From Ancylobacter tetraedralis (GTDB lineage Bacteria > Pseudomonadota > Alphaproteobacteria > Rhizobiales > Xanthobacteraceae): DNA of 64,000 bases. The stretch is from positions 62,001 through 126,000 of the forward strand of contig NZ_JACICD010000006.1 in NCBI RefSeq assembly GCF_014195655.1, given 5' to 3'. The translations under genes and the position numbers were made by a program. Shown here piece after piece: positions 1 to 64,000 of the stretch (positions within the stretch are counted from its first letter, which is position 1; each line of letters opens with the position of its first letter). The notes under the pieces are model-generated. The model did not search any database and had not been told where the DNA came from. It saw only the letters and a program-made list of their open reading frames with translations.

Positions 1-512
1 TGGAAATCCCGCGTGGCTCGGAAAAGACCGACTGGGAGGTCGAACTCGGCATCGTCATCGGCAAGACGGCGAAATATGTCGGCGTCGAGGAGGCCTATGA
101 TCACGTGGCCGGCTATTGCATCGTCAACGATGTGTCCGAGCGCGCCTTCCAGATCGAGCGTGGCGGTCAATGGGACAAGGGCAAGGGCTGCGACACGTTC
201 GGCCCCGTCGGCCCGTGGCTGGTGACCACCGACGAGATCCCCGATCCGCATGTGCTCGACATGTGGCTGGAGGTGGACGGCAAGCGCTACCAGAACGGCT
301 CCACGCGCACGATGATCTTCAGCGTCCCGTTCATCGTCTCCTATATCAGCCAGTTCATGAGCCTGCAGCCGGGCGACATCATCACGACCGGCACGCCGCC
401 AGGGGTCGGCCTCGGGCAGAAGCCGCCGGTCTATCTGAAAGCCGGCCAGACCATGCGCCTGGCCATTTCCGGCCTCGGCGAACAGCAGCAGACAACCGTT
501 CCGGCGGCCTGA
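1..512 (+). CDS. Fumarylacetoacetate hydrolase family protein, C-terminal part (5' end outside window)
   Basis: The reading frame is open from base 3, so the gene starts upstream; 169 residues are visible. The fragment carries landmarks of the FAH C-terminal domain: an acidic metal-ligand strand (WEVELGIVIG), the DVSERAFQ segment, KGCDTFGPVGPWLVT and the glycine-rich GDIITTGTPPGVG turn. Family members hydrolyse or decarboxylate 2,4-diketo acids or hydrate 2-keto-4-pentenoates using Mg2+ or Mn2+ in the cytoplasm. The next gene, an SDR dehydrogenase, starts 14 bp downstream, so the two are probably co-transcribed. That pairing recurs in sugar-acid (2-keto-3-deoxy-L-fuconate-like) and aromatic catabolism. 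The exact substrate cannot be told from this fragment. Confidence 0.88.
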   Translation, partial: EIPRGSEKTDWEVELGIVIGKTAKYVGVEEAYDHVAGYCIVNDVSERAFQIERGGQWDKGKGCDTFGPVGPWLVTTDEIPDPHVLDMWLEVDGKRYQNGSTRTMIFSVPFIVSYISQFMSLQPGDIITTGTPPGVGLGQKPPVYLKAGQTMRLAISGLGEQQQTTVPAA

Positions 513-526
513 AAGGAAAACAGGTT

Positions 527-1279
527 ATGAACGTCATCGACCTGAACGGGCGCGCGGCCATCATCACCGGCGGCGCGCGCGGCATCGGCTATGCCGCCGC
601 CGAGCGCTTCCTCGCCTCCGGCGCCCGCGTCGCTCTGTGGGACATCGACGGCGCGCGGCTCGACGCAGCGGCAACCGCCTTGAAGGCCCTCGGCACCGTG
701 TCGACCCACGTCGTCGAACTCACGGACGAGGCCTCGGTGCAGGCCGCGACGGCGGCCACTGCGGCAGCCCACGGCAAGATCGACATTCTGGTCAACAATG
801 CCGGCATCACCGGTGGCAATGGCAAGCTGTGGGAACTGGACAGCGAGACCTGGCGACGCGTCATCGACGTCAACCTGATCGGGCCGTTCCTCACCGCCAA
901 GGCGGTGGTCCCGCATCTTCTGGCCAATGGCTGGGGTCGCATCGTCAATGTCGCCTCCATCGCGGGGAAGGAGGGCAACCCGAATGCTTCTCATTATTCC
1001 GCGTCGAAGGCGGGACTGATCGGGCTGACCAAATCGCTCGCCAAGGAACTGGCGACGTCCAACGTGCTGGTCAACGCCATCACCCCGGCGGCGGCGAAAA
1101 CCGAGATCTTCGACCAGATGAAGCAGGAGCATATCGACTTCATGCTCTCGAAGATTCCGATGAACCGCTTCCTCGCGGTAGAGGAGGCGGCCGCGCTGAT
1201 CGCGTGGCTGTCATCGGAAGACTGCGCCTTCTCCACCGGAGCGGTTTTCGACATTTCCGGCGGACGCGCCGTCTATTGA
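527..1279 (+). CDS. SDR family NAD(P)-dependent oxidoreductase
   Basis: A classical short-chain dehydrogenase of 250 residues. The cofactor motif TGGARGIG is at residues 14-21, NNAG at about 90-93, and the catalytic set is S144, Y157 and K161 (in YSASK). An acidic residue at the end of the second strand (D39) suggests NAD(H) rather than NADP(H). The ATG at 527 is preceded by AAGGA; longer forms in this frame run through the upstream gene in another frame and are not credible. It lies 14 bp after the FAH-type gene and probably oxidises the alcohol precursor of that enzyme's keto-acid substrate. The substrate itself is inferred only by association. Confidence 0.9.
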   Translation: MNVIDLNGRAAIITGGARGIGYAAAERFLASGARVALWDIDGARLDAAATALKALGTVSTHVVELTDEASVQAATAATAAAHGKIDILVNNAGITGGNGKLWELDSETWRRVIDVNLIGPFLTAKAVVPHLLANGWGRIVNVASIAGKEGNPNASHYSASKAGLIGLTKSLAKELATSNVLVNAITPAAAKTEIFDQMKQEHIDFMLSKIPMNRFLAVEEAAALIAWLSSEDCAFSTGAVFDISGGRAVY

Positions 1280-1341
1280 GGAGGCGACCCGATCCGGACA
1301 CGGGGAGCCCTCGCCAGCGTTCAAGTCCGACCGGCAGGTTG

Positions 1342-1374
1342 TCCGGGCGATCTGGGTTGTTCCGGTCGCCCGGA
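1342..1374. repeat. 9-bp perfect inverted repeat downstream of the SDR gene
   Basis: TCCGGGCGA is repeated as its reverse complement TCGCCCGGA with a 15-base spacer, 62 bp after the SDR stop. There is no T-tract, so it is either an intercistronic RNA stem or a weak Rho-assisted end of the FAH-SDR transcript. Confidence 0.45.
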
Positions 1375-1456
1375 ATGCGCCGGGCATGGCGTGGCTCAGC
1401 GTGAAATCGACCGCGCGCCACGGAAGTGGTATTCCTGTCACGCCACAGTCGTGGCC

Positions 1457-1478
1457 GTGTCCCAACTATATTGGACAC
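1457..1478. promoter_or_regulatory. Palindromic operator candidate GTGTCC-N10-GGACAC
   Basis: Perfect 6-bp arms flank an AT-rich centre that contains a possible -10 hexamer (CTATAT, about 1466-1471). The element ends 20 bp before the ATG of the acylase-like gene. The position and symmetry fit a dimeric repressor site over the promoter; no regulator gene is adjacent. Confidence 0.45.
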
Positions 1479-1498
1479 TTGAACAAGGTCGGTGTGTA

Positions 1499-2587
1499 AT
1501 GAACCGGATTTCACGTTTCGTAGCCGCGGCATCCGCGGTTGCATTCTCTTTCGCCGCTGTCGCCCCGGCGCTTGCTTGCACGCGCGCGATGTATGTGGCC
1601 GATAATGGCCTCGTCATCACCGGTCGGTCGATGGACTGGGCCGAGGACATGCACACCAACCTGTGGGCATTCCCCAAGGGCATATCCCGCGACGGCGCCG
1701 GCGGGGCGGGCACGCCGAAATGGACCTCGAAATATGGCAGCGTCATCGCCTCCGGCTACGATGTCGGCTCGGCGGATGGCATGAACGAGGCGGGCTTGGT
1801 CGCCAACCTGCTCTATCTCGCCGAATCCGACTATGGCCAGCCGGATGGCAAGCCCGCCATCTCGATCAGCGTGTGGGCGCAGTATGCGCTCGATAATTTC
1901 GGCACCGTCGCCGAAGCGGTGGAAGCGCTGTCCAAGGAGCCGTTCCGCGTCATCGCGCCGAAGCTGCCCAACGGCCAGGGCGCGCAGCTGCACCTCGCCA
2001 TTTCCGACGCCACCGGCGATTCCGCGATCTTCGAGTATATCGGCGGCAAGCTCGTGGTGCATCACGGCAAGCAGTACAACGTGATGACCAACTCGCCGAG
2101 CTTCGACCAGCAGCTCGCGCTCAATGCCTACTGGAAGGGCATTGGCGGCCTCACCTTCCTGCCCGGCACCAACCGCGCCGCCGACCGCTTCGCCCGCGCC
2201 TCGTTCCTCGTCGACGCGATCCCGAAGAAGGTCGACCCGAACTATATCAGCGCGGTGCCGGAGCAGAAGTTCGAGTATCAGGCGGCCGCCAGCGTGCTCG
2301 GCGTGATGCGCTCCGTCAGCGTGCCGCTCGGCATCACCACGCCGGGCCAGCCGAACATTTCGTCCACGCTCTGGCGCACCATTTCCGACCAGACCCACAA
2401 GATCTACTTCTTCGACAGCTCGACCAGCCCGAACTCCTTCTGGGTGCCGCTCACCGATCTCGACCTGAAGGAAGGCGCACCGGTGAAGAAGCTGACCATC
2501 GCCGGCGGCAAGGTCTATTCCGGCAACGCGGCCGACAAGTTCGTCCCCACGCCCGCCTTCACCTTCCTGCCCTCGACCGGCCTGTGA
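1499..2587 (+). CDS. Secreted linear-amide C-N hydrolase (choloylglycine hydrolase / penicillin V acylase family)
   Basis: A 362-residue Ntn hydrolase. A signal peptide ends in ALA at residue 26, so signal peptidase would leave Cys27 (CTRAMY) as the new N-terminus, which is the catalytic nucleophile in this family. R43 and D46 in GRSMDW sit at the family spacing from that cysteine, and a TNSP segment provides the expected asparagine. Members cleave the amide bond of penicillin V, bile salts or N-acyl homoserine lactones; in Gram-negatives they are periplasmic and often act on acyl-homoserine lactones. The start chosen is the one that gives the signal peptide. The gene stands alone and converges with the next gene. 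Substrate unknown. Confidence 0.88.
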   Translation: MNRISRFVAAASAVAFSFAAVAPALACTRAMYVADNGLVITGRSMDWAEDMHTNLWAFPKGISRDGAGGAGTPKWTSKYGSVIASGYDVGSADGMNEAGLVANLLYLAESDYGQPDGKPAISISVWAQYALDNFGTVAEAVEALSKEPFRVIAPKLPNGQGAQLHLAISDATGDSAIFEYIGGKLVVHHGKQYNVMTNSPSFDQQLALNAYWKGIGGLTFLPGTNRAADRFARASFLVDAIPKKVDPNYISAVPEQKFEYQAAASVLGVMRSVSVPLGITTPGQPNISSTLWRTISDQTHKIYFFDSSTSPNSFWVPLTDLDLKEGAPVKKLTIAGGKVYSGNAADKFVPTPAFTFLPSTGL

Positions 2588-2605
2588 GCGCGGCCTGAAC
2601 AGCGC

Positions 2606-2629
2606 GCCGGGCGGCAATCTCCGCCCGGC
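2606..2629. terminator. Strong hairpin between convergent genes
   Basis: A perfect 9-bp stem (GCCGGGCGG / CCGCCCGGC) with a 6-base loop lies between the stops of the acylase-like gene (plus) and the nitrilase gene (minus). Its position suggests a shared transcript end, but neither side has a T-tract of note. Confidence 0.5.
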
Positions 2630-2644
2630 CGCCTCTGTGACCGC

Positions 2645-4366
2645 TCAGCGGATCAGCGGCAAATAGTGGTGCGGCTGGCGCATCGTCACCAGATCCTTGC
2701 GGCGCACCACATTGGTGGGGTAGCGCGTATCGAGGTTGGTGGTGTCGATCTCGGCGGCCACCACGCCCTCACCCTCGCCCAGGATCGCCTCGCGACGCGG
2801 GAATTCGAACGTGTCCGGCCCGAACACGCCGCTCTTGCCGCGATAGCCGGCGCTCTCGTCGATGACATTGGCGAAGGCGAGAAACACGTTGTTCTCGCCG
2901 GCGCGGGCGCGCATCAGGTGCCAGTGATGGGGGTCCGCACCGGTCGGGATCGGGTAATTCTGCGCCACGGTTGAGCCGGCATGCGCGGCGGTAAGGTTGC
3001 CCCGCAGCGCCGCCGGGCAGAGGATGAGGTCGCAGCCGCGCAGTGCCAGCACGCGCCCCGCCTCGGGGAAGGCGGCGTCATGGCCGATCAGTACGCCGAC
3101 ACGGCCGAACATCGTGTCGAACACGCCCCAGTCCGCGCCCGGCGTCGCCCAATTATGGTCGGACGCGTCGAGATGCAGCTTGCGATGGCGGCCGACGACG
3201 CCCTGCGGGCCCACCAGCACGGCGCTGTTGTAAAGCCCCGCGTCATCCTCCTCCGCCAGACCCGCGATGATATGCACGCGGTGGCGGGCGGCGATCGCGA
3301 TCAGGCGCGCCAAAGCCGGCCCGTCCAGCCGCACCGCGGCGGGAGCCTCCAGACCGGTGAGCGCGCGCTCGGGAAACACCACCAGTTCAGCCCCCGTCTC
3401 GTGCGCGGCCTGCGCCGCCAGTTCCTCGATGCGCGCGAGATTGGCGCTCACATCGCCGGTGGGGGCGAACTGCGCCACCGCGACGCGCGAGCGCCGGCCG
3501 GGCGGCAGCGGCCGGTGGCCGTACAGGGCGAAGAAATCGAGCGGGTTCCAGCTATGGGTGTGGGTCGGCAGCTCCATGTAAAGCTCCGGCCGGCGCTGCT
3601 CGAACACGCTCTCGCCGAGCATGCGCCGCGCCCGCGCCCGCTCCAGGTCGATCTGCGCATAGGCGATGCCGTCGCCGCCATCGATCACCGCCTCGATCGC
3701 GCCGTCCGGCCCGATCACGCAGCTGCCGCCGGAGAACTGCACCGTGCGCTCCAGCCCCCAGCGATTGGCCTCGATGAGATAGCAGCTGTTCTCCACCGCC
3801 CGGGTGATCCAGTAGGGCGCCGGGGTGCGCTCGGCCAGCCAGTTGGAAATGTGGCAGATGATGTCGGCCCCGCCGAGCCCGGCCAGCCGCGCGGTCTCGA
3901 TGAAATGGATGTCCATGCACACCAGGAGCGCGATGCGGCCGATCGGCGTATCGAACACCTGATGGCCGAGATCGCCCGGCGCCGACCATTTCGGCTCGGA
4001 AATATAGGGATGCGTCTTGCGATGGGTGCCGACCACGCCCGAAGGCCCGATCAGCACGGCGGCGTTGTAATAGAGCCCGGTGGCGGGATCGACCTCCGGC
4101 ATGCCGATGACGATGTGGCAGCCCTGTTCGCGCGCCACCTGCGCGAACCGCCCGGTCGTGGGGCCGGGGATGGTCTCGACGAAGGGCGCGACCTCGGCGC
4201 GGTCGAACCAGCAATAGCCGGTCGTGCCCATTTCCGGCGTCACGATCAGGTCCGCGCCGGCCTCGGCGGCTTGCCTGACCATCGCGACAAGGCGCGCGAT
4301 GTTGCGCTCCTTCTCGAACAGGGTCGGCTCGAACTGCACGGCGGCGACCTTGAGCGGGCTGGGCAT
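2645..4366 (-). CDS. Tandem double-domain carbon-nitrogen hydrolase (nitrilase superfamily), second domain lacking the catalytic Cys
   Basis: A 573-residue protein made of two nitrilase-fold domains, about residues 4-280 and 292-570. Domain 1 has the full Glu-Lys-Cys triad: E45 (VTPEMG), K117 (THRKTHPY) and C150 (LLVCMDIHF). Domain 2 keeps E333 (VFPERALTG) and K396 (GRHRKLHLD), but the cysteine position is glycine G428 (LIGHDAAFPE), so domain 2 should be catalytically dead or changed. The ATG at 4366 follows a GGAGAA ribosome site; the frame extends further upstream through a palindromic repeat but without a better start. It is the last gene of the amide operon, after the formamidase. It probably hydrolyses an amide or nitrile related to the imported substrate; the exact substrate is unknown. 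Confidence 0.88.
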   Translation of the reverse strand: MPSPLKVAAVQFEPTLFEKERNIARLVAMVRQAAEAGADLIVTPEMGTTGYCWFDRAEVAPFVETIPGPTTGRFAQVAREQGCHIVIGMPEVDPATGLYYNAAVLIGPSGVVGTHRKTHPYISEPKWSAPGDLGHQVFDTPIGRIALLVCMDIHFIETARLAGLGGADIICHISNWLAERTPAPYWITRAVENSCYLIEANRWGLERTVQFSGGSCVIGPDGAIEAVIDGGDGIAYAQIDLERARARRMLGESVFEQRRPELYMELPTHTHSWNPLDFFALYGHRPLPPGRRSRVAVAQFAPTGDVSANLARIEELAAQAAHETGAELVVFPERALTGLEAPAAVRLDGPALARLIAIAARHRVHIIAGLAEEDDAGLYNSAVLVGPQGVVGRHRKLHLDASDHNWATPGADWGVFDTMFGRVGVLIGHDAAFPEAGRVLALRGCDLILCPAALRGNLTAAHAGSTVAQNYPIPTGADPHHWHLMRARAGENNVFLAFANVIDESAGYRGKSGVFGPDTFEFPRREAILGEGEGVVAAEIDTTNLDTRYPTNVVRRKDLVTMRQPHHYLPLIR

Positions 4367-4401
4367 GTTGGTTCTCCGGGCAAGACGCGGCGCGGCCTTC
4401 C

Positions 4402-4499
4402 TCTCCCCGCGGGGAGAAGTGGCTGGCGAAAGAGGGCGGTGATGAGGGATGTTGGCGAGCGCCAGGCCCAGCATGGCCCTCTCCCCGGCGGGGAGAGGG
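4402..4499. repeat. Composite intergenic palindrome pair (TCTCCCC...GGGGAGA type)
   Basis: A 16-bp perfect palindrome TCTCCCCGCGGGGAGA (4402-4417) and a second inverted repeat with 10-bp arms (CCCTCTCCCC / GGGGAGAGGG, 4477-4499) lie in the gap between the formamidase and nitrilase genes. A related element is at 16231-16339. Dispersed elements of this kind are common in intergenic DNA of Hyphomicrobiales. Confidence 0.6.
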
Positions 4500-4511
4500 C
4501 GCGGGCGGCGC

Positions 4512-5504
4512 TCAGGGCTTCAGGTACGACTTCAGGATCGAGGCGCCCATCGTGTATTTCGGATCGACCATGTTGCCGAGCCGCACGCGGCCGCACTGGG
4601 TCAGCAGCATATAGGCCTCGATCTCGTCGAAGCCGAAATCGGCCGCCATCCAGCGGATGAGGTCGCGATAGGCCATGCGGGTGGCGTCCTCCATCGGCCG
4701 GGTGGAGCCGATCGACATGATGAACTCTTCCGTCTCCAGGCGGGGGGTGGAGATGGTCCAGCCCTTGATCAGGTCGATCTGGATGGTGGTGACGGTCGGG
4801 TGCTCCAGCGCGACACCGCACAATTCGCCGTCGCCCTGCGTGGCGTGGCAGTCGCCGAGATAGACGAGGCCGCCCTTGGTGTTCACCGGCAGGTAGACGA
4901 CGGCGCCGACGCCGACATCGGGCAGGTCCATGTTGCCGCCGTAATAGTCCGGCTGAAGCGAGGTGATCGCCTCGATCTCCGGCGAGGTGCCGATGGTGCC
5001 GATGAAGGGCACGTAGGGCAGCGTGATCGTGTCGTTCCACTTCGTGCCGGTCTGCGCATCGACATGCAGCTTCTTCACCCGCACCGGCAGCGGCGCGTTG
5101 AGCATGGCGGTGTCCTTGGTCGGCACCAGCCCGCCGAAATCCGGCATGATGAGCGTGGTGCCCACCGGCTGCTCGCCGCGCGGCACGATGCTCTTGATGT
5201 AAATGGCGATGGTGTCGCCCTTCTCCGCGCCCTTGACGTAGATCGGCCCATTCTGCGGGTTGAGATAGGGGAAGTTGAGGATCTCCAGCGGGTTGTCGGT
5301 CTCGTGGCGGATCTTGCCCTCGAACGCGTCATGCGTCTCGGCGGCGACCACCGCGCCCGGATCGACCTCCAGCACGGGGGAGACATAGGGGCCGTAGACA
5401 TAGTGATAGGTGCCCTGCTCCGCTTCGGTCAGGGTGTGGGACGCGCCCGGCTGGCCCTTGGCGAGGCCTTTGCGCGCCATGATGGAATTTTCGAGCCAGG
5501 ACAT
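4512..5504 (-). CDS. Acetamidase/formamidase family protein
   Basis: A 330-residue member of the FmdA/AmdA family, which hydrolyses formamide or short aliphatic amides to the acid and ammonia. Typical family segments are visible: IYVKGAEKGDTIAIYI near the N-terminus, MPDFGG, the GGNMD turn before LYLPV-type text, and GDCHATQGDGELCGVALE with its likely metal and catalytic residues. The ATG at 5504 has an AAGGAG site. It is of the shorter AmdA-type length rather than the roughly 400-residue Methylophilus FmdA. It lies 30 bp after the last transporter gene of the AmiCR-controlled operon, so its substrate is probably the amide brought in by that transporter. Whether it prefers formamide, acetamide or a larger amide is not decided by sequence. 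Confidence 0.9.
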   Translation of the reverse strand: MSWLENSIMARKGLAKGQPGASHTLTEAEQGTYHYVYGPYVSPVLEVDPGAVVAAETHDAFEGKIRHETDNPLEILNFPYLNPQNGPIYVKGAEKGDTIAIYIKSIVPRGEQPVGTTLIMPDFGGLVPTKDTAMLNAPLPVRVKKLHVDAQTGTKWNDTITLPYVPFIGTIGTSPEIEAITSLQPDYYGGNMDLPDVGVGAVVYLPVNTKGGLVYLGDCHATQGDGELCGVALEHPTVTTIQIDLIKGWTISTPRLETEEFIMSIGSTRPMEDATRMAYRDLIRWMAADFGFDEIEAYMLLTQCGRVRLGNMVDPKYTMGASILKSYLKP

Positions 5505-5534
5505 GGTTTTCTCCTTGGTTTCTGGCTGTCGCGA

Positions 5535-6233
5535 TCAGACGGCGAGGTGGCGACGCATGGCCTCGCCATCGGCGAGCGCCTCGCGTTCGAGCTTGGCGAC
5601 GATGCGGCCCTTGTCCAGCACGTAGCAGCGCTGGGCCATCGCGCGGATCATGTCGATATTCTGCTCGACCAGAACGATGGTGACGCCGGTATCCTTGTTG
5701 AGCTGCACCATGATGCGGGCAATGTCCTGCACGATGTTGGGCTGGATGCCCTCGGACGGCTCGTCGAGCAGGATGAGCGAGGGGTTGGCCACCAGCACGC
5801 GGCCAATGGCGAGCTGCTGCTGCTGGCCGCCCGAGAGGGTGCCGGCGCGCTGCGCCCAGCGCTCCTCCAGAATCGGGAAATAGCCGAGCACGCGCCGGCG
5901 GTCGGCGTCCGAGACGCCGCCTTTGCGCATGCCGCCGACCGCGATGTTCTCTCCCACGCTGAGGCGGGGGAACACGTCGCGGCCCTGCGGCACGTAGCCG
6001 ATGCCGAGCCGAGCGCGCTTGAACGCGGACAGGCCCTCCACCGGCTTGTCGCGATAGACGATCGAGCCTTCCATGGCCGGCACCAAGCCGATCAGGCTCT
6101 TCATCAGCGTCGACTTGCCCACGCCGTTGCGCCCGATCACCGCGACGATCTCGCCCTCGCGCACGTCGAGGTCGAGCCCCTGCAGCACCGGCTTGCCGCC
6201 ATAGCCGGCCCGCAGGCCGAGCGTGGAGAGCAT
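5535..6233 (-). CDS. urtE: Urea/amide-type branched-chain ABC transporter ATP-binding protein (UrtE-like)
   Basis: A 232-residue ABC ATPase of the LivF/UrtE group: Walker A GRNGVGKST, signature LSGGQQQQLAIGR, Walker B LILLDEPSEGIQP and switch His/Glu region LVEQN. The ATG at 6233 was preferred because AAGGA lies just before it and the protein then begins like UrtE proteins (MLSTLGLRAGYGG); in-frame ATGs at 6248 and 6269 are possible. The gene follows the UrtD-like gene by 7 bp. It would form one of the two nucleotide-binding subunits of an importer with the adjacent permeases. The operon context (AmiC, AmiR, amidases) argues for short-chain amides rather than urea as substrate. Confidence 0.88.
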   Translation of the reverse strand: MLSTLGLRAGYGGKPVLQGLDLDVREGEIVAVIGRNGVGKSTLMKSLIGLVPAMEGSIVYRDKPVEGLSAFKRARLGIGYVPQGRDVFPRLSVGENIAVGGMRKGGVSDADRRRVLGYFPILEERWAQRAGTLSGGQQQQLAIGRVLVANPSLILLDEPSEGIQPNIVQDIARIMVQLNKDTGVTIVLVEQNIDMIRAMAQRCYVLDKGRIVAKLEREALADGEAMRRHLAV

Positions 6234-6240
6234 GACTTCC

Positions 6241-7008
6241 TTACGCATGGACGCCCCCGGTCTGTGCATGAGACGTGTCGTGTGCCGCTTCCTGCGCTGT
6301 CGCCTGCCCGAGATAGATGGCCGCCACCCGCTCGTCGGCGACGATGGCGTCGATGGTTCCTTGAGCGAACACCTTGCCCAGATGCAGCACCGTGACCTGG
6401 TCCGCGACCTGGCGCACGAAGGCCATGTCGTGCTCCACCGCCAGCACCGTCATGCCCTCGGCGTTGAGCCGCTTGACCATCTCGCCGGTGGCATGGGTCT
6501 CCTCCGGCGACATGCCGGCGGTCGGCTCGTCGAGCAGCAGCAGGCGCGGCTTGAGGCTGACCGCCATGCCGATCTCCAGCCACTGCTTCTGCCCGTGCGA
6601 CAGGTTGCCGGCCAGCCGCCCCGCGTCGGCGGTGAGGTTGAGGAAGTCGAGCAGCGCGCCGATCTCCCGCGAGAGGCTCGCCGGGTCGTAATGGTGCTGC
6701 ATCGCGATCTCGAGATTCTGCCGAACGCTCAGCGCCTTGAAGATGCCCGGCACCTGGAATTTCACGCTCATGCCGCGGCGGATGCGCTGGAACGGCTTGA
6801 GCGCGGTGATGTCCTCGCCGGCGAACAGGATGGCGCCCGAGCTTGGCGGGTGCTCGCCGAGGATGAGGCGGAACAGGGTCGACTTGCCCGCGCCGTTCGG
6901 CCCGATCAGGCAATGCACCTGCCCGGTCTCCAGCGCGAGGTCGACATTGTTGGTGACGTGCAGGCCGCCGAACCTCTTGTTGAGCGCGCGTGTCTCCAGA
7001 AGCGGCAT
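6241..7008 (-). CDS. urtD: Urea/amide-type branched-chain ABC transporter ATP-binding protein (UrtD-like)
   Basis: A 255-residue ABC ATPase of the LivG/UrtD group with Walker A GPNGAGKST, the MSVKFQVPGIFKALSV segment characteristic of UrtD, a signature variant NLSHGQKQWLEIGMA (LSHGQ, as in UrtD proteins) and Walker B LLLLDEPTAGMSP. The start ATG at 7008 overlaps the permease stop (ATGA), showing translational coupling. A frame extension to 7293 lies entirely inside the upstream gene and is rejected. It pairs with the UrtE-like ATPase in the same importer. Confidence 0.9.
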   Translation of the reverse strand: MPLLETRALNKRFGGLHVTNNVDLALETGQVHCLIGPNGAGKSTLFRLILGEHPPSSGAILFAGEDITALKPFQRIRRGMSVKFQVPGIFKALSVRQNLEIAMQHHYDPASLSREIGALLDFLNLTADAGRLAGNLSHGQKQWLEIGMAVSLKPRLLLLDEPTAGMSPEETHATGEMVKRLNAEGMTVLAVEHDMAFVRQVADQVTVLHLGKVFAQGTIDAIVADERVAAIYLGQATAQEAAHDTSHAQTGGVHA

Positions 7009-8072
7009 CACAGGTCTCCCGGCTGGCGCTTGGCGAAGGGTCGGGCGATGAGCCGGGCGAGCGCGAAGATGAGCCCGCTCGGCGCCAGCAGCACGGTGAG
7101 CACCAGCATCGCCCCCATCACCACAAGCGCGTACTGGCTGCCGTGGATGGTGAGCGCCTGGAACACGGCGAGCACGGTCACCGTGCCGATCAGCGTGGTG
7201 GTGAGATCCGAGCGCCCGCCGACCGCGACCCACACGATGGGCAGGGCGGCGGCCGTCATGCCCATGCTGGAGGGCGTGATGTACTGGCCCCACGAAGTGT
7301 AGAGCACGCCCGACAGCCCCGCGAGCGCCGCGCCGATGACGAAGGTGCCGAGCTGGTACTTGCGGATGTCATAGCCGAGCATCTCGGCGCGCTCGGGGTT
7401 CTCGCGGATGGCCACCAGCACGTTGCCGAAGCGCGAATTCACCAGGATGCGCAAGGCGAGGTAGATCACCACCAGCATGGCGAGCACGACATAGTAGAGT
7501 TCGACATCGGGAAACAGCACGATGTCGCCGCCCGGCCATGGAAGGGTGAGCGGAGGCATGTTGCTCATGCCGTTGAAGCCGTTGAGCCGGGCGCTGCCGA
7601 TCTTCCATTCCGGGCCGGCGGTCTGTGCCATGAAGCGCTCCAGCACCAGCGTCACCGACAGGGTGACGATGCCGAGGAACACGCCCGAGATGCGTCCGAA
7701 GAACAGGAAATAGCCGATCAGCGCCGCGAACAGCGCCGCCAGCAACACCGCGAAGACCAGCGCGACGAAGGTGAAGCCGTAGGCCGAGCCGAAATTGATG
7801 GTGAGGATGCCATAGCTGTAGCCGGCGATGCCGAAGAATGCCGTCTGCCCGAAGCTAAGCGAGCCGCCATAGCCCCAGATCAGGCACAGGCCGAGCGCCA
7901 TGAAGATCCAGGTGAAGAAATACACCGTGTTGCCGACCGTATAGCCGTCCGAGACCAGCGGATAGGCCATCGCGCAGGCGACGGCGACGACGAAGCCGAG
8001 CCAGAACAGCGGGCCGCGGCCCAGTGTCTGCGGGCCCTCCAGACGGCGGAAGAAGCGGGTGAGCGCGTTCAT
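7008..8072 (-). CDS. urtC: Urea/amide-type ABC transporter permease (UrtC-like)
   Basis: A 354-residue integral membrane protein with about nine or ten hydrophobic helices and the LivM/UrtC family text GGSLSFGQTAFFGIAGYSYG, followed by the conserved cytoplasmic loop region RENPERAEMLGYD that couples to the ATPase. A soluble N-terminal stretch of about 25 residues precedes the first helix, as in UrtC. It sits 36 bp after the UrtB-like gene and overlaps the UrtD-like gene. It forms the channel together with the UrtB-like permease. Confidence 0.9.
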   Translation of the reverse strand: MNALTRFFRRLEGPQTLGRGPLFWLGFVVAVACAMAYPLVSDGYTVGNTVYFFTWIFMALGLCLIWGYGGSLSFGQTAFFGIAGYSYGILTINFGSAYGFTFVALVFAVLLAALFAALIGYFLFFGRISGVFLGIVTLSVTLVLERFMAQTAGPEWKIGSARLNGFNGMSNMPPLTLPWPGGDIVLFPDVELYYVVLAMLVVIYLALRILVNSRFGNVLVAIRENPERAEMLGYDIRKYQLGTFVIGAALAGLSGVLYTSWGQYITPSSMGMTAAALPIVWVAVGGRSDLTTTLIGTVTVLAVFQALTIHGSQYALVVMGAMLVLTVLLAPSGLIFALARLIARPFAKRQPGDL

Positions 8073-8108
8073 CGTGTGATTCTCGTGTCCCAGTTCCCGT
8101 GTGTGCGC

Positions 8109-8981
8109 TCAGGCGCGCTCGCGCAGCAGCAGCCCGGAAATGCCGCGCGGCAGGACGCGTATGACGATGATGACGGCGACCAGCAGGCCGATCTGGCCGA
8201 ACAGCTGGCCGTACCAGGAGGTCATGGTCGCCTTCACCACGGCGAGCAGCGCCGCCGCCGGCGCGGTGCCGAGGAACACGTCGGCGCCCCCCACCACCAC
8301 GGTCACGAAGGCTTCCATGATGAAGGTGGTGCCCATGGTCGGCACCAGCGTCATGGTCGGGGCATAGAGCCCGCCGGCCAGCCCGGCGAGCCCGGCGCCG
8401 AGCGCGAAGGTCAGGCTGTAGACCAGCCGCGTGTCGACGCCGAGCGCCGCCGCCATGTGCGGCACCTGGATGGTGGCGCGGGCCATGACGCCGAACCGCG
8501 TCCAGTTGAACAGCGCGTAGAGGCCGCCGAGCACGGCCACCGCCATGGCGAACAGCACCAGCCGATAGACCGAATAGGAATAGCCGCCCACCGGGAAGCT
8601 GCCGAACGGCGTGCCCACCCCGGCCATGGTGGAGCCGAGCAGGATGAGCGTGCCCTGCGTGCCGATGAGGCTGAGGCCCCAGGTGGCGACGATGGTATCC
8701 AGCGGCCGGTCGTAGAGATGACGGATGACGACGATCTCGACCACCGCCCCGACCAGGCCGGAGACGACCGCCCCGAGAAGGATGGCGAGCGGCAGCGGCA
8801 CGCCGGCATGAGCGGCGGAGACCGTGACATAGGCGCCGCACATGATGAACTCGCCATGCGCGAGATTGATCACGCCCATCATCCCGAAGATGACGGCCAG
8901 CCCGCAGGCGGACAGCACCAGGAAGGCGAAGGCGTCGCCGAACTGGTAGAGCGCGGAGAAGGCGAGGGTTCCGACATCCAT
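8109..8981 (-). CDS. urtB: Urea/amide-type ABC transporter permease (UrtB-like)
   Basis: A 290-residue LivH/UrtB-type permease. The N-terminal family motif GVINLAHGEFIMCGAYV is present, with several further hydrophobic helices and the coupling-loop text FNWTRFGVMARATIQ. The ATG at 8981 (MDVGTLAF) was chosen because longer forms begin with a charged, proline-rich stretch of no family resemblance. It is separated from the substrate-binding protein gene by 183 bp that hold a strong stem-loop, so expression of the two is probably not equal. Confidence 0.88.
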   Translation of the reverse strand: MDVGTLAFSALYQFGDAFAFLVLSACGLAVIFGMMGVINLAHGEFIMCGAYVTVSAAHAGVPLPLAILLGAVVSGLVGAVVEIVVIRHLYDRPLDTIVATWGLSLIGTQGTLILLGSTMAGVGTPFGSFPVGGYSYSVYRLVLFAMAVAVLGGLYALFNWTRFGVMARATIQVPHMAAALGVDTRLVYSLTFALGAGLAGLAGGLYAPTMTLVPTMGTTFIMEAFVTVVVGGADVFLGTAPAAALLAVVKATMTSWYGQLFGQIGLLVAVIIVIRVLPRGISGLLLRERA

Positions 8982-9046
8982 CGGCGGGCAGCCTTGCGGT
9001 TCGGGGGAAAGGCGGCGCGGGGAAGACAACCCGGCGCGAAGAAGGA

Positions 9047-9080
9047 GGCCCCGACCACGGAGGGGGGTCGGGTCGGGGCC
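9047..9080 (-). other. Intercistronic stem-loop after the substrate-binding protein gene
   Basis: A 10-bp perfect inverted repeat (GGCCCCGACC / GGTCGGGGCC) with a 14-base loop lies in the 183-bp gap between the substrate-binding protein and the first permease. Such stems commonly protect the upstream mRNA end or attenuate read-through, giving more binding protein than membrane subunits. Confidence 0.6.
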
Positions 9081-9164
9081 GGCACGAGCGGCGGATGGAG
9101 GCGGATGGACCGAGGAGGTTGAACCAGCCTAACCGCGCCGCCGGTGCGCATCGTCACGCGCCGA

Positions 9165-10415
9165 TCAGGGCTTCGGCGGCGGGTTGGACGGAGTGTACTG
9201 GGCGCTCGGGTCGCTCTTGGTCAGGTCGCAACCCGCCTCGCCGAGCCAGTAGGGCTTGATGTCGGCCCACACTTTCGGGAAGGTGATGGAGTGATCGGCC
9301 TCCACCTTGGCGAGGTAGATGGTGTGCGACATGTGCTGGCTCTTGGGGTCGATGCACACCTTGCCTTCCGGCGCGTCCATGCACACGTCGCCCTGAGCGA
9401 TCACCTTGCGGATATCCTCGCGCTTGGTCGACTTCGCGCGCTCCACCATCTGCTTGTAGAGATAGACCGCGAGATAGGAGTTCTCGGCCTCCTGGTTCAC
9501 ATAGGGCTCGTTGGGGAACTTCGCCTTGAACTTGGCGACGAACGCCTTGGATTCCGGTGTATCCACCTCTTCGATATAGTTGGTGGTGACGTACATGTCC
9601 TTGAGCGATGGCGGCTTGAAGCGCTTGTGCTCATAGCCCTGGCCGACATTGACCGAGGAGGCCATCGGCAGGTTCACGCTGGCCGCGGCGGCCTGCTCGT
9701 AATAGGAGGCCTGCGCGGTGCCGACCAGCAGCGTCACCACGAAGTCGGGCTTGGCCTTCTGGATGTTCTGGATGTTTTGCGAGAACTGCGAGACGCCGAG
9801 CGGGATGAAGTCCTCGCCGACCATTTCACCGCCATGTTCCTTGACGATGTTGCGCACCCACTCGGCCGAGATCTGGCCGAAATTGTAATCGGCGGCGAGC
9901 GTGTAGACCTTCTTGCCGTATTTCTCCATCATCCACGGGATGAGGGTGGAGAACTGCTGCTCGGGCACCGCGCCGGTTACCACCATGTTGGCGTCGCACA
10001 CGCCGCCTTCATACTGGTTGTTGTAGAAGGCGAAGCCATCGAACTGGTTGACGATCGGCCGATAGGCCTCGCGCGAGGCCGAGGAGAAGCCGGCGAACAC
10101 GGCATCGACCTTGTCGCGCTGAAGCACGCGGCGCATGAATTCCTGGTAGCGCGTATTGTCGGACTGGGTGTCGTAGATCACCAGTTCCAGCGGGCGGCCA
10201 TCGATGCCGCCGGCCTTGTTGATCTCTTCCGCCGCGAGCTGGATCGCGTGCACCTTGCCGATGGTCGCCGCGGCGAAGTCGCCGGACTGATCCTCGAGCA
10301 CGCCGAGCTTGATGGGGTCGGCAGCGAAGGCAGGGGTGAATCCTTGGGCGACGCTGAGCAAAAGCGTCCCCGTGAGGGCTGCGGCACGCAGCCCCCGCAT
10401 GGTCTTCCCAGTCAT
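9165..10415 (-). CDS. urtA: Amide/urea-type ABC transporter substrate-binding protein (UrtA/FmdD-like)
   Basis: A 416-residue periplasmic binding protein. Residues 1-31 form a signal peptide ending in AFA before ADPIKLG. The mature protein has the type I fold typical of UrtA, FmdD and AmiC: LEDQSGDFA near the start, EEINKAGGIDGRPLELVIYDTQSDN, and FYNNQYEGGVCDANMV, the equivalent of the AmiC PTPYEGFE ligand loop. The ATG at 10415 is preceded by GGAGT. It starts 24 bp after the amiR stop. It captures the amide for the UrtBCDE-like importer. FmdD of Methylophilus binds short-chain amides and urea; a similar range is inferred here. Confidence 0.9.
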   Translation of the reverse strand: MTGKTMRGLRAAALTGTLLLSVAQGFTPAFAADPIKLGVLEDQSGDFAAATIGKVHAIQLAAEEINKAGGIDGRPLELVIYDTQSDNTRYQEFMRRVLQRDKVDAVFAGFSSASREAYRPIVNQFDGFAFYNNQYEGGVCDANMVVTGAVPEQQFSTLIPWMMEKYGKKVYTLAADYNFGQISAEWVRNIVKEHGGEMVGEDFIPLGVSQFSQNIQNIQKAKPDFVVTLLVGTAQASYYEQAAAASVNLPMASSVNVGQGYEHKRFKPPSLKDMYVTTNYIEEVDTPESKAFVAKFKAKFPNEPYVNQEAENSYLAVYLYKQMVERAKSTKREDIRKVIAQGDVCMDAPEGKVCIDPKSQHMSHTIYLAKVEADHSITFPKVWADIKPYWLGEAGCDLTKSDPSAQYTPSNPPPKP

Positions 10416-10439
10416 GTCTTACTCCTGTGAAAGGTTATA

Positions 10440-11090
10440 TTATTTCCGCGCCACGCCCCGGAGGGATTCGTGGCCCGGTTGTTCGAGGGCTGGCGCCCTC
10501 TTTTTCATGAATGCATCGCAGTAATCTTCGAGATTCTGCCGCGAGCGCATGCTTTCGCGACGGAGCCACTCATAGGCTTCGTCATCATCGACGCCCGCAT
10601 CGGTCATCCGGGCGATGATGGCCTTCACGACCGCACGGCGACCCCGCCGGCGGCGATCCATGTCGTCGAGCCGCGCCCGGAGGTCGCCGCGCAACAGGAA
10701 CTGGTTGATGCCGAGAAACAGCGCGGTGTAGACCGCCCCGCCCTGCACCGGCTTGCGCAGGAAGGCCGTGGCGCCGAGATGGACCAGCTGCTTCAGCCGG
10801 CTCGGGGCTTCCACCCCGACAAGGCCGATCACCGGCACCGCCGGCTGGCGCGCGCCGGCATCGATGTCGAGCGCCAGCGGATTGTCGAGGTCGCCATCGA
10901 CGAACAGAATGTCGCGCTCCGCCTGCAGCGCGGCGAGGTCGATGTCGGCGCGCCCGTCCACGAGTTCGGGCACGCTCGCGCTCACGCCGAGCTTGCCGAG
11001 CGTCGCCAGCAGCGTTTCGACCGCCGTGGGATTGGCCGTGACAATGTGCGCACGGCCGCCGTTGAAATTCTGGAGCAGTCGAGGAGCCAT
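10440..11090 (-). CDS. amiR: ANTAR-domain transcription antitermination regulator (AmiR-like)
   Basis: A 216-residue protein with an N-terminal pseudo-receiver domain (ILFVDGDLD, VPVIGLVG, GATAFLRKPV) and a C-terminal ANTAR three-helix domain at about residues 150-205 (AIIARMTDAGVDDDEAYEWLRRESMRSR). In Pseudomonas, AmiR is held by AmiC and, on amide binding, is released to bind leader RNA and prevent termination. Here the start ATG overlaps the amiC stop by one base (TGATG); a GTG one codon upstream is possible. The leader upstream of amiC carries a terminator and matching hexaloop hairpins, which supports the same mechanism in cis. Confidence 0.92.
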   Translation of the reverse strand: MAPRLLQNFNGGRAHIVTANPTAVETLLATLGKLGVSASVPELVDGRADIDLAALQAERDILFVDGDLDNPLALDIDAGARQPAVPVIGLVGVEAPSRLKQLVHLGATAFLRKPVQGGAVYTALFLGINQFLLRGDLRARLDDMDRRRRGRRAVVKAIIARMTDAGVDDDEAYEWLRRESMRSRQNLEDYCDAFMKKRAPALEQPGHESLRGVARK

Positions 11091-12235
11091 CACTTGATCA
11101 CCCTCAGCGACGCGTTGCGGGAAGCGACCGCATAGCGCGGCGACGACTGGACGAGATAGGGATCGGGCGGCACCGGCCCCGCCGCCTCGACCAGGATATC
11201 GAAGCGGGCGTCATCGTTGGAAATGCCGATGCGCGGCGTGAGATAGGCGTGCAGGGTCTGCGGATCGATGCGCACCCCGCCCTGCGGGGCGAGGAGATGC
11301 TGGCGCGTGACCGCCGCCTTCACCGCCTCGACATCGTCGCTGCCGGCCTCGGCAAGGGCCAGCATGAGAAGCTTCATGGCGATATAGGAGGCTTCCGCAT
11401 CGGCCGAGGTCGAGGGCCCCTCCGGGAACGCCTCGCGATAGGCGCGGGTGAAGGCCCGGTTGGCCGGCGTGGCGAGCGAGGAGAAATACACGCTCGAGCT
11501 GAGATGCCCCTCCACCGCGCCCTCGCCGATCTCCTCCAGCTCCGGCTCGGACAGCGTGCAGCTGGCGACCGGGAAGGTGCGGGGCTGGTCGATGCCGCGG
11601 GCGTTGCAGGCGGCGCGGAAGGCGCGGAAGAAGGCGTAGTTGCTGGTGCCGATCAGGTTGTTGAACACGAAGCTCGGCCGCGCCTCCAGGATGGCTTCCA
11701 CCACCTGGTCGATCTCGGTGTCGCCTACCGCCACATAGCGCTCGGCCAGCACCCGGGCGCCGCGCGCCGTCATCGCCTCGCGGAAGATGCGGGTATTCTC
11801 CCACGCCCAGATGTAGTTCGAACCGATGCAGAAGGCGCGCGGGCCGACATGGGCCAGCATGTAGTCAACCAGCGGAAGCACATGCTGGTTGGGCGAGGCG
11901 CCGGTATAGATGACGTTGTTGGAACTCTCGAATCCCTCGTAATGGGACGGGTACCACAGCAGCGCGTCATGCTTCTCGAAGCACGGAATCACCTCCTTGC
12001 GGCTGGAGGAGGTGTAGCAGCCCACCACATGGCGGATGCCCGATTGCAGCAATTCCCGGCTCAGCGCGGCATAGGCGGCGAGGTCGCCACCCGGATTGAC
12101 CACCACCGGCTCGACCGTGAGGCCCGGCAGCGCCTCGCGCACCGCCAGCAGCGCCCCGTTCAGCATGGAACGGGGAACGACGCTGTAGGGTCCCGTGGTC
12201 GAGAACATGACCCCTATGCGGTAGTGCCTGGACAC
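11090..12235 (-). CDS. amiC: Amide-sensing negative regulator of AmiR (AmiC-like periplasmic-binding fold)
   Basis: A 381-residue cytoplasmic protein of the periplasmic-binding fold without a signal peptide. It follows Pseudomonas AmiC closely in my recollection: IGVMFSTTGPYS, VVGCYTSSSRK, LLWYPSHYEGFE (ligand pocket loop), IGSNYIWAWENTR, and APQGGVRIDPQ. AmiC sequesters AmiR until an amide binds. The GTG at 12235 was chosen: it has GGAG at proper spacing and gives AmiC-like length, whereas the frame extension to 12319 would start inside the leader terminator. It is the first gene of the amide operon and is translationally coupled to amiR. Confidence 0.9.
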   Translation of the reverse strand: MSRHYRIGVMFSTTGPYSVVPRSMLNGALLAVREALPGLTVEPVVVNPGGDLAAYAALSRELLQSGIRHVVGCYTSSSRKEVIPCFEKHDALLWYPSHYEGFESSNNVIYTGASPNQHVLPLVDYMLAHVGPRAFCIGSNYIWAWENTRIFREAMTARGARVLAERYVAVGDTEIDQVVEAILEARPSFVFNNLIGTSNYAFFRAFRAACNARGIDQPRTFPVASCTLSEPELEEIGEGAVEGHLSSSVYFSSLATPANRAFTRAYREAFPEGPSTSADAEASYIAMKLLMLALAEAGSDDVEAVKAAVTRQHLLAPQGGVRIDPQTLHAYLTPRIGISNDDARFDILVEAAGPVPPDPYLVQSSPRYAVASRNASLRVIK

Positions 12236-12250
12236 GTTCGCGCTCCACCC

Positions 12251-12290
12251 AAAAACAAAAAACGCCCGCCGGTCAAAGGACCGTGGGCGT
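12251..12290 (-). terminator. Rho-independent terminator in the amiC leader (attenuator)
   Basis: Read on the minus strand: ACGCCC, two unpaired bases, GGTC-CTTT-GACC, three bases, GGGCGT, then a T-rich tract (TTTTT G TTTTT). It ends 15 bp before the amiC GTG, that is, between promoter and first gene, so it must be read through for the operon to be expressed. Confidence 0.85.
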
Positions 12291-12377
12291 CGTTGCCGCC
12301 AACCTGCAGCGCTTGCCAAGAAGCACCGTCGTTGGAAATGTTCATCAAGACTGCCGCGACAATGGGCATCTTTGCCC
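12286..12377 (-). promoter_or_regulatory. Putative ANTAR-responsive leader RNA: two hexaloop hairpins overlapping the terminator
   Basis: ANTAR proteins recognise paired hairpins with six-base loops having A at position 1 and G at position 4. Hairpin 1 (12377-12364, minus) is GGGC-AAAGAT-GCCC, with a loop that fits exactly. Hairpin 2 (12297-12286) is GGC-AACGAC-GCC, whose loop also fits, and its 3' arm uses the bases of the terminator's 5' arm (12290-12285). Formation of hairpin 2 would therefore block the terminator. Odd points: hairpin 2 has only three strong closing pairs, and the linker (about 66 bases) is longer than usual. The loop sequence AACGAC also occurs once more between them, in a weaker stem. 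Confidence 0.55.
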
Positions 12378-12386
12378 GCCGCTCTT

Positions 12387-12420
12387 TAATTAGGCTGGCG
12401 TGAATGCCCGCCTTTGTCAA
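12387..12420 (-). promoter_or_regulatory. Candidate promoter of the amide operon
   Basis: On the minus strand TTGACA (12420-12415) matches a -35 box and TAATTA (12392-12387) a -10 box, but the spacing is 22 bp, longer than the optimum. A transcript from here would begin about 5-10 bases before leader hairpin 1. The true -10 may be a weaker hexamer nearer to the -35. Confidence 0.4.
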
Positions 12421-12514
12421 GCGCTTTTCCGGCACGCACTGACTCATCCCGTGACAGGGGGATGACGGCACGTATCCGGGAGCTTCGGGTCCGGGAGCCG
12501 ACAGGACTTGAACG

Positions 12515-13435
12515 TCACTCCTGCTCCGGCGCGGGATCGGGCCTCAAGCCGAGCATCGAGTTTGGCCCGTGGCCGCTCTCGCCGATCAGCCGGGCGATGG
12601 CGGTGATGTCTTCCTGTCCGCCGAGCCGGTCACGCGCGGCGGACCAGAAGGCGAACAGGGCGTCGAGCGTCGGCGTCTCCACCTCGGCGCGCCGGGCGAG
12701 ATCGGCGGCGATCGCGATGTCCTTGCAGAACAGCGTCAGCGTCTGGCCGAAATCATAGGTGCCGGTCAGCACATGATCAGGCAGCTTCACCTGCGTGGCG
12801 TGACTGGTGCCCGAGCCCGCGCTCCATACTTTCAGCATCACCGCCGGGTCGAGGCCGAGCCGCTGACCGACGATCAGCGCCTCGCTGGCGCTCCACAGCG
12901 TCGCGGCCGACAGGTAGTTGTTGAGCGCCTTGATGACATGGCCGGACCCGAGCGGCCCGACATGGATCACCTCGCCGCACATATGCGCCAGTAGCGGGCG
13001 CACCCGTGCGAAGGCCTCCTGCGCGCCGCCGACCATGGCGGTCAGCGTGCCGGCGCGCGCGCGCGCCATGCCCCCGCTCACCGGCGCATCGAGCACCATC
13101 GCCCGCCCCTCCAACTCGCCGGCAAGCGCGAGCGTGCTGGCGGGCGAGGCGGTCGACATGTCGACTACCACCGCGCGCGGCTGGCGGGTGCAGGCGCCCC
13201 CCTCCCCCAGCAGCGCCGCCCGCACATGGGCATCGGTCGGCAGCATGGTGATGACCACCGCGCCGGGCAGATCCGCCGCGCGGTGGGCGACGGGAATGCC
13301 GCGCGCCCGGAACGGCGCCAGCGCCTCCTCCGAGAGGTCGGCCACGGCCAGTTCGACGCCGGCATCGGCCAGCCGGCCGGCCATCAGCCCGCCCATCCGC
13401 CCGGCGCCGATGAACAGCACGCTATCCCCGTTCAT
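12515..13435 (-). CDS. NAD(P)-dependent beta-hydroxyacid dehydrogenase (3-hydroxyisobutyrate / 6-phosphogluconate dehydrogenase family)
   Basis: A 306-residue two-domain enzyme. The N-terminal Rossmann motif is FIGAGRMGGLMAGRL; the substrate-binding segment VLDAPVSGGMARARAGTLTAMVGG and the catalytic-lysine region GSGHVIKALNNYLSA (Lys in the conserved GxxxxxKxxNN pattern) are clear. Such enzymes oxidise 3-hydroxyisobutyrate, tartronate semialdehyde reduction partners or related acids. The ATG at 13435 follows AGGAGG at good spacing; the longer frame is dismissed. It lies 40 bp after the enoyl-CoA hydratase-type gene on the same strand, so both likely form one transcript. Confidence 0.88.
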   Translation of the reverse strand: MNGDSVLFIGAGRMGGLMAGRLADAGVELAVADLSEEALAPFRARGIPVAHRAADLPGAVVITMLPTDAHVRAALLGEGGACTRQPRAVVVDMSTASPASTLALAGELEGRAMVLDAPVSGGMARARAGTLTAMVGGAQEAFARVRPLLAHMCGEVIHVGPLGSGHVIKALNNYLSAATLWSASEALIVGQRLGLDPAVMLKVWSAGSGTSHATQVKLPDHVLTGTYDFGQTLTLFCKDIAIAADLARRAEVETPTLDALFAFWSAARDRLGGQEDITAIARLIGESGHGPNSMLGLRPDPAPEQE

Positions 13436-13475
13436 GACCGCCTCCTCGACACCCCGCTGATGCACGCCACGCCCC

Positions 13476-14183
13476 TCAATGAGCGCGCGCGGCGAGCGCG
13501 ATCGCCATGGTGGCGACACCGTTGCGCGCCTCGCTGTCGTCGCCGAGCCCCGCCACCCGGCGGGAGAATTCGCGCAGCAGCGTGACCGATTCGGCATCGA
13601 GCGCGGCAATGATCCGGGCGAACTCGATGGCCCTCGCCAATGCGCTGCCGGGAGCGACGATCTCGGTGACGATGCCGACTTCCTTCGCCTCGGCCGCGCC
13701 GAAATGCCGGCTGGTCAGGGACAGTTCGAACGCCTTCTTGAACGGCACGAACGTGGTGAAATAGGACAGCACGATGAGCGGCGGCAGCTTGTGCGACATC
13801 TCGGGCAGCGCGAATACCGCATCGTCAGCGGCGATCGTGATGTCGCACTGGGTGGAGAAGCCGCAGCCGAAGCCCAGCGCCTTGCCTTCCACCGCCGCCA
13901 CGAACGGCACCGGCGACGAGCGAAGGCGGTTGTTGACCTCCAGGATGAGGTTGAGATCGGCCTGCACGTCGGCGGCCGAGGTCAGGCCCTTGGCGCCCAC
14001 GCGCCCGGCGCAGAAATGCTCGCCCTCGCCCGAGATCACCACGGCGCGCAGGTCGGGCTTCGCCAGCACCTGATCCAGCGCGCGCGCGAATTCGATCAGC
14101 TGAGCCGAGGAGACATGGTTGCCATCGGCGGTGCGGGTGAACTCGACGCCGTAAATGCCGTCGCCATGCGCTTGGATCTTCAT
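13476..14183 (-). CDS. Enoyl-CoA hydratase/isomerase family protein
   Basis: A 235-residue crotonase-fold protein. The oxyanion-hole segments are HFCAGRVG and EGKALGFGCGFSTQCDI, and FALPEMSHKLPP supplies the region of the second catalytic acid. One of the two usual glutamates is replaced in the first helix region, so isomerase, hydratase or hydrolase activity cannot be told apart. The ATG at 14183 has an AAGGAG site. It is divergent from the alpha/beta hydrolase gene at 14333 across 149 bp. Co-orientation with the downstream hydroxyacid dehydrogenase suggests a short CoA-ester pathway. Confidence 0.85.
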   Translation of the reverse strand: MKIQAHGDGIYGVEFTRTADGNHVSSAQLIEFARALDQVLAKPDLRAVVISGEGEHFCAGRVGAKGLTSAADVQADLNLILEVNNRLRSSPVPFVAAVEGKALGFGCGFSTQCDITIAADDAVFALPEMSHKLPPLIVLSYFTTFVPFKKAFELSLTSRHFGAAEAKEVGIVTEIVAPGSALARAIEFARIIAALDAESVTLLREFSRRVAGLGDDSEARNGVATMAIALAARAH

Positions 14184-14332
14184 GAGGCTCTCCTTGAGGC
14201 TGCGATGCCCGCCGCGGTCCCGTTGCCGGGCCGGGTGGTGCGGTGTTTGACTTGTATTAATGTACGACGATAATACACAAACGACTGAATCATGCGGCCC
14301 GGCCGCACCCTGCACGACGAGGAGCCCGCCCG

Positions 14333-15106
14333 ATGGCGTCGATCGACCTGAACGGAGAACGTCTCGGCTTTGACCGCGCCGGGAGCGGCGAGACGCTGCT
14401 GCTGATCCACAGCCTCGGCACGGCCTCCTGGCTGTGGCGCGAGCAGATCCGCCGCTGGTCGGCGCATTTCGACGTGATCGCGGTGGATGCGCGCGGCCAT
14501 CGCCGCTCCAGCCGCAATGGCGGCTTCACCGTGCGCAATGTCGCCGCGGATATGGCCGCCGTGCTGGAGGCTTTCGGTGCCACGCCGGCCCGCGTGGTGG
14601 CGATCTCGATGGGCGGGCCGATCGCCGCGCATCTCACCGACATCGCCCCGCATCTGGTCTCGCGCCTCGTCATCGCCGACAGCTTCGCCAACCAGGGCGA
14701 GGCCGGCGCCACCCGTGCCGCCGCGATAGCCACGGCGATCGGCGCGGGCTCGATGGAGGCCTATGCCCGCCAGTACACCGCCGACACGCTGGTCGAGGAT
14801 GGCGACCCCGCCCATGCCGGGGAACTCACCGCGAGCATCGCCGGCATGAGCGCGGAGGCCTATATCGAGGCGGCGCAGTCGGTGTTCACCGCCAATGTCG
14901 TCGACCTCTACGCGAAGATCGCGGTGCCGACCCTCGTCGTCGTCGGTTCGCGCGACAACCGCACCCCGCCCAAGCTCTCGCAGGAGATCGCCGCGCTCAT
15001 TCCCGGCGCCGGCTATGCCGAGATCGAAGGCGCCCGCCATCTCGCCAATCTCGACCGGCCGGAGGCCTTCCACGCCGCCATCGACCCGTTCCTGCTGGCC
15101 CGCTGA
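14333..15106 (+). CDS. Alpha/beta hydrolase (3-oxoadipate enol-lactonase-like)
   Basis: A 257-residue alpha/beta hydrolase with oxyanion region IHSLGTASWLW, nucleophile elbow ISMGG (Ser about 94), acid in VVGSRDNRTPP and catalytic His in EGARHLANLDRPEAF. The length and motifs resemble PcaD, the 3-oxoadipate enol-lactonase, and a PcaC-like gene follows two genes later. N-formylmaleamate deformylase (NicD) belongs to the same broad fold, so a role in the nearby dihydroxypyridine module is a competing idea. The stop directly abuts the start of the GntR gene (TGA-ATG), so the three genes to 16206 form one operon. Confidence 0.85.
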   Translation: MASIDLNGERLGFDRAGSGETLLLIHSLGTASWLWREQIRRWSAHFDVIAVDARGHRRSSRNGGFTVRNVAADMAAVLEAFGATPARVVAISMGGPIAAHLTDIAPHLVSRLVIADSFANQGEAGATRAAAIATAIGAGSMEAYARQYTADTLVEDGDPAHAGELTASIAGMSAEAYIEAAQSVFTANVVDLYAKIAVPTLVVVGSRDNRTPPKLSQEIAALIPGAGYAEIEGARHLANLDRPEAFHAAIDPFLLAR

Positions 15107-15808
15107 ATGAACGCGCCCCTCGGCATCGGCCCACTCGGACAGGAAAGCGCCCCGCTGCGCCGCAAGCTCACCGCGACGCTGCGCCGGCTGATCGAGACCG
15201 GGCGGCTGCCCGCCGGCCAGCGGCTGATCGAGAAGGACCTGACCGCCGAGCTCGGCGTCAGCCGCACCGTGCTGCGCGAAGCGCTGCGCGAGCTGGAGGC
15301 GGACGGCCTGCTGGTCGCCGGCGCGCGCGGCCTCTCGGTGGCCGTGCTCAGCCGGGACGAGGCGGAGAACATCTATGCCGTGCGCGCGGCGCTGGAAGCT
15401 CTGGTCGCCCGCCAATTCTGCGAGCGGGCGGATGAGGAGGCGCTGCAGGCGCTCGCCGGCGCCCACGCCGCGCTCTCCCGCGCCTATGCGGCCGGTGCAC
15501 TTGGCGGCATTCTCGACGCCAAGCTCGACTTCTATCGCGCCCTGTGCGCGGGCGCCGCCAACCCGGTAGCGCGTGATCTGCTCGACCGGCTGAACGCCCG
15601 CATCAGCCTGCTGCGCGCCCGCTCGCTGGCCGACCCGGCCCGCAAACACGCCTCGCTCGCCGAGATCGACGCGCTGGTGGAAGCCATCGGCCGGCGCGAG
15701 GGCGCGCAGGCGGCCGACTGCGCCGGTCGCCATGTCGCACGGGCGGCGCAGGTTGCACTCGGTGCCCCGCCCTCTTCCCCCCTCAACGACCCGGAGACTT
15801 CTCAATGA
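15107..15808 (+). CDS. GntR-family transcriptional regulator (FadR/FCD type)
   Basis: A 233-residue regulator. Residues about 17-80 form the winged helix: LRRLIETGRLPAGQRLIEKDLTAELGVSRTVLREALRELEADGLL is unmistakable in pattern. The C-terminal half is an FCD effector domain with metal-ligand type residues. It begins immediately after the hydrolase stop and its end overlaps the CMD gene (ATGA). It probably controls this three-gene operon and the divergent hydratase/dehydrogenase pair in response to an organic acid. Confidence 0.9.
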   Translation: MNAPLGIGPLGQESAPLRRKLTATLRRLIETGRLPAGQRLIEKDLTAELGVSRTVLREALRELEADGLLVAGARGLSVAVLSRDEAENIYAVRAALEALVARQFCERADEEALQALAGAHAALSRAYAAGALGGILDAKLDFYRALCAGAANPVARDLLDRLNARISLLRARSLADPARKHASLAEIDALVEAIGRREGAQAADCAGRHVARAAQVALGAPPSSPLNDPETSQ

Positions 15809-16206
15809 CCGACGACCTCTTTGAAAAGGGACTGCAGATCCGCCGCGCCGTGGTTGGCAGCGCCTATGTCGACAAGTCGCTGGCGGAAGCCGACGACTTC
15901 ACCCGTCCGCTGCAGGAGCTGGTGACGAAATATTGCTGGGGCGAGGTGTGGGGCCGCGAGGGCCTGGCGCGGCGCGACCGTTCGCTGCTCAATCTCGGCA
16001 TGATCGCCGCGCTGAACCGTCCGCACGAACTCAAGCTCCATGTGCGTGGCGCCCTCAATAACGGCCTGACGCGCGACGAGATCCGGGAGGTCTTCCTCCA
16101 GGTGGCGATCTATTGCGGCGTGCCGGCCTCGCTGGACAGCTTCCGCATCGCCCGCGAAGTCTTCGCCGAGGAAGACGCCAAGGCCGCCGCGGCGGCAAAA
16201 GCGTAG
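15805..16206 (+). CDS. Carboxymuconolactone decarboxylase family protein (PcaC-like)
   Basis: A 133-residue protein matching the size of 4-carboxymuconolactone decarboxylase. It has the family helices RGLARRDRSLLNLGMIAALNR-type text followed by ELKLHVRGALNNGLTRDEIREVFLQVAIYCGVPA, with the conserved His of LHVRGA. It overlaps the regulator gene (ATGA). Together with the PcaD-like hydrolase it would convert a lactone to a 3-oxoadipate-like acid, but the upstream pca genes are not in the window, so it may serve another substrate. Confidence 0.88.
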   Translation: MTDDLFEKGLQIRRAVVGSAYVDKSLAEADDFTRPLQELVTKYCWGEVWGREGLARRDRSLLNLGMIAALNRPHELKLHVRGALNNGLTRDEIREVFLQVAIYCGVPASLDSFRIAREVFAEEDAKAAAAAKA

Positions 16207-16230
16207 ACATCGCTCGCACCGGCTTCTCTG

Positions 16231-16339
16231 CCTCTCCCCGCCGGGGAGAGGTGGCCCGCGCGGCGGGTCGGTGAGGGGGAAGCACGGTCGCGGAGCCGTC
16301 AGAGGCCCCTCACGCCACCCCTCTCCCCATCGGGAGAGG
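16231..16339. repeat. Composite nested palindromic intergenic element
   Basis: An outer copy CCTCTCCCC-GCC-GGGGAGAGG (16231-16251), a nested pair GTGAGGGG (16271-16278) / CCCCTCAC (16306-16313), and a last palindrome CCTCTCCC...GGGAGAGG (16320-16339) fill the gap between two convergent genes. The same building blocks occur at 4402-4499. Confidence 0.65.
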
Positions 16340-16355
16340 AGAAACAGGCCTCCCC

Positions 16356-17399
16356 TCAGGCCTGGTCTTCCGGGATCACCCGGCCGTCAATGGTCATCGG
16401 CTCGCCGTCGAGCGACAGCGAATGACCGCGCAGCGGAATGTCCATGTGGCAGGGCGTGTCGCGGGTGCCGCCGGCCTCGGTGTTCGGGCCGCTCGACCAC
16501 AGGAAATTGCCATAGAAGGAGCGCGCATCCATGGAGAGCCCCGCCTCGCGGTCATAGAGACCGAGCGTGGTCCAGTGCGCCTTCTTGTGCAGGCCCCAGC
16601 CGACATGCGCCATGGCATAGGCATCCGGGTCGTTGAAGCTCTCCATATAGGTGCGCAGGTACTCGGCCTCGAAGCCGCCGACGATCTTGCGGATCCAGCC
16701 ACCCTCGATCTCGATGCGGATCGGCTCGCGGGCATAGCGCTTGAACGGCAGCAGGATGTCGCCGGTATCGATGACGATCACCCCCTCGCAGGACCCCTCA
16801 TCCGGCCAGGTGGCGACGAAGCAGCTCGGCCAGTGGTCCCAGCCGCCCTTCACGTCGACGAAGCCCTGCTGCTTCAGCACCGGGTAATGCCCGACCTTGC
16901 AGCGGAAATCGGTGCCCGCCTTCGAGGTCACGGTCATCGTCTTCGCCCGGGCAAGACGGGCCGCGCCGGCGGTGGCGCGGCGGGCGTCGTCCAGCGTCGG
17001 CTTCATGCGCAGCATCACTTCGGGCGGCTCGCAGGCCAGCAGCATGCGCGCCCCGGTCTTGAGGATCTCCTCCTGCTCCGGCGAGAACAGCAGCATCATC
17101 GTGTCGATGACGAGGTCGGAATGCTTCATCGCCTCCAGCGCCGGGCGATTGCCCTTCAGCGCGGTGTGGCCGACATAGCCGGACTTGTCGCGCGAGAGCG
17201 CCACGTCGCCATTGAGCGGGGGCAGCTGCAGGATGGTGAGCACGCCGCCGAGCTGGCCGACCGCGATGCGCGCGGTGGAAACGAGCTGCGGGTTGCTGTC
17301 GTCGCTGACCAGCAGCGAGACCTGCTCGCCCGCGGTCAGCTTCGACAGGGTGAGCACATCCTTCCACGCGTCGATGAGCGCCAGGTCACTGATTGCCAT
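16356..17399 (-). CDS. nicX: 2,5-dihydroxypyridine 5,6-dioxygenase (NicX-type)
   Basis: A 347-residue protein that follows Pseudomonas putida NicX over its whole length: VIDTMMLLFSPEQEEILKTG, CEPPEVMLRM, DHWPSCF, GGFEAEYLR, HVGWGL and TPCHMDIPL are shared patterns. The Fe(II) ligands I recall for NicX, His265, His318 and Asp320, fall here at exactly the same residue numbers. NicX cleaves 2,5-dihydroxypyridine with O2 to N-formylmaleamate. The gene is last in an operon with an HpaB/HpaC-type monooxygenase pair and two amidases, 62 bp after the flavin reductase. This suggests a hydroxypyridine route in which a two-component flavin monooxygenase makes 2,5-dihydroxypyridine. A generic aminopeptidase annotation is possible in databases but fits less well. 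Confidence 0.88.
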   Translation of the reverse strand: MAISDLALIDAWKDVLTLSKLTAGEQVSLLVSDDSNPQLVSTARIAVGQLGGVLTILQLPPLNGDVALSRDKSGYVGHTALKGNRPALEAMKHSDLVIDTMMLLFSPEQEEILKTGARMLLACEPPEVMLRMKPTLDDARRATAGAARLARAKTMTVTSKAGTDFRCKVGHYPVLKQQGFVDVKGGWDHWPSCFVATWPDEGSCEGVIVIDTGDILLPFKRYAREPIRIEIEGGWIRKIVGGFEAEYLRTYMESFNDPDAYAMAHVGWGLHKKAHWTTLGLYDREAGLSMDARSFYGNFLWSSGPNTEAGGTRDTPCHMDIPLRGHSLSLDGEPMTIDGRVIPEDQA

Positions 17400-17461
17400 G
17401 ATTGCCTTCCCTTTTGGGAATCCTCAGGAGGTTGGACGAAATGTGGCCCCGGGCGCCGGCC

Positions 17462-18013
17462 TCAGGCCAGCGTGCGATAGGCGCGGTCGAAATGGACGAG
17501 GGGTGGAGCGGCGGCGCCCAGGCGCACGGCGCGCACGGTCCCGAAGAACACCGTGTGGGTATAGGCATCGACGCACTCGGCGATGCTGCAATCGATGCTG
17601 ACCAGCGCGTCGCCCAGCGCGGGGGCGCCGGTGGCGAGCGACAGCCATTCGCCATCGCCGAATTTCGAAGCCCCCGCATGGCCGTGTCTGCCGGCGAAAC
17701 GGTCGGCGATCGGCCGGTCGTGCTCGGCCAGCACGTTGACGCAGAAGGCCCCCGCCTCGGCAATGGTGCGGTGGGCCTCGCCATTGCGGTTGACGCAGAC
17801 CAGCAGCGTCGGCGGCGCCATGGAGACGCTGCACACGGCGGTGGCGGTGAGACCACGCGCCTCGCTACCATGCCCGGCGGTGATGACGCTCACCGCTCCG
17901 GCGAGCCGCCCCATCGCATGGCGAAAGGCATCCGTCAGCGCCGGGTCGGCGTGGTGGGAATGGGCGGGCGCCATCCTCCCGCCGGCATGGTCGTGCGAGG
18001 CGCATAATGTCAT
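17462..18013 (-). CDS. Flavin reductase (HpaC/NtaB-type small component)
   Basis: A 183-residue flavin reductase-like split-barrel protein: FRHAMGRLAGAVSVITA at the N-terminus, GLTATAVCSVSMAPPTLLVCVN for flavin contacts and a C-terminal HTVFFGTVRAV strand. It would supply reduced flavin to the HpaB-like oxygenase encoded by the first gene of the operon. The ATG at 18013 overlaps the preceding amidase stop (ATGA). A histidine-rich N-terminal stretch of about 25 residues precedes the fold. The longer frame upstream is shadow of the amidase. Confidence 0.88.
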   Translation of the reverse strand: MTLCASHDHAGGRMAPAHSHHADPALTDAFRHAMGRLAGAVSVITAGHGSEARGLTATAVCSVSMAPPTLLVCVNRNGEAHRTIAEAGAFCVNVLAEHDRPIADRFAGRHGHAGASKFGDGEWLSLATGAPALGDALVSIDCSIAECVDAYTHTVFFGTVRAVRLGAAAPPLVHFDRAYRTLA

Positions 18014-19308
18014 GGCTGGAGCGCCTTCAGCGCGTCTTCGAGGAAGGCAGCCACCGCCAGCGTGCCGGCATCGTCGCCGATACGCCCGACCACCTGCACC
18101 CCGACCGGCAGGCCGTTCGGGCCGAGGCCCGCCGGCACCGTAAGGGCCGGCGTATGCAGCAGCGTCCATACCTTGTTGAACACCGGATCGCCCGTGGGCA
18201 TCCCCGCCGGGGCCTCGCCGGGCGCGGCCGGGGTGATGAGCACATCGCAGCCCGCCAGCAGCGGCTCGACAATGGCGTCGCGGTCCTTCAGCCGGGCCAG
18301 CGCGGCGTCGTAATCGGCGCGGGTCGCCTGCGCCAGCGTCTCGATGAAGGCGCGGGTGATCGGCGAGATGCGCTCCCCCAGAATCCAGCGCTCGAAGCTC
18401 AGCGTGCGCGGCGTCTCCCAGCCCATCACCGCGTCATGCAGCGCGTAGAGCCGGTCGAAATCATCCGGCACCGCAATGTCGCGCACCACTCCCCCGGCCG
18501 CGCGGATGGCGGCGACCGCCCGCTCCAGCGCCGCCCGCGTCGCCGGCTCGGCCTGATGCCAGCGCGAGGTGCGGAAGAGGCCGACCGTCGGCGCGCCCGG
18601 CACCCGCCCCTGCGCCAGCGCCGGCTGCTCGGCCAGCGCGGCGGTGACGAAGGCCGCGTCGCGCACGTCGCGTGTGATGACGCCGATCGTGTCGAGACTG
18701 TCCGACAGTGCCTTGGCGGCGGTGCGGTTGAGCGTGCCGAAGCTCGGCTTGTAGCCGACCACGCCGCAATAGGCGGCCGGGCGCACCACCGAGCCGGAAG
18801 TCTGCGTGCCGAAGGCGGCATGCACCATGCCAGCCGCCACGGCGGCGCAGGAGCCGGAAGACGAGCCGCCCGGCGTGTGCGCCGTATTATGCGGGTTGCG
18901 GGTCTTGCCCGGGCTCGACATGGCGAATTCGGTCGAGACGGTCTTGCCCATCACCACGCCGCCGAACTGCCGGGTCAGCGCGACGATCGGCGCATCCCAC
19001 GGCGGCCGGCTGCCCTCATAGGCCGCCGAACCGTAGCCGGTCGGCATATCGGCGGTGTCGATCACGTCCTTGACGCCGAAAGTGACGCCGGCCAGCGGCC
19101 CACCACGATTGGCGCGCGCCTCGGCGAGCGCCCGCTCGCGATCGAAATGCGCGAAAGCCTGCACGTCCTGCTCGCGGGCGGCGATACGATCGGCAAACGC
19201 CGCGCTCACCGCCTCGGCGGAAAGCTGGCCGCTGGCCACAAGCCCGGCGGTCTCGCGGGCCGACAGGTCCGCCGGGGATCCGTCGCTGAAAGAGGTCGTG
19301 TCGCTCAT
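18010..19308 (-). CDS. Amidase signature family hydrolase
   Basis: A 432-residue amidase signature enzyme. The Ser-cisSer-Lys triad is visible as Lys in GVTFGVKDVIDT and the serines in TPGGSSSGSCAAVAAGMV, followed by QTSGSVVRPAAYCGVVGYKPS. It starts at 19308, overlapping the other amidase stop (ATGA), and overlaps the flavin reductase on the other side. In the context of NicX its most economical role is hydrolysis of N-formylmaleamate or maleamate, replacing the NicD or NicF enzymes of known pathways, which belong to other families. That is inference; amide side chains of the original pyridine substrate are another possible target. Confidence 0.88.
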   Translation of the reverse strand: MSDTTSFSDGSPADLSARETAGLVASGQLSAEAVSAAFADRIAAREQDVQAFAHFDRERALAEARANRGGPLAGVTFGVKDVIDTADMPTGYGSAAYEGSRPPWDAPIVALTRQFGGVVMGKTVSTEFAMSSPGKTRNPHNTAHTPGGSSSGSCAAVAAGMVHAAFGTQTSGSVVRPAAYCGVVGYKPSFGTLNRTAAKALSDSLDTIGVITRDVRDAAFVTAALAEQPALAQGRVPGAPTVGLFRTSRWHQAEPATRAALERAVAAIRAAGGVVRDIAVPDDFDRLYALHDAVMGWETPRTLSFERWILGERISPITRAFIETLAQATRADYDAALARLKDRDAIVEPLLAGCDVLITPAAPGEAPAGMPTGDPVFNKVWTLLHTPALTVPAGLGPNGLPVGVQVVGRIGDDAGTLAVAAFLEDALKALQP

Positions 19309-20780
19309 CCGTGATCTCCGCGACGGCCGAGGGACGGGCGGCGCCCGAACCAGGGCCGCGCCCGCTCCAATTGCCCGGCCAGCTGGAACAACAGGCCGTC
19401 CTTGCCGAAGCCGGCGCCGAAATGCGCGCCCACCGGCAGTCCTGTCGCCGAGGTGCCGAGCGGCACGCTCATCGCCGGGCAGCCGGAGGCGTTGAACACG
19501 CAGGTGAACGGCGCATGCGTCCAGAACGCGTCGTAGAAGGCGTCGAGGCTTTTGCCCGCGCTGGCCAGCGTGCCGAGCGGGGGCGGCAATTCGCCGGCGG
19601 TCGGCGACAGCAGCACGTCGTAGCTCTGGAAGAAGCGGCCTAGCGAGCGGGCCATCTGGTGCAGCACGTTCACCGCGCCGACATAGGCGGTCGCCGGGAG
19701 GCCGCGCGCTTCCTCCACCCATTCGGCATTGACGCTTTCGAGGTAGCTGAGCGGATCGGCAAGGCCCAGTGCCTGCCCGCGCATGGCCACGGCCGGCGCG
19801 ACATTGGCACCGACGATGATGCGCCAGGCGGCCTTGAGCGCATGGGCGTCATAGCCGGCATCGCAAATCTCCACGGTGTGGCCAAGTTCCTCGCACAGTT
19901 TCGCGGCCTCCTGCGCCACCCGCACGCAATCGGGATCGACCGGCGTGCCGAGCGGCGAGACAGGGGTGAAGCCGATGCGCAGCGGGCGCGGCTCGCGCGT
20001 CACCTGCGAGAGGTAGCTCTCCGGCCCGACGGGCGCGAGATAGGGATCGCCGATATCGGCCCCGCCGCTCGCGTCCAGCAGCGCGGCATTGTCGCGCACG
20101 CTCCAGCTCGCCGCATGCGGGGTGGACATGCCGGCGATGGCTTCCACCGCGATGGGCCCGAGCGGGTTGACCATGCGGCTCGGCTTGAAGCCGAACAACC
20201 CGCAATGCGATGCCGGCAAACGGGTGGAACCGGCGCCATCCGAGGTGTTGGCCATCGGCACATAGCCGGCGGCCACCGCAGCGGTGGAGCCGCCGGACGA
20301 GCCGCCCGGACTGAGCCGCGTATCCCACGGGTTGCGCGAGGGGCCGAACGCTTCCGGCTCCGTGGTGAAGCTCAGGGCGAATTCCGGCGTGTTGGTCTTG
20401 GCGAGGATGACGAGGCCGGCCGCCTTGTAGCGGGCGACCAGCGTACCGTCGCGCGCCGACACCGCATCCTTGAACAGGCGCGAACCGGTGGAGAGGATGG
20501 TGCCGGCCATCTCGAAGCCGGTATTCTTGAGAAGGAAGGGCACGCCGGTGAACGGCCCCACGGGCAGGCCCTCGTCGATCGCCTGCCGGCCCTTCTCCTC
20601 GAAGCGATGGACCAGCGCGTGCAGCTGCGGCTCATGCGCCTCGATGCGCGCCAGCGCGGCATCGAGCAGTTCGTGCGCGGTCACCTCGCCGGCGCGCACC
20701 AGCTGCGCGAGGCCGGTGGCGTCATGTTTTTCGTAGTCGGCAAAGCCGCCATCGTGGGAGCCGTCAACCGGCGTGCTCAT
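19305..20780 (-). CDS. Amidase signature family hydrolase (second copy)
   Basis: A 491-residue amidase, distinct from its neighbour. The triad regions are GVPFLLKNTGFEMAG (Lys) and LSPGGSSGGSTAAVAAG (Ser-cisSer), then DGAGSTRLPASHCGLFGFKPS. Text such as PEFALSFTTEP and the C-terminal FNASGCPAMSVPLG resemble 6-aminohexanoate-cyclic-dimer hydrolase-type and nicotinamide/aryl amidases. It starts at 20780, overlapping the SnoaL gene stop (ATGA). Two consecutive amidases in one operon suit a pathway needing two successive C-N cleavages, as between N-formylmaleamate and maleate. Confidence 0.88.
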   Translation of the reverse strand: MSTPVDGSHDGGFADYEKHDATGLAQLVRAGEVTAHELLDAALARIEAHEPQLHALVHRFEEKGRQAIDEGLPVGPFTGVPFLLKNTGFEMAGTILSTGSRLFKDAVSARDGTLVARYKAAGLVILAKTNTPEFALSFTTEPEAFGPSRNPWDTRLSPGGSSGGSTAAVAAGYVPMANTSDGAGSTRLPASHCGLFGFKPSRMVNPLGPIAVEAIAGMSTPHAASWSVRDNAALLDASGGADIGDPYLAPVGPESYLSQVTREPRPLRIGFTPVSPLGTPVDPDCVRVAQEAAKLCEELGHTVEICDAGYDAHALKAAWRIIVGANVAPAVAMRGQALGLADPLSYLESVNAEWVEEARGLPATAYVGAVNVLHQMARSLGRFFQSYDVLLSPTAGELPPPLGTLASAGKSLDAFYDAFWTHAPFTCVFNASGCPAMSVPLGTSATGLPVGAHFGAGFGKDGLLFQLAGQLERARPWFGRRPSLGRRGDHG

Positions 20781-21214
20781 GCCGTCATCTCCGCGATCTG
20801 CCGCTGGAACGCGGCGGGGTCCCAATAGTCCCGCGTGCCGCGAATGGCGCCGTCGGCGATGTCGAACAGGTGCACGCCCTTCAGTTCGATCGGCCGGCCG
20901 CGGGTCGGCTGGCCCTTGATGTCGACGGCGAGCGCACCGGTCAGCGTGTAGACCACGGCGACCTGGGTACCCGCGTCGATGCGTTCGCGCACCTGCCAAT
21001 GCGCCTGCGCGAGGAAGCCGAAGAAGCGGTCGAGGCCGGCCTGCAGCGCCGCGCGCCCTTCCCGGCGCATGCCGTTATGGGCTTCCTCATGCCAGCCGTC
21101 CCCAGCATAGAGCGCGGCGGCGGCGGCGGCATCATGGCCGTTATAGGCGGCGTAGAAGGCCTCCACCGGATCATGCGCGGGGGAAGCGTCAGTGTCGGCT
21201 ACGTGGTGGGCCAC
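20777..21214 (-). CDS. SnoaL-like / NTF2-fold protein, GTG start
   Basis: A 145-residue cone-fold protein: DPVEAFYAAYNGHDAAAAAALYAGDGWHEE, then GVHLFDIADGAIRGTRDYWD, typical of SnoaL-like domains and polyketide-cyclase/ester-cyclase relatives. The start is taken as GTG at 21214, because GGAGG stands six bases upstream; the next upstream candidate is only a TTG at 21256. It overlaps the following amidase. In catabolic operons such proteins act as isomerases, hydratases or remain uncharacterised. Function here unknown. Confidence 0.82.
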   Translation of the reverse strand: MAHHVADTDASPAHDPVEAFYAAYNGHDAAAAAALYAGDGWHEEAHNGMRREGRAALQAGLDRFFGFLAQAHWQVRERIDAGTQVAVVYTLTGALAVDIKGQPTRGRPIELKGVHLFDIADGAIRGTRDYWDPAAFQRQIAEMTA

Positions 21215-21308
21215 GTCGAGCCTCCGGTCATGCGTCGGCGGGAACAGGCGTCTCAACGAAAGGGTGCCGGACCGCCCGGGGGCTGGCGGTCCGGCGAGAG
21301 CCCGCGGA

Positions 21309-22793
21309 TCAGGGCATGCCCGCGAGGGTCTTCACCTGCTGGGTGAAACGCTCGCGCTTCACCTCGTTATAGAGACGCTCGCGCAGGCGCGGCGCGGGGC
21401 TGGCATTGACGTTCTCGAACAGCGCCACGCGGCCCGCGAGGGACGAGGAGGTCATGTCCCACACGAAGTTCATCAGCTGCTCCTTGACCGCCGCGCTGAC
21501 ACCCTTGCCGGGCAGCAACTCGTCGAGATGGTGGCCGATTTCCGGGTTGTCGAACGCCGCCTTGCCGAAGCGCATGACGAGGCCCTGGCCGCACAGTTCC
21601 TGCAGGATGTGGATGATGCGCGGGTATTCCTCGATCGAGTAGAGCCGGCCGGCGGTGAGCATGCCCACATCAGGCGCCATCACCTCGCCCTCGGTGGGCT
21701 TGGCCAGCGCTTCGGCGGCGGTGATGAAGGCCCGCAGCGTCTGGGCGTACTGGATGATCTCGCCCAGCATGCCCTGCACCGCCGGGATATGCGCGGTGCC
21801 GAGCACGTCCAGCACCAGCTGGCCGGCGCCGACGAACAGCTCGGCCTTCACCGCGAGGCGGGTCAGCACGTGCCAGTGCGCGAACACGCAGACCGGCCCG
21901 TAATAGGACATGGCCGTGGGGTCGCCGAGGTTGAAGATGCGGTCCTTCGGCACGAAGACGTTGTCGAAGATGATCAGCTGGTCGGCTTCCTCGCCGAGGC
22001 GGGCGACCGGGTGATCGAACGGATCGGCGCCGGGATGGGACACCATCTCGCGCGAGATCAGCTTGATGCCCTCGGAGTTGATCGGCACCGAGGCCCAGAT
22101 GCAGGCTTCGGCCGGCGTGTCGCGGATGCCGCCGAGATTGGTGAAGAAGATCTCGTTGGCCTGCGCCGAGATCGAGCCCACCGTCTTGGCACCGGAGACT
22201 CGGATGCCGCCCTTCTCGACGCTCTTGACCTTCAGCAGCGAGGCTTCCGCGCCCTTCGGCGAGGAGCGGTCGTTCTGCGGCCCGGTCAGGCTCTCTGACG
22301 CCGTGAGGTTGTTGTCGCGGCCATAGGCGACATAGCGCTCGATATTCTCGCCGAAATCGGGCGAACAGCCGTCGATCAGCGACTTCTTCGCCTGGAAGGT
22401 CGGGAGATAGGCGAGCAGGCCGACCGCGATGGCGGGCGCCAGATCCGGCGGCCGGCCGAACGTGCCAGCGGTCTTGAGGCTGGTATATTCGATCATCTTG
22501 CGACGGTCGGCGAGGTCGGCCTGCGTGCGCGGCACCTGCCACGCCCGGCTCGCCACCGCGCCGCTATCGTCGATATAGGTGGTGGCGTCCGCGAATTCCG
22601 GCTTGAACTGGTCGTCGAACATCGAGGCGATGAGATCGACGCCGGCCGACAGCGCCGGATCGTCGAACACCTTGGCAATGCGCTTGCCGCCGACCCACAG
22701 CGCGCGACCGTCGTCGAGCGACGTCTTGAATTCCTCACCGGTCTTGAGCTTGTGGCCAACGGGAAGTTCCCGCTTCGGCGTCTGCGCGTTCAT
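21309..22793 (-). CDS. FADH2-dependent monooxygenase, 4-hydroxyphenylacetate 3-hydroxylase (HpaB) family
   Basis: A 494-residue HpaB-type oxygenase: TSLKTAGTFGRPPDLAP, the flavin-binding loop DNNLTASESLTGPQNDRS, VKSVEKGGIRVSGAKTVGS and GEEADQLIIFDNVFVPKDRIF, ending with C-terminal helices including VWDMTSSSLAGR. Family members hydroxylate phenols ortho or para to the hydroxyl, using flavin delivered by a reductase (here the HpaC-like gene of the same operon). The ATG at 22793 has a GAGGAGAG site. It is the promoter-proximal gene, 94 bp before the SnoaL gene. With NicX downstream, its product is plausibly 2,5-dihydroxypyridine formed from a monohydroxypyridine. That step by an HpaB-type enzyme is a prediction. 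Confidence 0.88.
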   Translation of the reverse strand: MNAQTPKRELPVGHKLKTGEEFKTSLDDGRALWVGGKRIAKVFDDPALSAGVDLIASMFDDQFKPEFADATTYIDDSGAVASRAWQVPRTQADLADRRKMIEYTSLKTAGTFGRPPDLAPAIAVGLLAYLPTFQAKKSLIDGCSPDFGENIERYVAYGRDNNLTASESLTGPQNDRSSPKGAEASLLKVKSVEKGGIRVSGAKTVGSISAQANEIFFTNLGGIRDTPAEACIWASVPINSEGIKLISREMVSHPGADPFDHPVARLGEEADQLIIFDNVFVPKDRIFNLGDPTAMSYYGPVCVFAHWHVLTRLAVKAELFVGAGQLVLDVLGTAHIPAVQGMLGEIIQYAQTLRAFITAAEALAKPTEGEVMAPDVGMLTAGRLYSIEEYPRIIHILQELCGQGLVMRFGKAAFDNPEIGHHLDELLPGKGVSAAVKEQLMNFVWDMTSSSLAGRVALFENVNASPAPRLRERLYNEVKRERFTQQVKTLAGMP

Positions 22794-22796
22794 CGT

Positions 22797-23272
22797 CCGC
22801 TCTCCTCTGAAGGACCCGTTTCCCAAACGCGTTCTGATGATGTCGTCGGGCCTTTCGGCGGGGCGGCACGCTGACGATGACTCGTCGGCACGCGCCCCGT
22901 GTCGGTTCCGGGTGGCGACGATCCAACCATTGAACCACCGAAATGGTCAAGCCCCTCCCAGACGGCATTTGACCGCCTAATATTCGTTCACTCTGCCGCG
23001 ATATGGAACAATATTGCGCTGCACGCGCCCGCGAATGGCGAAAATTATGAGAAGCCGCCCCAGAACAATGCCAATATGCTGCGCAAAACTTGTGCACGCA
23101 AACCAGACTCGGCCCTCACAACCAAAATCGGTTGACCATTTCCGCCGCCGATTCGCTTGACCAAAACCGGTGGTTCTGGCTTTTTTGGTTGAAAGACGAC
23201 GGACGCCGGGTCACGGCGAGCGCCATCGCGGGAGACGTCGGCATGATGAGCGCCGGACCAGCACCCGACCAG
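22797..23272. promoter_or_regulatory. 476-bp non-coding region with repeated operator-like motif upstream of the HpaB-NicX operon
   Basis: No convincing gene. The motif CTTGACCATTTCGGTGGTTC occurs on the minus strand at 22950-22931 and as CTTGACCAAAACCGGTGGTT on the plus strand at 23156-23175. A related half, ACCAAAATCGGTTG, is at 23121-23134. The first copy contains an ACCATT-N10-AATGGT inverted repeat (22926-22947), and the second begins an ACCAAAA...TTTTGGT inverted repeat (23160-23189). The stretch 22970-23110 is clearly more AT-rich than its surroundings. This looks like the control region of the HpaB operon. Confidence 0.5.
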
Positions 23273-23722
23273 TCATTGCGCGCCCGGCCGGCAGGCGAGC
23301 GCTGTCGTCCCGCCATCGCGGCCGCACACAAGGTCGATGGCCGGCTCGGGCGCTCCGGCGCGGCGTGCCAGCGCGATCTCGCTGCGCGTCGAGACATCCT
23401 CGCCGACATAGCCGCACCACAGGCGCTGCACCGGCATGCGATCCTGCGTGGCGTTGAGCAGGAACACCTCACCGCTCGCCGGCTTCGACCAGAGCGAGGC
23501 TTCCAGCCGCCCGTGCGGCGCGGCCGTGCCGATCTGCGCCGAGTACCAATGCGCGATCGCCGCGGCGCAGGCGACCGGGCGATCGGTATCGTTGGCGATA
23601 CGGAAGGGGACGGCGACCAGTCCCTCGACGCCCCGCTCGACCACGAGGACCTCTTCCGCCTGCGCGGGGAGCGCCATCGAAGGCAACAAAATAAGAATAA
23701 CTGCAATAAAAAACTTCAGCAT
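23273..23722 (-). CDS. Small secreted hypothetical protein
   Basis: I do not recognise this 149-residue protein. With the ATG at 23722 it starts MLKFFIAVILILLPSMALPAQA, a typical signal peptide with cleavage after AQA. The mature part has four cysteines in two pairs (VACAAAI, LWCGYVG, LVCGRDG, TALACRPG), suggesting disulfides in the periplasm. A longer frame begins at 23800 but would bury the signal peptide. No strong ribosome site is seen. It is divergent from the ABC transporter gene at 23815 and on the same strand as the HpaB operon. It could be a periplasmic accessory protein; function unknown. Confidence 0.6.
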   Translation of the reverse strand: MLKFFIAVILILLPSMALPAQAEEVLVVERGVEGLVAVPFRIANDTDRPVACAAAIAHWYSAQIGTAAPHGRLEASLWSKPASGEVFLLNATQDRMPVQRLWCGYVGEDVSTRSEIALARRAGAPEPAIDLVCGRDGGTTALACRPGAQ

Positions 23723-23814
23723 CCGCCAAAACTCCGAGTTTTCGTCGTTTTCTGATAGAATAATTCGCTCAACCATGGAACATAAATTCCATGCAGCCAA
23801 TAAAGGAACCTTCC

Positions 23815-24843
23815 ATGAGAAAGATCATCCTGCACAGTTTCGCGCTGGCGCTGCTCGGCTCGGTGTCGATCGCGCATGCGGCGGATATCAAGTCGATCGC
23901 CATCCTGACACCCGAGCCGGGCACGGATTATGGCTGGAACCAGCAGGGCGTCGATGCCGCCAAGGCCGCCGGCAAGGCGGCTGGCGTCGAGGTGCTGGTG
24001 GCCGACAATCTCGGCTATGGCGACGTGCGCCCCACCCTGCGGGAAATGGCGCAGGACGGCGCCGGCCTCCTGATCGCCCATGCCTCGGGCTACAACACCT
24101 CGGCGCCGGAAATCGGCGAGGAGCTGAAGGTGCCGGTCGCCATCGTCGACCGCCCGGATGCCCGCAAGGCCGGCGCGGTCGCCGACTACACCGCCAGCGG
24201 CCATGAGGGTGCCTATCTCGCCGGCCGCCTCGCCGCCAAGACCAGCAAGACCGGCACGGTCGGCATCGTGGTGTCGGGCGAGCCGCCGTCGTGGAACTCG
24301 CAGTCCGCCGCCTTCGCGGAAGGCGCCAAGGCCGAGAAGCCGAGCATCAATGTGCGCTACGCGGTGATCGGACCGGCGGCCTATTCGGACGCCGCTGGCG
24401 GCAAGCGCGTCACCGAGGCGCTGATCGCGGCCGGCGCCGACGTCATCTTCGGCCAGGGCAACGGCTCCAGCTTCGGCATGCTGCAGGCGGTAGAGACCAA
24501 CAAGGCGACCAATGGCGGCAAGGTCTACTTCATCGACGTGATCGGCGACAAGACCGCCATCGACAAGGGCAACCTGCTCTCCTCCGTGGTGTGGAACCTC
24601 ACCCCGGTCTATGCGGCGATGATCGCCGACCTGAAGGCCGACAAGTACGGCTCGCGCAACTACGACATCAACCTCAAGGACGGCTCGGTCACGCTGCTCA
24701 AGACCAGCCACATCCCGGCCGATGTCTGGACGCAGATCGAGGCGATCAAGAAGGACATCATCGACGGCAAGATCAAGGTGACCGCGCATTACGACGCCGA
24801 CACCGTGCACAAGATGGTCACGGCGCTGCCGACCACGCCGTGA
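23815..24843 (+). CDS. BMP-family ABC transporter substrate-binding protein
   Basis: A 342-residue periplasmic protein of the BmpA/PnrA family. The signal peptide ends AHA at about residue 22 before ADIKSIAIL. Family text includes GTDYGWNQQGVDAAK, HASGYNTSAPEI, ASGHEGAYLAGRLAA and the ligand-loop VIFGQGNGSSFGMLQAVE. Relatives bind purine nucleosides, but the family also serves other ring compounds. The ATG at 23815 has AAGGA. It is followed after a strong stem-loop by an ATPase and two permeases, then by a pyridoxamine-pyruvate transaminase on the other strand. A B6 vitamer is therefore a candidate ligand. Confidence 0.88.
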   Translation: MRKIILHSFALALLGSVSIAHAADIKSIAILTPEPGTDYGWNQQGVDAAKAAGKAAGVEVLVADNLGYGDVRPTLREMAQDGAGLLIAHASGYNTSAPEIGEELKVPVAIVDRPDARKAGAVADYTASGHEGAYLAGRLAAKTSKTGTVGIVVSGEPPSWNSQSAAFAEGAKAEKPSINVRYAVIGPAAYSDAAGGKRVTEALIAAGADVIFGQGNGSSFGMLQAVETNKATNGGKVYFIDVIGDKTAIDKGNLLSSVVWNLTPVYAAMIADLKADKYGSRNYDINLKDGSVTLLKTSHIPADVWTQIEAIKKDIIDGKIKVTAHYDADTVHKMVTALPTTP

Positions 24844-24852
24844 TGCCACGTT

Positions 24853-24880
24853 CCGGCGCGGCGGCTCCCCGCCGCGCCGG
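24853..24880 (+). other. 12-bp perfect stem-loop after the binding-protein gene
   Basis: CCGGCGCGGCGG and its exact reverse complement are separated by a 4-base loop, nine bases after the binding-protein stop and 118 bp before the ATPase gene. There is no T-tract. It probably stabilises or partly terminates the upstream message, raising binding protein over membrane components. Confidence 0.65.
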
Positions 24881-24997
24881 CTCGCCGCGAGACCTATCGC
24901 CCATCCTTGTCGTAACGCCCGTCATCCACGGGCCACCGCTTGCCGCACGTCCGGGCTTTCGCGCCGGCGGAAGGCGGAGCCGGGCATTGTTCGGATC

Positions 24998-26611
24998 ATG
25001 ACCCAGACCCTCAGCGCTCACGCGGCCACGGCCAACGCGAATGGCAAGGTCCCTTCGCCCGGCCCGGCCCACCCCCATGGCGCGGCCCGGCCGATCGTCA
25101 CGCTCGACCATGTCACCAAGCGCTTTCCCGGCGTCGTGGCCAATGACCGCGTCTCCTTCGACCTGTGGCCGGGCGAGGTGCACGTGCTGCTCGGCGAGAA
25201 CGGCGCCGGCAAGTCGACGCTGGTCGGCATGCTCTCGGGCCTGCAGCTGCCGGACGAAGGCGGCGTGCTGATCGACGGCCATGAGCAGCGCATCTCCTCC
25301 CCCGCCCGCGCGCTGGAACTCGGCATCGGCACGGTGTTCCAACATTCCATGCTGGTGCCCTCGCTCAGCGTCGTCGACAACATGGCGCTCGGCGGCCGCT
25401 GGTGGTCGCGTCCCGACCGCGAGGGCCTCGCCCGCAAGATGGCGGCGGTGTGCGCCGATATCGGCGTCACCATCGATCCGAACGCCAAGGTCGGCTCGCT
25501 CTCGCTCGGCGAGCAGCAGCAGGTGGAAATCGTGCGCGCGCTGATGCGCGGCTCGCGCGTGCTGATCCTCGACGAGGCGACCGCCATGCTCACCCCCAAG
25601 GGAGCCGACGACCTCGGCGCGCTGATGGGCCGGCTGGTCAAGCTCGGCATCGCGGTGGTGTTCATCACCCACAAGCTCAACGAGGCGCTCGCCTTCGGCC
25701 ATCGCATCACCGTGCTGCGGCTCGGCCGGCGGGTGGACGAGATTTCCCCCGAGCGGCTCTCCGCGCTCGGCCCCGCCGCCGCGACCGCCGAGATCATCCG
25801 GCTGATGTTCGGCGCGGATGCCGCCGCGCAGGCCACCGCGTCGCACCCGCGCCGCGCCCCGTCCAGCCAGCCTTTGCTGCAGATCGAGGGGCTCGCCGTC
25901 GAGGATGATTCGGTGCCGGTCGCCGGCATCGACCTCGACGTTTCGCCCGGCGAGATCGTCGGCATTGCCGGCATCGACGGCAACGGCCAGAAGCAGTTCG
26001 CCGAGGCCGTGGCGGGCCAGCGTCGGCTGGCGGCCGGCCGCATCCGCCTCGGCGGCCAGGCGATCGAGCGGCTCGATGTCGGCGGCCGCCGCCGGCTCGG
26101 CCTGCGCTACGTCACCGACGACCGGCTCGGCGAGGGCACGGTCGGCACCTTCCCGATCTCGCTCAACCTCCTGCTCAAGCAGGTGGGCGAGGCCCCCTTC
26201 TGGCGCCACGGCATCGAGCAGCCCGAGGCCATCGCCGCCCATGCCCGGCGCATGGTGGGCGAGTTCGACGTGCGCACGCCGGGCATCGAGACCGCGATCG
26301 GCAAATTGTCCGGCGGCAACATCCAGAAGGCGCTGCTGGCGCGCGAGCTTTCGGGCAAAGCGCGGGCGGTGATCTTCGCCAAGCCGACCTACGGGCTCGA
26401 CGTGCAGAATATCCGCGCTACCCGCCAGCGCATCCGCGAGGCAGCCGACCGTGGCCTCGCGGTGATCCTGATCTCCACCGACCTCGAGGAAGTGCTCGAA
26501 CTCGCCGACCGCATCGCCGTGATGTCACGCGGCCGCGTGGTCGGCATGGTCGACAATGATGCCGCCGCCCGCAACCGGGTCGGCGAACTGATGAGCGGCG
26601 CCACGCCATGA
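24998..26611 (+). CDS. ABC transporter ATP-binding protein with two nucleotide-binding domains (YufO/RbsA-like)
   Basis: A 537-residue double ATPase. Domain 1 has an intact Walker A (GENGAGKST), signature LSLGEQQQVEI and Walker B VLILDEATAMLTP. Domain 2 has the degenerate P-loop GIDGNGQKQ, LSGGNIQKALLAREL and FAKPTYGLD, the asymmetric pattern of nucleoside and sugar importers. An N-terminal stretch of about 35 residues rich in Ala/His/Pro precedes the first strand; an internal start would remove it, but none has a better ribosome site. It overlaps the first permease gene (ATGA). It energises the BMP-type importer. Confidence 0.9.
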   Translation: MTQTLSAHAATANANGKVPSPGPAHPHGAARPIVTLDHVTKRFPGVVANDRVSFDLWPGEVHVLLGENGAGKSTLVGMLSGLQLPDEGGVLIDGHEQRISSPARALELGIGTVFQHSMLVPSLSVVDNMALGGRWWSRPDREGLARKMAAVCADIGVTIDPNAKVGSLSLGEQQQVEIVRALMRGSRVLILDEATAMLTPKGADDLGALMGRLVKLGIAVVFITHKLNEALAFGHRITVLRLGRRVDEISPERLSALGPAAATAEIIRLMFGADAAAQATASHPRRAPSSQPLLQIEGLAVEDDSVPVAGIDLDVSPGEIVGIAGIDGNGQKQFAEAVAGQRRLAAGRIRLGGQAIERLDVGGRRRLGLRYVTDDRLGEGTVGTFPISLNLLLKQVGEAPFWRHGIEQPEAIAAHARRMVGEFDVRTPGIETAIGKLSGGNIQKALLARELSGKARAVIFAKPTYGLDVQNIRATRQRIREAADRGLAVILISTDLEEVLELADRIAVMSRGRVVGMVDNDAAARNRVGELMSGATP

Positions 26612-27708
26612 GCGACACCACGGAAATTGCAGCCCCCGAGATCGGCAGCGATGCCCTCCTCGCCCCGCGCGGCGGCGCCTGGCGCGAGCGCGCGCACCTT
26701 CTCGTCCTGGCGCTCGGCCCGGTGATCGGTGCGGTTCTGCTGTCCGGCCTCGTGCTGCTGGCGCTTGGCGTCAACCCGGTCGCCTATTACGGCTACGTGG
26801 TCGAGCGCGGGCTTCTCAACCCCTATGGCCTGCAGGCCACGCTGACCCGCATGGGCCCGCTTCTGCTCATAGCGGCGGGGCTCATCGTCGCTTTCCGGGC
26901 GGGTATCTGGAATCTGGGCGGCGACGGCCAGTTCCTGCTCAGCGCGGTGATCGTCGCCGCGCTGGGGCCGCTGCTGGCGCCCTATCTGCCGGTCTGGCTG
27001 GTGCTGGTCATCGGGCTCGTGGTCGGCGCCATGGTCGGGGCCGCCTGGTCGGTGCTGCCGGCGCTGCTCAAGGCCTATCAGGGCGTCAACGAGATCATCA
27101 CCACGCTGATGATGACCTTTCTCGGCGTCTCGCTGGCCAATGTGCTGGTGAAGCTGTTCTTCCGCGACCCCGCCACCACGGTGCCGCAGACCCGCACGCT
27201 GATCGTCGCCGACCGGCTGCCGCGCCTGTTCGACACCACCATTTCGAGCGGGCTGATCATCGGCCTCGTCGCCATCATCGTGGTGCACCTCGTCATGACC
27301 CGCACCGCCTTCGGCCTGAAGCTGCGCATCGTGGGCGCCAATCCCCGCGCGGCCATCCATGCCGGCCTGTCGGTGCCCGCGCTGACGGTGGCGACCTTCG
27401 CCATCTCGGCGGCGCTGGCGGGACTGGCCGGCGCGGTGGAGATCATGGGCGTCCAGGGCAATGTGCGCGCCGACTGGAACCCGGCCTACAGCCTCACCGT
27501 GGTTCCGCTGGTGTTCCTGGCGCGCTTCAACGGCTTCGCCTCCATCGCCTTCGTGTTCCTGTTCTCGGTTCTGTCGATCGGCGGCGAGAGCGCGGCGCGA
27601 CGCACCGGCGTGCCGAATTTCTTCACCCTCGTCGTGGTGGCGATCCTGCTCGTCATGCTCGGCATCACCGAATATCTCGACCAGCGCCGCCGCGCGGCCG
27701 GCAAGTAG
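26608..27708 (+). CDS. ABC transporter permease (BMP/nucleoside-type, YufP-like)
   Basis: A 366-residue membrane protein of the BPD_transp_2 superfamily with about ten helices. AFRAGIWNLGGDGQFLL is the family signature, and YQGVNEIITTLMMTF and KLRIVGANPRAAIHAGL are the coupling-loop and conserved segments. Translation is coupled to the ATPase gene by overlap. It pairs with the second permease at 27722. Confidence 0.9.
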   Translation: MSDTTEIAAPEIGSDALLAPRGGAWRERAHLLVLALGPVIGAVLLSGLVLLALGVNPVAYYGYVVERGLLNPYGLQATLTRMGPLLLIAAGLIVAFRAGIWNLGGDGQFLLSAVIVAALGPLLAPYLPVWLVLVIGLVVGAMVGAAWSVLPALLKAYQGVNEIITTLMMTFLGVSLANVLVKLFFRDPATTVPQTRTLIVADRLPRLFDTTISSGLIIGLVAIIVVHLVMTRTAFGLKLRIVGANPRAAIHAGLSVPALTVATFAISAALAGLAGAVEIMGVQGNVRADWNPAYSLTVVPLVFLARFNGFASIAFVFLFSVLSIGGESAARRTGVPNFFTLVVVAILLVMLGITEYLDQRRRAAGK

Positions 27709-27721
27709 AGGGAGAGACGCG

Positions 27722-28657
27722 ATGACCGCCCTGTTCACCGACGCTTTCCTCACCTCGCTGGTCCTCGGCGCGCTGACCGCCGGCCTGCCGCTCATGCTCG
27801 CCGGCCTTGGCGAGCAGATCTCGGAAAAGGCCGGCGTGCTGAATATCGGCATCGAGGGCATGATGCTGTTCGGCGCCTATCTCGGCTTCCTCGTCGCCTA
27901 CGATACCGGCTCGATCTGGCTCGGCTTCCTCGGCGGCGGCATCGGCGGCATGCTGGTGGCCGCGCCCATGGCACTGTTCTGCATCCGGCTCGGCCTCAGC
28001 CAGATCGTCATCGGCATCGCCCTGACGCTGGGCGCCGAGGGCCTCACCGCGCTGCTGCACCATTTCCAGTTCGCGCAGAGCTATCCGCGCCTGCCGGCGG
28101 TGGAGACGCTAGCCATTCCCGGCCTGTCGCACATTCCCGTGCTCGGCCCGGCGCTGTTCGACCGGCCGCCCATCGTCTATCTCGCCATGCTCGCCGTGGC
28201 GGTGACAGCCTATGTGTTCCGCTACACCCAGGCGGGCCTTGCTTTGCAGGCGGCGGGCGACAAGCCGGCGGCGCTGGATGCGGCCGGCGTCGATGTCGGC
28301 CGCGTGCGCACCCTTGCCGTGCTCACCACCGGCTTCCTCGCCGGCGTGGGCGGCGCCTTCATGTCGCAGGTCGGCGCGGGCATCTTCGTGCCGTTCATGA
28401 CCAATGGCGCCGGCTTCATCGGCATCGTGCTGGCCATGCAGGCGCGCGGGCGCCCGCTCTTCGTGCTCGCCGGCGCGCTGCTGTTCGGCGCCTGCCTCTC
28501 CGCCACCACCGCGCTGCAGGTGGCCGGGGTGAGCATCCCGACCGACGTGATCCAGATGCTGCCCTTCGCCGCCGTGCTCGCCGTGCTGGTGCTGTTCGGC
28601 CGCCGCGCCAGCCTGCCGCTGGCGCTCGGCACCCATTATGTGCGAGGCGCGCGATGA
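27722..28657 (+). CDS. ABC transporter permease (BMP/nucleoside-type, YufQ-like)
   Basis: A 311-residue partner permease: GLGEQISEKAGVLNIGIEGMMLFGAYLG is the family signature, and LALQAAGDKPAALDAAGVDV is the loop that contacts the ATPase. The ATG at 27722 has AGGGAGAG. It ends 20 bp before the stop of the convergent transaminase gene, leaving hardly any room for a terminator. The four genes from 23815 form a complete importer. Confidence 0.9.
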   Translation: MTALFTDAFLTSLVLGALTAGLPLMLAGLGEQISEKAGVLNIGIEGMMLFGAYLGFLVAYDTGSIWLGFLGGGIGGMLVAAPMALFCIRLGLSQIVIGIALTLGAEGLTALLHHFQFAQSYPRLPAVETLAIPGLSHIPVLGPALFDRPPIVYLAMLAVAVTAYVFRYTQAGLALQAAGDKPAALDAAGVDVGRVRTLAVLTTGFLAGVGGAFMSQVGAGIFVPFMTNGAGFIGIVLAMQARGRPLFVLAGALLFGACLSATTALQVAGVSIPTDVIQMLPFAAVLAVLVLFGRRASLPLALGTHYVRGAR

Positions 28658-28677
28658 ACGCGCCCCGCCCGCTCGGT

Positions 28678-29853
28678 TCAGCCCGCGTCGATGACGGCCA
28701 GCGCAGCCGCGACGCCGGCGCCGACATCGACCTTGTGGCCGAGCGCGCCCAGCGCGCCACTGAGCGCGGTGAGCGCCACCACGGCATAGAGCGGCTGCGC
28801 GGTCGGACCCATATGGCCGATGCGGGTGAGCTTGCCGAGCGTCTCGCCGCGCCCGGAGGACAGCACGACGCCGTAGCGGGCACGCACTTCCGCCCGGAGC
28901 ACGGCCTCGTCGATGCCCTTCGGCGTGCGCACGGCGGTGGCGGTGGGCGAGGCGAAGCTCTCATCGGCCGGCCAGATGGGAAGGCCCATCGCCTTCAGCC
29001 CGGCACGGCAGGCCTTGGCGGTCAGCGCATGGCGGGCCCACACCTTTTCAGGCCCCTCCGCGAGGTAGAGGTCGATGGCGGCTTCCAGCCCGTTGATCTC
29101 GGCTACCGAGGGGGTGAAGGGGAAGGGCTTGTCGGCGCGCCAGGCGTCTTCCCAGTCGAGGATCGACAGGATGGACGCGCGCGGCGCCTGCGGGTTCGCC
29201 TTCATCTTCGCCCAGGCGCGGTTGGACACGCCCAGGATCGTCAGGCCGGGCGGGCAGCCCAGGCACTTGTTGGGCCCGGTGACGAGAAGATCGATGGCGG
29301 CCGATTCAGCGTCGACCTTCATGCCGCCGAAGGACGAGACGGCATCGACCAGGAACAGCGCGCCATGCGCCTTCACCACCGCGCCGATCTCGGCGACCGG
29401 GTTGATGGTGCCCGAGGGCGTGTCATGGTGGCAGAGCGCGACCACGGTCACATCCGGCCGCGCGGCCAGCGCGCGGGCGACCGCGGCGGGATCGATCACC
29501 TCGTTATACGGCACGGCGAGTTCGACGATCTCGGCGCCCGAGCGCGCCGCCCAGGGCGCGAAGCCCTTGGAATAGACGCCCGAAACGAGGTTCAGCACCA
29601 CATCGTCGCGCCCGATCAGCGACACCGCCGCCGCCTCCAGCCCGAGCACCGGCTCACCCTGCAGCAGGACCGGCATGGTCTCGCTCTTCACCACGCGGGC
29701 GAGCTTCTCCGTGACGCGCTGGTAGGTCGCCTGGAAGGCTGGATCGTAGTCATAGAGCACCGTGGCGGCGAGGCCGCGCAGCACGGCGGGATAGGCGTCG
29801 ACTGGGCCGGTGGTGAGGGTGAAGACCGGCAGGTCGCTGGGCGCGTAACGCAT
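28678..29853 (-). CDS. ppaT: Pyridoxamine-pyruvate transaminase
   Basis: A 391-residue class V (fold type I) aminotransferase closely following Mesorhizobium loti PPAT as I recall it: TAGPVNAYP-type start (here TLTTGPVDAYP), TVLYDYDPAFQ, LQGEPVLGLEAAA, CHHDTPSGTINP, VDAVSSFGGMK, VTGPNKCLG with Schiff-base Lys196, and SSGRGETLGKLTRIGHMGPTAQP with the substrate arginines. PPAT converts pyridoxamine and pyruvate to pyridoxal and alanine in vitamin B6 catabolism. The ATG at 29853 gives M. loti-like length. The gene is divergent from a GntR regulator and convergent with the BMP-type importer. Confidence 0.9.
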   Translation of the reverse strand: MRYAPSDLPVFTLTTGPVDAYPAVLRGLAATVLYDYDPAFQATYQRVTEKLARVVKSETMPVLLQGEPVLGLEAAAVSLIGRDDVVLNLVSGVYSKGFAPWAARSGAEIVELAVPYNEVIDPAAVARALAARPDVTVVALCHHDTPSGTINPVAEIGAVVKAHGALFLVDAVSSFGGMKVDAESAAIDLLVTGPNKCLGCPPGLTILGVSNRAWAKMKANPQAPRASILSILDWEDAWRADKPFPFTPSVAEINGLEAAIDLYLAEGPEKVWARHALTAKACRAGLKAMGLPIWPADESFASPTATAVRTPKGIDEAVLRAEVRARYGVVLSSGRGETLGKLTRIGHMGPTAQPLYAVVALTALSGALGALGHKVDVGAGVAAALAVIDAG

Positions 29854-30257
29854 GGTTTTGCTCTGGATGGTTATCGGGACTGCCGGTCCTTCGGTGGCGC
29901 AGCGGGCATTGCCAACCAAAACGCGACCGAAATGCCGACAATGGTTCGAGATTGGCACCACCCGTTGCCGAGAGCAACAGGCTTGGCGCCGCGAACCTTA
30001 ACCCGCGCAGGGCACTGGCCGCATCGCTTTTGCCTCGGGCGCGCAGTGGCGTGGGGCCTTTGCGCCGGGGACGAGGCGGGGCGCCGTCCACAACGCCCGG
30101 GGTGTATCGGCAACCGAAGAGTGCCGCGCGGCCTCGACCAGCCGGCAACCAATATTGTAAATGGGCGATCCCGCCCGTACATTTCGCGGCGGGGCCGATC
30201 CACGCTGCCCGATCCGACAGAATCGCAGCGGCCGGCGGCTCCCACACGAGAACGGAC
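29854..30257. promoter_or_regulatory. 404-bp divergent control region between ppaT and the GntR gene, with palindrome at 30159-30184
   Basis: No gene is seen. Near the GntR gene an imperfect palindrome AAATGGGCG-ATCC-CGCCC-gta-CATTT spans 30159-30184 within an AT-richer patch (AATATTGTAA just before). The position between two divergent genes of one pathway suggests a site for the GntR protein controlling both directions. Confidence 0.4.
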
Positions 30258-31013
30258 ATGACTTCGATGGACGCGATAGCGGACAAGACCGGGCGCAAGC
30301 CGCGCCGGACACCCGAGCCCCAGGGCCGCGGCGGCACCGCCGCCACCGGCGCTCGGGAACCGGCGGGCATCGAGGAACTGGTCGATTCGATTCGCGCCAT
30401 TCTGGCCCGCGGCGGCAGCATGCCGCCGGAGCGGACGGTGGCCGAGGAACTGAACGTGAAGCGCCACACGCTGCGCCGCGCGCTCGGCGTGCTGCGCGCA
30501 CGCGGCGAACTGGAGCCGGCACGCGCGGGCCGGCGCGCCTCGACCACGCCTGGCATCGACAGCAGCCGCAACCTCATCAACTCGACCAACCCGCTGGAGG
30601 TGATGGAACTGCGGCTGATGCTGGAGCCCTCGCTGGCGCGGCTGGCCGCGCTCCGGGCGAGCCCGGTGGAGATCGACCGCATCGTGCGCGCGGCCACCAC
30701 GGCGCCGGATGCCGACCCCATCGCCGCCGACATGGTCTTCCACAAGGCCATCGCCGCCGGCGCGCGCAACGCGCTTGCCTCCGAGCTCTACGTGCTGCTG
30801 CACCGGGTCGCGAGCGACGGCCGGCTGCGCTACACCGACAGCGACGCCACGCTGGTGCCCGAGCGCGTGCGGCTGCGCGATTGCGAGCACCAGCAGATCG
30901 CCGACGCGATCGCCTCGCGCGACCCGGAAGCGGCCGAGCGGGCCATGTGGCAGCACCTCGCCACGCTGCAGCAGAAGATCATGGGCCGGCTGGCGCCCGG
31001 CGGCTCCCCGTAG
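30258..31013 (+). CDS. GntR-family transcriptional regulator (FCD type)
   Basis: A 251-residue regulator. After a basic, Gly/Pro-rich leader of about 40 residues, a GntR winged helix covers about 38-100 (VDSIRAILARGGSMPPERTVAEELNVKRHTLRRALGVLRARGEL), then an FCD-type helical effector domain (EVMELRLMLEPSLARLAA, DMVFHKAIAAGARN). ATGs at 30258 and 30267 are both possible; neither has a strong ribosome site. It lies between ppaT and the pyridoxine-oxidase-like gene and is the natural candidate regulator of the B6 locus. Confidence 0.88.
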   Translation: MTSMDAIADKTGRKPRRTPEPQGRGGTAATGAREPAGIEELVDSIRAILARGGSMPPERTVAEELNVKRHTLRRALGVLRARGELEPARAGRRASTTPGIDSSRNLINSTNPLEVMELRLMLEPSLARLAALRASPVEIDRIVRAATTAPDADPIAADMVFHKAIAAGARNALASELYVLLHRVASDGRLRYTDSDATLVPERVRLRDCEHQQIADAIASRDPEAAERAMWQHLATLQQKIMGRLAPGGSP

Positions 31014-31115
31014 TCGCCCCGCCTTCCACCTCCTTTTACCTCTCGATGACCGGCCGCCGGCGCTCCGCCGCGCGCCAACGCCCCCTCCTTGCCTGACGTC
31101 CGTGGAGAGACTGCG

Positions 31116-32672
31116 ATGAAAACCTTCGATGTGCTGGTGATCGGCGCCGGTTCGGCGGGCTGCGTTCTCGCGGCGCGCCTGTCGGAGGATCCCGATCTCA
31201 AGGTAGGGCTGATCGAGGCGGGCGAGCACCCTTCCGATCCCGACATCGCCGATCCGCTGAAATGGCCGGTATTGCAGGATCGGCCCTATGACTGGGCCTA
31301 TCGCACCGTGCCGCAGCCTGGCACGGCCGGGCGCATCCATCCCTGGCCGCGCGGGCGCATCGTCGGCGGGTCGAGCTGCCTGCACGCCATGGCGCATGTG
31401 CGCGGCCATGCGGATGATTTCGCACCCTGGGCCGCCGCCACCGGCGATGCCCGCTGGTCGCATGCCGGCCTGCTGCCGGGCTTCCGCCGCAGCGAGCGCT
31501 TCTCGAAGGGAGCGAGCGCCCAGCATGGCGACGAGGGCCCGCTCACCGTCTATCTCCCGGGCAAGGAACTGAGCCCCGTCGTGACCGCATACATGGCGGC
31601 CGGCCTCGCCCGCGGCGTGCCGTTCCTCGGCGAACACAATGCCGGCCCGCTCAACGGCGTGGCGCCGAACTCGCTCACCATCCGCGACGGTCGCCGGGTC
31701 AGCGTGGCCGACGCCTACCTGACGCCGGCACTGGGCCGGCCGAACCTGACGCTGGTCACCGGCGCGCGCGTGCACCGCCTCATCATCGAGGGCACCCGGA
31801 TCACCGGCGTGCTCGTCGAGATCGGCGGCGAAACGCAAGCGATCCACGCCGGGCGCCTCCTGCTCAGCACCGGCGCCGTCGCCTCGCCGCTGCTGCTGAT
31901 GCGCTCCGGCATCGGCCCGGCGGCGGAGCTGAAGGCGGCCGGCATCGCCTGCCGCGCCGACCGCAAGGACGTCGGTGGCAATCTGCACGACCATCTGCTC
32001 ACCGCCGGCAATGTCTATCGCGCCCGCCGCCCGGTGCCGCCGTCAAATCTGCAGCACTCCGAATCGCTCATGTACCTCAACGCCGACGACCCCACCCGGG
32101 CGGACGGCGCGCCGGACGTGGTGCTGGGCTGCGTGGCCGCGCCGACCGTGTCGGAGTGCTTCGCCGCGCCGGCCTATGGCTCGGCCTATACGCTGCTGTC
32201 CGGCGTCACCCACCCCACCTCGCGCGGCCGCCTCGCCGTCACCGGCCCGGACCTCGACGCGCCCCCGCTCATCGATCCGGCCTACCTCGCGACCGAGCAC
32301 GACCGTCGCCTGGCACGGCGCGCGCTGGAGCTGGCGCGCGAGATCGGCCATGCCAGCGCGCTGGACGACTGGCGGGCGGAGGAGATCTATCCGGGCCTCG
32401 ACGTGCGCGGCGAAGAGGCGATCGACGCCTTCCTCGCCCGCGCGGTCATCACCCATCATCACCCGGTCGGCACCTGCCGCATGGGGGCGGACACCGACGC
32501 GGTGGTCGATGCCGATCTGAAGCTCAACGGCTTCGAGGGGCTGCACATCGTCGATGCCTCGGTCATCCCCACCATCACCTCGGGGCCCGTGCACGCCGCG
32601 ATCCTCGCCATCGCGGAGACCTTCGCCAGCGATTTCGGCAAAAGAGACACGAGTGACGCGAGGCACGAGTGA
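31116..32672 (+). CDS. GMC-family FAD oxidoreductase, probable pyridoxine 4-oxidase
   Basis: A 518-residue GMC oxidoreductase. The FAD motif GAGSAGCVLAARLSED is at the N-terminus, GMC signature 1 is PRGRIVGGSSCLHAMAHVRGHADDF, signature 2 is STGAVASPLLLMRSGIGP, and the active-site His lies in HHHPVGTCRMG. The general family oxidises alcohols (choline, glucose, pyridoxine). The neighbours, PPAT and a GntR regulator, point to pyridoxine 4-oxidase, which makes pyridoxal. This assignment is contextual; choline dehydrogenase-like activity is the alternative. The ATG at 31116 has GGAGAG. The last codons and stop lie in a short tandem duplication. Confidence 0.8.
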   Translation: MKTFDVLVIGAGSAGCVLAARLSEDPDLKVGLIEAGEHPSDPDIADPLKWPVLQDRPYDWAYRTVPQPGTAGRIHPWPRGRIVGGSSCLHAMAHVRGHADDFAPWAAATGDARWSHAGLLPGFRRSERFSKGASAQHGDEGPLTVYLPGKELSPVVTAYMAAGLARGVPFLGEHNAGPLNGVAPNSLTIRDGRRVSVADAYLTPALGRPNLTLVTGARVHRLIIEGTRITGVLVEIGGETQAIHAGRLLLSTGAVASPLLLMRSGIGPAAELKAAGIACRADRKDVGGNLHDHLLTAGNVYRARRPVPPSNLQHSESLMYLNADDPTRADGAPDVVLGCVAAPTVSECFAAPAYGSAYTLLSGVTHPTSRGRLAVTGPDLDAPPLIDPAYLATEHDRRLARRALELAREIGHASALDDWRAEEIYPGLDVRGEEAIDAFLARAVITHHHPVGTCRMGADTDAVVDADLKLNGFEGLHIVDASVIPTITSGPVHAAILAIAETFASDFGKRDTSDARHE

Positions 32673-32676
32673 CGCG
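32648..32676 (+). repeat. 16-bp-period direct repeat across the GMC oxidoreductase stop codon
   Basis: CACGAGTGACGCG occurs at 32648-32660 and again at 32664-32676. In the first copy the TGA is out of frame; the second provides the in-frame stop, so the duplication has replaced or lengthened the original C-terminus. Confidence 0.7.
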
Positions 32677-32783
32677 TAGCCGGCTATAGCTCCCCGGCAG
32701 GGGTGGGGGTTTTTTCGCGGGAAGGCTTGCGCGGGCCCGGGCATCCGAGTCAGATGTCGTGTCATTCCCAGCTGGAGCCGGCC

Positions 32784-34103
32784 ATGGCCAACTATGTCAA
32801 GATCGCCGGTTTTCTGGGCGCCTGCGTCACCGGCGTGGCCCATTTCCTCGCCGATCTGCGCAAGACTCCCGCCCTCGCGGAAGAGGCTGGCTATGGCGAT
32901 GTTCCGAACTTGCCGACGCCGAAGCCGACGCTGATCCCCATCATGAAGGTCGCCGCCGCCGTCGGCTGGTCGCCGGGCCAGAAGCCCTGGCCAGCGGCCG
33001 GCTTCAAGGTCGGAGCTTTCACCGACAGCCTTGCCCACCCACGCTGGGTGTATGAACTGCCGAATGGCGACATCCTCGTCGCGGAGACCGCCGCCCCGCC
33101 TTCCCCGCCCGGCGTGTTCAGCCTGCGCTGGTGGGTCATGGGCTGGGTCATGGCGCGCGCCGGCGCGGGCGTCACCAGTGCCAACCGCATCACCCTGCTG
33201 CGCGACGCGGACGGCGACGGCGTGGCGGAGATCAAGACGCCTTTCCTTGAAAACCTGTTCTCGCCCTTCGGCATGGCGCTGATCGGCGACCAGCTTTATG
33301 TCGCCAATGCCGATTCGGTGGTGCGCTTCCCCTATGTACCGGGCGCGACCCGCATCACCGCCGCGCCGGTCAAGATCTGCGACCTGCCGGCCGGGCGCAA
33401 CCACCACTGGACCAAGAGCCTGGTGGCCAATAAGGCTGGCACCAAGCTCTATGTCGGCGTCGGCTCCAACTCCAACGTCGCCGAATTCGGAATGGCGGAG
33501 GAGGAGAACCGCGCCGCGATTCTCGAGGTCGACATTGCCAGCGGCGCGGTGCGCGTGTTCGCCGGCGGCCTGCGCAACCCGGTCGGCATGGACTGGAACC
33601 CGGTGACCGGCGAACTCTGGACCAGCGTCAACGAGCGCGACGAGATCGGCGACGACCTCGTGCCCGACTACATGACCTCGGTGAAGGACGGCGCCTTCTA
33701 TGGCTGGCCCTATTCCTACTGGGGCGTGGTCGACACGCGGGTAAGCCCGCAGCGCCCCGACCTGGTGGCGAAGGCGATCAAGCCCGACTACGCGCTCGGC
33801 TGCCACACCGCCTCGCTCGGCCTCACCTTCGTCGACGACGACCGCTTCGGCGCGCGCTTCCGCAACGGCGTGTTCATCGGCCAGCACGGCTCGTGGAACC
33901 GCAACCCGCCCTCGGGCTACCGGGTGATCTTCATCCCCTTCACGGAGGGCAAGCCGGGCGGCGCGCCGGAGGAAATTCTCGGCGGCTTCCTGATCAACGG
34001 CAAGGCGCTCGGCCGTCCGGTCGGCGTGCTGGTCGACACGCGCGGCGGCCTCCTCGTGGTGGACGATGTCGGCGATTGCATCTGGCGCGTGACCCCTGCC
34101 TGA
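32784..34103 (+). CDS. Sorbosone dehydrogenase-like PQQ-type beta-propeller protein
   Basis: A 439-residue protein of the soluble glucose/sorbosone dehydrogenase beta-propeller family. Family segments include HPRWVYELPNGDILVAETA, RITLLRDADGDGVAE, LFSPFGMALIGDQLYVANAD, GLRNPVGMDWNPVTGELWTSVNERDEIGDDLVPDY and IGQHGSWNRNPPSGY. A hydrophobic N-terminal stretch (AGFLGACVTGVAHFLA) may be a signal or anchor. Such enzymes oxidise sugars in the periplasm with PQQ, though many lack demonstrated activity. The ATG at 32784 has GGAG. It stands alone, convergent with the MocR gene. Confidence 0.85.
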   Translation: MANYVKIAGFLGACVTGVAHFLADLRKTPALAEEAGYGDVPNLPTPKPTLIPIMKVAAAVGWSPGQKPWPAAGFKVGAFTDSLAHPRWVYELPNGDILVAETAAPPSPPGVFSLRWWVMGWVMARAGAGVTSANRITLLRDADGDGVAEIKTPFLENLFSPFGMALIGDQLYVANADSVVRFPYVPGATRITAAPVKICDLPAGRNHHWTKSLVANKAGTKLYVGVGSNSNVAEFGMAEEENRAAILEVDIASGAVRVFAGGLRNPVGMDWNPVTGELWTSVNERDEIGDDLVPDYMTSVKDGAFYGWPYSYWGVVDTRVSPQRPDLVAKAIKPDYALGCHTASLGLTFVDDDRFGARFRNGVFIGQHGSWNRNPPSGYRVIFIPFTEGKPGGAPEEILGGFLINGKALGRPVGVLVDTRGGLLVVDDVGDCIWRVTPA

Positions 34104-34163
34104 ACGGCGGCGGGCGACACCGGGCGTTGTCGGGCGGCGCACCGGGAACGGCCCCGATCGCCG

Positions 34164-35642
34164 TCAGCGCAGCGCCCGGCCGAGGACGCGCAGCACGTCC
34201 GGATTCATCTGCGCGACGTTGAAGCGCATGAGATCGCCGGCCGACTGCATGACGCTGAACGCGTTGCCGGGCGCGAGAACCACCCGCTCGGCCAGCGCGG
34301 CGCGGGCCAGTTCAGCCGCGTCCCGCCCCTCCGGCAGATGGCACCAGAGGTAGAACCCGCCGCGCGGCAGGGTCCAGGCGGTGAAACCCAGCCCCTCCAG
34401 CGCGTCCAGCATTTCCCGGCGCCGCCGCGCCAGCCGACCGCGTAGCGCCGCGAGATGCTTGCGATAGCTGCCATCGCCGAGCGTGCCGAGCACGAGTTCG
34501 GCCGCCACGGGGCTCGGCCCGCCGAAACCGGTCGCCACCTGCAGGTCGAGCAGCCCCTCGATCCAGTCCGCCCGGGCGACGATGTAGCCGCAGCGTATCG
34601 AGGCGGACAGCGTCTTCGAGAAGCTGCCGATGCGGATCACGCGGTTGAGCCCCTCCAGCCCGGCAAGGCGCGGGGATGGCTCCGGCTCGAAATCGGCGAA
34701 GATCTCGTCTTCCACGATGGTCAGATCATGCGCCGCCGCGGCGGTGAGCAGGCGATGGGCGGTCTGCGGCGACAGCGTCGCTCCGGTCGGGTTATGCAGC
34801 GCGGAATTGGTGATGTAGAGGCGCGGGCGGTGGGTGGCGAGCGCCTCCATGAAGCGTGCCATGTCCGGTCCCGCTGGCGTATAGGGCACACTGACGATCT
34901 TCGCCCGGCTGGCGCGAAGCACCGTCTGGAAATTGAAATAGCAGGGATCGTCGACGAGAACCGTATCGCCCGGATTGAGCAGGAAGCGGCAGAGAAGGTC
35001 GATCGCCTGCGTGCCCGAGGCGGTGAGCAGGATCTGGTCGGTTCCCACATCGAGCCCCTCGGTCGCGCATTGGCGCGCCAGCAACTGGCGCAGCGCGGGG
35101 GAGCCACGCGTGCCGCCATATTCCGTCAGCACCCTGTCATCGGCGCGGGCGAGCGCGCGGATCGCCCGGCGGATGGCCGGCCCGGGCATCCAGTCCGCCG
35201 GCAGCCAGCCGCAGCCCGGACGCAACATGTCCGGCGGCGCATCCAGCGACTGGCGCGACACCCATAACGGATCGATCGCCCGGTCGAGCCGGGGCCCGGC
35301 ATCGGCCAGGGCCACCGGCGGCACGCCGCCCGCGACGAAGAAGCCGGAACCGGCGCGCGAGCGGATCAGCCCCTCGGCGGCGAGCCGGTCATAGGCCTCC
35401 ACCACGGTGGAGGGCGAGACCCGCATCTCGCGCGCGAACCGGCGAATGGAGGGCAATTTCTCCCCGGCCGTGAGGGCGCGACCCGCCAGCCGGCGGCGGA
35501 TTTCGGCCATCACCGCTTCGGTGCGGGACATCGCCATGATGCGCGGCGCCAGATTGTCCGTCGCCACGGAGCCCGTGGCCACGGTGCCAGCGGCCACGGT
35601 TCCCGCCGTGCTGTCATCTGCCGCCAAATCCACCGCCTCCAT
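34164..35642 (-). CDS. MocR-type transcriptional regulator (GntR helix-turn-helix fused to PLP aminotransferase domain)
   Basis: A 492-residue MocR/GabR-type protein. A variable N-terminal leader of about 38 residues rich in Ala/Thr/Val repeats (GTVAAGTVATGSVATD) precedes a GntR winged helix (LPSIRRFAREMRVSPSTVVEAYDRLAAEGLIRSR). The C-terminal fold type I aminotransferase domain follows, with PLP Lys in GSFSKTLSASIRCGY. The ATG at 35642 or the internal methionine at the start of MAMSRTEAV may be used. It is divergent from an EamA transporter, with a repeated ACTGTATGG site between. MocR proteins sense PLP-linked or amino compounds. Confidence 0.9.
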   Translation of the reverse strand: MEAVDLAADDSTAGTVAAGTVATGSVATDNLAPRIMAMSRTEAVMAEIRRRLAGRALTAGEKLPSIRRFAREMRVSPSTVVEAYDRLAAEGLIRSRAGSGFFVAGGVPPVALADAGPRLDRAIDPLWVSRQSLDAPPDMLRPGCGWLPADWMPGPAIRRAIRALARADDRVLTEYGGTRGSPALRQLLARQCATEGLDVGTDQILLTASGTQAIDLLCRFLLNPGDTVLVDDPCYFNFQTVLRASRAKIVSVPYTPAGPDMARFMEALATHRPRLYITNSALHNPTGATLSPQTAHRLLTAAAAHDLTIVEDEIFADFEPEPSPRLAGLEGLNRVIRIGSFSKTLSASIRCGYIVARADWIEGLLDLQVATGFGGPSPVAAELVLGTLGDGSYRKHLAALRGRLARRRREMLDALEGLGFTAWTLPRGGFYLWCHLPEGRDAAELARAALAERVVLAPGNAFSVMQSAGDLMRFNVAQMNPDVLRVLGRALR

Positions 35643-35679
35643 GTTCCCCGCCGCCCCTTGTCGCGCGGGAACTCTTTTA

Positions 35680-35724
35680 ACTGTATGGCTCGTCTGCGCC
35701 ATACTGTTCGGCCTCACCGTATGG
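35680..35724. promoter_or_regulatory. Triplet of ACTGTATGG-like sites in the MocR/EamA divergent promoter
   Basis: ACTGTATGG (35680-35688), CCATACTGT (35699-35707, inverted, one mismatch) and ACCGTATGG (35716-35724) lie between the divergent genes. The two direct copies are 36 bp apart. Tandem and inverted half-sites at such distances are usual for MocR regulators. Confidence 0.6.
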
Positions 35725-35792
35725 AAGCGTGCCTGTCGCCGCAATGCATGCCGCGCTATTGGCCGGGCGGAGCGGACAGGGTGGAGGCCGGC

Positions 35793-36653
35793 ATGCAGCG
35801 CACGAGCGAGGGATGGGGCAGCGGCCTTATCGGCGTGCTCATCTTCAGCGGCTCGCTGCCGGCGACGCGGGTGGCGGTCGGCGGCTTCACGCCGCTGTTC
35901 CTCACCTCGGCCCGCGCGGTGATCGCCGCGCTGCTCGGCGCGGCGCTGCTGCGGGTCCTGCGCCAGCCGCGCCCGGCGCGGGCAGATCTCGCCCCGCTCG
36001 CGGTGGTGGCGCTCGGGGTGGTGGTCGGCTTCCCGCTGCTCACGGCGCTGGCGCTGCAGCACATCACATCCGCGCATTCGGTGGTGTTCATCGGCCTGCT
36101 GCCGCTCGCCACCGCGCTGTTCGGCGTGGTGCGGGCCGGGGAGCGGCCGCGGCCGGCCTTCTGGCTGTTCTCGCTGCTCGGCGCCGCCGCGGTGGCCGGC
36201 TTCGCGCTGGCCCATAGCGGGGCCGCCTCGCCCGCCGGCAATCTGCTGATGATCGCGGCGATCCTGCTGTGCGGGCTCGGCTATGCCGAGGGGGCCCGGC
36301 TCTCGCGGCGACTGGGCGGCTGGCAGGTGATCTCCTGGGCGCTGGTGCTGGCGCTGCCGGCCATGGCGGCCGTTGCCGCCCTCACCCACCCCGTGGACTG
36401 GAGCGGCATTGGCGGGCCAGCCTGGCTCGGGCTGGGCTATGTCTCGGTGTTCAGCATGCTGATCGGCTTCCTCTTCTGGTATCGCGGCCTCGCGCTGGGC
36501 GGCATTGCCGGGGTCGGCCAGCTGCAATTGCTGCAGCCCTTCTTCGGCCTGGCGCTGGCCGGCCTGCTGCTCGGCGAGCCGGTCGCGGGATCGATGGTCC
36601 TGGCGACGGGAGCCGTGGTGCTCTGCGTCGCCGGCGCCAAACGCTTCGCCTGA
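35793..36653 (+). CDS. EamA/DMT-superfamily transporter
   Basis: A 286-residue membrane protein with about ten helices in two EamA repeats: GFTPLFLTSARAVIAALLGAALL in the first, AYLGLG-type (here AWLGLGYVSVFSMLIGFLFWYRGLALGG) and LLQPFFGLALAGLLLGEPV in the second. Members export amino acids, drugs or metabolites. The ATG at 35793 has GGAGG. It is divergent from the MocR gene, which probably controls it, and its 3' end falls in a tandem repeat. Confidence 0.88.
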   Translation: MQRTSEGWGSGLIGVLIFSGSLPATRVAVGGFTPLFLTSARAVIAALLGAALLRVLRQPRPARADLAPLAVVALGVVVGFPLLTALALQHITSAHSVVFIGLLPLATALFGVVRAGERPRPAFWLFSLLGAAAVAGFALAHSGAASPAGNLLMIAAILLCGLGYAEGARLSRRLGGWQVISWALVLALPAMAAVAALTHPVDWSGIGGPAWLGLGYVSVFSMLIGFLFWYRGLALGGIAGVGQLQLLQPFFGLALAGLLLGEPVAGSMVLATGAVVLCVAGAKRFA

Positions 36654-36690
36654 AGCAGCGTTTCGCCTGAGGCAGCGCTTCGCCTGAGGG
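36641..36690 (+). repeat. Three 17-bp tandem copies spanning the EamA stop codon
   Basis: ACGCTTCGCCTGAAGCA, GCGTTTCGCCTGAGGCA and GCGCTTCGCCTGAGGG follow head to tail. The first includes the EamA stop (TTC GCC TGA). Later copies are out of the coding frame, so this is a non-coding expansion of the gene end. Confidence 0.85.
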
Positions 36691-36700
36691 CCGCCTCAGG
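36683..36700. terminator. Hairpin between convergent EamA and LuxR-type genes
   Basis: CCTGAGG-GCCG-CCTCAGG, a perfect 7-bp stem, overlaps the LuxR-type stop codon. It could end both transcripts, but no T-tract follows. Confidence 0.4.
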
Positions 36701-37427
36701 AAACGGATGCGGGCTCATCTCCCATGCCGGCGAGGCGTGTCGAGAGCATGGTGCGGTTGGACACGTCGAGCTTCTGGAAAACGTGCAGAAGATGCGTCTT
36801 CACCGTGCCGAGGCCGATGTCGAGCGTGCCGGCAATGTCGTGGTTGGTCAGCCCGTTGCTGATCAGTTCGGCAATCTCGATCTCCCGGCCGGTGAGCCCG
36901 TAGACCACGCGCAACTGCTGCTGGCGCCGGTGATCGCGGCGGCGGGGATGGTTGCCGAGGTTGAATTCGAGATAGGGCTGCAGCGATGAGGCAATCCGCA
37001 GCGTTTCCTCGGTGATGGAAGGATCACCGGGCGCCTTGAGGATGCCGAGCCCCGCGAAGGGCTCGCCGTCGCGCCAGAACACGAAGTCGAGCACATCGCT
37101 CACCTCGCTGTCGCGCAGGTAGCCGCAATAATGCTCGAACTCGCTGGCCGGGGCGAGGTGCCGATCCTGGCTCATCGTGGCGATGCGCTTGCCCGAGGAA
37201 ACGAGACGCTCGATGTTGAGCGGGTCGAACGGCTTCATGTCGCGGATATAGCGGTCGATATGGCGAAGGCCCGGTCCCACGATATCGGCCACCACCATGT
37301 GGCGTCGGTCGTCGATCCAGTACAGCACCGCCGACGACGCCTGGAACGTGCCCAGCGCGACGCCGCGTATATGGGCGACCTGCTCCTGCGCGGCGCACGG
37401 GGACACAGATCCCGACGGATGGGACAT
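36696..37427 (-). CDS. LuxR-family (NarL-type helix-turn-helix) transcriptional regulator
   Basis: A 243-residue protein. The C-terminal 60 residues are a LuxR helix-turn-helix (LTGREIEIAELISNGLTNHDIAGTLDIGLGTVKTHLLHVFQKLDV). The N-terminal two thirds look like a GAF/PAS-like sensor fold (SSAVLYWIDDRRHMVVADIVG, DFVFWRDGEPFAGLGILKAPGDP) without a receiver aspartate motif. The ATG at 37427 has GGAGGAAG; an earlier methionine at 37466 is weaker. It lies 88 bp after the last Dpp/Opp gene on the same strand and may regulate that transporter operon. Confidence 0.85.
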   Translation of the reverse strand: MSHPSGSVSPCAAQEQVAHIRGVALGTFQASSAVLYWIDDRRHMVVADIVGPGLRHIDRYIRDMKPFDPLNIERLVSSGKRIATMSQDRHLAPASEFEHYCGYLRDSEVSDVLDFVFWRDGEPFAGLGILKAPGDPSITEETLRIASSLQPYLEFNLGNHPRRRDHRRQQQLRVVYGLTGREIEIAELISNGLTNHDIAGTLDIGLGTVKTHLLHVFQKLDVSNRTMLSTRLAGMGDEPASVS

Positions 37428-37514
37428 GATCTTCCTCCGTATCGAGCGAACGATCCCCGGCATCAAGCAAGAAGGCGGCCATGCGGGGGCAGCCGGCCGG
37501 GCCGCGCGCGGAGC

Positions 37515-38513
37515 TCACCCCGGGAAGTGGCAGCACACCTGATGGCCCGGCGCGCGCTCGGCGGGCGCCGGATCGACCTCGGCGCAGATGGCCTGCGCCC
37601 GGGGGCAGCGGGTGCGAAAGCCGCAGCCGGAAGGGCGCTCGGCGGGATTTGGCACGTCCCCGGTCAGCACAAGGCGCTGCCGCGCGCGCTCGCGCACCGG
37701 GTCGGGGATGGGAGCGGCGGAGAGCAGCGCCTGCGTATAGGGGTGCGCGGGGACGCGATACAGCCGATCGCGCGGCGCGCTCTCGACGACCCGCCCGAGA
37801 TACATCACCGCCACGCGGTCCGACATGTGGCGGATGACGGCGAGGTTGTGGGCGATGAAGATATAGGCGATGCCGGTGCGCAGCTGGATGTCCTTGAGGA
37901 GGTTCAGCACCCCCGCCTGCACCGAGACGTCGAGCGCCGAGACCGGCTCGTCCAGCACCATGATGTCGGGCTCCACCGCCAGCGCGCGGGCGATGCCGAT
38001 GCGCTGGCGCTGCCCGCCGGAAAAGGCGAAGGGATAGCGGTCGGCCTGCTCGGGCAGCAGTTGCACCTGCTGCATGGCGCGCACCACCCGCCGGTCGCGC
38101 TCCTCCCGCGGCAGGCCCAGCATGCGCAGGGGTTCGGCGATGTTCTGCCAGGCGCTCATGCGCGGGTTGAGGCAGGCATAGGGGTTCTGGAACACCAGCT
38201 GGATGTCGCGGCGATAGGGCCGCATCTGCGCCGCCGTCAGCCCCACCAGATCGGTGCCGCGAAAGCGGATGCGCCCCGCGCTCGGCCTCACCAGCCCCAT
38301 AATGGCGCGGGCGAGGGTGGACTTGCCGCAGCCGGATTCCCCGACAATGCTCAGCGTCTCTCCCGGCTCGACCTTCAGCGACACCCCCGCCACCGCGCCG
38401 ATGGCGCCGACCTTGCGCGGAAAGACGAGGCCGCGCCGAACCGGGAACTCGACCGACAGGTCCTCCACCGCCAGCAGCGGAACGTCCTCCAAGCGTGTGG
38501 CGGCGGTGCCCAT
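37515..38513 (-). CDS. Dipeptide/oligopeptide-type ABC transporter ATP-binding protein (DppF/OppF-like)
   Basis: A 332-residue ATPase: Walker [27 protein letters not shown], signature [15 protein letters not shown], Walker [17 protein letters not shown], and the C-terminal peptide-transporter cysteine region [14 protein letters not shown] that binds an Fe-S cluster in this family. It starts at 38513, overlapping the DppD-like stop (ATGA). It is the last gene of a five-subunit importer. Confidence 0.92.
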
Positions 38514-39511
38514 CAGGCCGGCTCCTTCAGCAGCGTGGCGAGCGCGGGGTCGTTCGCGCGGTGGCAGGCCACCACCGAGCCGCCGATGCGCGTGAGGTCC
38601 GGCAGGCTCGTCCGGCACAGCGGCACGGCGAAATCGCAGCGCGGCGCAAAGGCGCAGCCGGGCAGCCGCTCGCTCAGCGAGGGTGGGGTGCCGGGAATGG
38701 CATGAAGCCGCTCGCTGACATCGTCGATCGAGGGCACGGCGGCGAGCAGGCTGGCCGTATAGGGATGGCGCGGCGCGGCGAAGAGCGGCCCGACCGGCCC
38801 ACGCTCGGCGATGCGCCCGGCATAGAGCACGTTCATGCGGTCGGCGAGGCCGGCGACGAGACCGAGATCATGCGTGATCAGCACGATCGCCATGCCGCGC
38901 TCGGCGCGCAGCCGGGCGAAGATCTCGATGATCTGCGCCTGGATGGTCACGTCCAGCGCGGTGGTCGGCTCGTCGGCGATCAACAGGTCCGGGTCGTTGG
39001 CGATGGCGATGGCGATCACCACGCGCTGGCGCATGCCGCCCGAGAACTCGTGCGGATACTGGTCGAAGCGCCGTTCCGGCGCGGGAATGGCCACCGCCTC
39101 CAGCAGCGAAAGCGCCTTCTGCCGCACCTGCGCCCGCGACATCCCGGCATTGTGCAGGCGGATCATCTCGGTGATCTGCGCACCGATGGTCTTCACCGGG
39201 TTGAGCGCCGTCATCGGGTCCTGGAAGACCATGGCGAGGCGCCGGCCGCGCAGCGCCCGCAGGCGCCGCTCGGGCGCGCCGGCAATCTCCTCGCCATCGA
39301 AACGGATGGAGCCGGAAACGCCGAAATGACGCGGCAGCAGGCCCATCACCGCCAGCATGGACAGGCTCTTGCCGGAGCCGGATTCGCCGACCAGCCCCAC
39401 CACCTCGCCGCGATCGACGGAAAAATCGACATTGGACACCGCCGCCCGCTCGCCGGCGCGGGTTGGGATGGTGACGGCGAGACCCTTGATGTCGAGCAGC
39501 GGCGCGGCCAT
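38513..39511 (-). CDS. Dipeptide/oligopeptide-type ABC transporter ATP-binding protein (DppD/OppD-like)
   Basis: A 332-residue ATPase with Walker [10 protein letters not shown] (final Ser/Thr replaced in the usual GKS(T/S) by KSL, common in DppD), [28 protein letters not shown], Walker [17 protein letters not shown] and the C-terminal cysteines [14 protein letters not shown]. The ATG at 39511 has AGGGAGG and is only 2 bp after the permease stop. It overlaps the DppF-like gene. Confidence 0.92.
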
Positions 39512-39513
39512 GG

Positions 39514-40407
39514 TCAACCTCCCTGACGCGTGCGCGGATCGGCGACATCGCGCAGGCCGTCGCCCAGGAAATTGGAGGCGAGCGAGACGAGAAAGATCGC
39601 CATTCCCGGCCCGAGGGCGATCCACCAGCAATAGAAATTGGACGCGCCCTCGGCGATCATCTGCCCCCATTCCGGAGTCGGCGGCTGGGCGCCGAGGCCG
39701 ATGAAGCTCAGGCCGGCGGCCAGCAGGATCACCTGTCCGACATCCATCGTCATGTTGACGAAGATCGGGCTCCAGCACAGCGGCATGATGTGGTGCGTGA
39801 GCAGGCGCGCGGGCGTGACCCCGCCGACGATGGCGGCATCGACATGGTCGAGCTTCTTCACGTTCAGCACCTGCGCCCGCATCAGCCGCGCATAGATCGG
39901 CCACCAGACGATGATGAGCGCCAGCGCGGTATTGACCAGACCTGGCCCCAGCGACGCGGCGATCGCCATCGCCAGCAGCACGGGGGGAAAGGCCAGCGTG
40001 ATGTCGGCGAGCCGCATCAGCCCGTTGTCGACGATGCCGCCGAGAAAGCCGGCCAGCGCGCCGAGCGTGACCCCGATGCCAACCGCCACCACCAGAACGG
40101 CGGCGGCGATGGGCAACGAGTAGCGCGCCCCGAACAGCGTGCGCACCAGCACGTCGCGCCCCAGCGCATCGGTGCCCAGCCAGTGCGCCGCGCTGGGCGG
40201 CTGCAGGCGGCGGCCGGCGAGGTCGATCGGGTCATAGGGCGTCCAGAGCGGGATGGTGAGTGCCACCAGCACCAGCGCGAGCAGCACCACGGCCGCGAAG
40301 ATCACCGGCACCTGCCGCCAGCCGAGGCGCGCGAAGAAGCTCCCGATCGCCCCGGCAAGGCGCGGGCGCGGGCGGACGTCCCGATGCATCGCCGGCCCCA
40401 TCAGCAT
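39514..40407 (-). CDS. Dipeptide/oligopeptide-type ABC transporter permease (DppC/OppC-like)
   Basis: A 297-residue permease with an N-terminal cytoplasmic tail, one helix, a periplasmic loop (HWLGTDALGRDVLVRTLFGARYSL, the OppC signature), and the coupling segment RAQVLNVKKLDHVDAAIVGG. Three in-frame methionines occur near the start; the ATG at 40407 overlaps the previous permease stop (ATGA) and is preferred. The frame extension towards 41211 is a shadow of the DppB-like gene. Confidence 0.9.
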   Translation of the reverse strand: MLMGPAMHRDVRPRPRLAGAIGSFFARLGWRQVPVIFAAVVLLALVLVALTIPLWTPYDPIDLAGRRLQPPSAAHWLGTDALGRDVLVRTLFGARYSLPIAAAVLVVAVGIGVTLGALAGFLGGIVDNGLMRLADITLAFPPVLLAMAIAASLGPGLVNTALALIIVWWPIYARLMRAQVLNVKKLDHVDAAIVGGVTPARLLTHHIMPLCWSPIFVNMTMDVGQVILLAAGLSFIGLGAQPPTPEWGQMIAEGASNFYCWWIALGPGMAIFLVSLASNFLGDGLRDVADPRTRQGG

Positions 40408-41423
40408 CACGTGGCCTCCCGCATGCGCGGGTCGGCCGCGGCATAGGCGACATCGGTGATGAGGTTGGCGATCAGGAAGCCGAGGCCACCAAGGATGGTC
40501 ACGCCGGTGATCGCGGGATAATCGAGGCTGCGCGCCGCCTCGACCGCATAGGAGCCGATGCCCGGCCAGGAAAAGATGGTCTCCACCAGCACCGAGCCGG
40601 TGATGAGATAGGCGAAGGTGAAGCCGAGAATGGTCAATGCCGGAATCAGCGCATTGGCGAGCGCGTGGTGGACCAGCACGCGCAGCCGCGCGGCGCCCTT
40701 GGCACGCGCCATGGTGATGTAATCCTGCCCCAGCACGTCGAGCATCGAGGCCCGCACCATGCGCGCGACGATGCCCATGACCGACCAGCCCAGCACCAGC
40801 GAGGGCAGGACGAGGTGGCGTGCGGCATCGATGAAGCCCGCCACATTGCCGGCCAGCAGCGTATCGACCAGCATGAAGCCGGTCACGGTGGGCGGCGCCA
40901 CCGCGCGGATGTCGAGCCGGCCGGGGCCGGGCAGCAATCGTGTCTGGACGGAGAACAGGAACAGCGCGATCAGCCCGAGCCAGAACACCGGCAGGCACGA
41001 GCCCATCAATGCCAGCAGCCGCGCGGCATGGTCGGCGAGACTGTTCTGGAACTCGGCGGAGACGATGGCCAGCGCGATGCCGCCGGCGGCGCCGACGATC
41101 ATCGCGCAGATGACCAGTTCGAGCGTCGCCGGCAGCCGCTGCGCCAGATCCTTCAACACGGGCTGCTTCGTGCGGAACGACGTGCCGAGATCGCCATGGG
41201 CGAGGTTCCACACATAGATCGCGTAGCGCTCGGGCACCGAGCGATCGAGGCCCCAGCGCGCCTTGGCGGCGGCCACGACCTCGGCATTGTCGAGATTGCG
41301 CGCGCCGATGATGGAGACCAGCGGGTTGCCCTTGGTGAACTGCGCCAGCAGGAAGGTCGCCGTGACGATCCCGAGCAGCAGGAACGGCATGACCAGCAAT
41401 CGCCGCACGACGACCTTCAGCAT
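40407..41423 (-). CDS. Dipeptide/oligopeptide-type ABC transporter permease (DppB/OppB-like)
   Basis: A 338-residue permease of the DppB type: N-terminal helix LVMPFLLLGIVTATFLLAQF, RYAIYVWNLAHGDLGTSF, and coupling loop ASMLDVLGQDYITMARAKG, ending with the GLGFLIANLITDVAYAAADPRMR signature. It begins 17 bp after the binding protein stop and overlaps the DppC-like gene. Confidence 0.92.
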   Translation of the reverse strand: MLKVVVRRLLVMPFLLLGIVTATFLLAQFTKGNPLVSIIGARNLDNAEVVAAAKARWGLDRSVPERYAIYVWNLAHGDLGTSFRTKQPVLKDLAQRLPATLELVICAMIVGAAGGIALAIVSAEFQNSLADHAARLLALMGSCLPVFWLGLIALFLFSVQTRLLPGPGRLDIRAVAPPTVTGFMLVDTLLAGNVAGFIDAARHLVLPSLVLGWSVMGIVARMVRASMLDVLGQDYITMARAKGAARLRVLVHHALANALIPALTILGFTFAYLITGSVLVETIFSWPGIGSYAVEAARSLDYPAITGVTILGGLGFLIANLITDVAYAAADPRMREAT

Positions 41424-41440
41424 GGCGGGCTCTCAGCCTC

Positions 41441-43075
41441 TCACTTCTTCTCGATCTCGCCGAGCGGCAGGTTGCAGCAGGCGCTGTAGCGCACCCCGCT
41501 CACATCGTTGCGATAGGCGAGAATGAGGTTCGGGCTGACCAGCGGCAGGATGATCTTGTCGTCGATCATCTTGAGCGCGAGATCGCGATAGGCCGCCTCC
41601 TGCGCCGGCACATCGGTCGCGGCCAGCGCCTTGTGGTACAGCGCCAGCTGTTCCTTGCCGTCGAGGCCGGGCTGCTTGCCGACGCCGGCGCGGTTGGCCC
41701 AGGGCATGTCGGGCAGCATGCCGAAATACTGCACATACTGGGCGCTGCCGAAATAGTCCGGGGCGAAGAAGCCGAGCGCGAAGGGCGTGCCGGGATCGTT
41801 GATGTCGCTGATCCACACGGTGAAGGGCACCGGCTTCAGCGACAGCTTGATGCCGACCTTGCCGAGATCCTGCTGCACCTTCTGGGCAAGCAGCGACAGG
41901 TCGACGCCGTAGACGTTCATGGCCGGGAATTCGAGTTCCATCGCGAAGCCGTCGGGATGGCCGGCCTTGGCGAGGAGTTCTTTCGCCTTCTCCACATTGG
42001 TGACCGGCGCGGGCAGGTCCTTCGTGCCGGGATAGCCGTTGGGAATGGCGGAGGACTGCTCCTTGCCCTCGCCCCCCACGGTGAAGTCGATGGCGCCCTT
42101 GTAGTCGAGCGCCAGCGCGATGGCCTGGCGTACGTCAGACGTCAGCGGCACCGGCGCGCCCTTGGCCGCCGGGCTGATCGCGGCATAGACGAAATTGAAC
42201 GAGGGCACCGATTTGAAGGTGGCGTCCGGCACGGAAACCGTCTTGGCCGTGTCGGGGTCGATCTGCATGGCGATATCGGCGGTGCCGGATTGCAGCATCT
42301 GCGCCTGCGTCACCGCATCGGCCGTCTGCTTCAGCACGACGCCCGGCACGCCCGGCTTCTTGCCCCAATATTTGTCGTTGCGGGCGAGGCGCAGCGCGTC
42401 GTCGGCCGTGTAGCTCTCCAGCACGAAGGGGCCGGCGCCGGCGGAATGGGCGAGGAACCAGGTGTCGGACGCATCGGAGGTCGCCGCGTCCGCATTGGCG
42501 TTGGCACCATTGGCGGCGGCGAGCTTGGCATTGATGATGCCGGTATAGGGCGCGGCGAGAATGCCGAGGAATTCCGAATTCGGCGTTTCGGTCGTGATGA
42601 CCACGGTCGCCGGGTCCTTCGCCTCGATCGACTTGAGGCTGTCCATCAGATAGGCGGGCCCGCCCTTGATGTTCTTCAGCCGCTCCAGCGACCATTTCAC
42701 GTCCTGCGCCGTCACCGGCGAGCCATCGGAGAAGGTGGCCGCCGGGTCGAGGTGGAAGGTGAAGGTGGTCACATCAGGGCTGACCTCCCAGCTCTTGGCG
42801 AGCATGGGGATGATGGTCTGGTTGTCGGGCGCGAGCGTCAGCAGCGTCGCATAGACCGCCGACAGGTAGATCTGGCAGGTGTCGCAATAGGCGCGGGCCG
42901 GGTCGAGCGAATTGACGTCCATCGCCCGCGCCACCACGAGCGGCCCGTCGGCGGCCGGTGCGCTCCGCACATCGAGCGGCAGGAAGAATACCGAGGCGAG
43001 CAGGGACGCGGCAAAGGACGTCGCGAGCGACGTCGCAAAGGACCTTGACGGGGCGAGGCGGGAACGTCTGGCCAT
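41441..43075 (-). CDS. Dipeptide/oligopeptide-type ABC transporter substrate-binding protein (SBP family 5)
   Basis: A 544-residue periplasmic protein. A basic N-terminus (MARRSRLAPSR) and hydrophobic stretch form a signal peptide ending near VRSAPAADG. The mature protein has VNSLDPARAYCDTCQIYLSAVYATLL, FHLDPAATFSDGSPVTAQDVKWSLER (family signature) and a late NLILAYRNDVSGVRY. The ATG at 43075 lies 68 bp after the aminotransferase stop. The CDTC motif and a CC pair near the C-terminus are unusual for the family. The partner aminotransferase suggests an amine or amino-acid-like ligand rather than a peptide. Confidence 0.9.
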   Translation of the reverse strand: MARRSRLAPSRSFATSLATSFAASLLASVFFLPLDVRSAPAADGPLVVARAMDVNSLDPARAYCDTCQIYLSAVYATLLTLAPDNQTIIPMLAKSWEVSPDVTTFTFHLDPAATFSDGSPVTAQDVKWSLERLKNIKGGPAYLMDSLKSIEAKDPATVVITTETPNSEFLGILAAPYTGIINAKLAAANGANANADAATSDASDTWFLAHSAGAGPFVLESYTADDALRLARNDKYWGKKPGVPGVVLKQTADAVTQAQMLQSGTADIAMQIDPDTAKTVSVPDATFKSVPSFNFVYAAISPAAKGAPVPLTSDVRQAIALALDYKGAIDFTVGGEGKEQSSAIPNGYPGTKDLPAPVTNVEKAKELLAKAGHPDGFAMELEFPAMNVYGVDLSLLAQKVQQDLGKVGIKLSLKPVPFTVWISDINDPGTPFALGFFAPDYFGSAQYVQYFGMLPDMPWANRAGVGKQPGLDGKEQLALYHKALAATDVPAQEAAYRDLALKMIDDKIILPLVSPNLILAYRNDVSGVRYSACCNLPLGEIEKK

Positions 43076-43143
43076 GGGGCAATGTCTCCGGACGAAGGGC
43101 GGACAGGCGGAATGGATCGGCGGGAAGCGTTTCGCGGGAAGCG

Positions 43144-44376
43144 TCAGGCGGCGACGGGAGCCAGCGCGCGCACGGCGCGGAAGCCGAGCTCGGCCGCCTC
43201 CAGCGCCCGGGCGATGTCCGCGCCCGTATGGGCGGCACTCAGGAACATGTTGTGCTGCGGGTGGAAATAGACGCCGGCCTTGAGCGCCGCCGCGCAGAAG
43301 GCGAAGCCCTTTCGCCGATCCGCATCGTCCTCGAACAGCACCATGGGCATCTGCACCGGGCCGGTCTGGCGGAGCGGGATGGCGTAGCTGGCGCTCAGCG
43401 CGGCCAGTCCCTCGCGCAGCGCGGTGCCCATCGCTTCCATATGGGCGATGGCGTTGTCGCGGCGCAGGATGGTGAGCGTCGCCACCGCCGCCGCCATCGA
43501 CACCGCCCCGCACCAGAAGGAGCCGGTGGTGAAGATCGACTGCGTCGCCGCGCGGAACCGGTCATTGCCGGTCACGGCGGAAAGCGCGTAGCCGTTGGCG
43601 ATGGATTTCGACCAGGCGGAGAGGTCCGGGCGCACGCCCACCCGCTCCCAGCTGCCGCCGAGGTCGAGGCGAAAGCCGGCGCGCACGTCGTCGACGATCA
43701 GCGCCGCGCCGGCCGCATCCGCCGCCGCACGCGCGGCCTGCGCGAAGGCGACCGTCGGCAGTTCCTGGTCCTGGCCATAATCGTGGCGGAAGGCGCTGGC
43801 GATGATGCCGGCCAGGTCGCCGCCGGCCGCCTCCACCGCCGCGTTCAGGCTGTCGACATCGTTATAGGTGTAGGTGAGAATATGCGCGCGGTCCTCGCTG
43901 GTGACGCCGACCAGGGAGGGCGAGCACCACGGCACCGCGCCGTGATAGGCGCCCTGGGCGACGAGAATCTTGCGCTTGCCGGTGCCGGCGCGGGCGATGG
44001 TGACGGCGGTGGTGGTCGCGTCCGTGCCGTTCTTCTCGAACTGCGCCCAGTCGGCATGCGGGATCAGCTCGACCATGAGTTCCGCGAGTTCCACCATGGC
44101 CTGCGCCGGGCCGTTCATGGCATCGCCCTTCTGCAGCTGGGCGAGCGCGGCGGCGTCGACTTCACCGTGGTGGTGGCCGAGGATGACCGGCCCCCAGCTG
44201 CACATGAAGTCGAGATATTCGTTGCCGTCGACATCCCACAGCCTGGCGCCCTCGGCGCGGGCGAAGAACTGGGGGTAGCCCTCGGGCAGATCCTTGGCGT
44301 GCATGTGCCCCCACATGCCACCGGGAACCACGCGCAGCGCCCGCTCCCGCAACGCGCGATCCAGCGAGTTGGTCAT
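43144..44376 (-). CDS. Class III aminotransferase (glutamate-1-semialdehyde aminomutase-like)
   Basis: A 410-residue PLP enzyme: DVDGNEYLDFMCSWGPVILGHHH, FEKNGTDATTTAVTIARAGTGKRKIL, LIVDDVRAGFRLDLGG (PLP ring aspartate region) and WSKSIANGYALSAVTG with the Schiff-base Lys. The sequence lies between omega-transaminases and HemL-type aminomutases. The ATG at 44376 (MTNSLDRAL) has AGAGGCG upstream; an ATG seven codons earlier is also possible. It is the first gene of an operon with a complete Opp/Dpp-type importer, so it probably uses the imported amine as amino donor. Confidence 0.9.
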   Translation of the reverse strand: MTNSLDRALRERALRVVPGGMWGHMHAKDLPEGYPQFFARAEGARLWDVDGNEYLDFMCSWGPVILGHHHGEVDAAALAQLQKGDAMNGPAQAMVELAELMVELIPHADWAQFEKNGTDATTTAVTIARAGTGKRKILVAQGAYHGAVPWCSPSLVGVTSEDRAHILTYTYNDVDSLNAAVEAAGGDLAGIIASAFRHDYGQDQELPTVAFAQAARAAADAAGAALIVDDVRAGFRLDLGGSWERVGVRPDLSAWSKSIANGYALSAVTGNDRFRAATQSIFTTGSFWCGAVSMAAAVATLTILRRDNAIAHMEAMGTALREGLAALSASYAIPLRQTGPVQMPMVLFEDDADRRKGFAFCAAALKAGVYFHPQHNMFLSAAHTGADIARALEAAELGFRAVRALAPVAA

Positions 44377-44557
44377 TTTCGCCTCTTGCCTGTGCATGCC
44401 TAGAATTCAGCCGCAAGGGTGCGCAGGCGAGGACGGTGCGTCAATCTACCGAAAGTAAGACCCGCCGCCGAAACCGGTCGCGCGTGTCAGAATGGCCTGA
44501 CGGATCGCCGCAACAATTCGGTATGTTGATGCAGTCGATGCAGGAGCAGAGGATCCG

Positions 44558-45208
44558 ATGGCGGCTTTCCAACCCCGTCCCGCCGACGCCCTCGTGGTGG
44601 TCGACCCGCAGAACGATTTCTGCCCCGGCGGCGCGCTGGCGGTGGCCGGCGGCGACGAGATCCTGCCGGGCATCAACAGGCTGAGCGCGCAATTCCCGCT
44701 GGTGGTGGTGACGCAGGACTGGCATCCGGCCGATCACACATCCTTCGCCAGCAACCATGCGGGAGCGGCACCGTTCAGCACCCTTGCGATGCCCTATGGC
44801 CCGCAGATCCTGTGGCCGGACCATTGCGTGCAGGGCACGGCCGGCGCCGAATTTCACCCCGTCCTCCACGATGGCGCGCTGCGCCGCGCCCATCTCATCC
44901 TGCGCAAGGGCTGGCACCGGAGCGTGGATTCCTATTCCGCCTTCTTCGAGAACGATCACCGCACCCCGACGGGCCTTGCCGGCTATCTCCGCGACAAGGG
45001 CGTGCGGCGCTGCGTGTTTGTCGGCCTCGCCTATGATTTCTGCGCCGCCTGGTCGGCGCTCGATGCGGTGAAGCTCGGTTTCGACGCGGTCATCATCAAG
45101 GAACTGTCGCGCGCCATCGCCCTGCCGCTCGGCGAGGGGGGCACCACCGAGGATGCCGCCGAGCGCGATTTTCACGCCGCCGGGGTGCAGGTGGTCATTT
45201 CCCTGTGA
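44558..45208 (+). CDS. pncA: Nicotinamidase
   Basis: A 216-residue isochorismatase-fold enzyme matching E. coli PncA: VVVDPQNDFCPGGALAV, TQDWHPADHTSFASNH, LWPDHCVQG, KGWHRSVDSYSAFFEND and GLAYDFCAAWSALDA. The catalytic set is D16, K117 and C162, with metal ligands around D54 and H56. It hydrolyses nicotinamide to nicotinate and ammonia in NAD salvage. The ATG at 44558 has AGAGG. Maleamate amidases of pyridine pathways share this fold, but the PncA motifs here are much closer to nicotinamidase. It is divergent from the aminotransferase across 181 bp and followed by an SDR gene. Confidence 0.92.
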   Translation: MAAFQPRPADALVVVDPQNDFCPGGALAVAGGDEILPGINRLSAQFPLVVVTQDWHPADHTSFASNHAGAAPFSTLAMPYGPQILWPDHCVQGTAGAEFHPVLHDGALRRAHLILRKGWHRSVDSYSAFFENDHRTPTGLAGYLRDKGVRRCVFVGLAYDFCAAWSALDAVKLGFDAVIIKELSRAIALPLGEGGTTEDAAERDFHAAGVQVVISL

Positions 45209-45282
45209 TGGGCCCTGTGCTGGTGCGGGGGTAGCTCCCCAGATGAGGCGCTACCCGCAATCAGGCGCGCAAAGGACAACCC

Positions 45283-46059
45283 ATGAAGATCGATCTCTCG
45301 GGCAAGACTGCCCTCGTCACCGGCTCCACCGAGGGCATCGGTTTCGCCATCGCCAAGGGGCTCGATGAAGCCGGCGCGAGCGTGGTGATCAACGGACGCA
45401 CCGAGCCCAAGGTGGCGGCGGCCGTGGCGAAGCTGGGGCCGAAGGCGCGCGGGCGCGCCATTGATCTCGCCACGCCCGAGGGGCTGGCCGCGCTGGTTGC
45501 CGCCGAGCCCGCCTTCGACATCGTGGTCAACAATCTCGGCATCTTCCAGCCGGTGGACTTCTTCGCGGCGGACGACGCGGTGTGGGACCGGCACTGGCAG
45601 GTGAATGTGATGAGCGGCGTGCGTATCGCCCGCGCCTATCTGCCCGGCATGGCGGCGAAGGGGTGGGGGCGCATGCTCTTCCTCGGCTCGGAATCCGGCT
45701 ACAACATCCCCGTCGAGATGATCCATTACGGGGTCAGCAAGACCGCCGACGTCTCGCTCGCCCGCGGCCTTGCCAAACGCATGGCCGGCACGGGGGTGAC
45801 GGTCAATTCGATCCTGCCGGGCCCTACTCTGTCCGAGGGTGTGGCGGAAATGCTCAAGGACGAGGTGGCCAAGGGCAAGACGCTCGAACAGGCGGGCATC
45901 GACTTCGTCAAGGCGCACCGGCCCTCCTCCATCATCGGCCGGCCCGCCACGGTGGAAGAGGTCGCCAACATGGCGGTCTACATCGCCTCGCCGCTTGCCT
46001 CCGCCACCACGGGCGCCGCGCTCCGGGTCGATGGCGGGGTGGTCGAGTTCATCGTCTGA
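45283..46059 (+). CDS. SDR family oxidoreductase
   Basis: A 258-residue short-chain dehydrogenase: TGSTEGIGFAIAKGL cofactor loop, NGRTEPKV suggesting NADP(H) preference, VVNNLGIFQP, FLGSESGYNIPVEMIHYGVSKTAD with Ser, Tyr and Lys of the catalytic triad, and SILPGPTLSEG. It lies 74 bp after pncA; a GGGTAGC...GCTACCC inverted repeat (45229-45256) is in the gap. Substrate unknown. Confidence 0.9.
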   Translation: MKIDLSGKTALVTGSTEGIGFAIAKGLDEAGASVVINGRTEPKVAAAVAKLGPKARGRAIDLATPEGLAALVAAEPAFDIVVNNLGIFQPVDFFAADDAVWDRHWQVNVMSGVRIARAYLPGMAAKGWGRMLFLGSESGYNIPVEMIHYGVSKTADVSLARGLAKRMAGTGVTVNSILPGPTLSEGVAEMLKDEVAKGKTLEQAGIDFVKAHRPSSIIGRPATVEEVANMAVYIASPLASATTGAALRVDGGVVEFIV

Positions 46060-46289
46060 CCTTCCCGGCGCGGGCGGTTGGTGGCGCTCTCCGGCAATCG
46101 GGCGGAACAAGGCACCCCAACGTATGGGTCCGGCAACCGAACGGGCGATTCCGGAGCGGCAGGCCAGCCCCTAGCCTTGGTCCCATCGAACGGGTGCGGC
46201 GTGCCGCGGCACCACCTCACCCGCCGGCTCCACGCCCGGCGGGGAGAGGTTGGCGGCGCACGGCCCGACATCGCCCAAGGAGCCCGACC

Positions 46290-46799
46290 ATGGACCAGCA
46301 GCATTCCGGCACCGCGCTCGCGCCCGGCCAAACGGCGCCGGACTTCACCCTGCCCGCCACGCCCGACCAGAACCTCTCGCTCTCGGACCTCAAGGGGGCG
46401 CCGGTCATCCTCGCCTTCTACCCCGCCGACTGGAGCCCGGTCTGCGGCGACCAGATGGCGCTGTACAACGAGGTGCTGCCGGAGTTCCGCCATTTCGGGG
46501 CGCAGCTGGTGGGCATATCCACCGACGGCGTGTGGTGCCACAGCGCCTTTGCCGCCGAGCGCAAGCTGCATTTCCCGCTCCTGGCCGATTTCGAGCCGAA
46601 GGGCGGGGTCGCGCGCGCCTATGGCGTCTACCGCGCTCATGAGGGCACGTCGGAACGCGCGCTCTTCGTCATCGATGCCGCGGGCAAGATCGCCTGGAGC
46701 CACGTCTCGCCGGTGGGCATCAATCCCGGTGCCGACGGCATACTCGGCGCGCTGGACGAGATGGCGGCCCACTCGCCGTCCACGGGAGCCGCGTCATGA
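46290..46799 (+). CDS. Peroxiredoxin (AhpC/TSA family)
   Basis: A 169-residue thioredoxin-fold peroxidase. FYPADWSPVCGDQ holds the peroxidatic Cys52, with Ser instead of the usual Thr three residues before it. A second cysteine, C83 (DGVWCHSAF), could be resolving. GISTDGVWCHSAFAAE and LADFEPKGGVARAYGVY are family text. There is no signal peptide, so it is cytoplasmic. It overlaps the DsbA-like gene (ATGA), an arrangement suggesting that the latter recycles or assists it. It is preceded by a 230-bp gap holding a degenerate GC-rich palindrome and no gene. Confidence 0.9.
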   Translation: MDQQHSGTALAPGQTAPDFTLPATPDQNLSLSDLKGAPVILAFYPADWSPVCGDQMALYNEVLPEFRHFGAQLVGISTDGVWCHSAFAAERKLHFPLLADFEPKGGVARAYGVYRAHEGTSERALFVIDAAGKIAWSHVSPVGINPGADGILGALDEMAAHSPSTGAAS

Positions 46800-47326
46800 G
46801 CCAGCTCAATCCGCCGGTGAGCACCGACGACCATGCCGCCGGGCCTGAGGATGCGCCCGTCACGCTGGTCGAATATGGCGATTACGAATGCCCCTATTGC
46901 GGCATGGCCTACCCGGTGCTCAAGGCGCTGCAGGAAGCGCTCGGCAGCCGGCTTCGTTTCGTGTTCCGCAATTTCCCGCTCACCGAGGCCCATCCGCACG
47001 CCTCCCGCGCGGCGGCCTTCGCCGAGGCGGCGGCGTCGATCGGCAAGTTCTGGGAAGCCCATGACATGCTCTACGAGCACCAGGACGCGCTCGATGACCG
47101 CAGCCTTCTCGCCTATGGCCACGCGCTCGGGCTGGATCGCGCCGTCGTGCTCGCCGCCTTCGAGGGGGCGTATGACGAGAAGATCCGCCGCGACTTCCGC
47201 GGGGGTCTGCGCAGCGGCGTGAACGGCACGCCCTGCCTGTTCATCAACGGCCAGCGCTATGACGGCCCGGTCGACCTCGACACGCTGGTCGACACCATCG
47301 AGCGGCTGGGCGACAGCTATGCCTGA
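46796..47326 (+). CDS. DsbA-family thioredoxin-fold oxidoreductase, cytoplasmic
   Basis: A 176-residue protein with active site CPYC at residues 32-35 (GDYECPYCGMAYPVL), the inserted helical domain of DsbA-like proteins, and the cis-proline region SGVNGTPCLFINGQRY. There is no signal peptide, so it acts in the cytoplasm, like many such proteins in alphaproteobacteria. Translation is coupled to the peroxiredoxin. It overlaps the convergent LysR gene by ten bases. Confidence 0.9.
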   Translation: MSQLNPPVSTDDHAAGPEDAPVTLVEYGDYECPYCGMAYPVLKALQEALGSRLRFVFRNFPLTEAHPHASRAAAFAEAAASIGKFWEAHDMLYEHQDALDDRSLLAYGHALGLDRAVVLAAFEGAYDEKIRRDFRGGLRSGVNGTPCLFINGQRYDGPVDLDTLVDTIERLGDSYA

Positions 47327-48213
47327 GCGCCCGCGCTCCCCGGCTTCAGCCGCAGCGCCAGCGCCTCGATGAACAGCCGAACCTTGGCGGGCACCAGCCG
47401 GCGACTGGGATAGACCGCCCAGAGGGCGAGCGGTTCGGGGGTGGCATCGTCAAGCGGGATGGCGCGCAGCCTGCCCTGCGCGAGATCCTCCCGCACATTC
47501 CATTCCGAGAGATTGGCGATGCCCAGCCCGCCGAGGCAGGCTTCGTGGATGGCATCGATGGAATTGGTGGTGAAACGGCCGGCGAGCCGGACGACATGAT
47601 TGCCCGTCGCGGTGTCGAAGCTCCATTGCGGCTGGGCGATGCTGGTCAGGCAGGCGTGGCGCGACAGGTCCGCCAGCGTGGCCGGCGCGCCGAAGCGCTC
47701 GACATAGGCGGGCGACGCCACCAGCCGGCGCGGATTGTCGGCGAGCCGCCGCGCGATGAGCGTGCTGTCGCCGAGTTCGGCGATGCGGATGGCAAGGTCG
47801 ATGCCCTCGGCGACGATGTCGACCAGCGCGTCGGTCAGCCGCAGCTCCACCTGAACCTCGGGATGCGTCGCCATGAACTGCGCCACCAGCGGGGCCAGCA
47901 CCTGCCGGCCGAAGGCCAGCGAGGCGCTCACCCGCAGAAGTCCGCGCGCGCCGGCAGTCGCGCCGCGCACGCTCGCCAGAGCCGCGGCCTGCTCCTCCAC
48001 CAGCGCGCGGGCATGCGGCAGGAAGACCAGACCCTCGTCGGTGAGCGAGAGCGCCCGCGTGGTGCGGTGGAGCAGCCGCACCCCGAGTTCGTCCTCCAGC
48101 GCGGAAATCAGCCGCGTCGCCTTCATCGGCGACAGGCGCAGCCTCCGCGCCGCCTCCGCCAGGCTGCCGGCGGTGACGGTCTCGATGAGCAGGGAGAGAG
48201 CGGCGAAATCCAT
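47317..48213 (-). CDS. LysR-family transcriptional regulator
   Basis: A 298-residue regulator: N-terminal winged helix DFAALSLLIETVTAGSLAEAARRLRLSPMKATRLISALEDELGVRLLHRTTR and an effector domain with GLLRVSASLAFGRQVLAPLVAQF and LPARL-type sensing text. It diverges from an MFS transporter gene over 128 bp of AT-richer sequence, the usual arrangement for a LysR protein controlling its neighbour. Confidence 0.92.
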   Translation of the reverse strand: MDFAALSLLIETVTAGSLAEAARRLRLSPMKATRLISALEDELGVRLLHRTTRALSLTDEGLVFLPHARALVEEQAAALASVRGATAGARGLLRVSASLAFGRQVLAPLVAQFMATHPEVQVELRLTDALVDIVAEGIDLAIRIAELGDSTLIARRLADNPRRLVASPAYVERFGAPATLADLSRHACLTSIAQPQWSFDTATGNHVVRLAGRFTTNSIDAIHEACLGGLGIANLSEWNVREDLAQGRLRAIPLDDATPEPLALWAVYPSRRLVPAKVRLFIEALALRLKPGSAGAQA

Positions 48214-48341
48214 TCTAACGAAATCCGATACGACTGAAGATCAAAGAACAGAACTATAACAAAACTGCCGCCCGTCTATCTGTAACCCAACCCAACCCAC
48301 TTTCCCCCGCCACTTTTTCGGCCGGGGCCGGGAGACTTCCC

Positions 48342-49583
48342 ATGTCCATGCAGAACACGCTCGGCGGCGAGCGGTCGACCAAAGCCGCCCCACCCAAGAA
48401 GGCCGATGCCAAGCCGTCGGCCGCCGGCGCGGTGCTCGGCTTCGGCGCCACTTTCGCCATGGCCGCCGCCGCTGGCGTGGCCGTCGCCAACATCTATTAC
48501 AACCAGCCCATGCTGGCGGTGATCGAGCAGGACCTGCCCGGCCGCCTGTCCGGCGCCATCCCCACGGCGACGCAGCTGGGCTATGCCGCCGGCCTGTTCC
48601 TGCTGGTGCCGCTGGGCGATCTCGTGGAGCGCCGCCGGCTGATCGTCATCCAGTTCACGCTGCTGGCCGTTGCCCTCGCCTTCGCCGCGGTGGCACCGGC
48701 CTCACTGGCCATGGTGGCGGCGTCGCTGATGATCGGGCTGCTCTCCACCGTCGCCCAGCAGATCGTGCCGCTGGCGGCGCATCTGGCGGCGCCGGAAAAG
48801 CGCGGCGCCACGGTCGGCACCGTTCTGGCCGGCATTCTCACCGGCATCCTGCTCAGCCGCACGCTGGCCGGCTTCGTCGCCACCCATGGCGGCTGGCGGG
48901 AAATGTTCTGGCTGGCGGTGCCGATGGCGCTCGCGGCGGCCGCGCTGATGGCCGCGATCCTGCCGCACAGCCCGCCGGATTCGACCATGAGCTACGCAAA
49001 GGCGCTGCGCTCGATCGGCCATCTCTGGACCGAATTCGCCGCGCTGCGTCGGGCGGCGGTGACGCAGGCGGCGCTGTTCGCGGCCTTCACCACCTTCTGG
49101 ACCATCCTCGCGTTCCAGCTGGAGCAGCCGCAATTCGGCTTCGGCGCCGATATTGCCGGCCTGTTCGGCCTGGTCGGCGCGGTCGGCATCCTCGCCGCCC
49201 CGCTCGCCGGTCGCTTTGCCGACAAGCATGGCGCGGCGGGCACGGTGCTGGTCGGCGCGCTGGTCACGCTGGCCTCCTGGGCGGTGTTCGGCCTGTGGGG
49301 CTCGCTGATCGGCCTGGTGGTGGGCGTCGTGCTGCTGGATTTCGGCATGCAGAGCGCCCTCGTCTCGAACCAGCACATCGTCTTCGCCCTGCGTCCTGCG
49401 GCGCGGGCCCGGCTCAACACCGTGCTGATGGGGGCGATGTTCCTCGGCGGCGCGGCGGGCTCGGCGGCCTCCACCCTCGCCTGGAACGCCGGCGGCTGGA
49501 CCGCGGTGAGCCTGCTGGGCACCGGCTTCGCGGCGCTGGCCGCCGGGGTGCAACTGCGCGAAGCGCTCCGTCCCCGGGGCTGA
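48342..49583 (+). CDS. MFS transporter
   Basis: A 413-residue major facilitator with 12 predicted helices: NIYYNQPMLAVIEQDL, the loop PLGDLVERRRLIVIQ between helices 2 and 3, and a second half FGADIAGLFGLVGAVGILAAPLAGRFADKHG. A 30-residue hydrophilic N-terminus precedes helix 1. The family resembles YfkF/drug or aromatic efflux permeases. The next gene, an FAD monooxygenase, begins 20 bp downstream, so both are likely co-expressed under LysR control. Confidence 0.9.
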   Translation: MSMQNTLGGERSTKAAPPKKADAKPSAAGAVLGFGATFAMAAAAGVAVANIYYNQPMLAVIEQDLPGRLSGAIPTATQLGYAAGLFLLVPLGDLVERRRLIVIQFTLLAVALAFAAVAPASLAMVAASLMIGLLSTVAQQIVPLAAHLAAPEKRGATVGTVLAGILTGILLSRTLAGFVATHGGWREMFWLAVPMALAAAALMAAILPHSPPDSTMSYAKALRSIGHLWTEFAALRRAAVTQAALFAAFTTFWTILAFQLEQPQFGFGADIAGLFGLVGAVGILAAPLAGRFADKHGAAGTVLVGALVTLASWAVFGLWGSLIGLVVGVVLLDFGMQSALVSNQHIVFALRPAARARLNTVLMGAMFLGGAAGSAASTLAWNAGGWTAVSLLGTGFAALAAGVQLREALRPRG

Positions 49584-49603
49584 TCTAAGGGAAGGACACC
49601 ACC

Positions 49604-50728
49604 ATGAAGCCCACCCGCATCCTGATCGTCGGCGGTTCGATCGGCGGCCTGTTCGCCGCCAACCTGCTCCACCGCGCCGGCTTCGACGTCACGGTGTTCG
49701 AACGCTCCGTGCACGGGCTGGAGGGGCGGGGCGCCGGCCTCGTCGCCCAGCGCGAGGTGTTCGACATCCTGCGCGAGGTCGGTGTCGAGCGCCTCGCCCA
49801 TTTCGGCGTGGTGGCACAGGAGCGCATCCACCTCGACCGCTCCGGTGCCGTCCTCCAGCGCCAGCACGCCCCGCAGACCCAGCTCTCCTGGGACGTGCTG
49901 TTCCGCACCTTCCGCGATCTGCTGCCCGCCGAGCGCTATGTCGGCGGCCGGCAGGCGGTGGAGCTCGGCGAGGACGCGCACGGGGCATGGATACGCTTCG
50001 CCGATGGCGGCATCGAGCGGGGTGACCTTTTGATCGGCGCGGACGGCATCGGCTCGCGGGTGCGCGGCACGGTCGCCGGGCCGGGCTCGCAGCCCGCCTA
50101 TGTCGGCTATGTCACGTGGCGCGGGCTGGTGCCCGAGCGCGACATGCCGGAGGACGCCGCCCGCCAGCTGTTCGGGCGCTTCGCCTTCTTCGACGCGCCG
50201 GGCGCGCACATGCTGGGCTATCTCGTGCCCGGCGCGGACGGCTCCACGACGCCAGGCGAGCGCCGCTACAACTGGGTGTGGTATCGCGGCGTGGCGGCCG
50301 AAGCCCTGGACGCCGCCCTGACCGACATCGACGGCGTGCGCCGGCCCTATTCGCTGGCGCCGGGCCGGGTGCGGCCCGAGGCCGTGGAGACGCTGCGCGC
50401 CGATGCCGGGCGCGCGCTGCCGCCCGCCTTCCACGCGGCGGTGCTGGCGGAACGCGCACCCTTCCTCCACGCCATCTTCGACTATGCCGCCCCGCACCTG
50501 ACCTCGCCTCACATCGCGCTGATGGGCGATGCCGCCTTCGTTGCCCGCCCCCACACCGCGATGGGCGTCGCCAAGGCGGCCGGGGACGCCTTCGCCCTGC
50601 GCGACGCGCTGAGCGGGCATGATGACCTCGCCGCGGCGCTCGCGGCCTATGAGGCCGCGCGGGCCCCGGCGGGACGTGCCATCGTCGCCTATGGCCAGCG
50701 GCTCGGCCGCTCGCTGGAAATCGGCTGA
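49604..50728 (+). CDS. FAD-dependent aromatic hydroxylase (related to 2,6-dihydroxypyridine 3-monooxygenase)
   Basis: A 374-residue class A flavoprotein monooxygenase. FAD motif GGSIGGLFAANLLHRAG at the N-terminus, the DG motif GDLLIGADGIGSRVR, and GDAAFVARPHTAMGVAKAAGDAFAL near the C-terminus. The central AYVGYVTWRGLVPE and the RRYNWVWYRG text resemble 2,6-dihydroxypyridine 3-hydroxylase as I recall it. Such enzymes hydroxylate phenol-like rings with NAD(P)H. The substrate remains open; efflux plus oxidation with LysR control could also indicate detoxification of a phenolic. Confidence 0.85.
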   Translation: MKPTRILIVGGSIGGLFAANLLHRAGFDVTVFERSVHGLEGRGAGLVAQREVFDILREVGVERLAHFGVVAQERIHLDRSGAVLQRQHAPQTQLSWDVLFRTFRDLLPAERYVGGRQAVELGEDAHGAWIRFADGGIERGDLLIGADGIGSRVRGTVAGPGSQPAYVGYVTWRGLVPERDMPEDAARQLFGRFAFFDAPGAHMLGYLVPGADGSTTPGERRYNWVWYRGVAAEALDAALTDIDGVRRPYSLAPGRVRPEAVETLRADAGRALPPAFHAAVLAERAPFLHAIFDYAAPHLTSPHIALMGDAAFVARPHTAMGVAKAAGDAFALRDALSGHDDLAAALAAYEAARAPAGRAIVAYGQRLGRSLEIG

Positions 50729-50873
50729 ACGGGCGAAACGTGCCGCCACGGTCAGACCTGTCCGGGCGGCATCGCACGGCGTCATGTCATCCGGCAAGGA
50801 CGCCCGCGATCGGGAAAGAAGCCAAGCCGCTCCAGGCGGACGCTGCGGCACCCTTTCGCGACAGGAGATCCCC

Positions 50874-51482
50874 ATGGCGAACGTGCTGCCCGCCGGCCAT
50901 TTCGCCCGTGACACCGCCTCGGCCGCCCCCAGGGCGCAGTCGCGCCGGTGGGGCGGCTATCTGGCACTCGGCCTCCTCCAGCTGACGGCGGCCGGTATCG
51001 CCGCCCGCGACCTCAGCGGCTCGCCCGCCGCCCTGCCCGCCGTCGCCGCCATGATGACGGTGGCCGGCGCGGCCGAGGTGGCGCACGCGCTGGCCAGCGC
51101 CGACCGGGCGCAGTGGCCGGCACGGCTTGCCGGGGGCCTGGCCCTCACCCTTGCTGGCGTACTGATGCTCACCGATCCCTCCCTCGCCGCGCTCCAGCAC
51201 ACGCTGGCTCTCGGCGTGCTGGCGACCCTCGCGGGCGGGTGCCGGCTTGCCGCCGCCTGGCCCCTGCGCCACCGGCGGGGCGAGAGCTGGCTGGTGGTCA
51301 GCGCGCTCGCCAGCATGGATGCCGGCATCCTCATGCTGGCCCTGTGGCCGGCGGCGCCGCTCGGGCTGCTGGGCGCCATCATCGGCGCGGATCTGGCGGT
51401 GCGCGGGGCCGGGTTCATCGCCTTCGCGCAGGTGCGGCGAGGGCAGGCGGAAGCTCGGGCGCGGCGGTCGATTCCGCATTGA
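50874..51482 (+). CDS. HdeD/DUF308-like membrane protein
   Basis: A 202-residue protein with six hydrophobic segments arranged as three repeats (YLALGLLQLTAAGIAA, LAGGLALTLAGVLMLTDPSLA, ALASMDAGILMLALWPAAPLGLLGAIIGADLAVRG), typical of HdeD, an acid-stress membrane protein. The ATG at 50874 has AGGAG. It stands between the monooxygenase and antiporter genes and is followed by a clear terminator. Confidence 0.82.
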   Translation: MANVLPAGHFARDTASAAPRAQSRRWGGYLALGLLQLTAAGIAARDLSGSPAALPAVAAMMTVAGAAEVAHALASADRAQWPARLAGGLALTLAGVLMLTDPSLAALQHTLALGVLATLAGGCRLAAAWPLRHRRGESWLVVSALASMDAGILMLALWPAAPLGLLGAIIGADLAVRGAGFIAFAQVRRGQAEARARRSIPH

Positions 51483-51569
51483 CGATGCCGAATGGAAAGA
51501 ACCCGCCGGCAAGCTGCGCGATAGTGCCTTCCGACAGCCACGCTGTCGTCCCTCCCCTCTCCCTTTCGC

Positions 51570-51608
51570 GGCGGCGCCGGATCCACCTCCGACGCCGCCT
51601 CTTTTTTT
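51570..51608 (+). terminator. Rho-independent terminator after the HdeD-like gene
   Basis: GGCGGCG (51570-51576) pairs with CGCCGCC (51593-51599) and is followed by TCTTTTTTT. It lies 88 bp after the stop of the HdeD-like gene. Confidence 0.8.
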
Positions 51609-51711
51609 GGGAGGCGGGACGAGCGCATGGCGAACGCCCCGGCACCAGCGCGAACGCCGGAATGGCCCCCGCGCGCCGTCCTCCGAGCCCCGCCGAGCAC
51701 GCCGCGCCGCC

Positions 51712-53349
51712 ATGAACGCCATCACGATCATCCTTGTCCTCATCGTCGGCGTCGTCGTCACGCACTGGTTCTCCCGCGCGCTGGGCGGGCGCATCGCGCT
51801 GCCGCTGGTGCAGATCGCCGCCGGCGCCGCGATCGGCCTCACCACCTCGTTCGGCGTGAAGCTCGAGCCGGAGATGTTTTTCGTGCTGTTCCTGCCGCCA
51901 CTGCTGTTTCTCGACGGCTGGCGCGTGCCCAAGCAGGACCTGCAGGACAATGCCGTCACCATCCTGGCGCTGGCCTTCGGGCTGGTCTTCCTCACCGTGC
52001 TCGGCGTGGGGCTGCTGCTCAACCTGATGATTCCGGCCATGCCGCTGCCGGTGTGTTTCGCGCTGGCGGCGGTGCTGTCGCCGACCGATGTCGTCGCCGC
52101 CACCGCCATGGTGACCAACGTGCCCATCCCGCGCCGGGTGCTGCGCATCCTCGAAGGCGAGGCGCTGTTCAACGACGCGTCCGGCCTCGTCTGCCTGCGG
52201 CTCGCCGTCACGGTGGCGATGACCGGCACCTTTCCCATCTGGTCCTCGATCGCCGACCTCGTCTGGGCGGCGGCGGGCGGCATCGCCATCGGGCTGGCCT
52301 TCAGCCGGATGATCTCTCTCGCCAAGATGTGGATCGCGCGGCGGATCGGCGAGGACACCTCCTCGCAGATCCTCATCAGCCTCCTGACGCCCTACGGCGC
52401 CTATCTTCTGGCGGATGCGGTCCATGGCTCGCCGGTGCTGGCGGCGGTGGCGGCCGGCATCATGATGAGCCGGATCGAACTCAGCGCGCAGACGCTCGCT
52501 GTCACCCGTATCCGCCGCAACGCTGTGTGGGAGACGCTGCAATTCGCCCTCAACGGCTCGATCTTCCTGCTGCTGGGCGAGCAATTGCCGGGCATCGTCG
52601 CGCGGCTGCACGCCAGCTCGGTGGAGAGCGGCCATGCCGGGCTCGGCTGGCTGGCAATGTATGTGCTGGCGGTGTCGGTGGCGCTCGCCGTGCTGCGCTT
52701 TGGCTGGGTGTGGGTGTCGATCACCATCTGGCTGCGTCGCCATGCCGAGCAGGCCGGCGGCCGGCGCAAGCCCGACTGGCGGCTCACCCTCGCCATGTCC
52801 ACCGCCGGGGTACGCGGCGCTGTCACGCTGGCCGGCGCGCTGAGCCTGCCGCTGGCGCTGCCGGACGGGGCGCCGTTTCCCTCGCGCGACCTCGCCATCC
52901 TCATCGCCGCGGGAGTGATCCTCGTCTCTCTGCTGCTCGCCAATGCCAGCCTGCCCAGCCTGCTGCGCGGCGTCTCGATGCCGCTCGAGCCGCACCCCGA
53001 CCAGCAGGAGCGCGACGCGCGGATCGAGGCGGCCAAGGCCGCCATCGCCGCGCTGGCCCGCGCCGGGGCCGTGGATGGCGGCGCGAAGGGCGACAGCCTC
53101 GCGGCGGTGGCGCAGGTGGCCGACTATTACCAGCACCGCCTCGCGCAGCTGCAGCCGGAGGCGCAAGCCCTTACCCCCGCCGGCACGCTGCACGAGGAGG
53201 AGCGCCTGCATGTCGTCGGGCTGACGGCCGAGCGCGCCGCCATCGTCAACCTGGCGCGGGGCCATCGCATCACCGCCGACCTCGCCCACAAGCTGCTGCG
53301 CGAGATCGACCTCGCCGAGGAAGCCTTCCAGACCGCCGCCGACGGCTAA
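51712..53349 (+). CDS. Na+/H+ antiporter (CPA1 family)
   Basis: A 545-residue protein with about twelve membrane helices and a cytoplasmic tail of about 120 residues. Family motifs are FFVLFLPPLLFLDGW, the ALAAVLSPTDVVAATAM segment with the transport aspartate region, EGEALFNDASGLVCLRLA with the conserved Asn-Asp, and MSTAGVRGAVTLAGALSLP. The tail is helical and contains HEEERLHVVGLTAERAAI. It probably exchanges Na+ or K+ for H+ in pH and salt tolerance. The ATG at 51712 is near the first helix; no strong ribosome site is visible. Confidence 0.9.
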   Translation: MNAITIILVLIVGVVVTHWFSRALGGRIALPLVQIAAGAAIGLTTSFGVKLEPEMFFVLFLPPLLFLDGWRVPKQDLQDNAVTILALAFGLVFLTVLGVGLLLNLMIPAMPLPVCFALAAVLSPTDVVAATAMVTNVPIPRRVLRILEGEALFNDASGLVCLRLAVTVAMTGTFPIWSSIADLVWAAAGGIAIGLAFSRMISLAKMWIARRIGEDTSSQILISLLTPYGAYLLADAVHGSPVLAAVAAGIMMSRIELSAQTLAVTRIRRNAVWETLQFALNGSIFLLLGEQLPGIVARLHASSVESGHAGLGWLAMYVLAVSVALAVLRFGWVWVSITIWLRRHAEQAGGRRKPDWRLTLAMSTAGVRGAVTLAGALSLPLALPDGAPFPSRDLAILIAAGVILVSLLLANASLPSLLRGVSMPLEPHPDQQERDARIEAAKAAIAALARAGAVDGGAKGDSLAAVAQVADYYQHRLAQLQPEAQALTPAGTLHEEERLHVVGLTAERAAIVNLARGHRITADLAHKLLREIDLAEEAFQTAADG

Positions 53350-53499
53350 GGGGTGACGGCCCAGCGGGCAAACGCCATGCTTTTTTGGAATCATTATGAC
53401 AAACGGGGAATATCCGGCGTGCGATCCGGGTAATGGATAGGGTGCGATGCCGGGGATCTACCCGGCCGGTCATCACGACAGCCAGCGGCGGAGTGGATC

Positions 53500-54561
53500 A
53501 TGCCGGGAACACCTATCCGACGAGGCGATGTGGCAAAATTCGCCATCGGCGCCGCCGTCATCGCCGCGGCTACCGGCGCCTTCGCCTATACGGCGGGCTG
53601 GCTGTCGCCCGGCCGCCTCACGCCCACCAGGCTCGTCGCCGCGCTCGCCCCGCCCGGCGGGCCCGCGCTCGGCCACCGACGCAACCACGCCAAGGGCATC
53701 TGCTTCACCGGCGTGTTCGAATCGAACGGCAAGGGTGCCGAACTCTCGCGCGCCGGCCTTCTTGCCGCCGGCACCTATCCCGCGCTCGGCCGCTTCAATC
53801 TCGGCACCGCCGATCCCAACGCGCCGGACGCCACGGTGCGGGTGCGCGGGCTGGGACTGCAGCTGACGGCGCCGGACGGCACGCTCTGGCGCGCCGCCAT
53901 GATCGACCCGCCGTTCTTCCCGGTGTCGACGCCGCAGGCCTTCTACGACCTGCTCACCGCCTCGCACAGCAAGGATCCGGAGGCGATGAAGGGCTTCATC
54001 GCCGCCAACCCGGAATTCGGCACCTTCGTCGGCTGGGCGAAGGGCGCGCCCTGGACGGCGAGCTATGCCGAGGACGCCTTCAACAGTCTGAACGCCTTCA
54101 TCTTCGTCGATGCCTCCGGCGCCCGTCACGCCGTGCGCTGGTCCTACGTGCCGCAGGCGACGGTGACGCCGATCACCGACGCGGAGCTGACCGCACTCGG
54201 CCCCGATCACCTGGAACAGGAGATCGCCCAGCGCGTGGCGTCCGGCCCGCAGCGCTGGAACCTGGTGATCACACTGGCCGAGGCGGGCGACCCGACCAAC
54301 GATCCCTCGAAGGTCTGGCCGGCGGGCCGGCGCACCATCGATGCCGGCACGCTGGTCGTGCAGAAGATCGAGGACGAGCGCGACGGGCCGTGCCGCGACA
54401 TCAATTTCGACCCGACCATCCTGCCCGACGGCATCGCCGTTTCCGATGATCCCTTCCCGGCGGCCCGCTCGGCGGCCTATGCCCGCTCGTTCAACCTGCG
54501 CACGTCGGAAGTGAAGGACTATCCCTATAACGCGACCGCCACGACGGGAGCCAAACCATGA
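53500..54561 (+). CDS. Catalase-like haem peroxidase (SrpA type)
   Basis: A 353-residue short catalase. A basic N-terminus and hydrophobic helix (FAIGAAVIAAATGAFAYTAGWL) form an anchor or signal. Distal region NHAKGICFTGVFES has the catalytic His, FNLGTADPNAPDATVRVRGLGLQL is family text, and the proximal haem tyrosine is expected in DPFPAARSAAYARSFN. Such proteins act as peroxidases in the periplasm. It overlaps the cytochrome b561 gene (ATGA), which may donate electrons from the quinol pool. Confidence 0.88.
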   Translation: MPGTPIRRGDVAKFAIGAAVIAAATGAFAYTAGWLSPGRLTPTRLVAALAPPGGPALGHRRNHAKGICFTGVFESNGKGAELSRAGLLAAGTYPALGRFNLGTADPNAPDATVRVRGLGLQLTAPDGTLWRAAMIDPPFFPVSTPQAFYDLLTASHSKDPEAMKGFIAANPEFGTFVGWAKGAPWTASYAEDAFNSLNAFIFVDASGARHAVRWSYVPQATVTPITDAELTALGPDHLEQEIAQRVASGPQRWNLVITLAEAGDPTNDPSKVWPAGRRTIDAGTLVVQKIEDERDGPCRDINFDPTILPDGIAVSDDPFPAARSAAYARSFNLRTSEVKDYPYNATATTGAKP

Positions 54562-55166
54562 CAGCCAGCGCCATGACCCGGAACGCCGTGACCGGGAGAT
54601 CCACGTCCGTGACCCCGCGCTTCTCCGCCCTCCAGCGTTTGCTGCACTGGTTGATGGCGGCCTGCATCCTGGCCATGCTGTTCATCGGCGTCGGCATGAA
54701 CTCGACCGTCACCCCGAAATACCTGCCGCTGGTCGAGACCCACAAGACGCTCGGCTTCGTCATCCTGCTGCTCGCGCTGATCCGGCTCGCCGTGCGCCTC
54801 GTCGTCGGTGCGCCGCCACTGCCGGCCGACCTGCCGCCGCTGATCAAGCTCGGCGCGCATCTCTCGCATTACGGGCTCTATGCCCTGATGATCGGCATGC
54901 CGCTGCTGGGCTGGGGCATGCTGTCGGCCGGCGGCTATCCGGTCGTGCTGCTCGGCCATATCCAGCTGCCGGCCATCCTGGCGCCCAGCGACGCGCTGCA
55001 CACGGTGCTGTGGAACGCGCATTTCTATCTCGCCTTCGCCTTTTTCGGGCTGATCGCGCTGCACGCGGGCGCCGCTTTGTTCCACGGCTTCATCCGCCGC
55101 GACGGCGTGCTGGAGAGCATGGCATCGGTCTCGGCCCCGCGGGAGGCGACGCGGCCGGGAAAATAG
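54558..55166 (+). CDS. Cytochrome b561 family protein
   Basis: A 202-residue membrane protein with four helices and haem-ligand histidines in LLHWLMAA, VETHKTLGFVI, LSHYGLYALMIGMPLLGW and ALHAGAALFHGF, the b561 pattern. It is translationally coupled to the catalase-like gene, a recurring pairing in Proteobacteria in which the cytochrome is thought to reduce the periplasmic peroxidase. A strong terminator follows 40 bp later. Confidence 0.92.
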   Translation: MTASAMTRNAVTGRSTSVTPRFSALQRLLHWLMAACILAMLFIGVGMNSTVTPKYLPLVETHKTLGFVILLLALIRLAVRLVVGAPPLPADLPPLIKLGAHLSHYGLYALMIGMPLLGWGMLSAGGYPVVLLGHIQLPAILAPSDALHTVLWNAHFYLAFAFFGLIALHAGAALFHGFIRRDGVLESMASVSAPREATRPGK

Positions 55167-55205
55167 CGGCCGGCGCTCCCTGTTTTCCCGGCCGGCCCCT
55201 GGCAA

Positions 55206-55239
55206 AGCCCCGCCCGTTGCGGAACGGAGCGGGGTTTTT
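55206..55239 (+). terminator. Rho-independent terminator after the cytochrome b561 gene
   Basis: CCCCGC-CCGTT-GCGG-AACGG-A-GCGGGG followed by TTTTT: two stacked stems with only one unpaired base. It ends the catalase-b561 operon. Confidence 0.9.
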
Positions 55240-55243
55240 CGCG

Positions 55244-55313
55244 TCCTGCATGCATCGTCCTGCATGCATCGCTCTGCACGCTTCGTCTTGCACCCGTCGT
55301 CCTGCACGCCGCG
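55244..55313. repeat. Five tandem 14-bp repeats (minisatellite)
   Basis: TCCTGCATGCATCG occurs twice exactly (55244, 55258), then CTCTGCACGCTTCG (55272), TCTTGCACCCGTCG (55286) and TCCTGCACGCCGCG (55300), all with a strict 14-bp period. The array starts five bases after the terminator's T-tract. The first copies are identical and later ones degenerate, indicating recent expansion at one edge. Confidence 0.9.
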
Positions 55314-55456
55314 ACGGATGCCGCTCGGGTGCTTCGGTTTTCGAACCGCCGTGCCGGCGGTGTGTCATCCCGCAACAATGGGGGCCATTGCGAAAGAACC
55401 CGGACCCCGCTCCCCGCATCATCGTCTGCAATGGGGTTATGAGTGGAGATCGATCC

Positions 55457-57757
55457 ATGTCCGGGAAAAAGAGCATCCGACGGTATGACGAACCGGCGGG
55501 CGGCTGGGGAGCGCTCAAGGCGCTGACCCAGCACCTCGTCGAGCAGGAGATTCCAGTCAAGGGCGCGACCACGCTGTTGCGCATGAACCAGCCGGAGGGC
55601 TTCGACTGCCCCGGCTGCGCCTGGCCGGACCCCAAGCACACGTCGTCCTTCGAATTCTGCGAGAACGGCGGCAAGGCCGTGGCCTGGGAAGCCACCGCCA
55701 AGCGCTGCACGCCGGAATTCTTCGCCGCGCACACCGTTGCCGAGCTGTCCACCTGGAGCGACTACGAGCTGGAAATGGTGGGACGGCTCACCCACCCCAT
55801 GGCCTATGACGAGGCGAGCGACTGCTACCTGCCGGTGAGCTGGGCGGAAGCCTTCGCCACGGTGGGCCGGCACCTCGCCGCCCTGCCGAACCCCGACATG
55901 GCGGATTTCTACACGTCCGGCCGCGCCTCCAACGAGGCGGCCTTCCTCTACCAGCTGTTCGTGCGCGAATTCGGCACCAACAACTTCCCCGATTGCTCGA
56001 ACATGTGCCACGAGGCGACCAGCGTCGGGCTGCCGCAATCACTCGGCGTCGGCAAGGGCACGGTGCTGCTGGACGATTTCGACAAGACCGACTGCATCTT
56101 CATCTTCGGCCAGAACCCCGGCACCAACTCACCCCGCATGATGACGAGCCTGCGCGACGCGGCGCGGCGCGGTGCCTCCATCATCTCCTTCAACCCATTC
56201 CGCGAGCGGGCGCTGGAGCGCTTCCAGTCGCCGCAGAACCCGTTGGAAATGGCCACCCTGACCTCGACGCCGATCAGCGGCCGGCTGCACCAGGTGCGCG
56301 TTGGCGGCGACATCGCCGTCATCAAGGGCCTGATGAAGGTCATGGTCGAGGCCGACGAGGAAGCCCGCGCCAGCCACGGCATCGAGGTGCTGGACTGGGA
56401 CTTCATCCGCGGCCACACCGCCGGCATCGACGCGCTGATGGCGGATGTGAAGGCCACGCAGTGGGACGACATCGAGCGCCATTCCGGGCTGACCCGCGCG
56501 GTGATCGAGGAAGCCGCGCAGATCTACATGAAGGCCGAGCGGGCCATCGTGGTGTTCGGCATGGGCATCACCCAGCACCGGCACGGCGCCGGCGGCGTGC
56601 AGCAGCTCGCCAATCTCTGCCTGCTCAAGGGCAACATGGGCAAGGACGGCGCCGGGCTGTGCCCGGTGCGCGGCCATTCCAACGTGCAGGGCGACCGCAC
56701 CGTCGGCATCACCGAGATCCCCACGCCGGAATTCCTCGGCCAGCTGGAGAAGCGCTTCGGCTTCACCCCTCCGGCCAAGCACGGCCACAACGTCGTCACC
56801 GCGCTGGAGGCGATGGTGAAGGGCGAGGTGCGGGTCTTCGTCAGCCTCGGCGGCAACATCGTCGCCGCCATTCCCGACTGGGAGCAGACGCACCAGGCCT
56901 TCCGCCAGCTGGACCTCAGCGTCCACATCGCCACCAAGCTCAATCGCAGCCATCTCATTCACGGCCGCGAGGCGCTGATCCTGCCGTGCCTCGGCCGCAC
57001 CGAGATCGACGTGCAGGCGACCGGCCCGCAATCCATCACGGTGGAGGATTCCATGTCGATGGTGCACGCCTCCACCGGCATGAACCCGCCGGCCTCGGAC
57101 CAGCTCAAGAGCGAGCCGGCCATCATCGCCGGCATGGCCCGGGCCACGCTGGGCCGGCGCTCGGTGGTGGACTGGGAAGGCTTCATCGCCGACTACGACA
57201 CGATCCGCGACGCCATCGAGGCGGTGATTCCCATTTTCGAGGGCTACAATGCCCGCATCCGCGTGCCAGGCGGTTTCCACCTGGTCTCCTCCGCGCGCGA
57301 ACGCATCTGGGCGACCGCCTCGGGCAAGGCCAACTTCCTGCTCTATGCCGGCCTCGGCGAAGACCCTGCCCAGCACGATCCCGATGTGCTGTGGCTCACC
57401 AGCGTGCGCAGCCACGACCAGTACAACACCACGATCTATTCGCTCTCCGACCGCTATCGCGGCGTGTTCGGCCAGCGTGACGTGCTGTTCCTCGGCACGG
57501 CGGAAATGGAAAAGCGCGGCCTGAAGGCGGATGATCGGGTCGACCTCGTCACCGTCTGGGCGGACGGCATTGAGCGCGTCGTGCGCGGCTTCAAGGTGGT
57601 GCCCCACGCCTTCCCGAGCGGGAGCTGCGCGGCCTATTACCCCGAGACCAACCCGCTGGTTCCGCTCGGCGCGCACGATCCGCAGAGCTTCACGCCCTCC
57701 TACAAGGGCATCCCCATCCGCATCATCCGCTCGCAAGCCCGGACGGAGGCCGCCTGA
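55457..57757 (+). CDS. Molybdopterin oxidoreductase of the FdhF/YdeP family
   Basis: A 766-residue molybdoenzyme. It has N-terminal cysteines C51, C54 and C68 (FDCPGCAWPD, FEFCENGG). The Mo-ligand position is C184 in PDCSNMCHEATSVG, where FdhF has selenocysteine. Other family segments are FTSGRASNEAAFL-type text, FGQNPGTNSPRMM, FGMGITQHRHGAGGVQQLANLCLLKGNMG and GLCPVRGHSNVQGDRT. It resembles YdeP, an acid-resistance protein of unproven substrate. The ATG at 55457 has GGAG; another ATG lies at 55440. It is only 2 bp before the quinol oxidase subunit I gene, so oxidation of its substrate may feed that oxidase. Confidence 0.9.
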   Translation: MSGKKSIRRYDEPAGGWGALKALTQHLVEQEIPVKGATTLLRMNQPEGFDCPGCAWPDPKHTSSFEFCENGGKAVAWEATAKRCTPEFFAAHTVAELSTWSDYELEMVGRLTHPMAYDEASDCYLPVSWAEAFATVGRHLAALPNPDMADFYTSGRASNEAAFLYQLFVREFGTNNFPDCSNMCHEATSVGLPQSLGVGKGTVLLDDFDKTDCIFIFGQNPGTNSPRMMTSLRDAARRGASIISFNPFRERALERFQSPQNPLEMATLTSTPISGRLHQVRVGGDIAVIKGLMKVMVEADEEARASHGIEVLDWDFIRGHTAGIDALMADVKATQWDDIERHSGLTRAVIEEAAQIYMKAERAIVVFGMGITQHRHGAGGVQQLANLCLLKGNMGKDGAGLCPVRGHSNVQGDRTVGITEIPTPEFLGQLEKRFGFTPPAKHGHNVVTALEAMVKGEVRVFVSLGGNIVAAIPDWEQTHQAFRQLDLSVHIATKLNRSHLIHGREALILPCLGRTEIDVQATGPQSITVEDSMSMVHASTGMNPPASDQLKSEPAIIAGMARATLGRRSVVDWEGFIADYDTIRDAIEAVIPIFEGYNARIRVPGGFHLVSSARERIWATASGKANFLLYAGLGEDPAQHDPDVLWLTSVRSHDQYNTTIYSLSDRYRGVFGQRDVLFLGTAEMEKRGLKADDRVDLVTVWADGIERVVRGFKVVPHAFPSGSCAAYYPETNPLVPLGAHDPQSFTPSYKGIPIRIIRSQARTEAA

Positions 57758-57759
57758 CC

Positions 57760-59223
57760 ATGGATCCCGTCGCTCTTGCCCGCGCGCAGTTCGCCTTCAC
57801 CATCGGCTATCACATCCTGTGGCCGACGCTCACCATCGGCCTCGCCTGCTTCATCACGCTGCTCAGCGGCCTGTGGTGGCGCACCGGTCGGGTGCTCTAC
57901 CGCGACCTGATGCAGTTCTGGCTCAAGATCTTCGCGCTCGCCTTCGGCATGGGCGTCATCACCGGCGTGGTGATCAGCTACGAGGTGGGCACCAACTGGG
58001 CCGGCTTCTCGCGATCGGTCTCAAACGTCATCGGTCCGCTGTTCACGTATGAGACGCTCACCGCCTTCTTCCTGGAGGCCGGCTTCATCGGCATCGTGCT
58101 GTTCGGCCAGGGCCGGGTGAGCCGGGGCGCGCATTTCTTCGCGTGCTGCATGGTTTCGGGTGGCACGCTACTCTCCGCGACCTGGATCATCGCCTCCAAC
58201 AGCTTCATGCAGACACCGTCCGGCGCGGTGGCGGATGCCCAGGGCATTTTCCACACGGTGAGCTGGTGGGATGTGATCTTCTCACCGTCCTTCCCCTACC
58301 GGCTGGCCCACATGGTGTGCGCGAGCCTCATCACCGGCGCCTTCGTGGTGGCGGGCGTCTCGGCTTTCCACATGTGGCGCCGCCACTATGTGGAGGCCAA
58401 CCGGCTCGCCTTCTCCATGGCGATGTGGCTGGCTCTCATCCTGGTGCCGCTGCAGATCTTCATCGGCGACATGCACGGGCGCAACACGCTCGAATACCAG
58501 CCCACCAAGCTGGCGGCGATGGAAGGGCTGTGGGACACCACGCGCGGCCCGGCCATGACGGTGATCGCCTGGCCGGACATGGACGCGGCGAAAAACCTCT
58601 ACGCCATCGAGATCCCGCATCTGGCGAGCCTCTACCTCACCCATTCCTGGGATGGCGAGGTCCAGGGCCTGAAGGCGGTTCCCGCATCGGACCGGCCCAA
58701 TGTTCCGGTGGTGTTCTTCGCCTTCCGCATCATGGTCGGCATCGCGCTCATCCTGCTCGCAACCGCGATCACCGGCGCCGTGCTGCGCTGGCGCGGCCGG
58801 CTATACGGGACACGCTGGTTCCAGTTCCTCGCCATGGCCACCACCCCGCTCGGCTTCCTCGCCGTGCTGGCCGGCTGGACCACCACCGAGGCCGGGCGCC
58901 AGCCCTGGGTCGTCTATGGCCAATTGCGCACGGCCGATGCGGTCTCGCCCGTCACCGCCAACGCCGTGACGCTCAGCCTCATCGGCTTCATCGTCATCTA
59001 TCATCTTCTGCTGCTGAGCTTCCTGTGGTTCGCCGGACGCGTGGCGATCCGCGGGCCCCAGCCTGGCGGCCCGGCATCCGGCACCGGCGATCGCGAGATC
59101 GAGCGCCTGCACCCTGGCATGGACCGCGCGAGCACGACACTGGTCGGCGGCCCGCTCGTCCAGCCCACCGTCGGCGCGCCGCTGGCCCCCGCCTTCTCCC
59201 TCGACAACCCGCACGGAGCCTGA
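57760..59223 (+). CDS. cioA: Cytochrome bd-type ubiquinol oxidase subunit I (CioA/CydA)
   Basis: A 487-residue subunit with nine expected helices. It has the haem-ligand histidine in GYHILWPTL, then EAGFIGIVLFG, SNSFMQTPSGA and the GRQPWVVYG quinol-site text. The Q-loop is short, as in cyanide-insensitive CIO enzymes rather than E. coli CydA. It starts two bases after the YdeP-type gene and is followed three bases later by subunit II. It oxidises ubiquinol with O2 at the inner membrane. Confidence 0.92.
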   Translation: MDPVALARAQFAFTIGYHILWPTLTIGLACFITLLSGLWWRTGRVLYRDLMQFWLKIFALAFGMGVITGVVISYEVGTNWAGFSRSVSNVIGPLFTYETLTAFFLEAGFIGIVLFGQGRVSRGAHFFACCMVSGGTLLSATWIIASNSFMQTPSGAVADAQGIFHTVSWWDVIFSPSFPYRLAHMVCASLITGAFVVAGVSAFHMWRRHYVEANRLAFSMAMWLALILVPLQIFIGDMHGRNTLEYQPTKLAAMEGLWDTTRGPAMTVIAWPDMDAAKNLYAIEIPHLASLYLTHSWDGEVQGLKAVPASDRPNVPVVFFAFRIMVGIALILLATAITGAVLRWRGRLYGTRWFQFLAMATTPLGFLAVLAGWTTTEAGRQPWVVYGQLRTADAVSPVTANAVTLSLIGFIVIYHLLLLSFLWFAGRVAIRGPQPGGPASGTGDREIERLHPGMDRASTTLVGGPLVQPTVGAPLAPAFSLDNPHGA

Positions 59224-59226
59224 CCC

Positions 59227-60282
59227 ATGCTGGCGCATCTCAACGAGATCCATGTGCTGTTCGCCGCGGCGGTGGCGTTCTGCGTGACGGTCTACGTGCT
59301 GGCCGACGGTTTCGACCTCGGAGTGGGCATCCTGTTCCTGATCGCTCCGCGCGAGGCCGACCGCGACCTGATGATGGCCACGGTCGAACCGGTGTGGGAT
59401 GGCAACGAGACCTGGCTGGTGATGGGCGGCACGCTGCTGCTCGCCACCTTCCCGGCGGGCTATTACGTGCTGCTGCCGGCCTTCTACCTGCCGATCATCT
59501 TCATGCTGTTCGCCCTCATCTTCCGCGGTATCGCCTTCGAATTCCGCCTGCAGACGATCGAGTTCCGCTGGGTGTGGGACATCGCCTTCTCCGCCGGCTC
59601 GATCGTGGCAACGCTGTGCCAGGGCTTCATCCTCGGCGGGCTGATCGGCGGCGTGAACGTGCAGGACGGCATGTTCGCGGGCGGCACCTTCGATTTCGTC
59701 ACCCTGCTGGGTCTTGCCTGCGGCGCGGGGCTGCTCGGGGGCTATGCCCTGCTGGGCGCCGGCTGGCTGATCTGGAAGACCGACGGGGCGACCCAGGTCT
59801 TCGCGCGGGAAGTGGCGCATGCCGCACTCATCCTCACGGCCGCCATGATGGCGCTGGTCAGCGCGTGGAGCGCCTGGAGCGTGCCGGAAGTGGCGGCGCG
59901 CTGGTTCGCCTGGCCCAACATCGCCTTCCTCGCGCCGGTGCCGCTCGTCACCATCGGCGTGCTGCTGACGATCTGGCGCGGCATCTGGACCGGGCGGGAA
60001 ACCGGTACCTTCCTCGGCGCCATCGCGGTGTTCCTGCTCGGCTTCCTCGGCCTGGTGATCAGCCTGTTTCCCTATGTCGTGCCCCGCCACGTCACGGTGT
60101 GGGACGGCATCGCCGACCCGCAGGCCCTTCTGTTCGTCGGCGTGGGCGTCGCCGTCATCCTGCCCATCGTCCTCGCCTATCAGGCGCATGCCTACTGGGT
60201 GTTCCGCGGCAAGGCGCGGGTGCATCACGGCTATGGCGGCGAGGATCACGGCGCCGGCATTGCCCGCCAGCCGGCGGAGTGA
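59227..60282 (+). CDS. cioB: Cytochrome bd-type ubiquinol oxidase subunit II (CioB/CydB)
   Basis: A 351-residue subunit: FCVTVYVLADGFDLGVGILFL, VEPVWDGNETWLVMGGTLLLATFP, FALIFRGIAFEFR and the late FPYVVPRHVTVWDG are classic CydB text. It contains about eight helices. No CydX-like small subunit ORF is evident directly downstream, as is usual for CIO-type operons in this group. A UUCG-capped hairpin lies 39 bp after the stop. Confidence 0.93.
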   Translation: MLAHLNEIHVLFAAAVAFCVTVYVLADGFDLGVGILFLIAPREADRDLMMATVEPVWDGNETWLVMGGTLLLATFPAGYYVLLPAFYLPIIFMLFALIFRGIAFEFRLQTIEFRWVWDIAFSAGSIVATLCQGFILGGLIGGVNVQDGMFAGGTFDFVTLLGLACGAGLLGGYALLGAGWLIWKTDGATQVFAREVAHAALILTAAMMALVSAWSAWSVPEVAARWFAWPNIAFLAPVPLVTIGVLLTIWRGIWTGRETGTFLGAIAVFLLGFLGLVISLFPYVVPRHVTVWDGIADPQALLFVGVGVAVILPIVLAYQAHAYWVFRGKARVHHGYGGEDHGAGIARQPAE

Positions 60283-60320
60283 GCCGGCATCCGGACACCG
60301 GAGCGGAGGCACCGGCGGGT

Positions 60321-60344
60321 CCGCCGGTCCTTCGGGGCCGGCGG
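60321..60344 (+). terminator. UUCG-tetraloop hairpin after cioB
   Basis: CCGCCGGTCC-TTCG-GGGCCGGCGG forms a 10-bp stem (one T-G pair) capped by the very stable C(UUCG)G loop. No T-tract follows, so it probably protects the 3' end or aids Rho-dependent termination. The rest of 60283-60513 shows no gene. Confidence 0.6.
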
Positions 60345-60513
60345 AAGGGCCCCCTGCGGGGCGAGATGCCGCAAAGGTCATAGGGGATTTCCCTCACCGC
60401 CTCGACATAGGCAGCCGGCCTATCTTACGATCCTGCGACAGGCCATGTAGAACTGGCAGTATCATCGGACCGGTTGCCGCTTCACGGTGGCCTCCCCCCT
60501 ATCGGGTATATTG

Positions 60514-61791
60514 ATGGAACGTGTTCCCAGCCCAGCGTCGCCGCCGGAAGCCATTCGGGCGGGCAAGAAGACGCCGCGCATCCTCATGTACAGCCACGAC
60601 ACCTACGGGCTGGGACATATCCGTCGCTCGCGCGCCATCGCCAATGCGCTCGTGGGCGCCCATGGCAACGTGTCGGTCCTCATCATTTCGGGCTCGGCGC
60701 TCGCCGGCAGCTTCAATTTCGCGCCCGGCATCGACTTCGTGCATGTGCCCGGCATCGCCAAGAGCGAGAATGGCAGCTATGGCAGCGCCAATCTGCGCCT
60801 CGACCTCGCCGAGGTCACGGCCATCCGCGAATCACTGATCCGCCAGACCGCAGAATCGTTCCGCCCCGATATCTTCATCGCCGACAAGGAGCCGGCCGGC
60901 TTCCGCGGCGAATTGGTGCCGAGCCTCAAATTGATGGGTGCCATGGGCACGCGCCGCATCATCGGCGTGCGCGATGTGCTCGACAGCCCCGAGATCATCC
61001 GCGCCGAATGGCACGACAAGGGCGCGGTCCGCGCCATGACCGACTATTACGACGACGTGCTGGTCTATGGCTCGGAAGCGTTCTATCGCCCGCTCGACGC
61101 CATGCCGATGCCGGCGGACCTGCATGCCCGTATCGTCTATACCGGCTATCTGCGCCGCTCGGTGCCGGTCGGCAATTCCGGCGTGCGCTATCCGCGCAGC
61201 ACCAAGGGCCCCTTCATCCTCGTTACCACGGGCGGCGGCGCCGACGGCGCGGGACTGATCGACTGGGTGATTTCAGCCTATGAGGCCAATCCCGACATTC
61301 CCCTGCCGGCGGTGATCGCGTTCGGTCCGTTCCTGTCCAACACTCAGCGCAGCCATTTCCAGGAGCGCATCGACCGGCTGTCCAAGGTCGACGCCATCGT
61401 GTTCGATCCCAAGATCGAACAGCTGATGAGCCGGGCCACCGCGGTGGTCGCCATGGGCGGCTACAACACGTTCTGCGAGATCCTCTCCTTCGACAAGCCG
61501 GCCTTGCTGGTGCCCCGCTCGCGCCCGCGCCAGGAGCAGCTGATCCGCGCCACGCGGGCGGAACAGCTCGGGCTGATGCGCATGCTGGTCGATCCGGTGG
61601 AAGAGGGCGCGGCGACGCGGGATCCGCAGGTGATGGCCCGCGCGCTCGAGGCGCTCGCCCACCAGAAGCCGCCCTCGCAGGCCGCCACGCCCGGCATGCT
61701 GGACGGGCTCGCCAGCATCTCGAACCATCTGGCGCCCTATATCGAGGAACCGGCGGACGCCTGCGGCGCCTCCATCGGCCTCGGGGGCTGA
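60514..61791 (+). CDS. Glycosyltransferase (MurG-like GT-B fold, COG4671 type)
   Basis: A 425-residue GT-B protein. The N-terminal domain starts ILMYSHDTYGLGHIRRSRAIANAL, the predicted glycosyltransferase signature of the MurG-like group, and the C-terminal domain has LVTTGGGADG, RATAVVAMGGYNTFCEILSFDKPALLVPR (donor-binding text) and EEQ-type RPRQEQLIRA. The ATG at 60514 is used; a GTG at 60487 is possible and neither has a strong ribosome site. It begins a run of three glycosyltransferases, likely for a surface polysaccharide or glycolipid. Confidence 0.85.
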   Translation: MERVPSPASPPEAIRAGKKTPRILMYSHDTYGLGHIRRSRAIANALVGAHGNVSVLIISGSALAGSFNFAPGIDFVHVPGIAKSENGSYGSANLRLDLAEVTAIRESLIRQTAESFRPDIFIADKEPAGFRGELVPSLKLMGAMGTRRIIGVRDVLDSPEIIRAEWHDKGAVRAMTDYYDDVLVYGSEAFYRPLDAMPMPADLHARIVYTGYLRRSVPVGNSGVRYPRSTKGPFILVTTGGGADGAGLIDWVISAYEANPDIPLPAVIAFGPFLSNTQRSHFQERIDRLSKVDAIVFDPKIEQLMSRATAVVAMGGYNTFCEILSFDKPALLVPRSRPRQEQLIRATRAEQLGLMRMLVDPVEEGAATRDPQVMARALEALAHQKPPSQAATPGMLDGLASISNHLAPYIEEPADACGASIGLGG

Positions 61792-61792
61792 G

Positions 61793-63139
61793 GTGACGAC
61801 GACGCCCTCCGCTGCCACCGCGTCGCCCCCCGCCGGCGGGACGCCTGCGCGCATCGCCATCGTGCTGAAAGGCTACCCGCGCCTGTCCGAAACCTTCATC
61901 GCCCAGGAAATCCTGGAGCTGGAGCGGCGCGGCTTCGCCTTCGACATCTGGTCGCTGCGCCGTCCGACCGATCGCTACCGCCACCCGATGCATGAGGAGA
62001 TCGCCGCCCGCCTCCTCTACCTTCCGGAATATCTCAAGGACGATCCGCGCCGCGTCTGGAAGGGCCTTGTGCACGCGCTGCGCCATCTCGCCTGGCGCCC
62101 GACGCTGCGCCTCTTCCTGCGCGACCTGCGGCGCGACCCGAGCGCCGGCCGCCTACGCCGGCTCGGCCAGGCGCTGGTGCTGGCGCGCGAGATCGACCCG
62201 CGGATCCGCCATCTGCACGTGCATTTCCTGCACACGCCGGGCTCGGTGACGCGCTATGCCGCGCGGCTCACCGGCCGCAGCTACTCCTTTTCCGCCCACG
62301 CCAAGGACATCTGGACCACGCCGGAATGGGAGCGGGCGGAGAAGATCGCGGATGCCAGCTGGGGTGTCGCCTGCACGGCGGATGGCTGGAACGAGCTGCG
62401 CCGCGTCGCCGGGCCCGCGGCCGGGCGCGTGGAGCTGGTCTATCACGGGCTCGATCTCGCCCGCTTCCCCAGCCCCCCGCCGCGCACCCGCCAGGCCGAC
62501 GGGCGCGACCCCGCCGACCCGGTGCGCCTGGTCGCCGTGGGGCGGGCCGTCACCAAGAAGGGCTTCGACAAGCTGCTCGACGCCCTCGCGCAATTGCCGG
62601 CAGAGTTGCACTGGCACCTCGTCCATATCGGCTCGGGCGAGCGACTCGCCGGCCTGAAGGCGCAGGCGGAGCGGCTCGGCCTGTCGGAGCGCATCGACTG
62701 GCGCGGCAGTCAGGCCCAGACGGCCGTGGTCGCGGCGCTGCGCGAGGCGGACCTGTTCGTGCTGCCCAGCCAGCCGGGCGAGGATGGCGACCGCGACGGC
62801 CTGCCCAACGTGCTGATGGAGGCGGCGACGCAGGCGCTGCCCGCCATCTCCACCCGTTTCGCCGGCGTGCCCGAATTCATCGATGACGGCGTGAACGGCC
62901 GCCTCGTGCCCCCGGGCGACGCCGAAGCGCTCGCCGGGGCGCTCGCGGCGCTGATCGGCGATGCCCCGCAGCGCCTGCGGCTCGGCGCTGCGGCGCTGGC
63001 GCGGCTGACGGCCGATTTCACCTTCGATGCGGGCATCGACCGGCTGGAAGCCCGGCTTGCCGCCTCCTCGCAAGGCGCCGGCGGTCGGCCCGTGGCCCCG
63101 CCGGCAGTTCCGGCCGAACCCCTGGCGGCCGGGCGCTGA
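61793..63139 (+). CDS. Glycosyltransferase family 4-like protein, GTG start
   Basis: A 448-residue GT4-type enzyme: KGYPRLSETFIAQEILELERRG at the N-terminus (colanic-acid WcaL-like), FSAHAKDIW, VACTADGWNELRR, VYHGLDLARF, VAVGRAVTKKGFDKLLDAL and the donor-site loop PSQPGEDGDRDGLPNVLMEAATQALPAIST. It starts with GTG one base after the previous stop and so is translationally coupled. C-terminal tail Pro/Ala-rich. Confidence 0.88.
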   Translation: MTTTPSAATASPPAGGTPARIAIVLKGYPRLSETFIAQEILELERRGFAFDIWSLRRPTDRYRHPMHEEIAARLLYLPEYLKDDPRRVWKGLVHALRHLAWRPTLRLFLRDLRRDPSAGRLRRLGQALVLAREIDPRIRHLHVHFLHTPGSVTRYAARLTGRSYSFSAHAKDIWTTPEWERAEKIADASWGVACTADGWNELRRVAGPAAGRVELVYHGLDLARFPSPPPRTRQADGRDPADPVRLVAVGRAVTKKGFDKLLDALAQLPAELHWHLVHIGSGERLAGLKAQAERLGLSERIDWRGSQAQTAVVAALREADLFVLPSQPGEDGDRDGLPNVLMEAATQALPAISTRFAGVPEFIDDGVNGRLVPPGDAEALAGALAALIGDAPQRLRLGAAALARLTADFTFDAGIDRLEARLAASSQGAGGRPVAPPAVPAEPLAAGR

Positions 63140-63143
63140 ATAG

Positions 63144-64000
63144 ATGCGCTGCCTGTTTCTTGCGCCCCTGAAGGCGCCCGACCATCCGGTGCCCTCGGGC
63201 GAGCGCACCATGGCGCGGCTGTTCCTGCGCCTGCTGGAGCGGCTCGGCTACACCGTCGAACTTGCCTCAGACCTCACCAGCTTCGCGCCCGATCCCGATC
63301 CCGCGCGCTGGCCGGCGCTGGATGAACGGGCACGCGCAGAGATCCGCCGCCTTGTGGCGCGGCATGGCGAGGAGCGGATCGCCTGCGTCTTCACCTACCA
63401 CGTCTATTACAAGGCGCCCGATCTCATCGGCCCCGGGCTCGCCGCCGCGCTCGGCGTGCCCTATGTGATCGCCGAACCCTCGCGGGCGCCCAAGCGGGCC
63501 AGCGGCCCCTTCGCGGAAGGCCATGCGCGGGCGGAGGCCGCCATCGCGGCGGCCGGCCTGCTGCTCCCCCCCACCGCCGCCGACCGCGACATGCTCGACC
63601 GCCTGAAATCGCCGCAGCAGCGCATTTTCGACCTCAAGCCCTTCATCGACCCCGCCGAATGGCCGAATCCTCGCCGGGACCGTGCCATTTCGAAAAGCCG
63701 GCCGGTGCGCCTCCTCACCGTCGCCATGATGCGCCCCGGCGACAAGCTCACCTCCTATCGCCAGCTCGGCGCGGCGCTGGCCGGGCTTGAAGGGGATGGC
63801 TGGACGCTCGACGTGGTCGGTGACGGGCCGGTGCGGGCGGAGGTGGAGGCGGCGCTGGCCCCGCTCGGCGCGCGGGTGCGCTTTCGCGGCGGCATTGCCG
63901 GGCGGGCCGCGCTCGGCGAGATGTTCTCCGCCGCCGACCTGTTCGTCTGGCCCGGTGTCAACGAGGCGTTCGGCGTCGTCTATCTGGAAGCGCAGGCGCA
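63144..64000 (+). CDS. Glycosyltransferase family 4-like protein (3' end outside window)
   Basis: The frame from ATG 63144 stays open to the window end, giving about 285 residues of an incomplete protein. It begins MRCLFLAPLKAPDHPVPSGERTMARLF, has FTYHVYYKAPDLIGPGLAAALGVPYVIAEPSRAPKR, a linker then VRLLTVAMMRPGDKL and VVGDGPVRAEVEAAL, and reaches the donor loop region FSAADLFVWPGVNEAFGVVYLEAQA, all in GT4 order. It lies five bases after the previous stop, extending the glycosyltransferase operon. Confidence 0.85.
   Translation, partial: MRCLFLAPLKAPDHPVPSGERTMARLFLRLLERLGYTVELASDLTSFAPDPDPARWPALDERARAEIRRLVARHGEERIACVFTYHVYYKAPDLIGPGLAAALGVPYVIAEPSRAPKRASGPFAEGHARAEAAIAAAGLLLPPTAADRDMLDRLKSPQQRIFDLKPFIDPAEWPNPRRDRAISKSRPVRLLTVAMMRPGDKLTSYRQLGAALAGLEGDGWTLDVVGDGPVRAEVEAALAPLGARVRFRGGIAGRAALGEMFSAADLFVWPGVNEAFGVVYLEAQA

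Follow-up and report, generated by a model that had tools for sequence, protein, structure and literature searches.

The amiC operon and its leader

The window analysed here, a 64,000-nucleotide stretch of an Ancylobacter tetraedralis contig, carries on its minus strand an operon in which Pfam searches revealed the gene order amiC, amiR (encoding an ANTAR protein), ABC transporter and formamidase. The genes and the elements upstream of amiC are the following.

12415..12420, minus strand: -35 box TTGACA, read directly
12391..12396, minus strand: -10-like box AGCCTA, spacer of 18, read directly
12356..12382, minus strand: P1, hexaloop hairpin with loop AAAGAT (12373-12368) and lower stem GCGGC/GTCGC, read directly
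12299..12335, minus strand: PL, third hairpin within the linker, base CCAAC..GTTGG, from the pairing in relatives
12286..12297, minus strand: P2, antiterminator hairpin GGC-[AACGAC]-GCC, loop at 12294-12289, read directly
12257..12290, minus strand: intrinsic terminator and T tract, from covariation; energy -18.5 kcal/mol
12243..12249, minus strand: GGTGGAG, likely ribosome-binding site, by eye
11090..12235, minus strand: amiC, GTG start at 12235, putative amide sensor and negative regulator (PF13433, 421.5 bits)
10440..11093, minus strand: amiR, ANTAR protein (PF03861, 38.4 bits; cut-off 27.3)
9165..10415, minus strand: substrate-binding protein of the ABC transporter (PF13458)
8109..8987, minus strand: ABC permease 1 (PF02653)
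7008..8072, minus strand: ABC permease 2 (PF02653)
6241..7053, minus strand: ABC ATPase 1 (PF00005)
5535..6251, minus strand: ABC ATPase 2 (PF00005)
4512..5504, minus strand: formamidase/acetamidase FmdA (PF03069, search run on 4512-5480)

The PF03861 score confirms the ANTAR domain that a preliminary description of this DNA had ascribed to AmiR. The AmiR_N domain (PF21332) scores 25.6 bits, below its cut-off of 27, and the Pseudomonas aeruginosa AmiR (1qo0) matches the protein with an E value of 7.4e-5. The nearest named AmiR among the loci found is that of Ancylobacter amanitiformis (L034, 94% identity). A plasmid of Skermanella mucosa has an identical gene order; its annotation names the transporter, including the binding protein, a urea ABC transporter. 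Plasmid-borne amiC-amiR operons with ABC transporters have been reported (PMC13209695); the word "leader" is absent from the accessible text of that paper.

The preliminary description had placed two hairpins and a terminator between TTGACA and amiC, and the minus strand reads directly in this way. Both hexaloops, AAAGAT and AACGAC, have A at position 1 and G at position 4 (A1/G4). P1 reads GCGGC-GGGC-[AAAGAT]-GCCC-ATT-GTCGC, and the terminator (12290-12262) reads ACGCCC-A-CGGTC-CTTT-GACCG-GC-GGGCGT, with the T tract at 12262-12257. The 3' arm of P2 (12288-12286) falls inside the terminator 5' arm, an overlap that had also been noted earlier; P2 and the terminator are mutually exclusive, because these letters are common to both.

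The window features the hallmarks of ANTAR leaders, namely two hairpins with six-base loops on stems of 3 bp or more, A1 and G4 in both loops, a second hairpin that excludes an intrinsic terminator, and a linker of variable length between the hairpins. The linker, which measures 67 nt from the 3-bp core of P1 and 66 nt from its 4-bp core, lies outside the short ranges of the eut leaders (5-12 nt) and of an actinobacterial survey (2-25 nt). The earlier estimate of a long linker of about 66 bases was accurate as to length and overlooked that the linker is folded and holds the 37-nt PL, which ends one nt before P2. Once the folded parts are removed, 21 nt of the linker are unpaired.

Folded as a single sequence, the leader has a z score of -1.89, and 6 of 200 shuffles fold equally well, a modest signal by itself. 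A simple promoter and terminator scanner, run with its own thresholds, reported no promoter and no terminator in the leader; those thresholds pass over this -10 box and an internally bulged terminator. Rfam gave no match in the window; two chance-level matches were obtained on the leader, and no family reached its gathering score.

Conservation of P1, P2 and the terminator

Relatives were gathered through AmiR from 151 genomes (57 with a match) and from public genome contigs (27 loci). Of 40 distinct leaders upstream of amiC, 39 were retained, one locus having no upstream DNA. The pattern P1 core, CC[AG][AG]C, G[TC]TGG, one base, GGC-N6-GCC is found in 35 of the 39, and these were aligned. Across the 35 rows, 97.3% of cells (counted with P2) or 97.7% (counted with the terminator) are paired, values that are partly fixed by the selection pattern, which sets some letters of the P1 core, the PL base and P2.

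The 14 pattern-free pairs of P1 and the terminator are paired in 95.9% of cells, and eight of them changed on both sides. Their covariation score (0.303 vs 0.150 in shuffled alignments) was reached by none of 500 shuffles. When partners are slid by 1-3 columns, pairing falls to 27-51%. In P1, the inner core of which was used to pick the rows, 90.9% of lower-stem cells are paired, three of the five pairs changed on both sides, and the pair above is formed in 100% of rows. The terminator is paired in 99.0% of cells, with changes on both sides in 4 of 11 pairs. One of its A-U pairs is replaced by G-C in 8 of the 35 rows; the 5' letter of this pair is also position 5 of the P2 loop, so that terminator and P2 loop depend on shared letters.

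The three pairs of P2 are invariant, and covariation neither supports nor opposes this hairpin; with P2 included (17 pairs), 27 of 500 shuffles reach the observed number of pair types, and shuffles can be outscored by related rows even where no structure exists. The preliminary description called the stem of hairpin 2 weak. It is indeed short, at 3 bp, but GGC-N6-GCC is kept even in the four leaders that fall outside the pattern. On comparative grounds, the predicted hairpins, the terminator and the P2/terminator overlap are kept in Hyphomicrobiales relatives, with compensatory changes in P1 and the terminator.

A covariance model (R1) was built from the 35 aligned leaders. In its own genome, R1 has one good match (E 5.9e-28; next best 0.31). 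At E<=0.01, weak matches included, it hits 64 of 296 genomes of the family and 29 of 397 genomes of the order. Twenty loci were checked: amiC-amiR lies directly downstream of all 13 with E<=1e-5 and of none of the 7 weaker ones. The latter (E 2e-5 to 2e-3), which have no amiC, were taken as chance matches.

Two distant loci, L162 and L163, came from an AmiR search across the class. Of the resulting 72 distinct amiC leaders, L162 was dropped (no readable leader). The two-hairpin parse, which requires stems and loops by design, accepted 70 of the remaining 71; the exception, L100, has a seven-base loop 1 or a longer stem. A TTGAC box is present 20-55 nt upstream of P1 in all 70 parsed leaders, and the start site is therefore likely to lie upstream of the terminator. 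The -10-like box is AGCCTA in 28 of the 39 leaders, ACCGTA in 6, AGCTTA in 2 and none of these in 3. Both checks put forward in the preliminary description thus came out in its favour, the start site as judged from sequence, and conservation in that stems and terminator are kept, as are the loops in most near relatives.

A third hairpin beside P2

PL ranges from 30 to 38 nt in the 35 aligned rows, for which the pattern requires one nt between PL and P2. The basal pair left free on both sides by the pattern is A-U in 32 rows and G-C in 3, and is never mispaired. The upper stem, on which the pattern places no constraint, has a mean of 6.3 bp and a minimum of 3, vs a mean of 2.97 bp with shuffled interiors; the largest of 1000 shuffled means is 3.71 bp. 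Letters of the upper stem turn over while pairing persists.

The 70-leader set was assembled without reference to PL; in it, a hairpin beside P2 was sought with a gap of 0-2 nt. Relative to dinucleotide shuffles, this hairpin has a mean z of -2.03, and 60 of 70 leaders fall below -1; 56 leaders have 1 nt between it and P2, and 14 have none. The signal is found mainly in the 55 leaders with a TTCC[AG][AG]C base (mean z -2.26, 52 below -1). For PL outside the CCAAC-type leaders, the comparison gives weaker support: the hairpin in these 15 leaders has a mean z of -1.17, with 8 below -1 and a gap of 1 nt in 13. In some R1 loci, chiefly of family f35, the place of PL is taken by a hairpin whose sequence is unrelated. 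A single-helix length statistic over all leaders (5.79 vs 4.79 bp shuffled), in which P2 was misparsed in a few rows (L033, L111, L112), was too weak to support PL.

Under default dangle settings, the lowest-energy fold of the trimmed leader breaks PL (-51.5 kcal/mol vs -48.9 for P1, PL and terminator as drawn), while folding with dangles 3, or with ten extra 5' bases, keeps it. Comparison among leaders shows P1, the terminator, the P2/terminator overlap and, in CCAAC-type leaders, PL.

A mostly unpaired CATTTCC at the start of PL (12340-12334, minus strand) is found in 49 of 70 leaders. This sequence is more fixed than pairing requires, and it may be a contact site.

The preliminary description had pointed to an extra AACGAC between the two hairpins. 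It is present, and is built from the 3' letters of CCAAC, followed by GA, an internal loop of PL, and by a C that is paired in PL. As it is a PL strand, and as CCAACGAC occurs in just 21 of 70 leaders, which indicates that there is no conserved third binding loop, its role as a third hexaloop was ruled out.

Linker length and unpaired spacer

In the 70 parsed leaders, the P1-P2 linker ranges from 32 to 86 nt (median 63, sd 7.4). PL was called in 69 of them at a lenient cut-off of -3 kcal/mol. With the P1 lower stem and PL taken out, the median unpaired spacer is 19 nt (range 9-28, sd 3.7); in 12 Bradyrhizobium-type rows a longer alternative pairing was counted as PL, which lowers the value to 9-12 nt.

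Leaders without PL were found in two settings. Eight plasmid amiC leaders were read, three of which (L164, L170 and L171) were unparsed and lie outside the spacer count. The other five, from Methylobacterium (two), Paracoccus, Shinella and Rhizobium, have no PL, and their linkers measure 30-39 nt in total with 18-27 nt unpaired. Six further leaders, located on the divergent side of amiC-amiR (see below), also have no PL and feature linkers of 34-35 nt with 22-24 nt unpaired. By this comparison, the predicted unpaired spacer is near-constant and close to that of relatives without PL. The leaders thus constitute a natural experiment on spacing, in which total linkers of 30 to 86 nt go with a median of about 20 unpaired nt.

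In the AmiC tree, in which long branches leave some placements unsure, a single branch (support 96/96) takes in 68 of the 69 PL rows, and the six rows without PL lie outside. The branch also holds Skermanella, the leader of which is unparsed. The one PL row outside it, Brucella pituitosa, has a 5-bp mini-hairpin.

The Shinella and Rhizobium WL3 leaders (L167 and L168) have, by eye, both hexaloop hairpins and no T tract, and one hairpin arm resembles the sequence at the ribosome-binding site. This likeness, along with the lack of a T tract, suggests that translational control may operate in these two leaders.

Variation of the loops and AmiR contact residues

A1 and G4 are found in both loops in 38 of the 70 leaders, in loop 1 alone in 17, in loop 2 alone in 2, and in neither loop in 13; 32 leaders therefore deviate from A1/G4 in one loop or both. 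The 13 leaders with both loops off the rule all fall within a 26-row AmiC branch (support 100/99), as do the Bradyrhizobium rows. In these Bradyrhizobium-type leaders (e.g., L031, L032, L149-L151 and L153), stems, PL and terminator stay. Natural loops such as GAGGGC and AACTAA thus break the A1/G4 rule. Loop 2 starts with G and ends with C in 25 of 70 leaders, and a G1-C6 pair could close in these, leaving a four-base loop; modelled in this way, GAGGGC has an energy of -4.8 vs -2.8 kcal/mol.

Contact-residue roles in EutV have been described (PMC8934654, as far as its available text goes), and the offset between EutV and AmiR numbering was derived in this analysis. AmiR could be read at these positions in 53 of 68 rows, 15 being cut short. 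The equivalents of EutV R142, Y164 and M172 are R, Y and M in 53 of 53 readable rows, and the equivalent of K149 is I or V in 52 of 53. The K147, K149 and E160 positions differ between AmiR groups. Coevolution of contact residues with the loop changes is not claimed, as group differences can follow the tree.

Comparison with known ANTAR systems

In the ANTAR systems described, as far as the available texts go, the protein binds hexaloops and P2 excludes a terminator (PMC3369931, PMC3369936, PMC8934654, PMC7496416). The closest parallels differ from the Ancylobacter leader in distinct ways. The eutP, eutG, eutS and eutA leaders of Enterococcus faecalis, controlled by EutV, share the pair of A1/G4 hexaloops, the terminator overlap and the ANTAR protein (PMC3369931, PMC8934654), but have a 5-12 nt linker and a kinase sensor, in contrast to the 67 nt with a third hairpin and the AmiC-type sensor found here. 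The P. aeruginosa amiE leader, compared here by its description, shares the AmiC-AmiR pair and a dual hexaloop motif with terminator (PMC3369931, PMC3369936). It precedes the amidase gene amiE, whereas amiC comes first here, with the transporter and FmdA genes behind it. The Klebsiella oxytoca nasF leader likewise opposes a dual hexaloop to a terminator, but NasR is a one-component nitrate sensor, and a third hairpin is absent from the nasF descriptions as available (PMC7496416, PMC3369936); part of the nasF linker is reported to be essential (PMC3369936). Actinobacterial ANTAR RNAs belong to the same dual hexaloop motif family. According to its accessible text, the survey that described them kept linkers of 2-25 nt (PMC8164766), whereas those of all 70 parsed leaders here span 32-86 nt; a survey limiting the linker to 25 nt would miss these leaders. 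Putative NasT hairpins have been noted in a few Bradyrhizobium leaders (PMC6759348, available text).

Spacing is described as strict in the eut system: linkers measure 5-12 nt, a length of 3 or 14 nt brings a drastic loss (PMC3369931, PMC8934654), and a linker lengthened by 20 nt abolished EutV antitermination in vitro (PMC8934654), as stated in the parts of these papers that were available. The present leaders bear on how an ANTAR protein uses two loops, for which the EutV crystal structure indicates one loop bound at once and strict spacing. Even the unpaired spacer of about 20 nt exceeds the lengths known to work in the EutV system. Either the leaders violate the EutV spacing rule, or their folded linkers let them satisfy a relaxed version of it.

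No description of a third hairpin in ANTAR leaders, or of the leader of this operon, was found among the literature matches listed (titles and abstract starts, mainly open literature). The leader precedes genes for the uptake and degradation of small amides and appears to be a protein-controlled RNA switch of a kind already known; the novelty lies in an extra folded arm common to many relatives, which challenges the rule that the two arms have to lie close to each other.

Proposed mechanism and alternatives

Judged from sequence, this three-hairpin leader probably serves AmiR-dependent transcription antitermination. The general ANTAR mechanism suggested in the preliminary description fits, as evidenced by the conserved stems and terminator, the loops kept in most near relatives and the ANTAR gene in the operon. 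The R, Y and M residues that AmiR has in common with EutV add to this, whereas the I or V at the K149 position and the many leaders off the A1/G4 rule speak against it. Self-antitermination would follow from the presence of that gene, while we infer AmiR binding, amide as the signal and the role of PL.

In the absence of amide, AmiC would hold AmiR, as is known for Pseudomonas. P1 and PL would fold in the nascent RNA, followed by the terminator, and transcription would end before amiC. In the presence of amide, free AmiR would bind the P1 loop and then the emerging P2, and would hold P2. Held in this way, P2 would take the terminator 5' arm, and the polymerase would continue into amiC, amiR, the transporter genes and fmdA; by reading through into amiR, the operon would feed itself. 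PL could fold in both the terminated and the antiterminated states. Predicted energies, as drawn, are -48.9 kcal/mol for the terminator state, -40.7 for the antiterminated state and -2.8 for P2 alone. As the terminator state is lower than the P2 state by about 8 kcal/mol, the leader would be off by default. Since P2 alone amounts to just -2.8 kcal/mol and the antiterminated state is the higher one, something must hold P2.

The most likely job of PL is to shorten the P1-P2 distance, leaving an unpaired spacer of about 20 nt, and PL may in addition stack on the 3-bp stem of P2. We favour this spacer or platform role. More tentatively, the third, docked hairpin could be a working part, platform or pause, in a P1 to P2 hand-over across 44-68 nt, and in Bradyrhizobium-type members the architecture could replace part of the A1/G4 code, with recognition by other features.

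Hairpin pauses have a characteristic spacing and Y-1/G+1 bases. PL could be such a hairpin, at which the polymerase would stall at the P2 loop and let P1-bound AmiR move to P2; this main rival to the spacer or platform role is rather unlikely, though it fits several observations. With a gap of one nt, the 3' base of PL lies 10 nt before position 6 of the P2 loop. Of 70 leaders, 61 carry a pyrimidine at position 6 and all 70 continue with G, a letter fixed by the pattern, so that both the position of PL and the bases at loop position 6 fit a hairpin pause. Movement from P1 to P2 during transcription is also the model put forward in the available text of PMC8934654. However, the terminator and P2 need the same C and G, which confounds this conservation, 9 of 70 leaders do not have the pyrimidine, and leaders without PL exist.

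Alternatively, PL could be a passive insertion that is inherited as neutral padding, in which case any linker that is short or folded would do. The five plasmid amiC leaders and the six divergent-side leaders that do without PL, the grouping of PL rows in one branch and the weak support for PL outside the CCAAC type are consistent with this. We consider it unlikely, as the upper stem stays paired as its letters change, the 1-nt gap to P2 is found in 13 of the 15 leaders with other hairpin letters, and the unpaired CATTTCC precedes PL in 49 of 70. An ordinary constitutive or peptide-controlled attenuator with coincidental hexaloops, suggested by the strong terminator and by the many relatives without the full A1/G4 set, is very improbable, since the 70 leaders have no common ORF, for which reason a leader peptide was rejected (the longest closed ORFs vary in length and start codon, and 14 leaders have none), linker lengths cover all three frames, and amiC-amiR adjoins 13/13 model loci at E<=1e-5 and 0/7 weaker ones.

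Other amiC-amiR loci and divergent nitrile hydratase genes

The genome contains two additional amiC-amiR pairs. One (L061/L001, contig C2, ~18-20 kb) lies beside a carbon-nitrogen-hydrolase-like gene; a terminator leader was sought there by eye and none was evident. The other (L062, contig C6, ~41.3-41.5 kb) adjoins a peptide-type ABC permease gene and has its own leader. By eye, this leader consists of TTGACA, the adjacent hairpins GGCT-GAAGA-AGCC and GGGC-AACAGC-GCCC, and a long terminator. The fit of its loops to A1/G4 is inexact.

In six genomes, a second leader of the same kind faces away from amiC-amiR. These divergent-side leaders have A1/G4 in both loops (6/6), and nitrile hydratase genes lie on the divergent side at all six loci (L126-L129, L156 and L157; Pfam search on L126). 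Nitrile hydratase genes are also divergent in L130, L134, L135 and L136, where there is no second R1 match. Altogether, 10 of the 11 loci tested have nitrile hydratase genes divergent from amiC-amiR-fmdA; L131 features the transporter instead. A weak R1 match in Kaistia (9.3e-5) is regarded as real because nitrile hydratase lies downstream of it. AmiR may run a regulon leading from nitrile to amide to acid. In 6 of the 10 nitrile hydratase loci, a CbtA cobalt-transporter gene follows.
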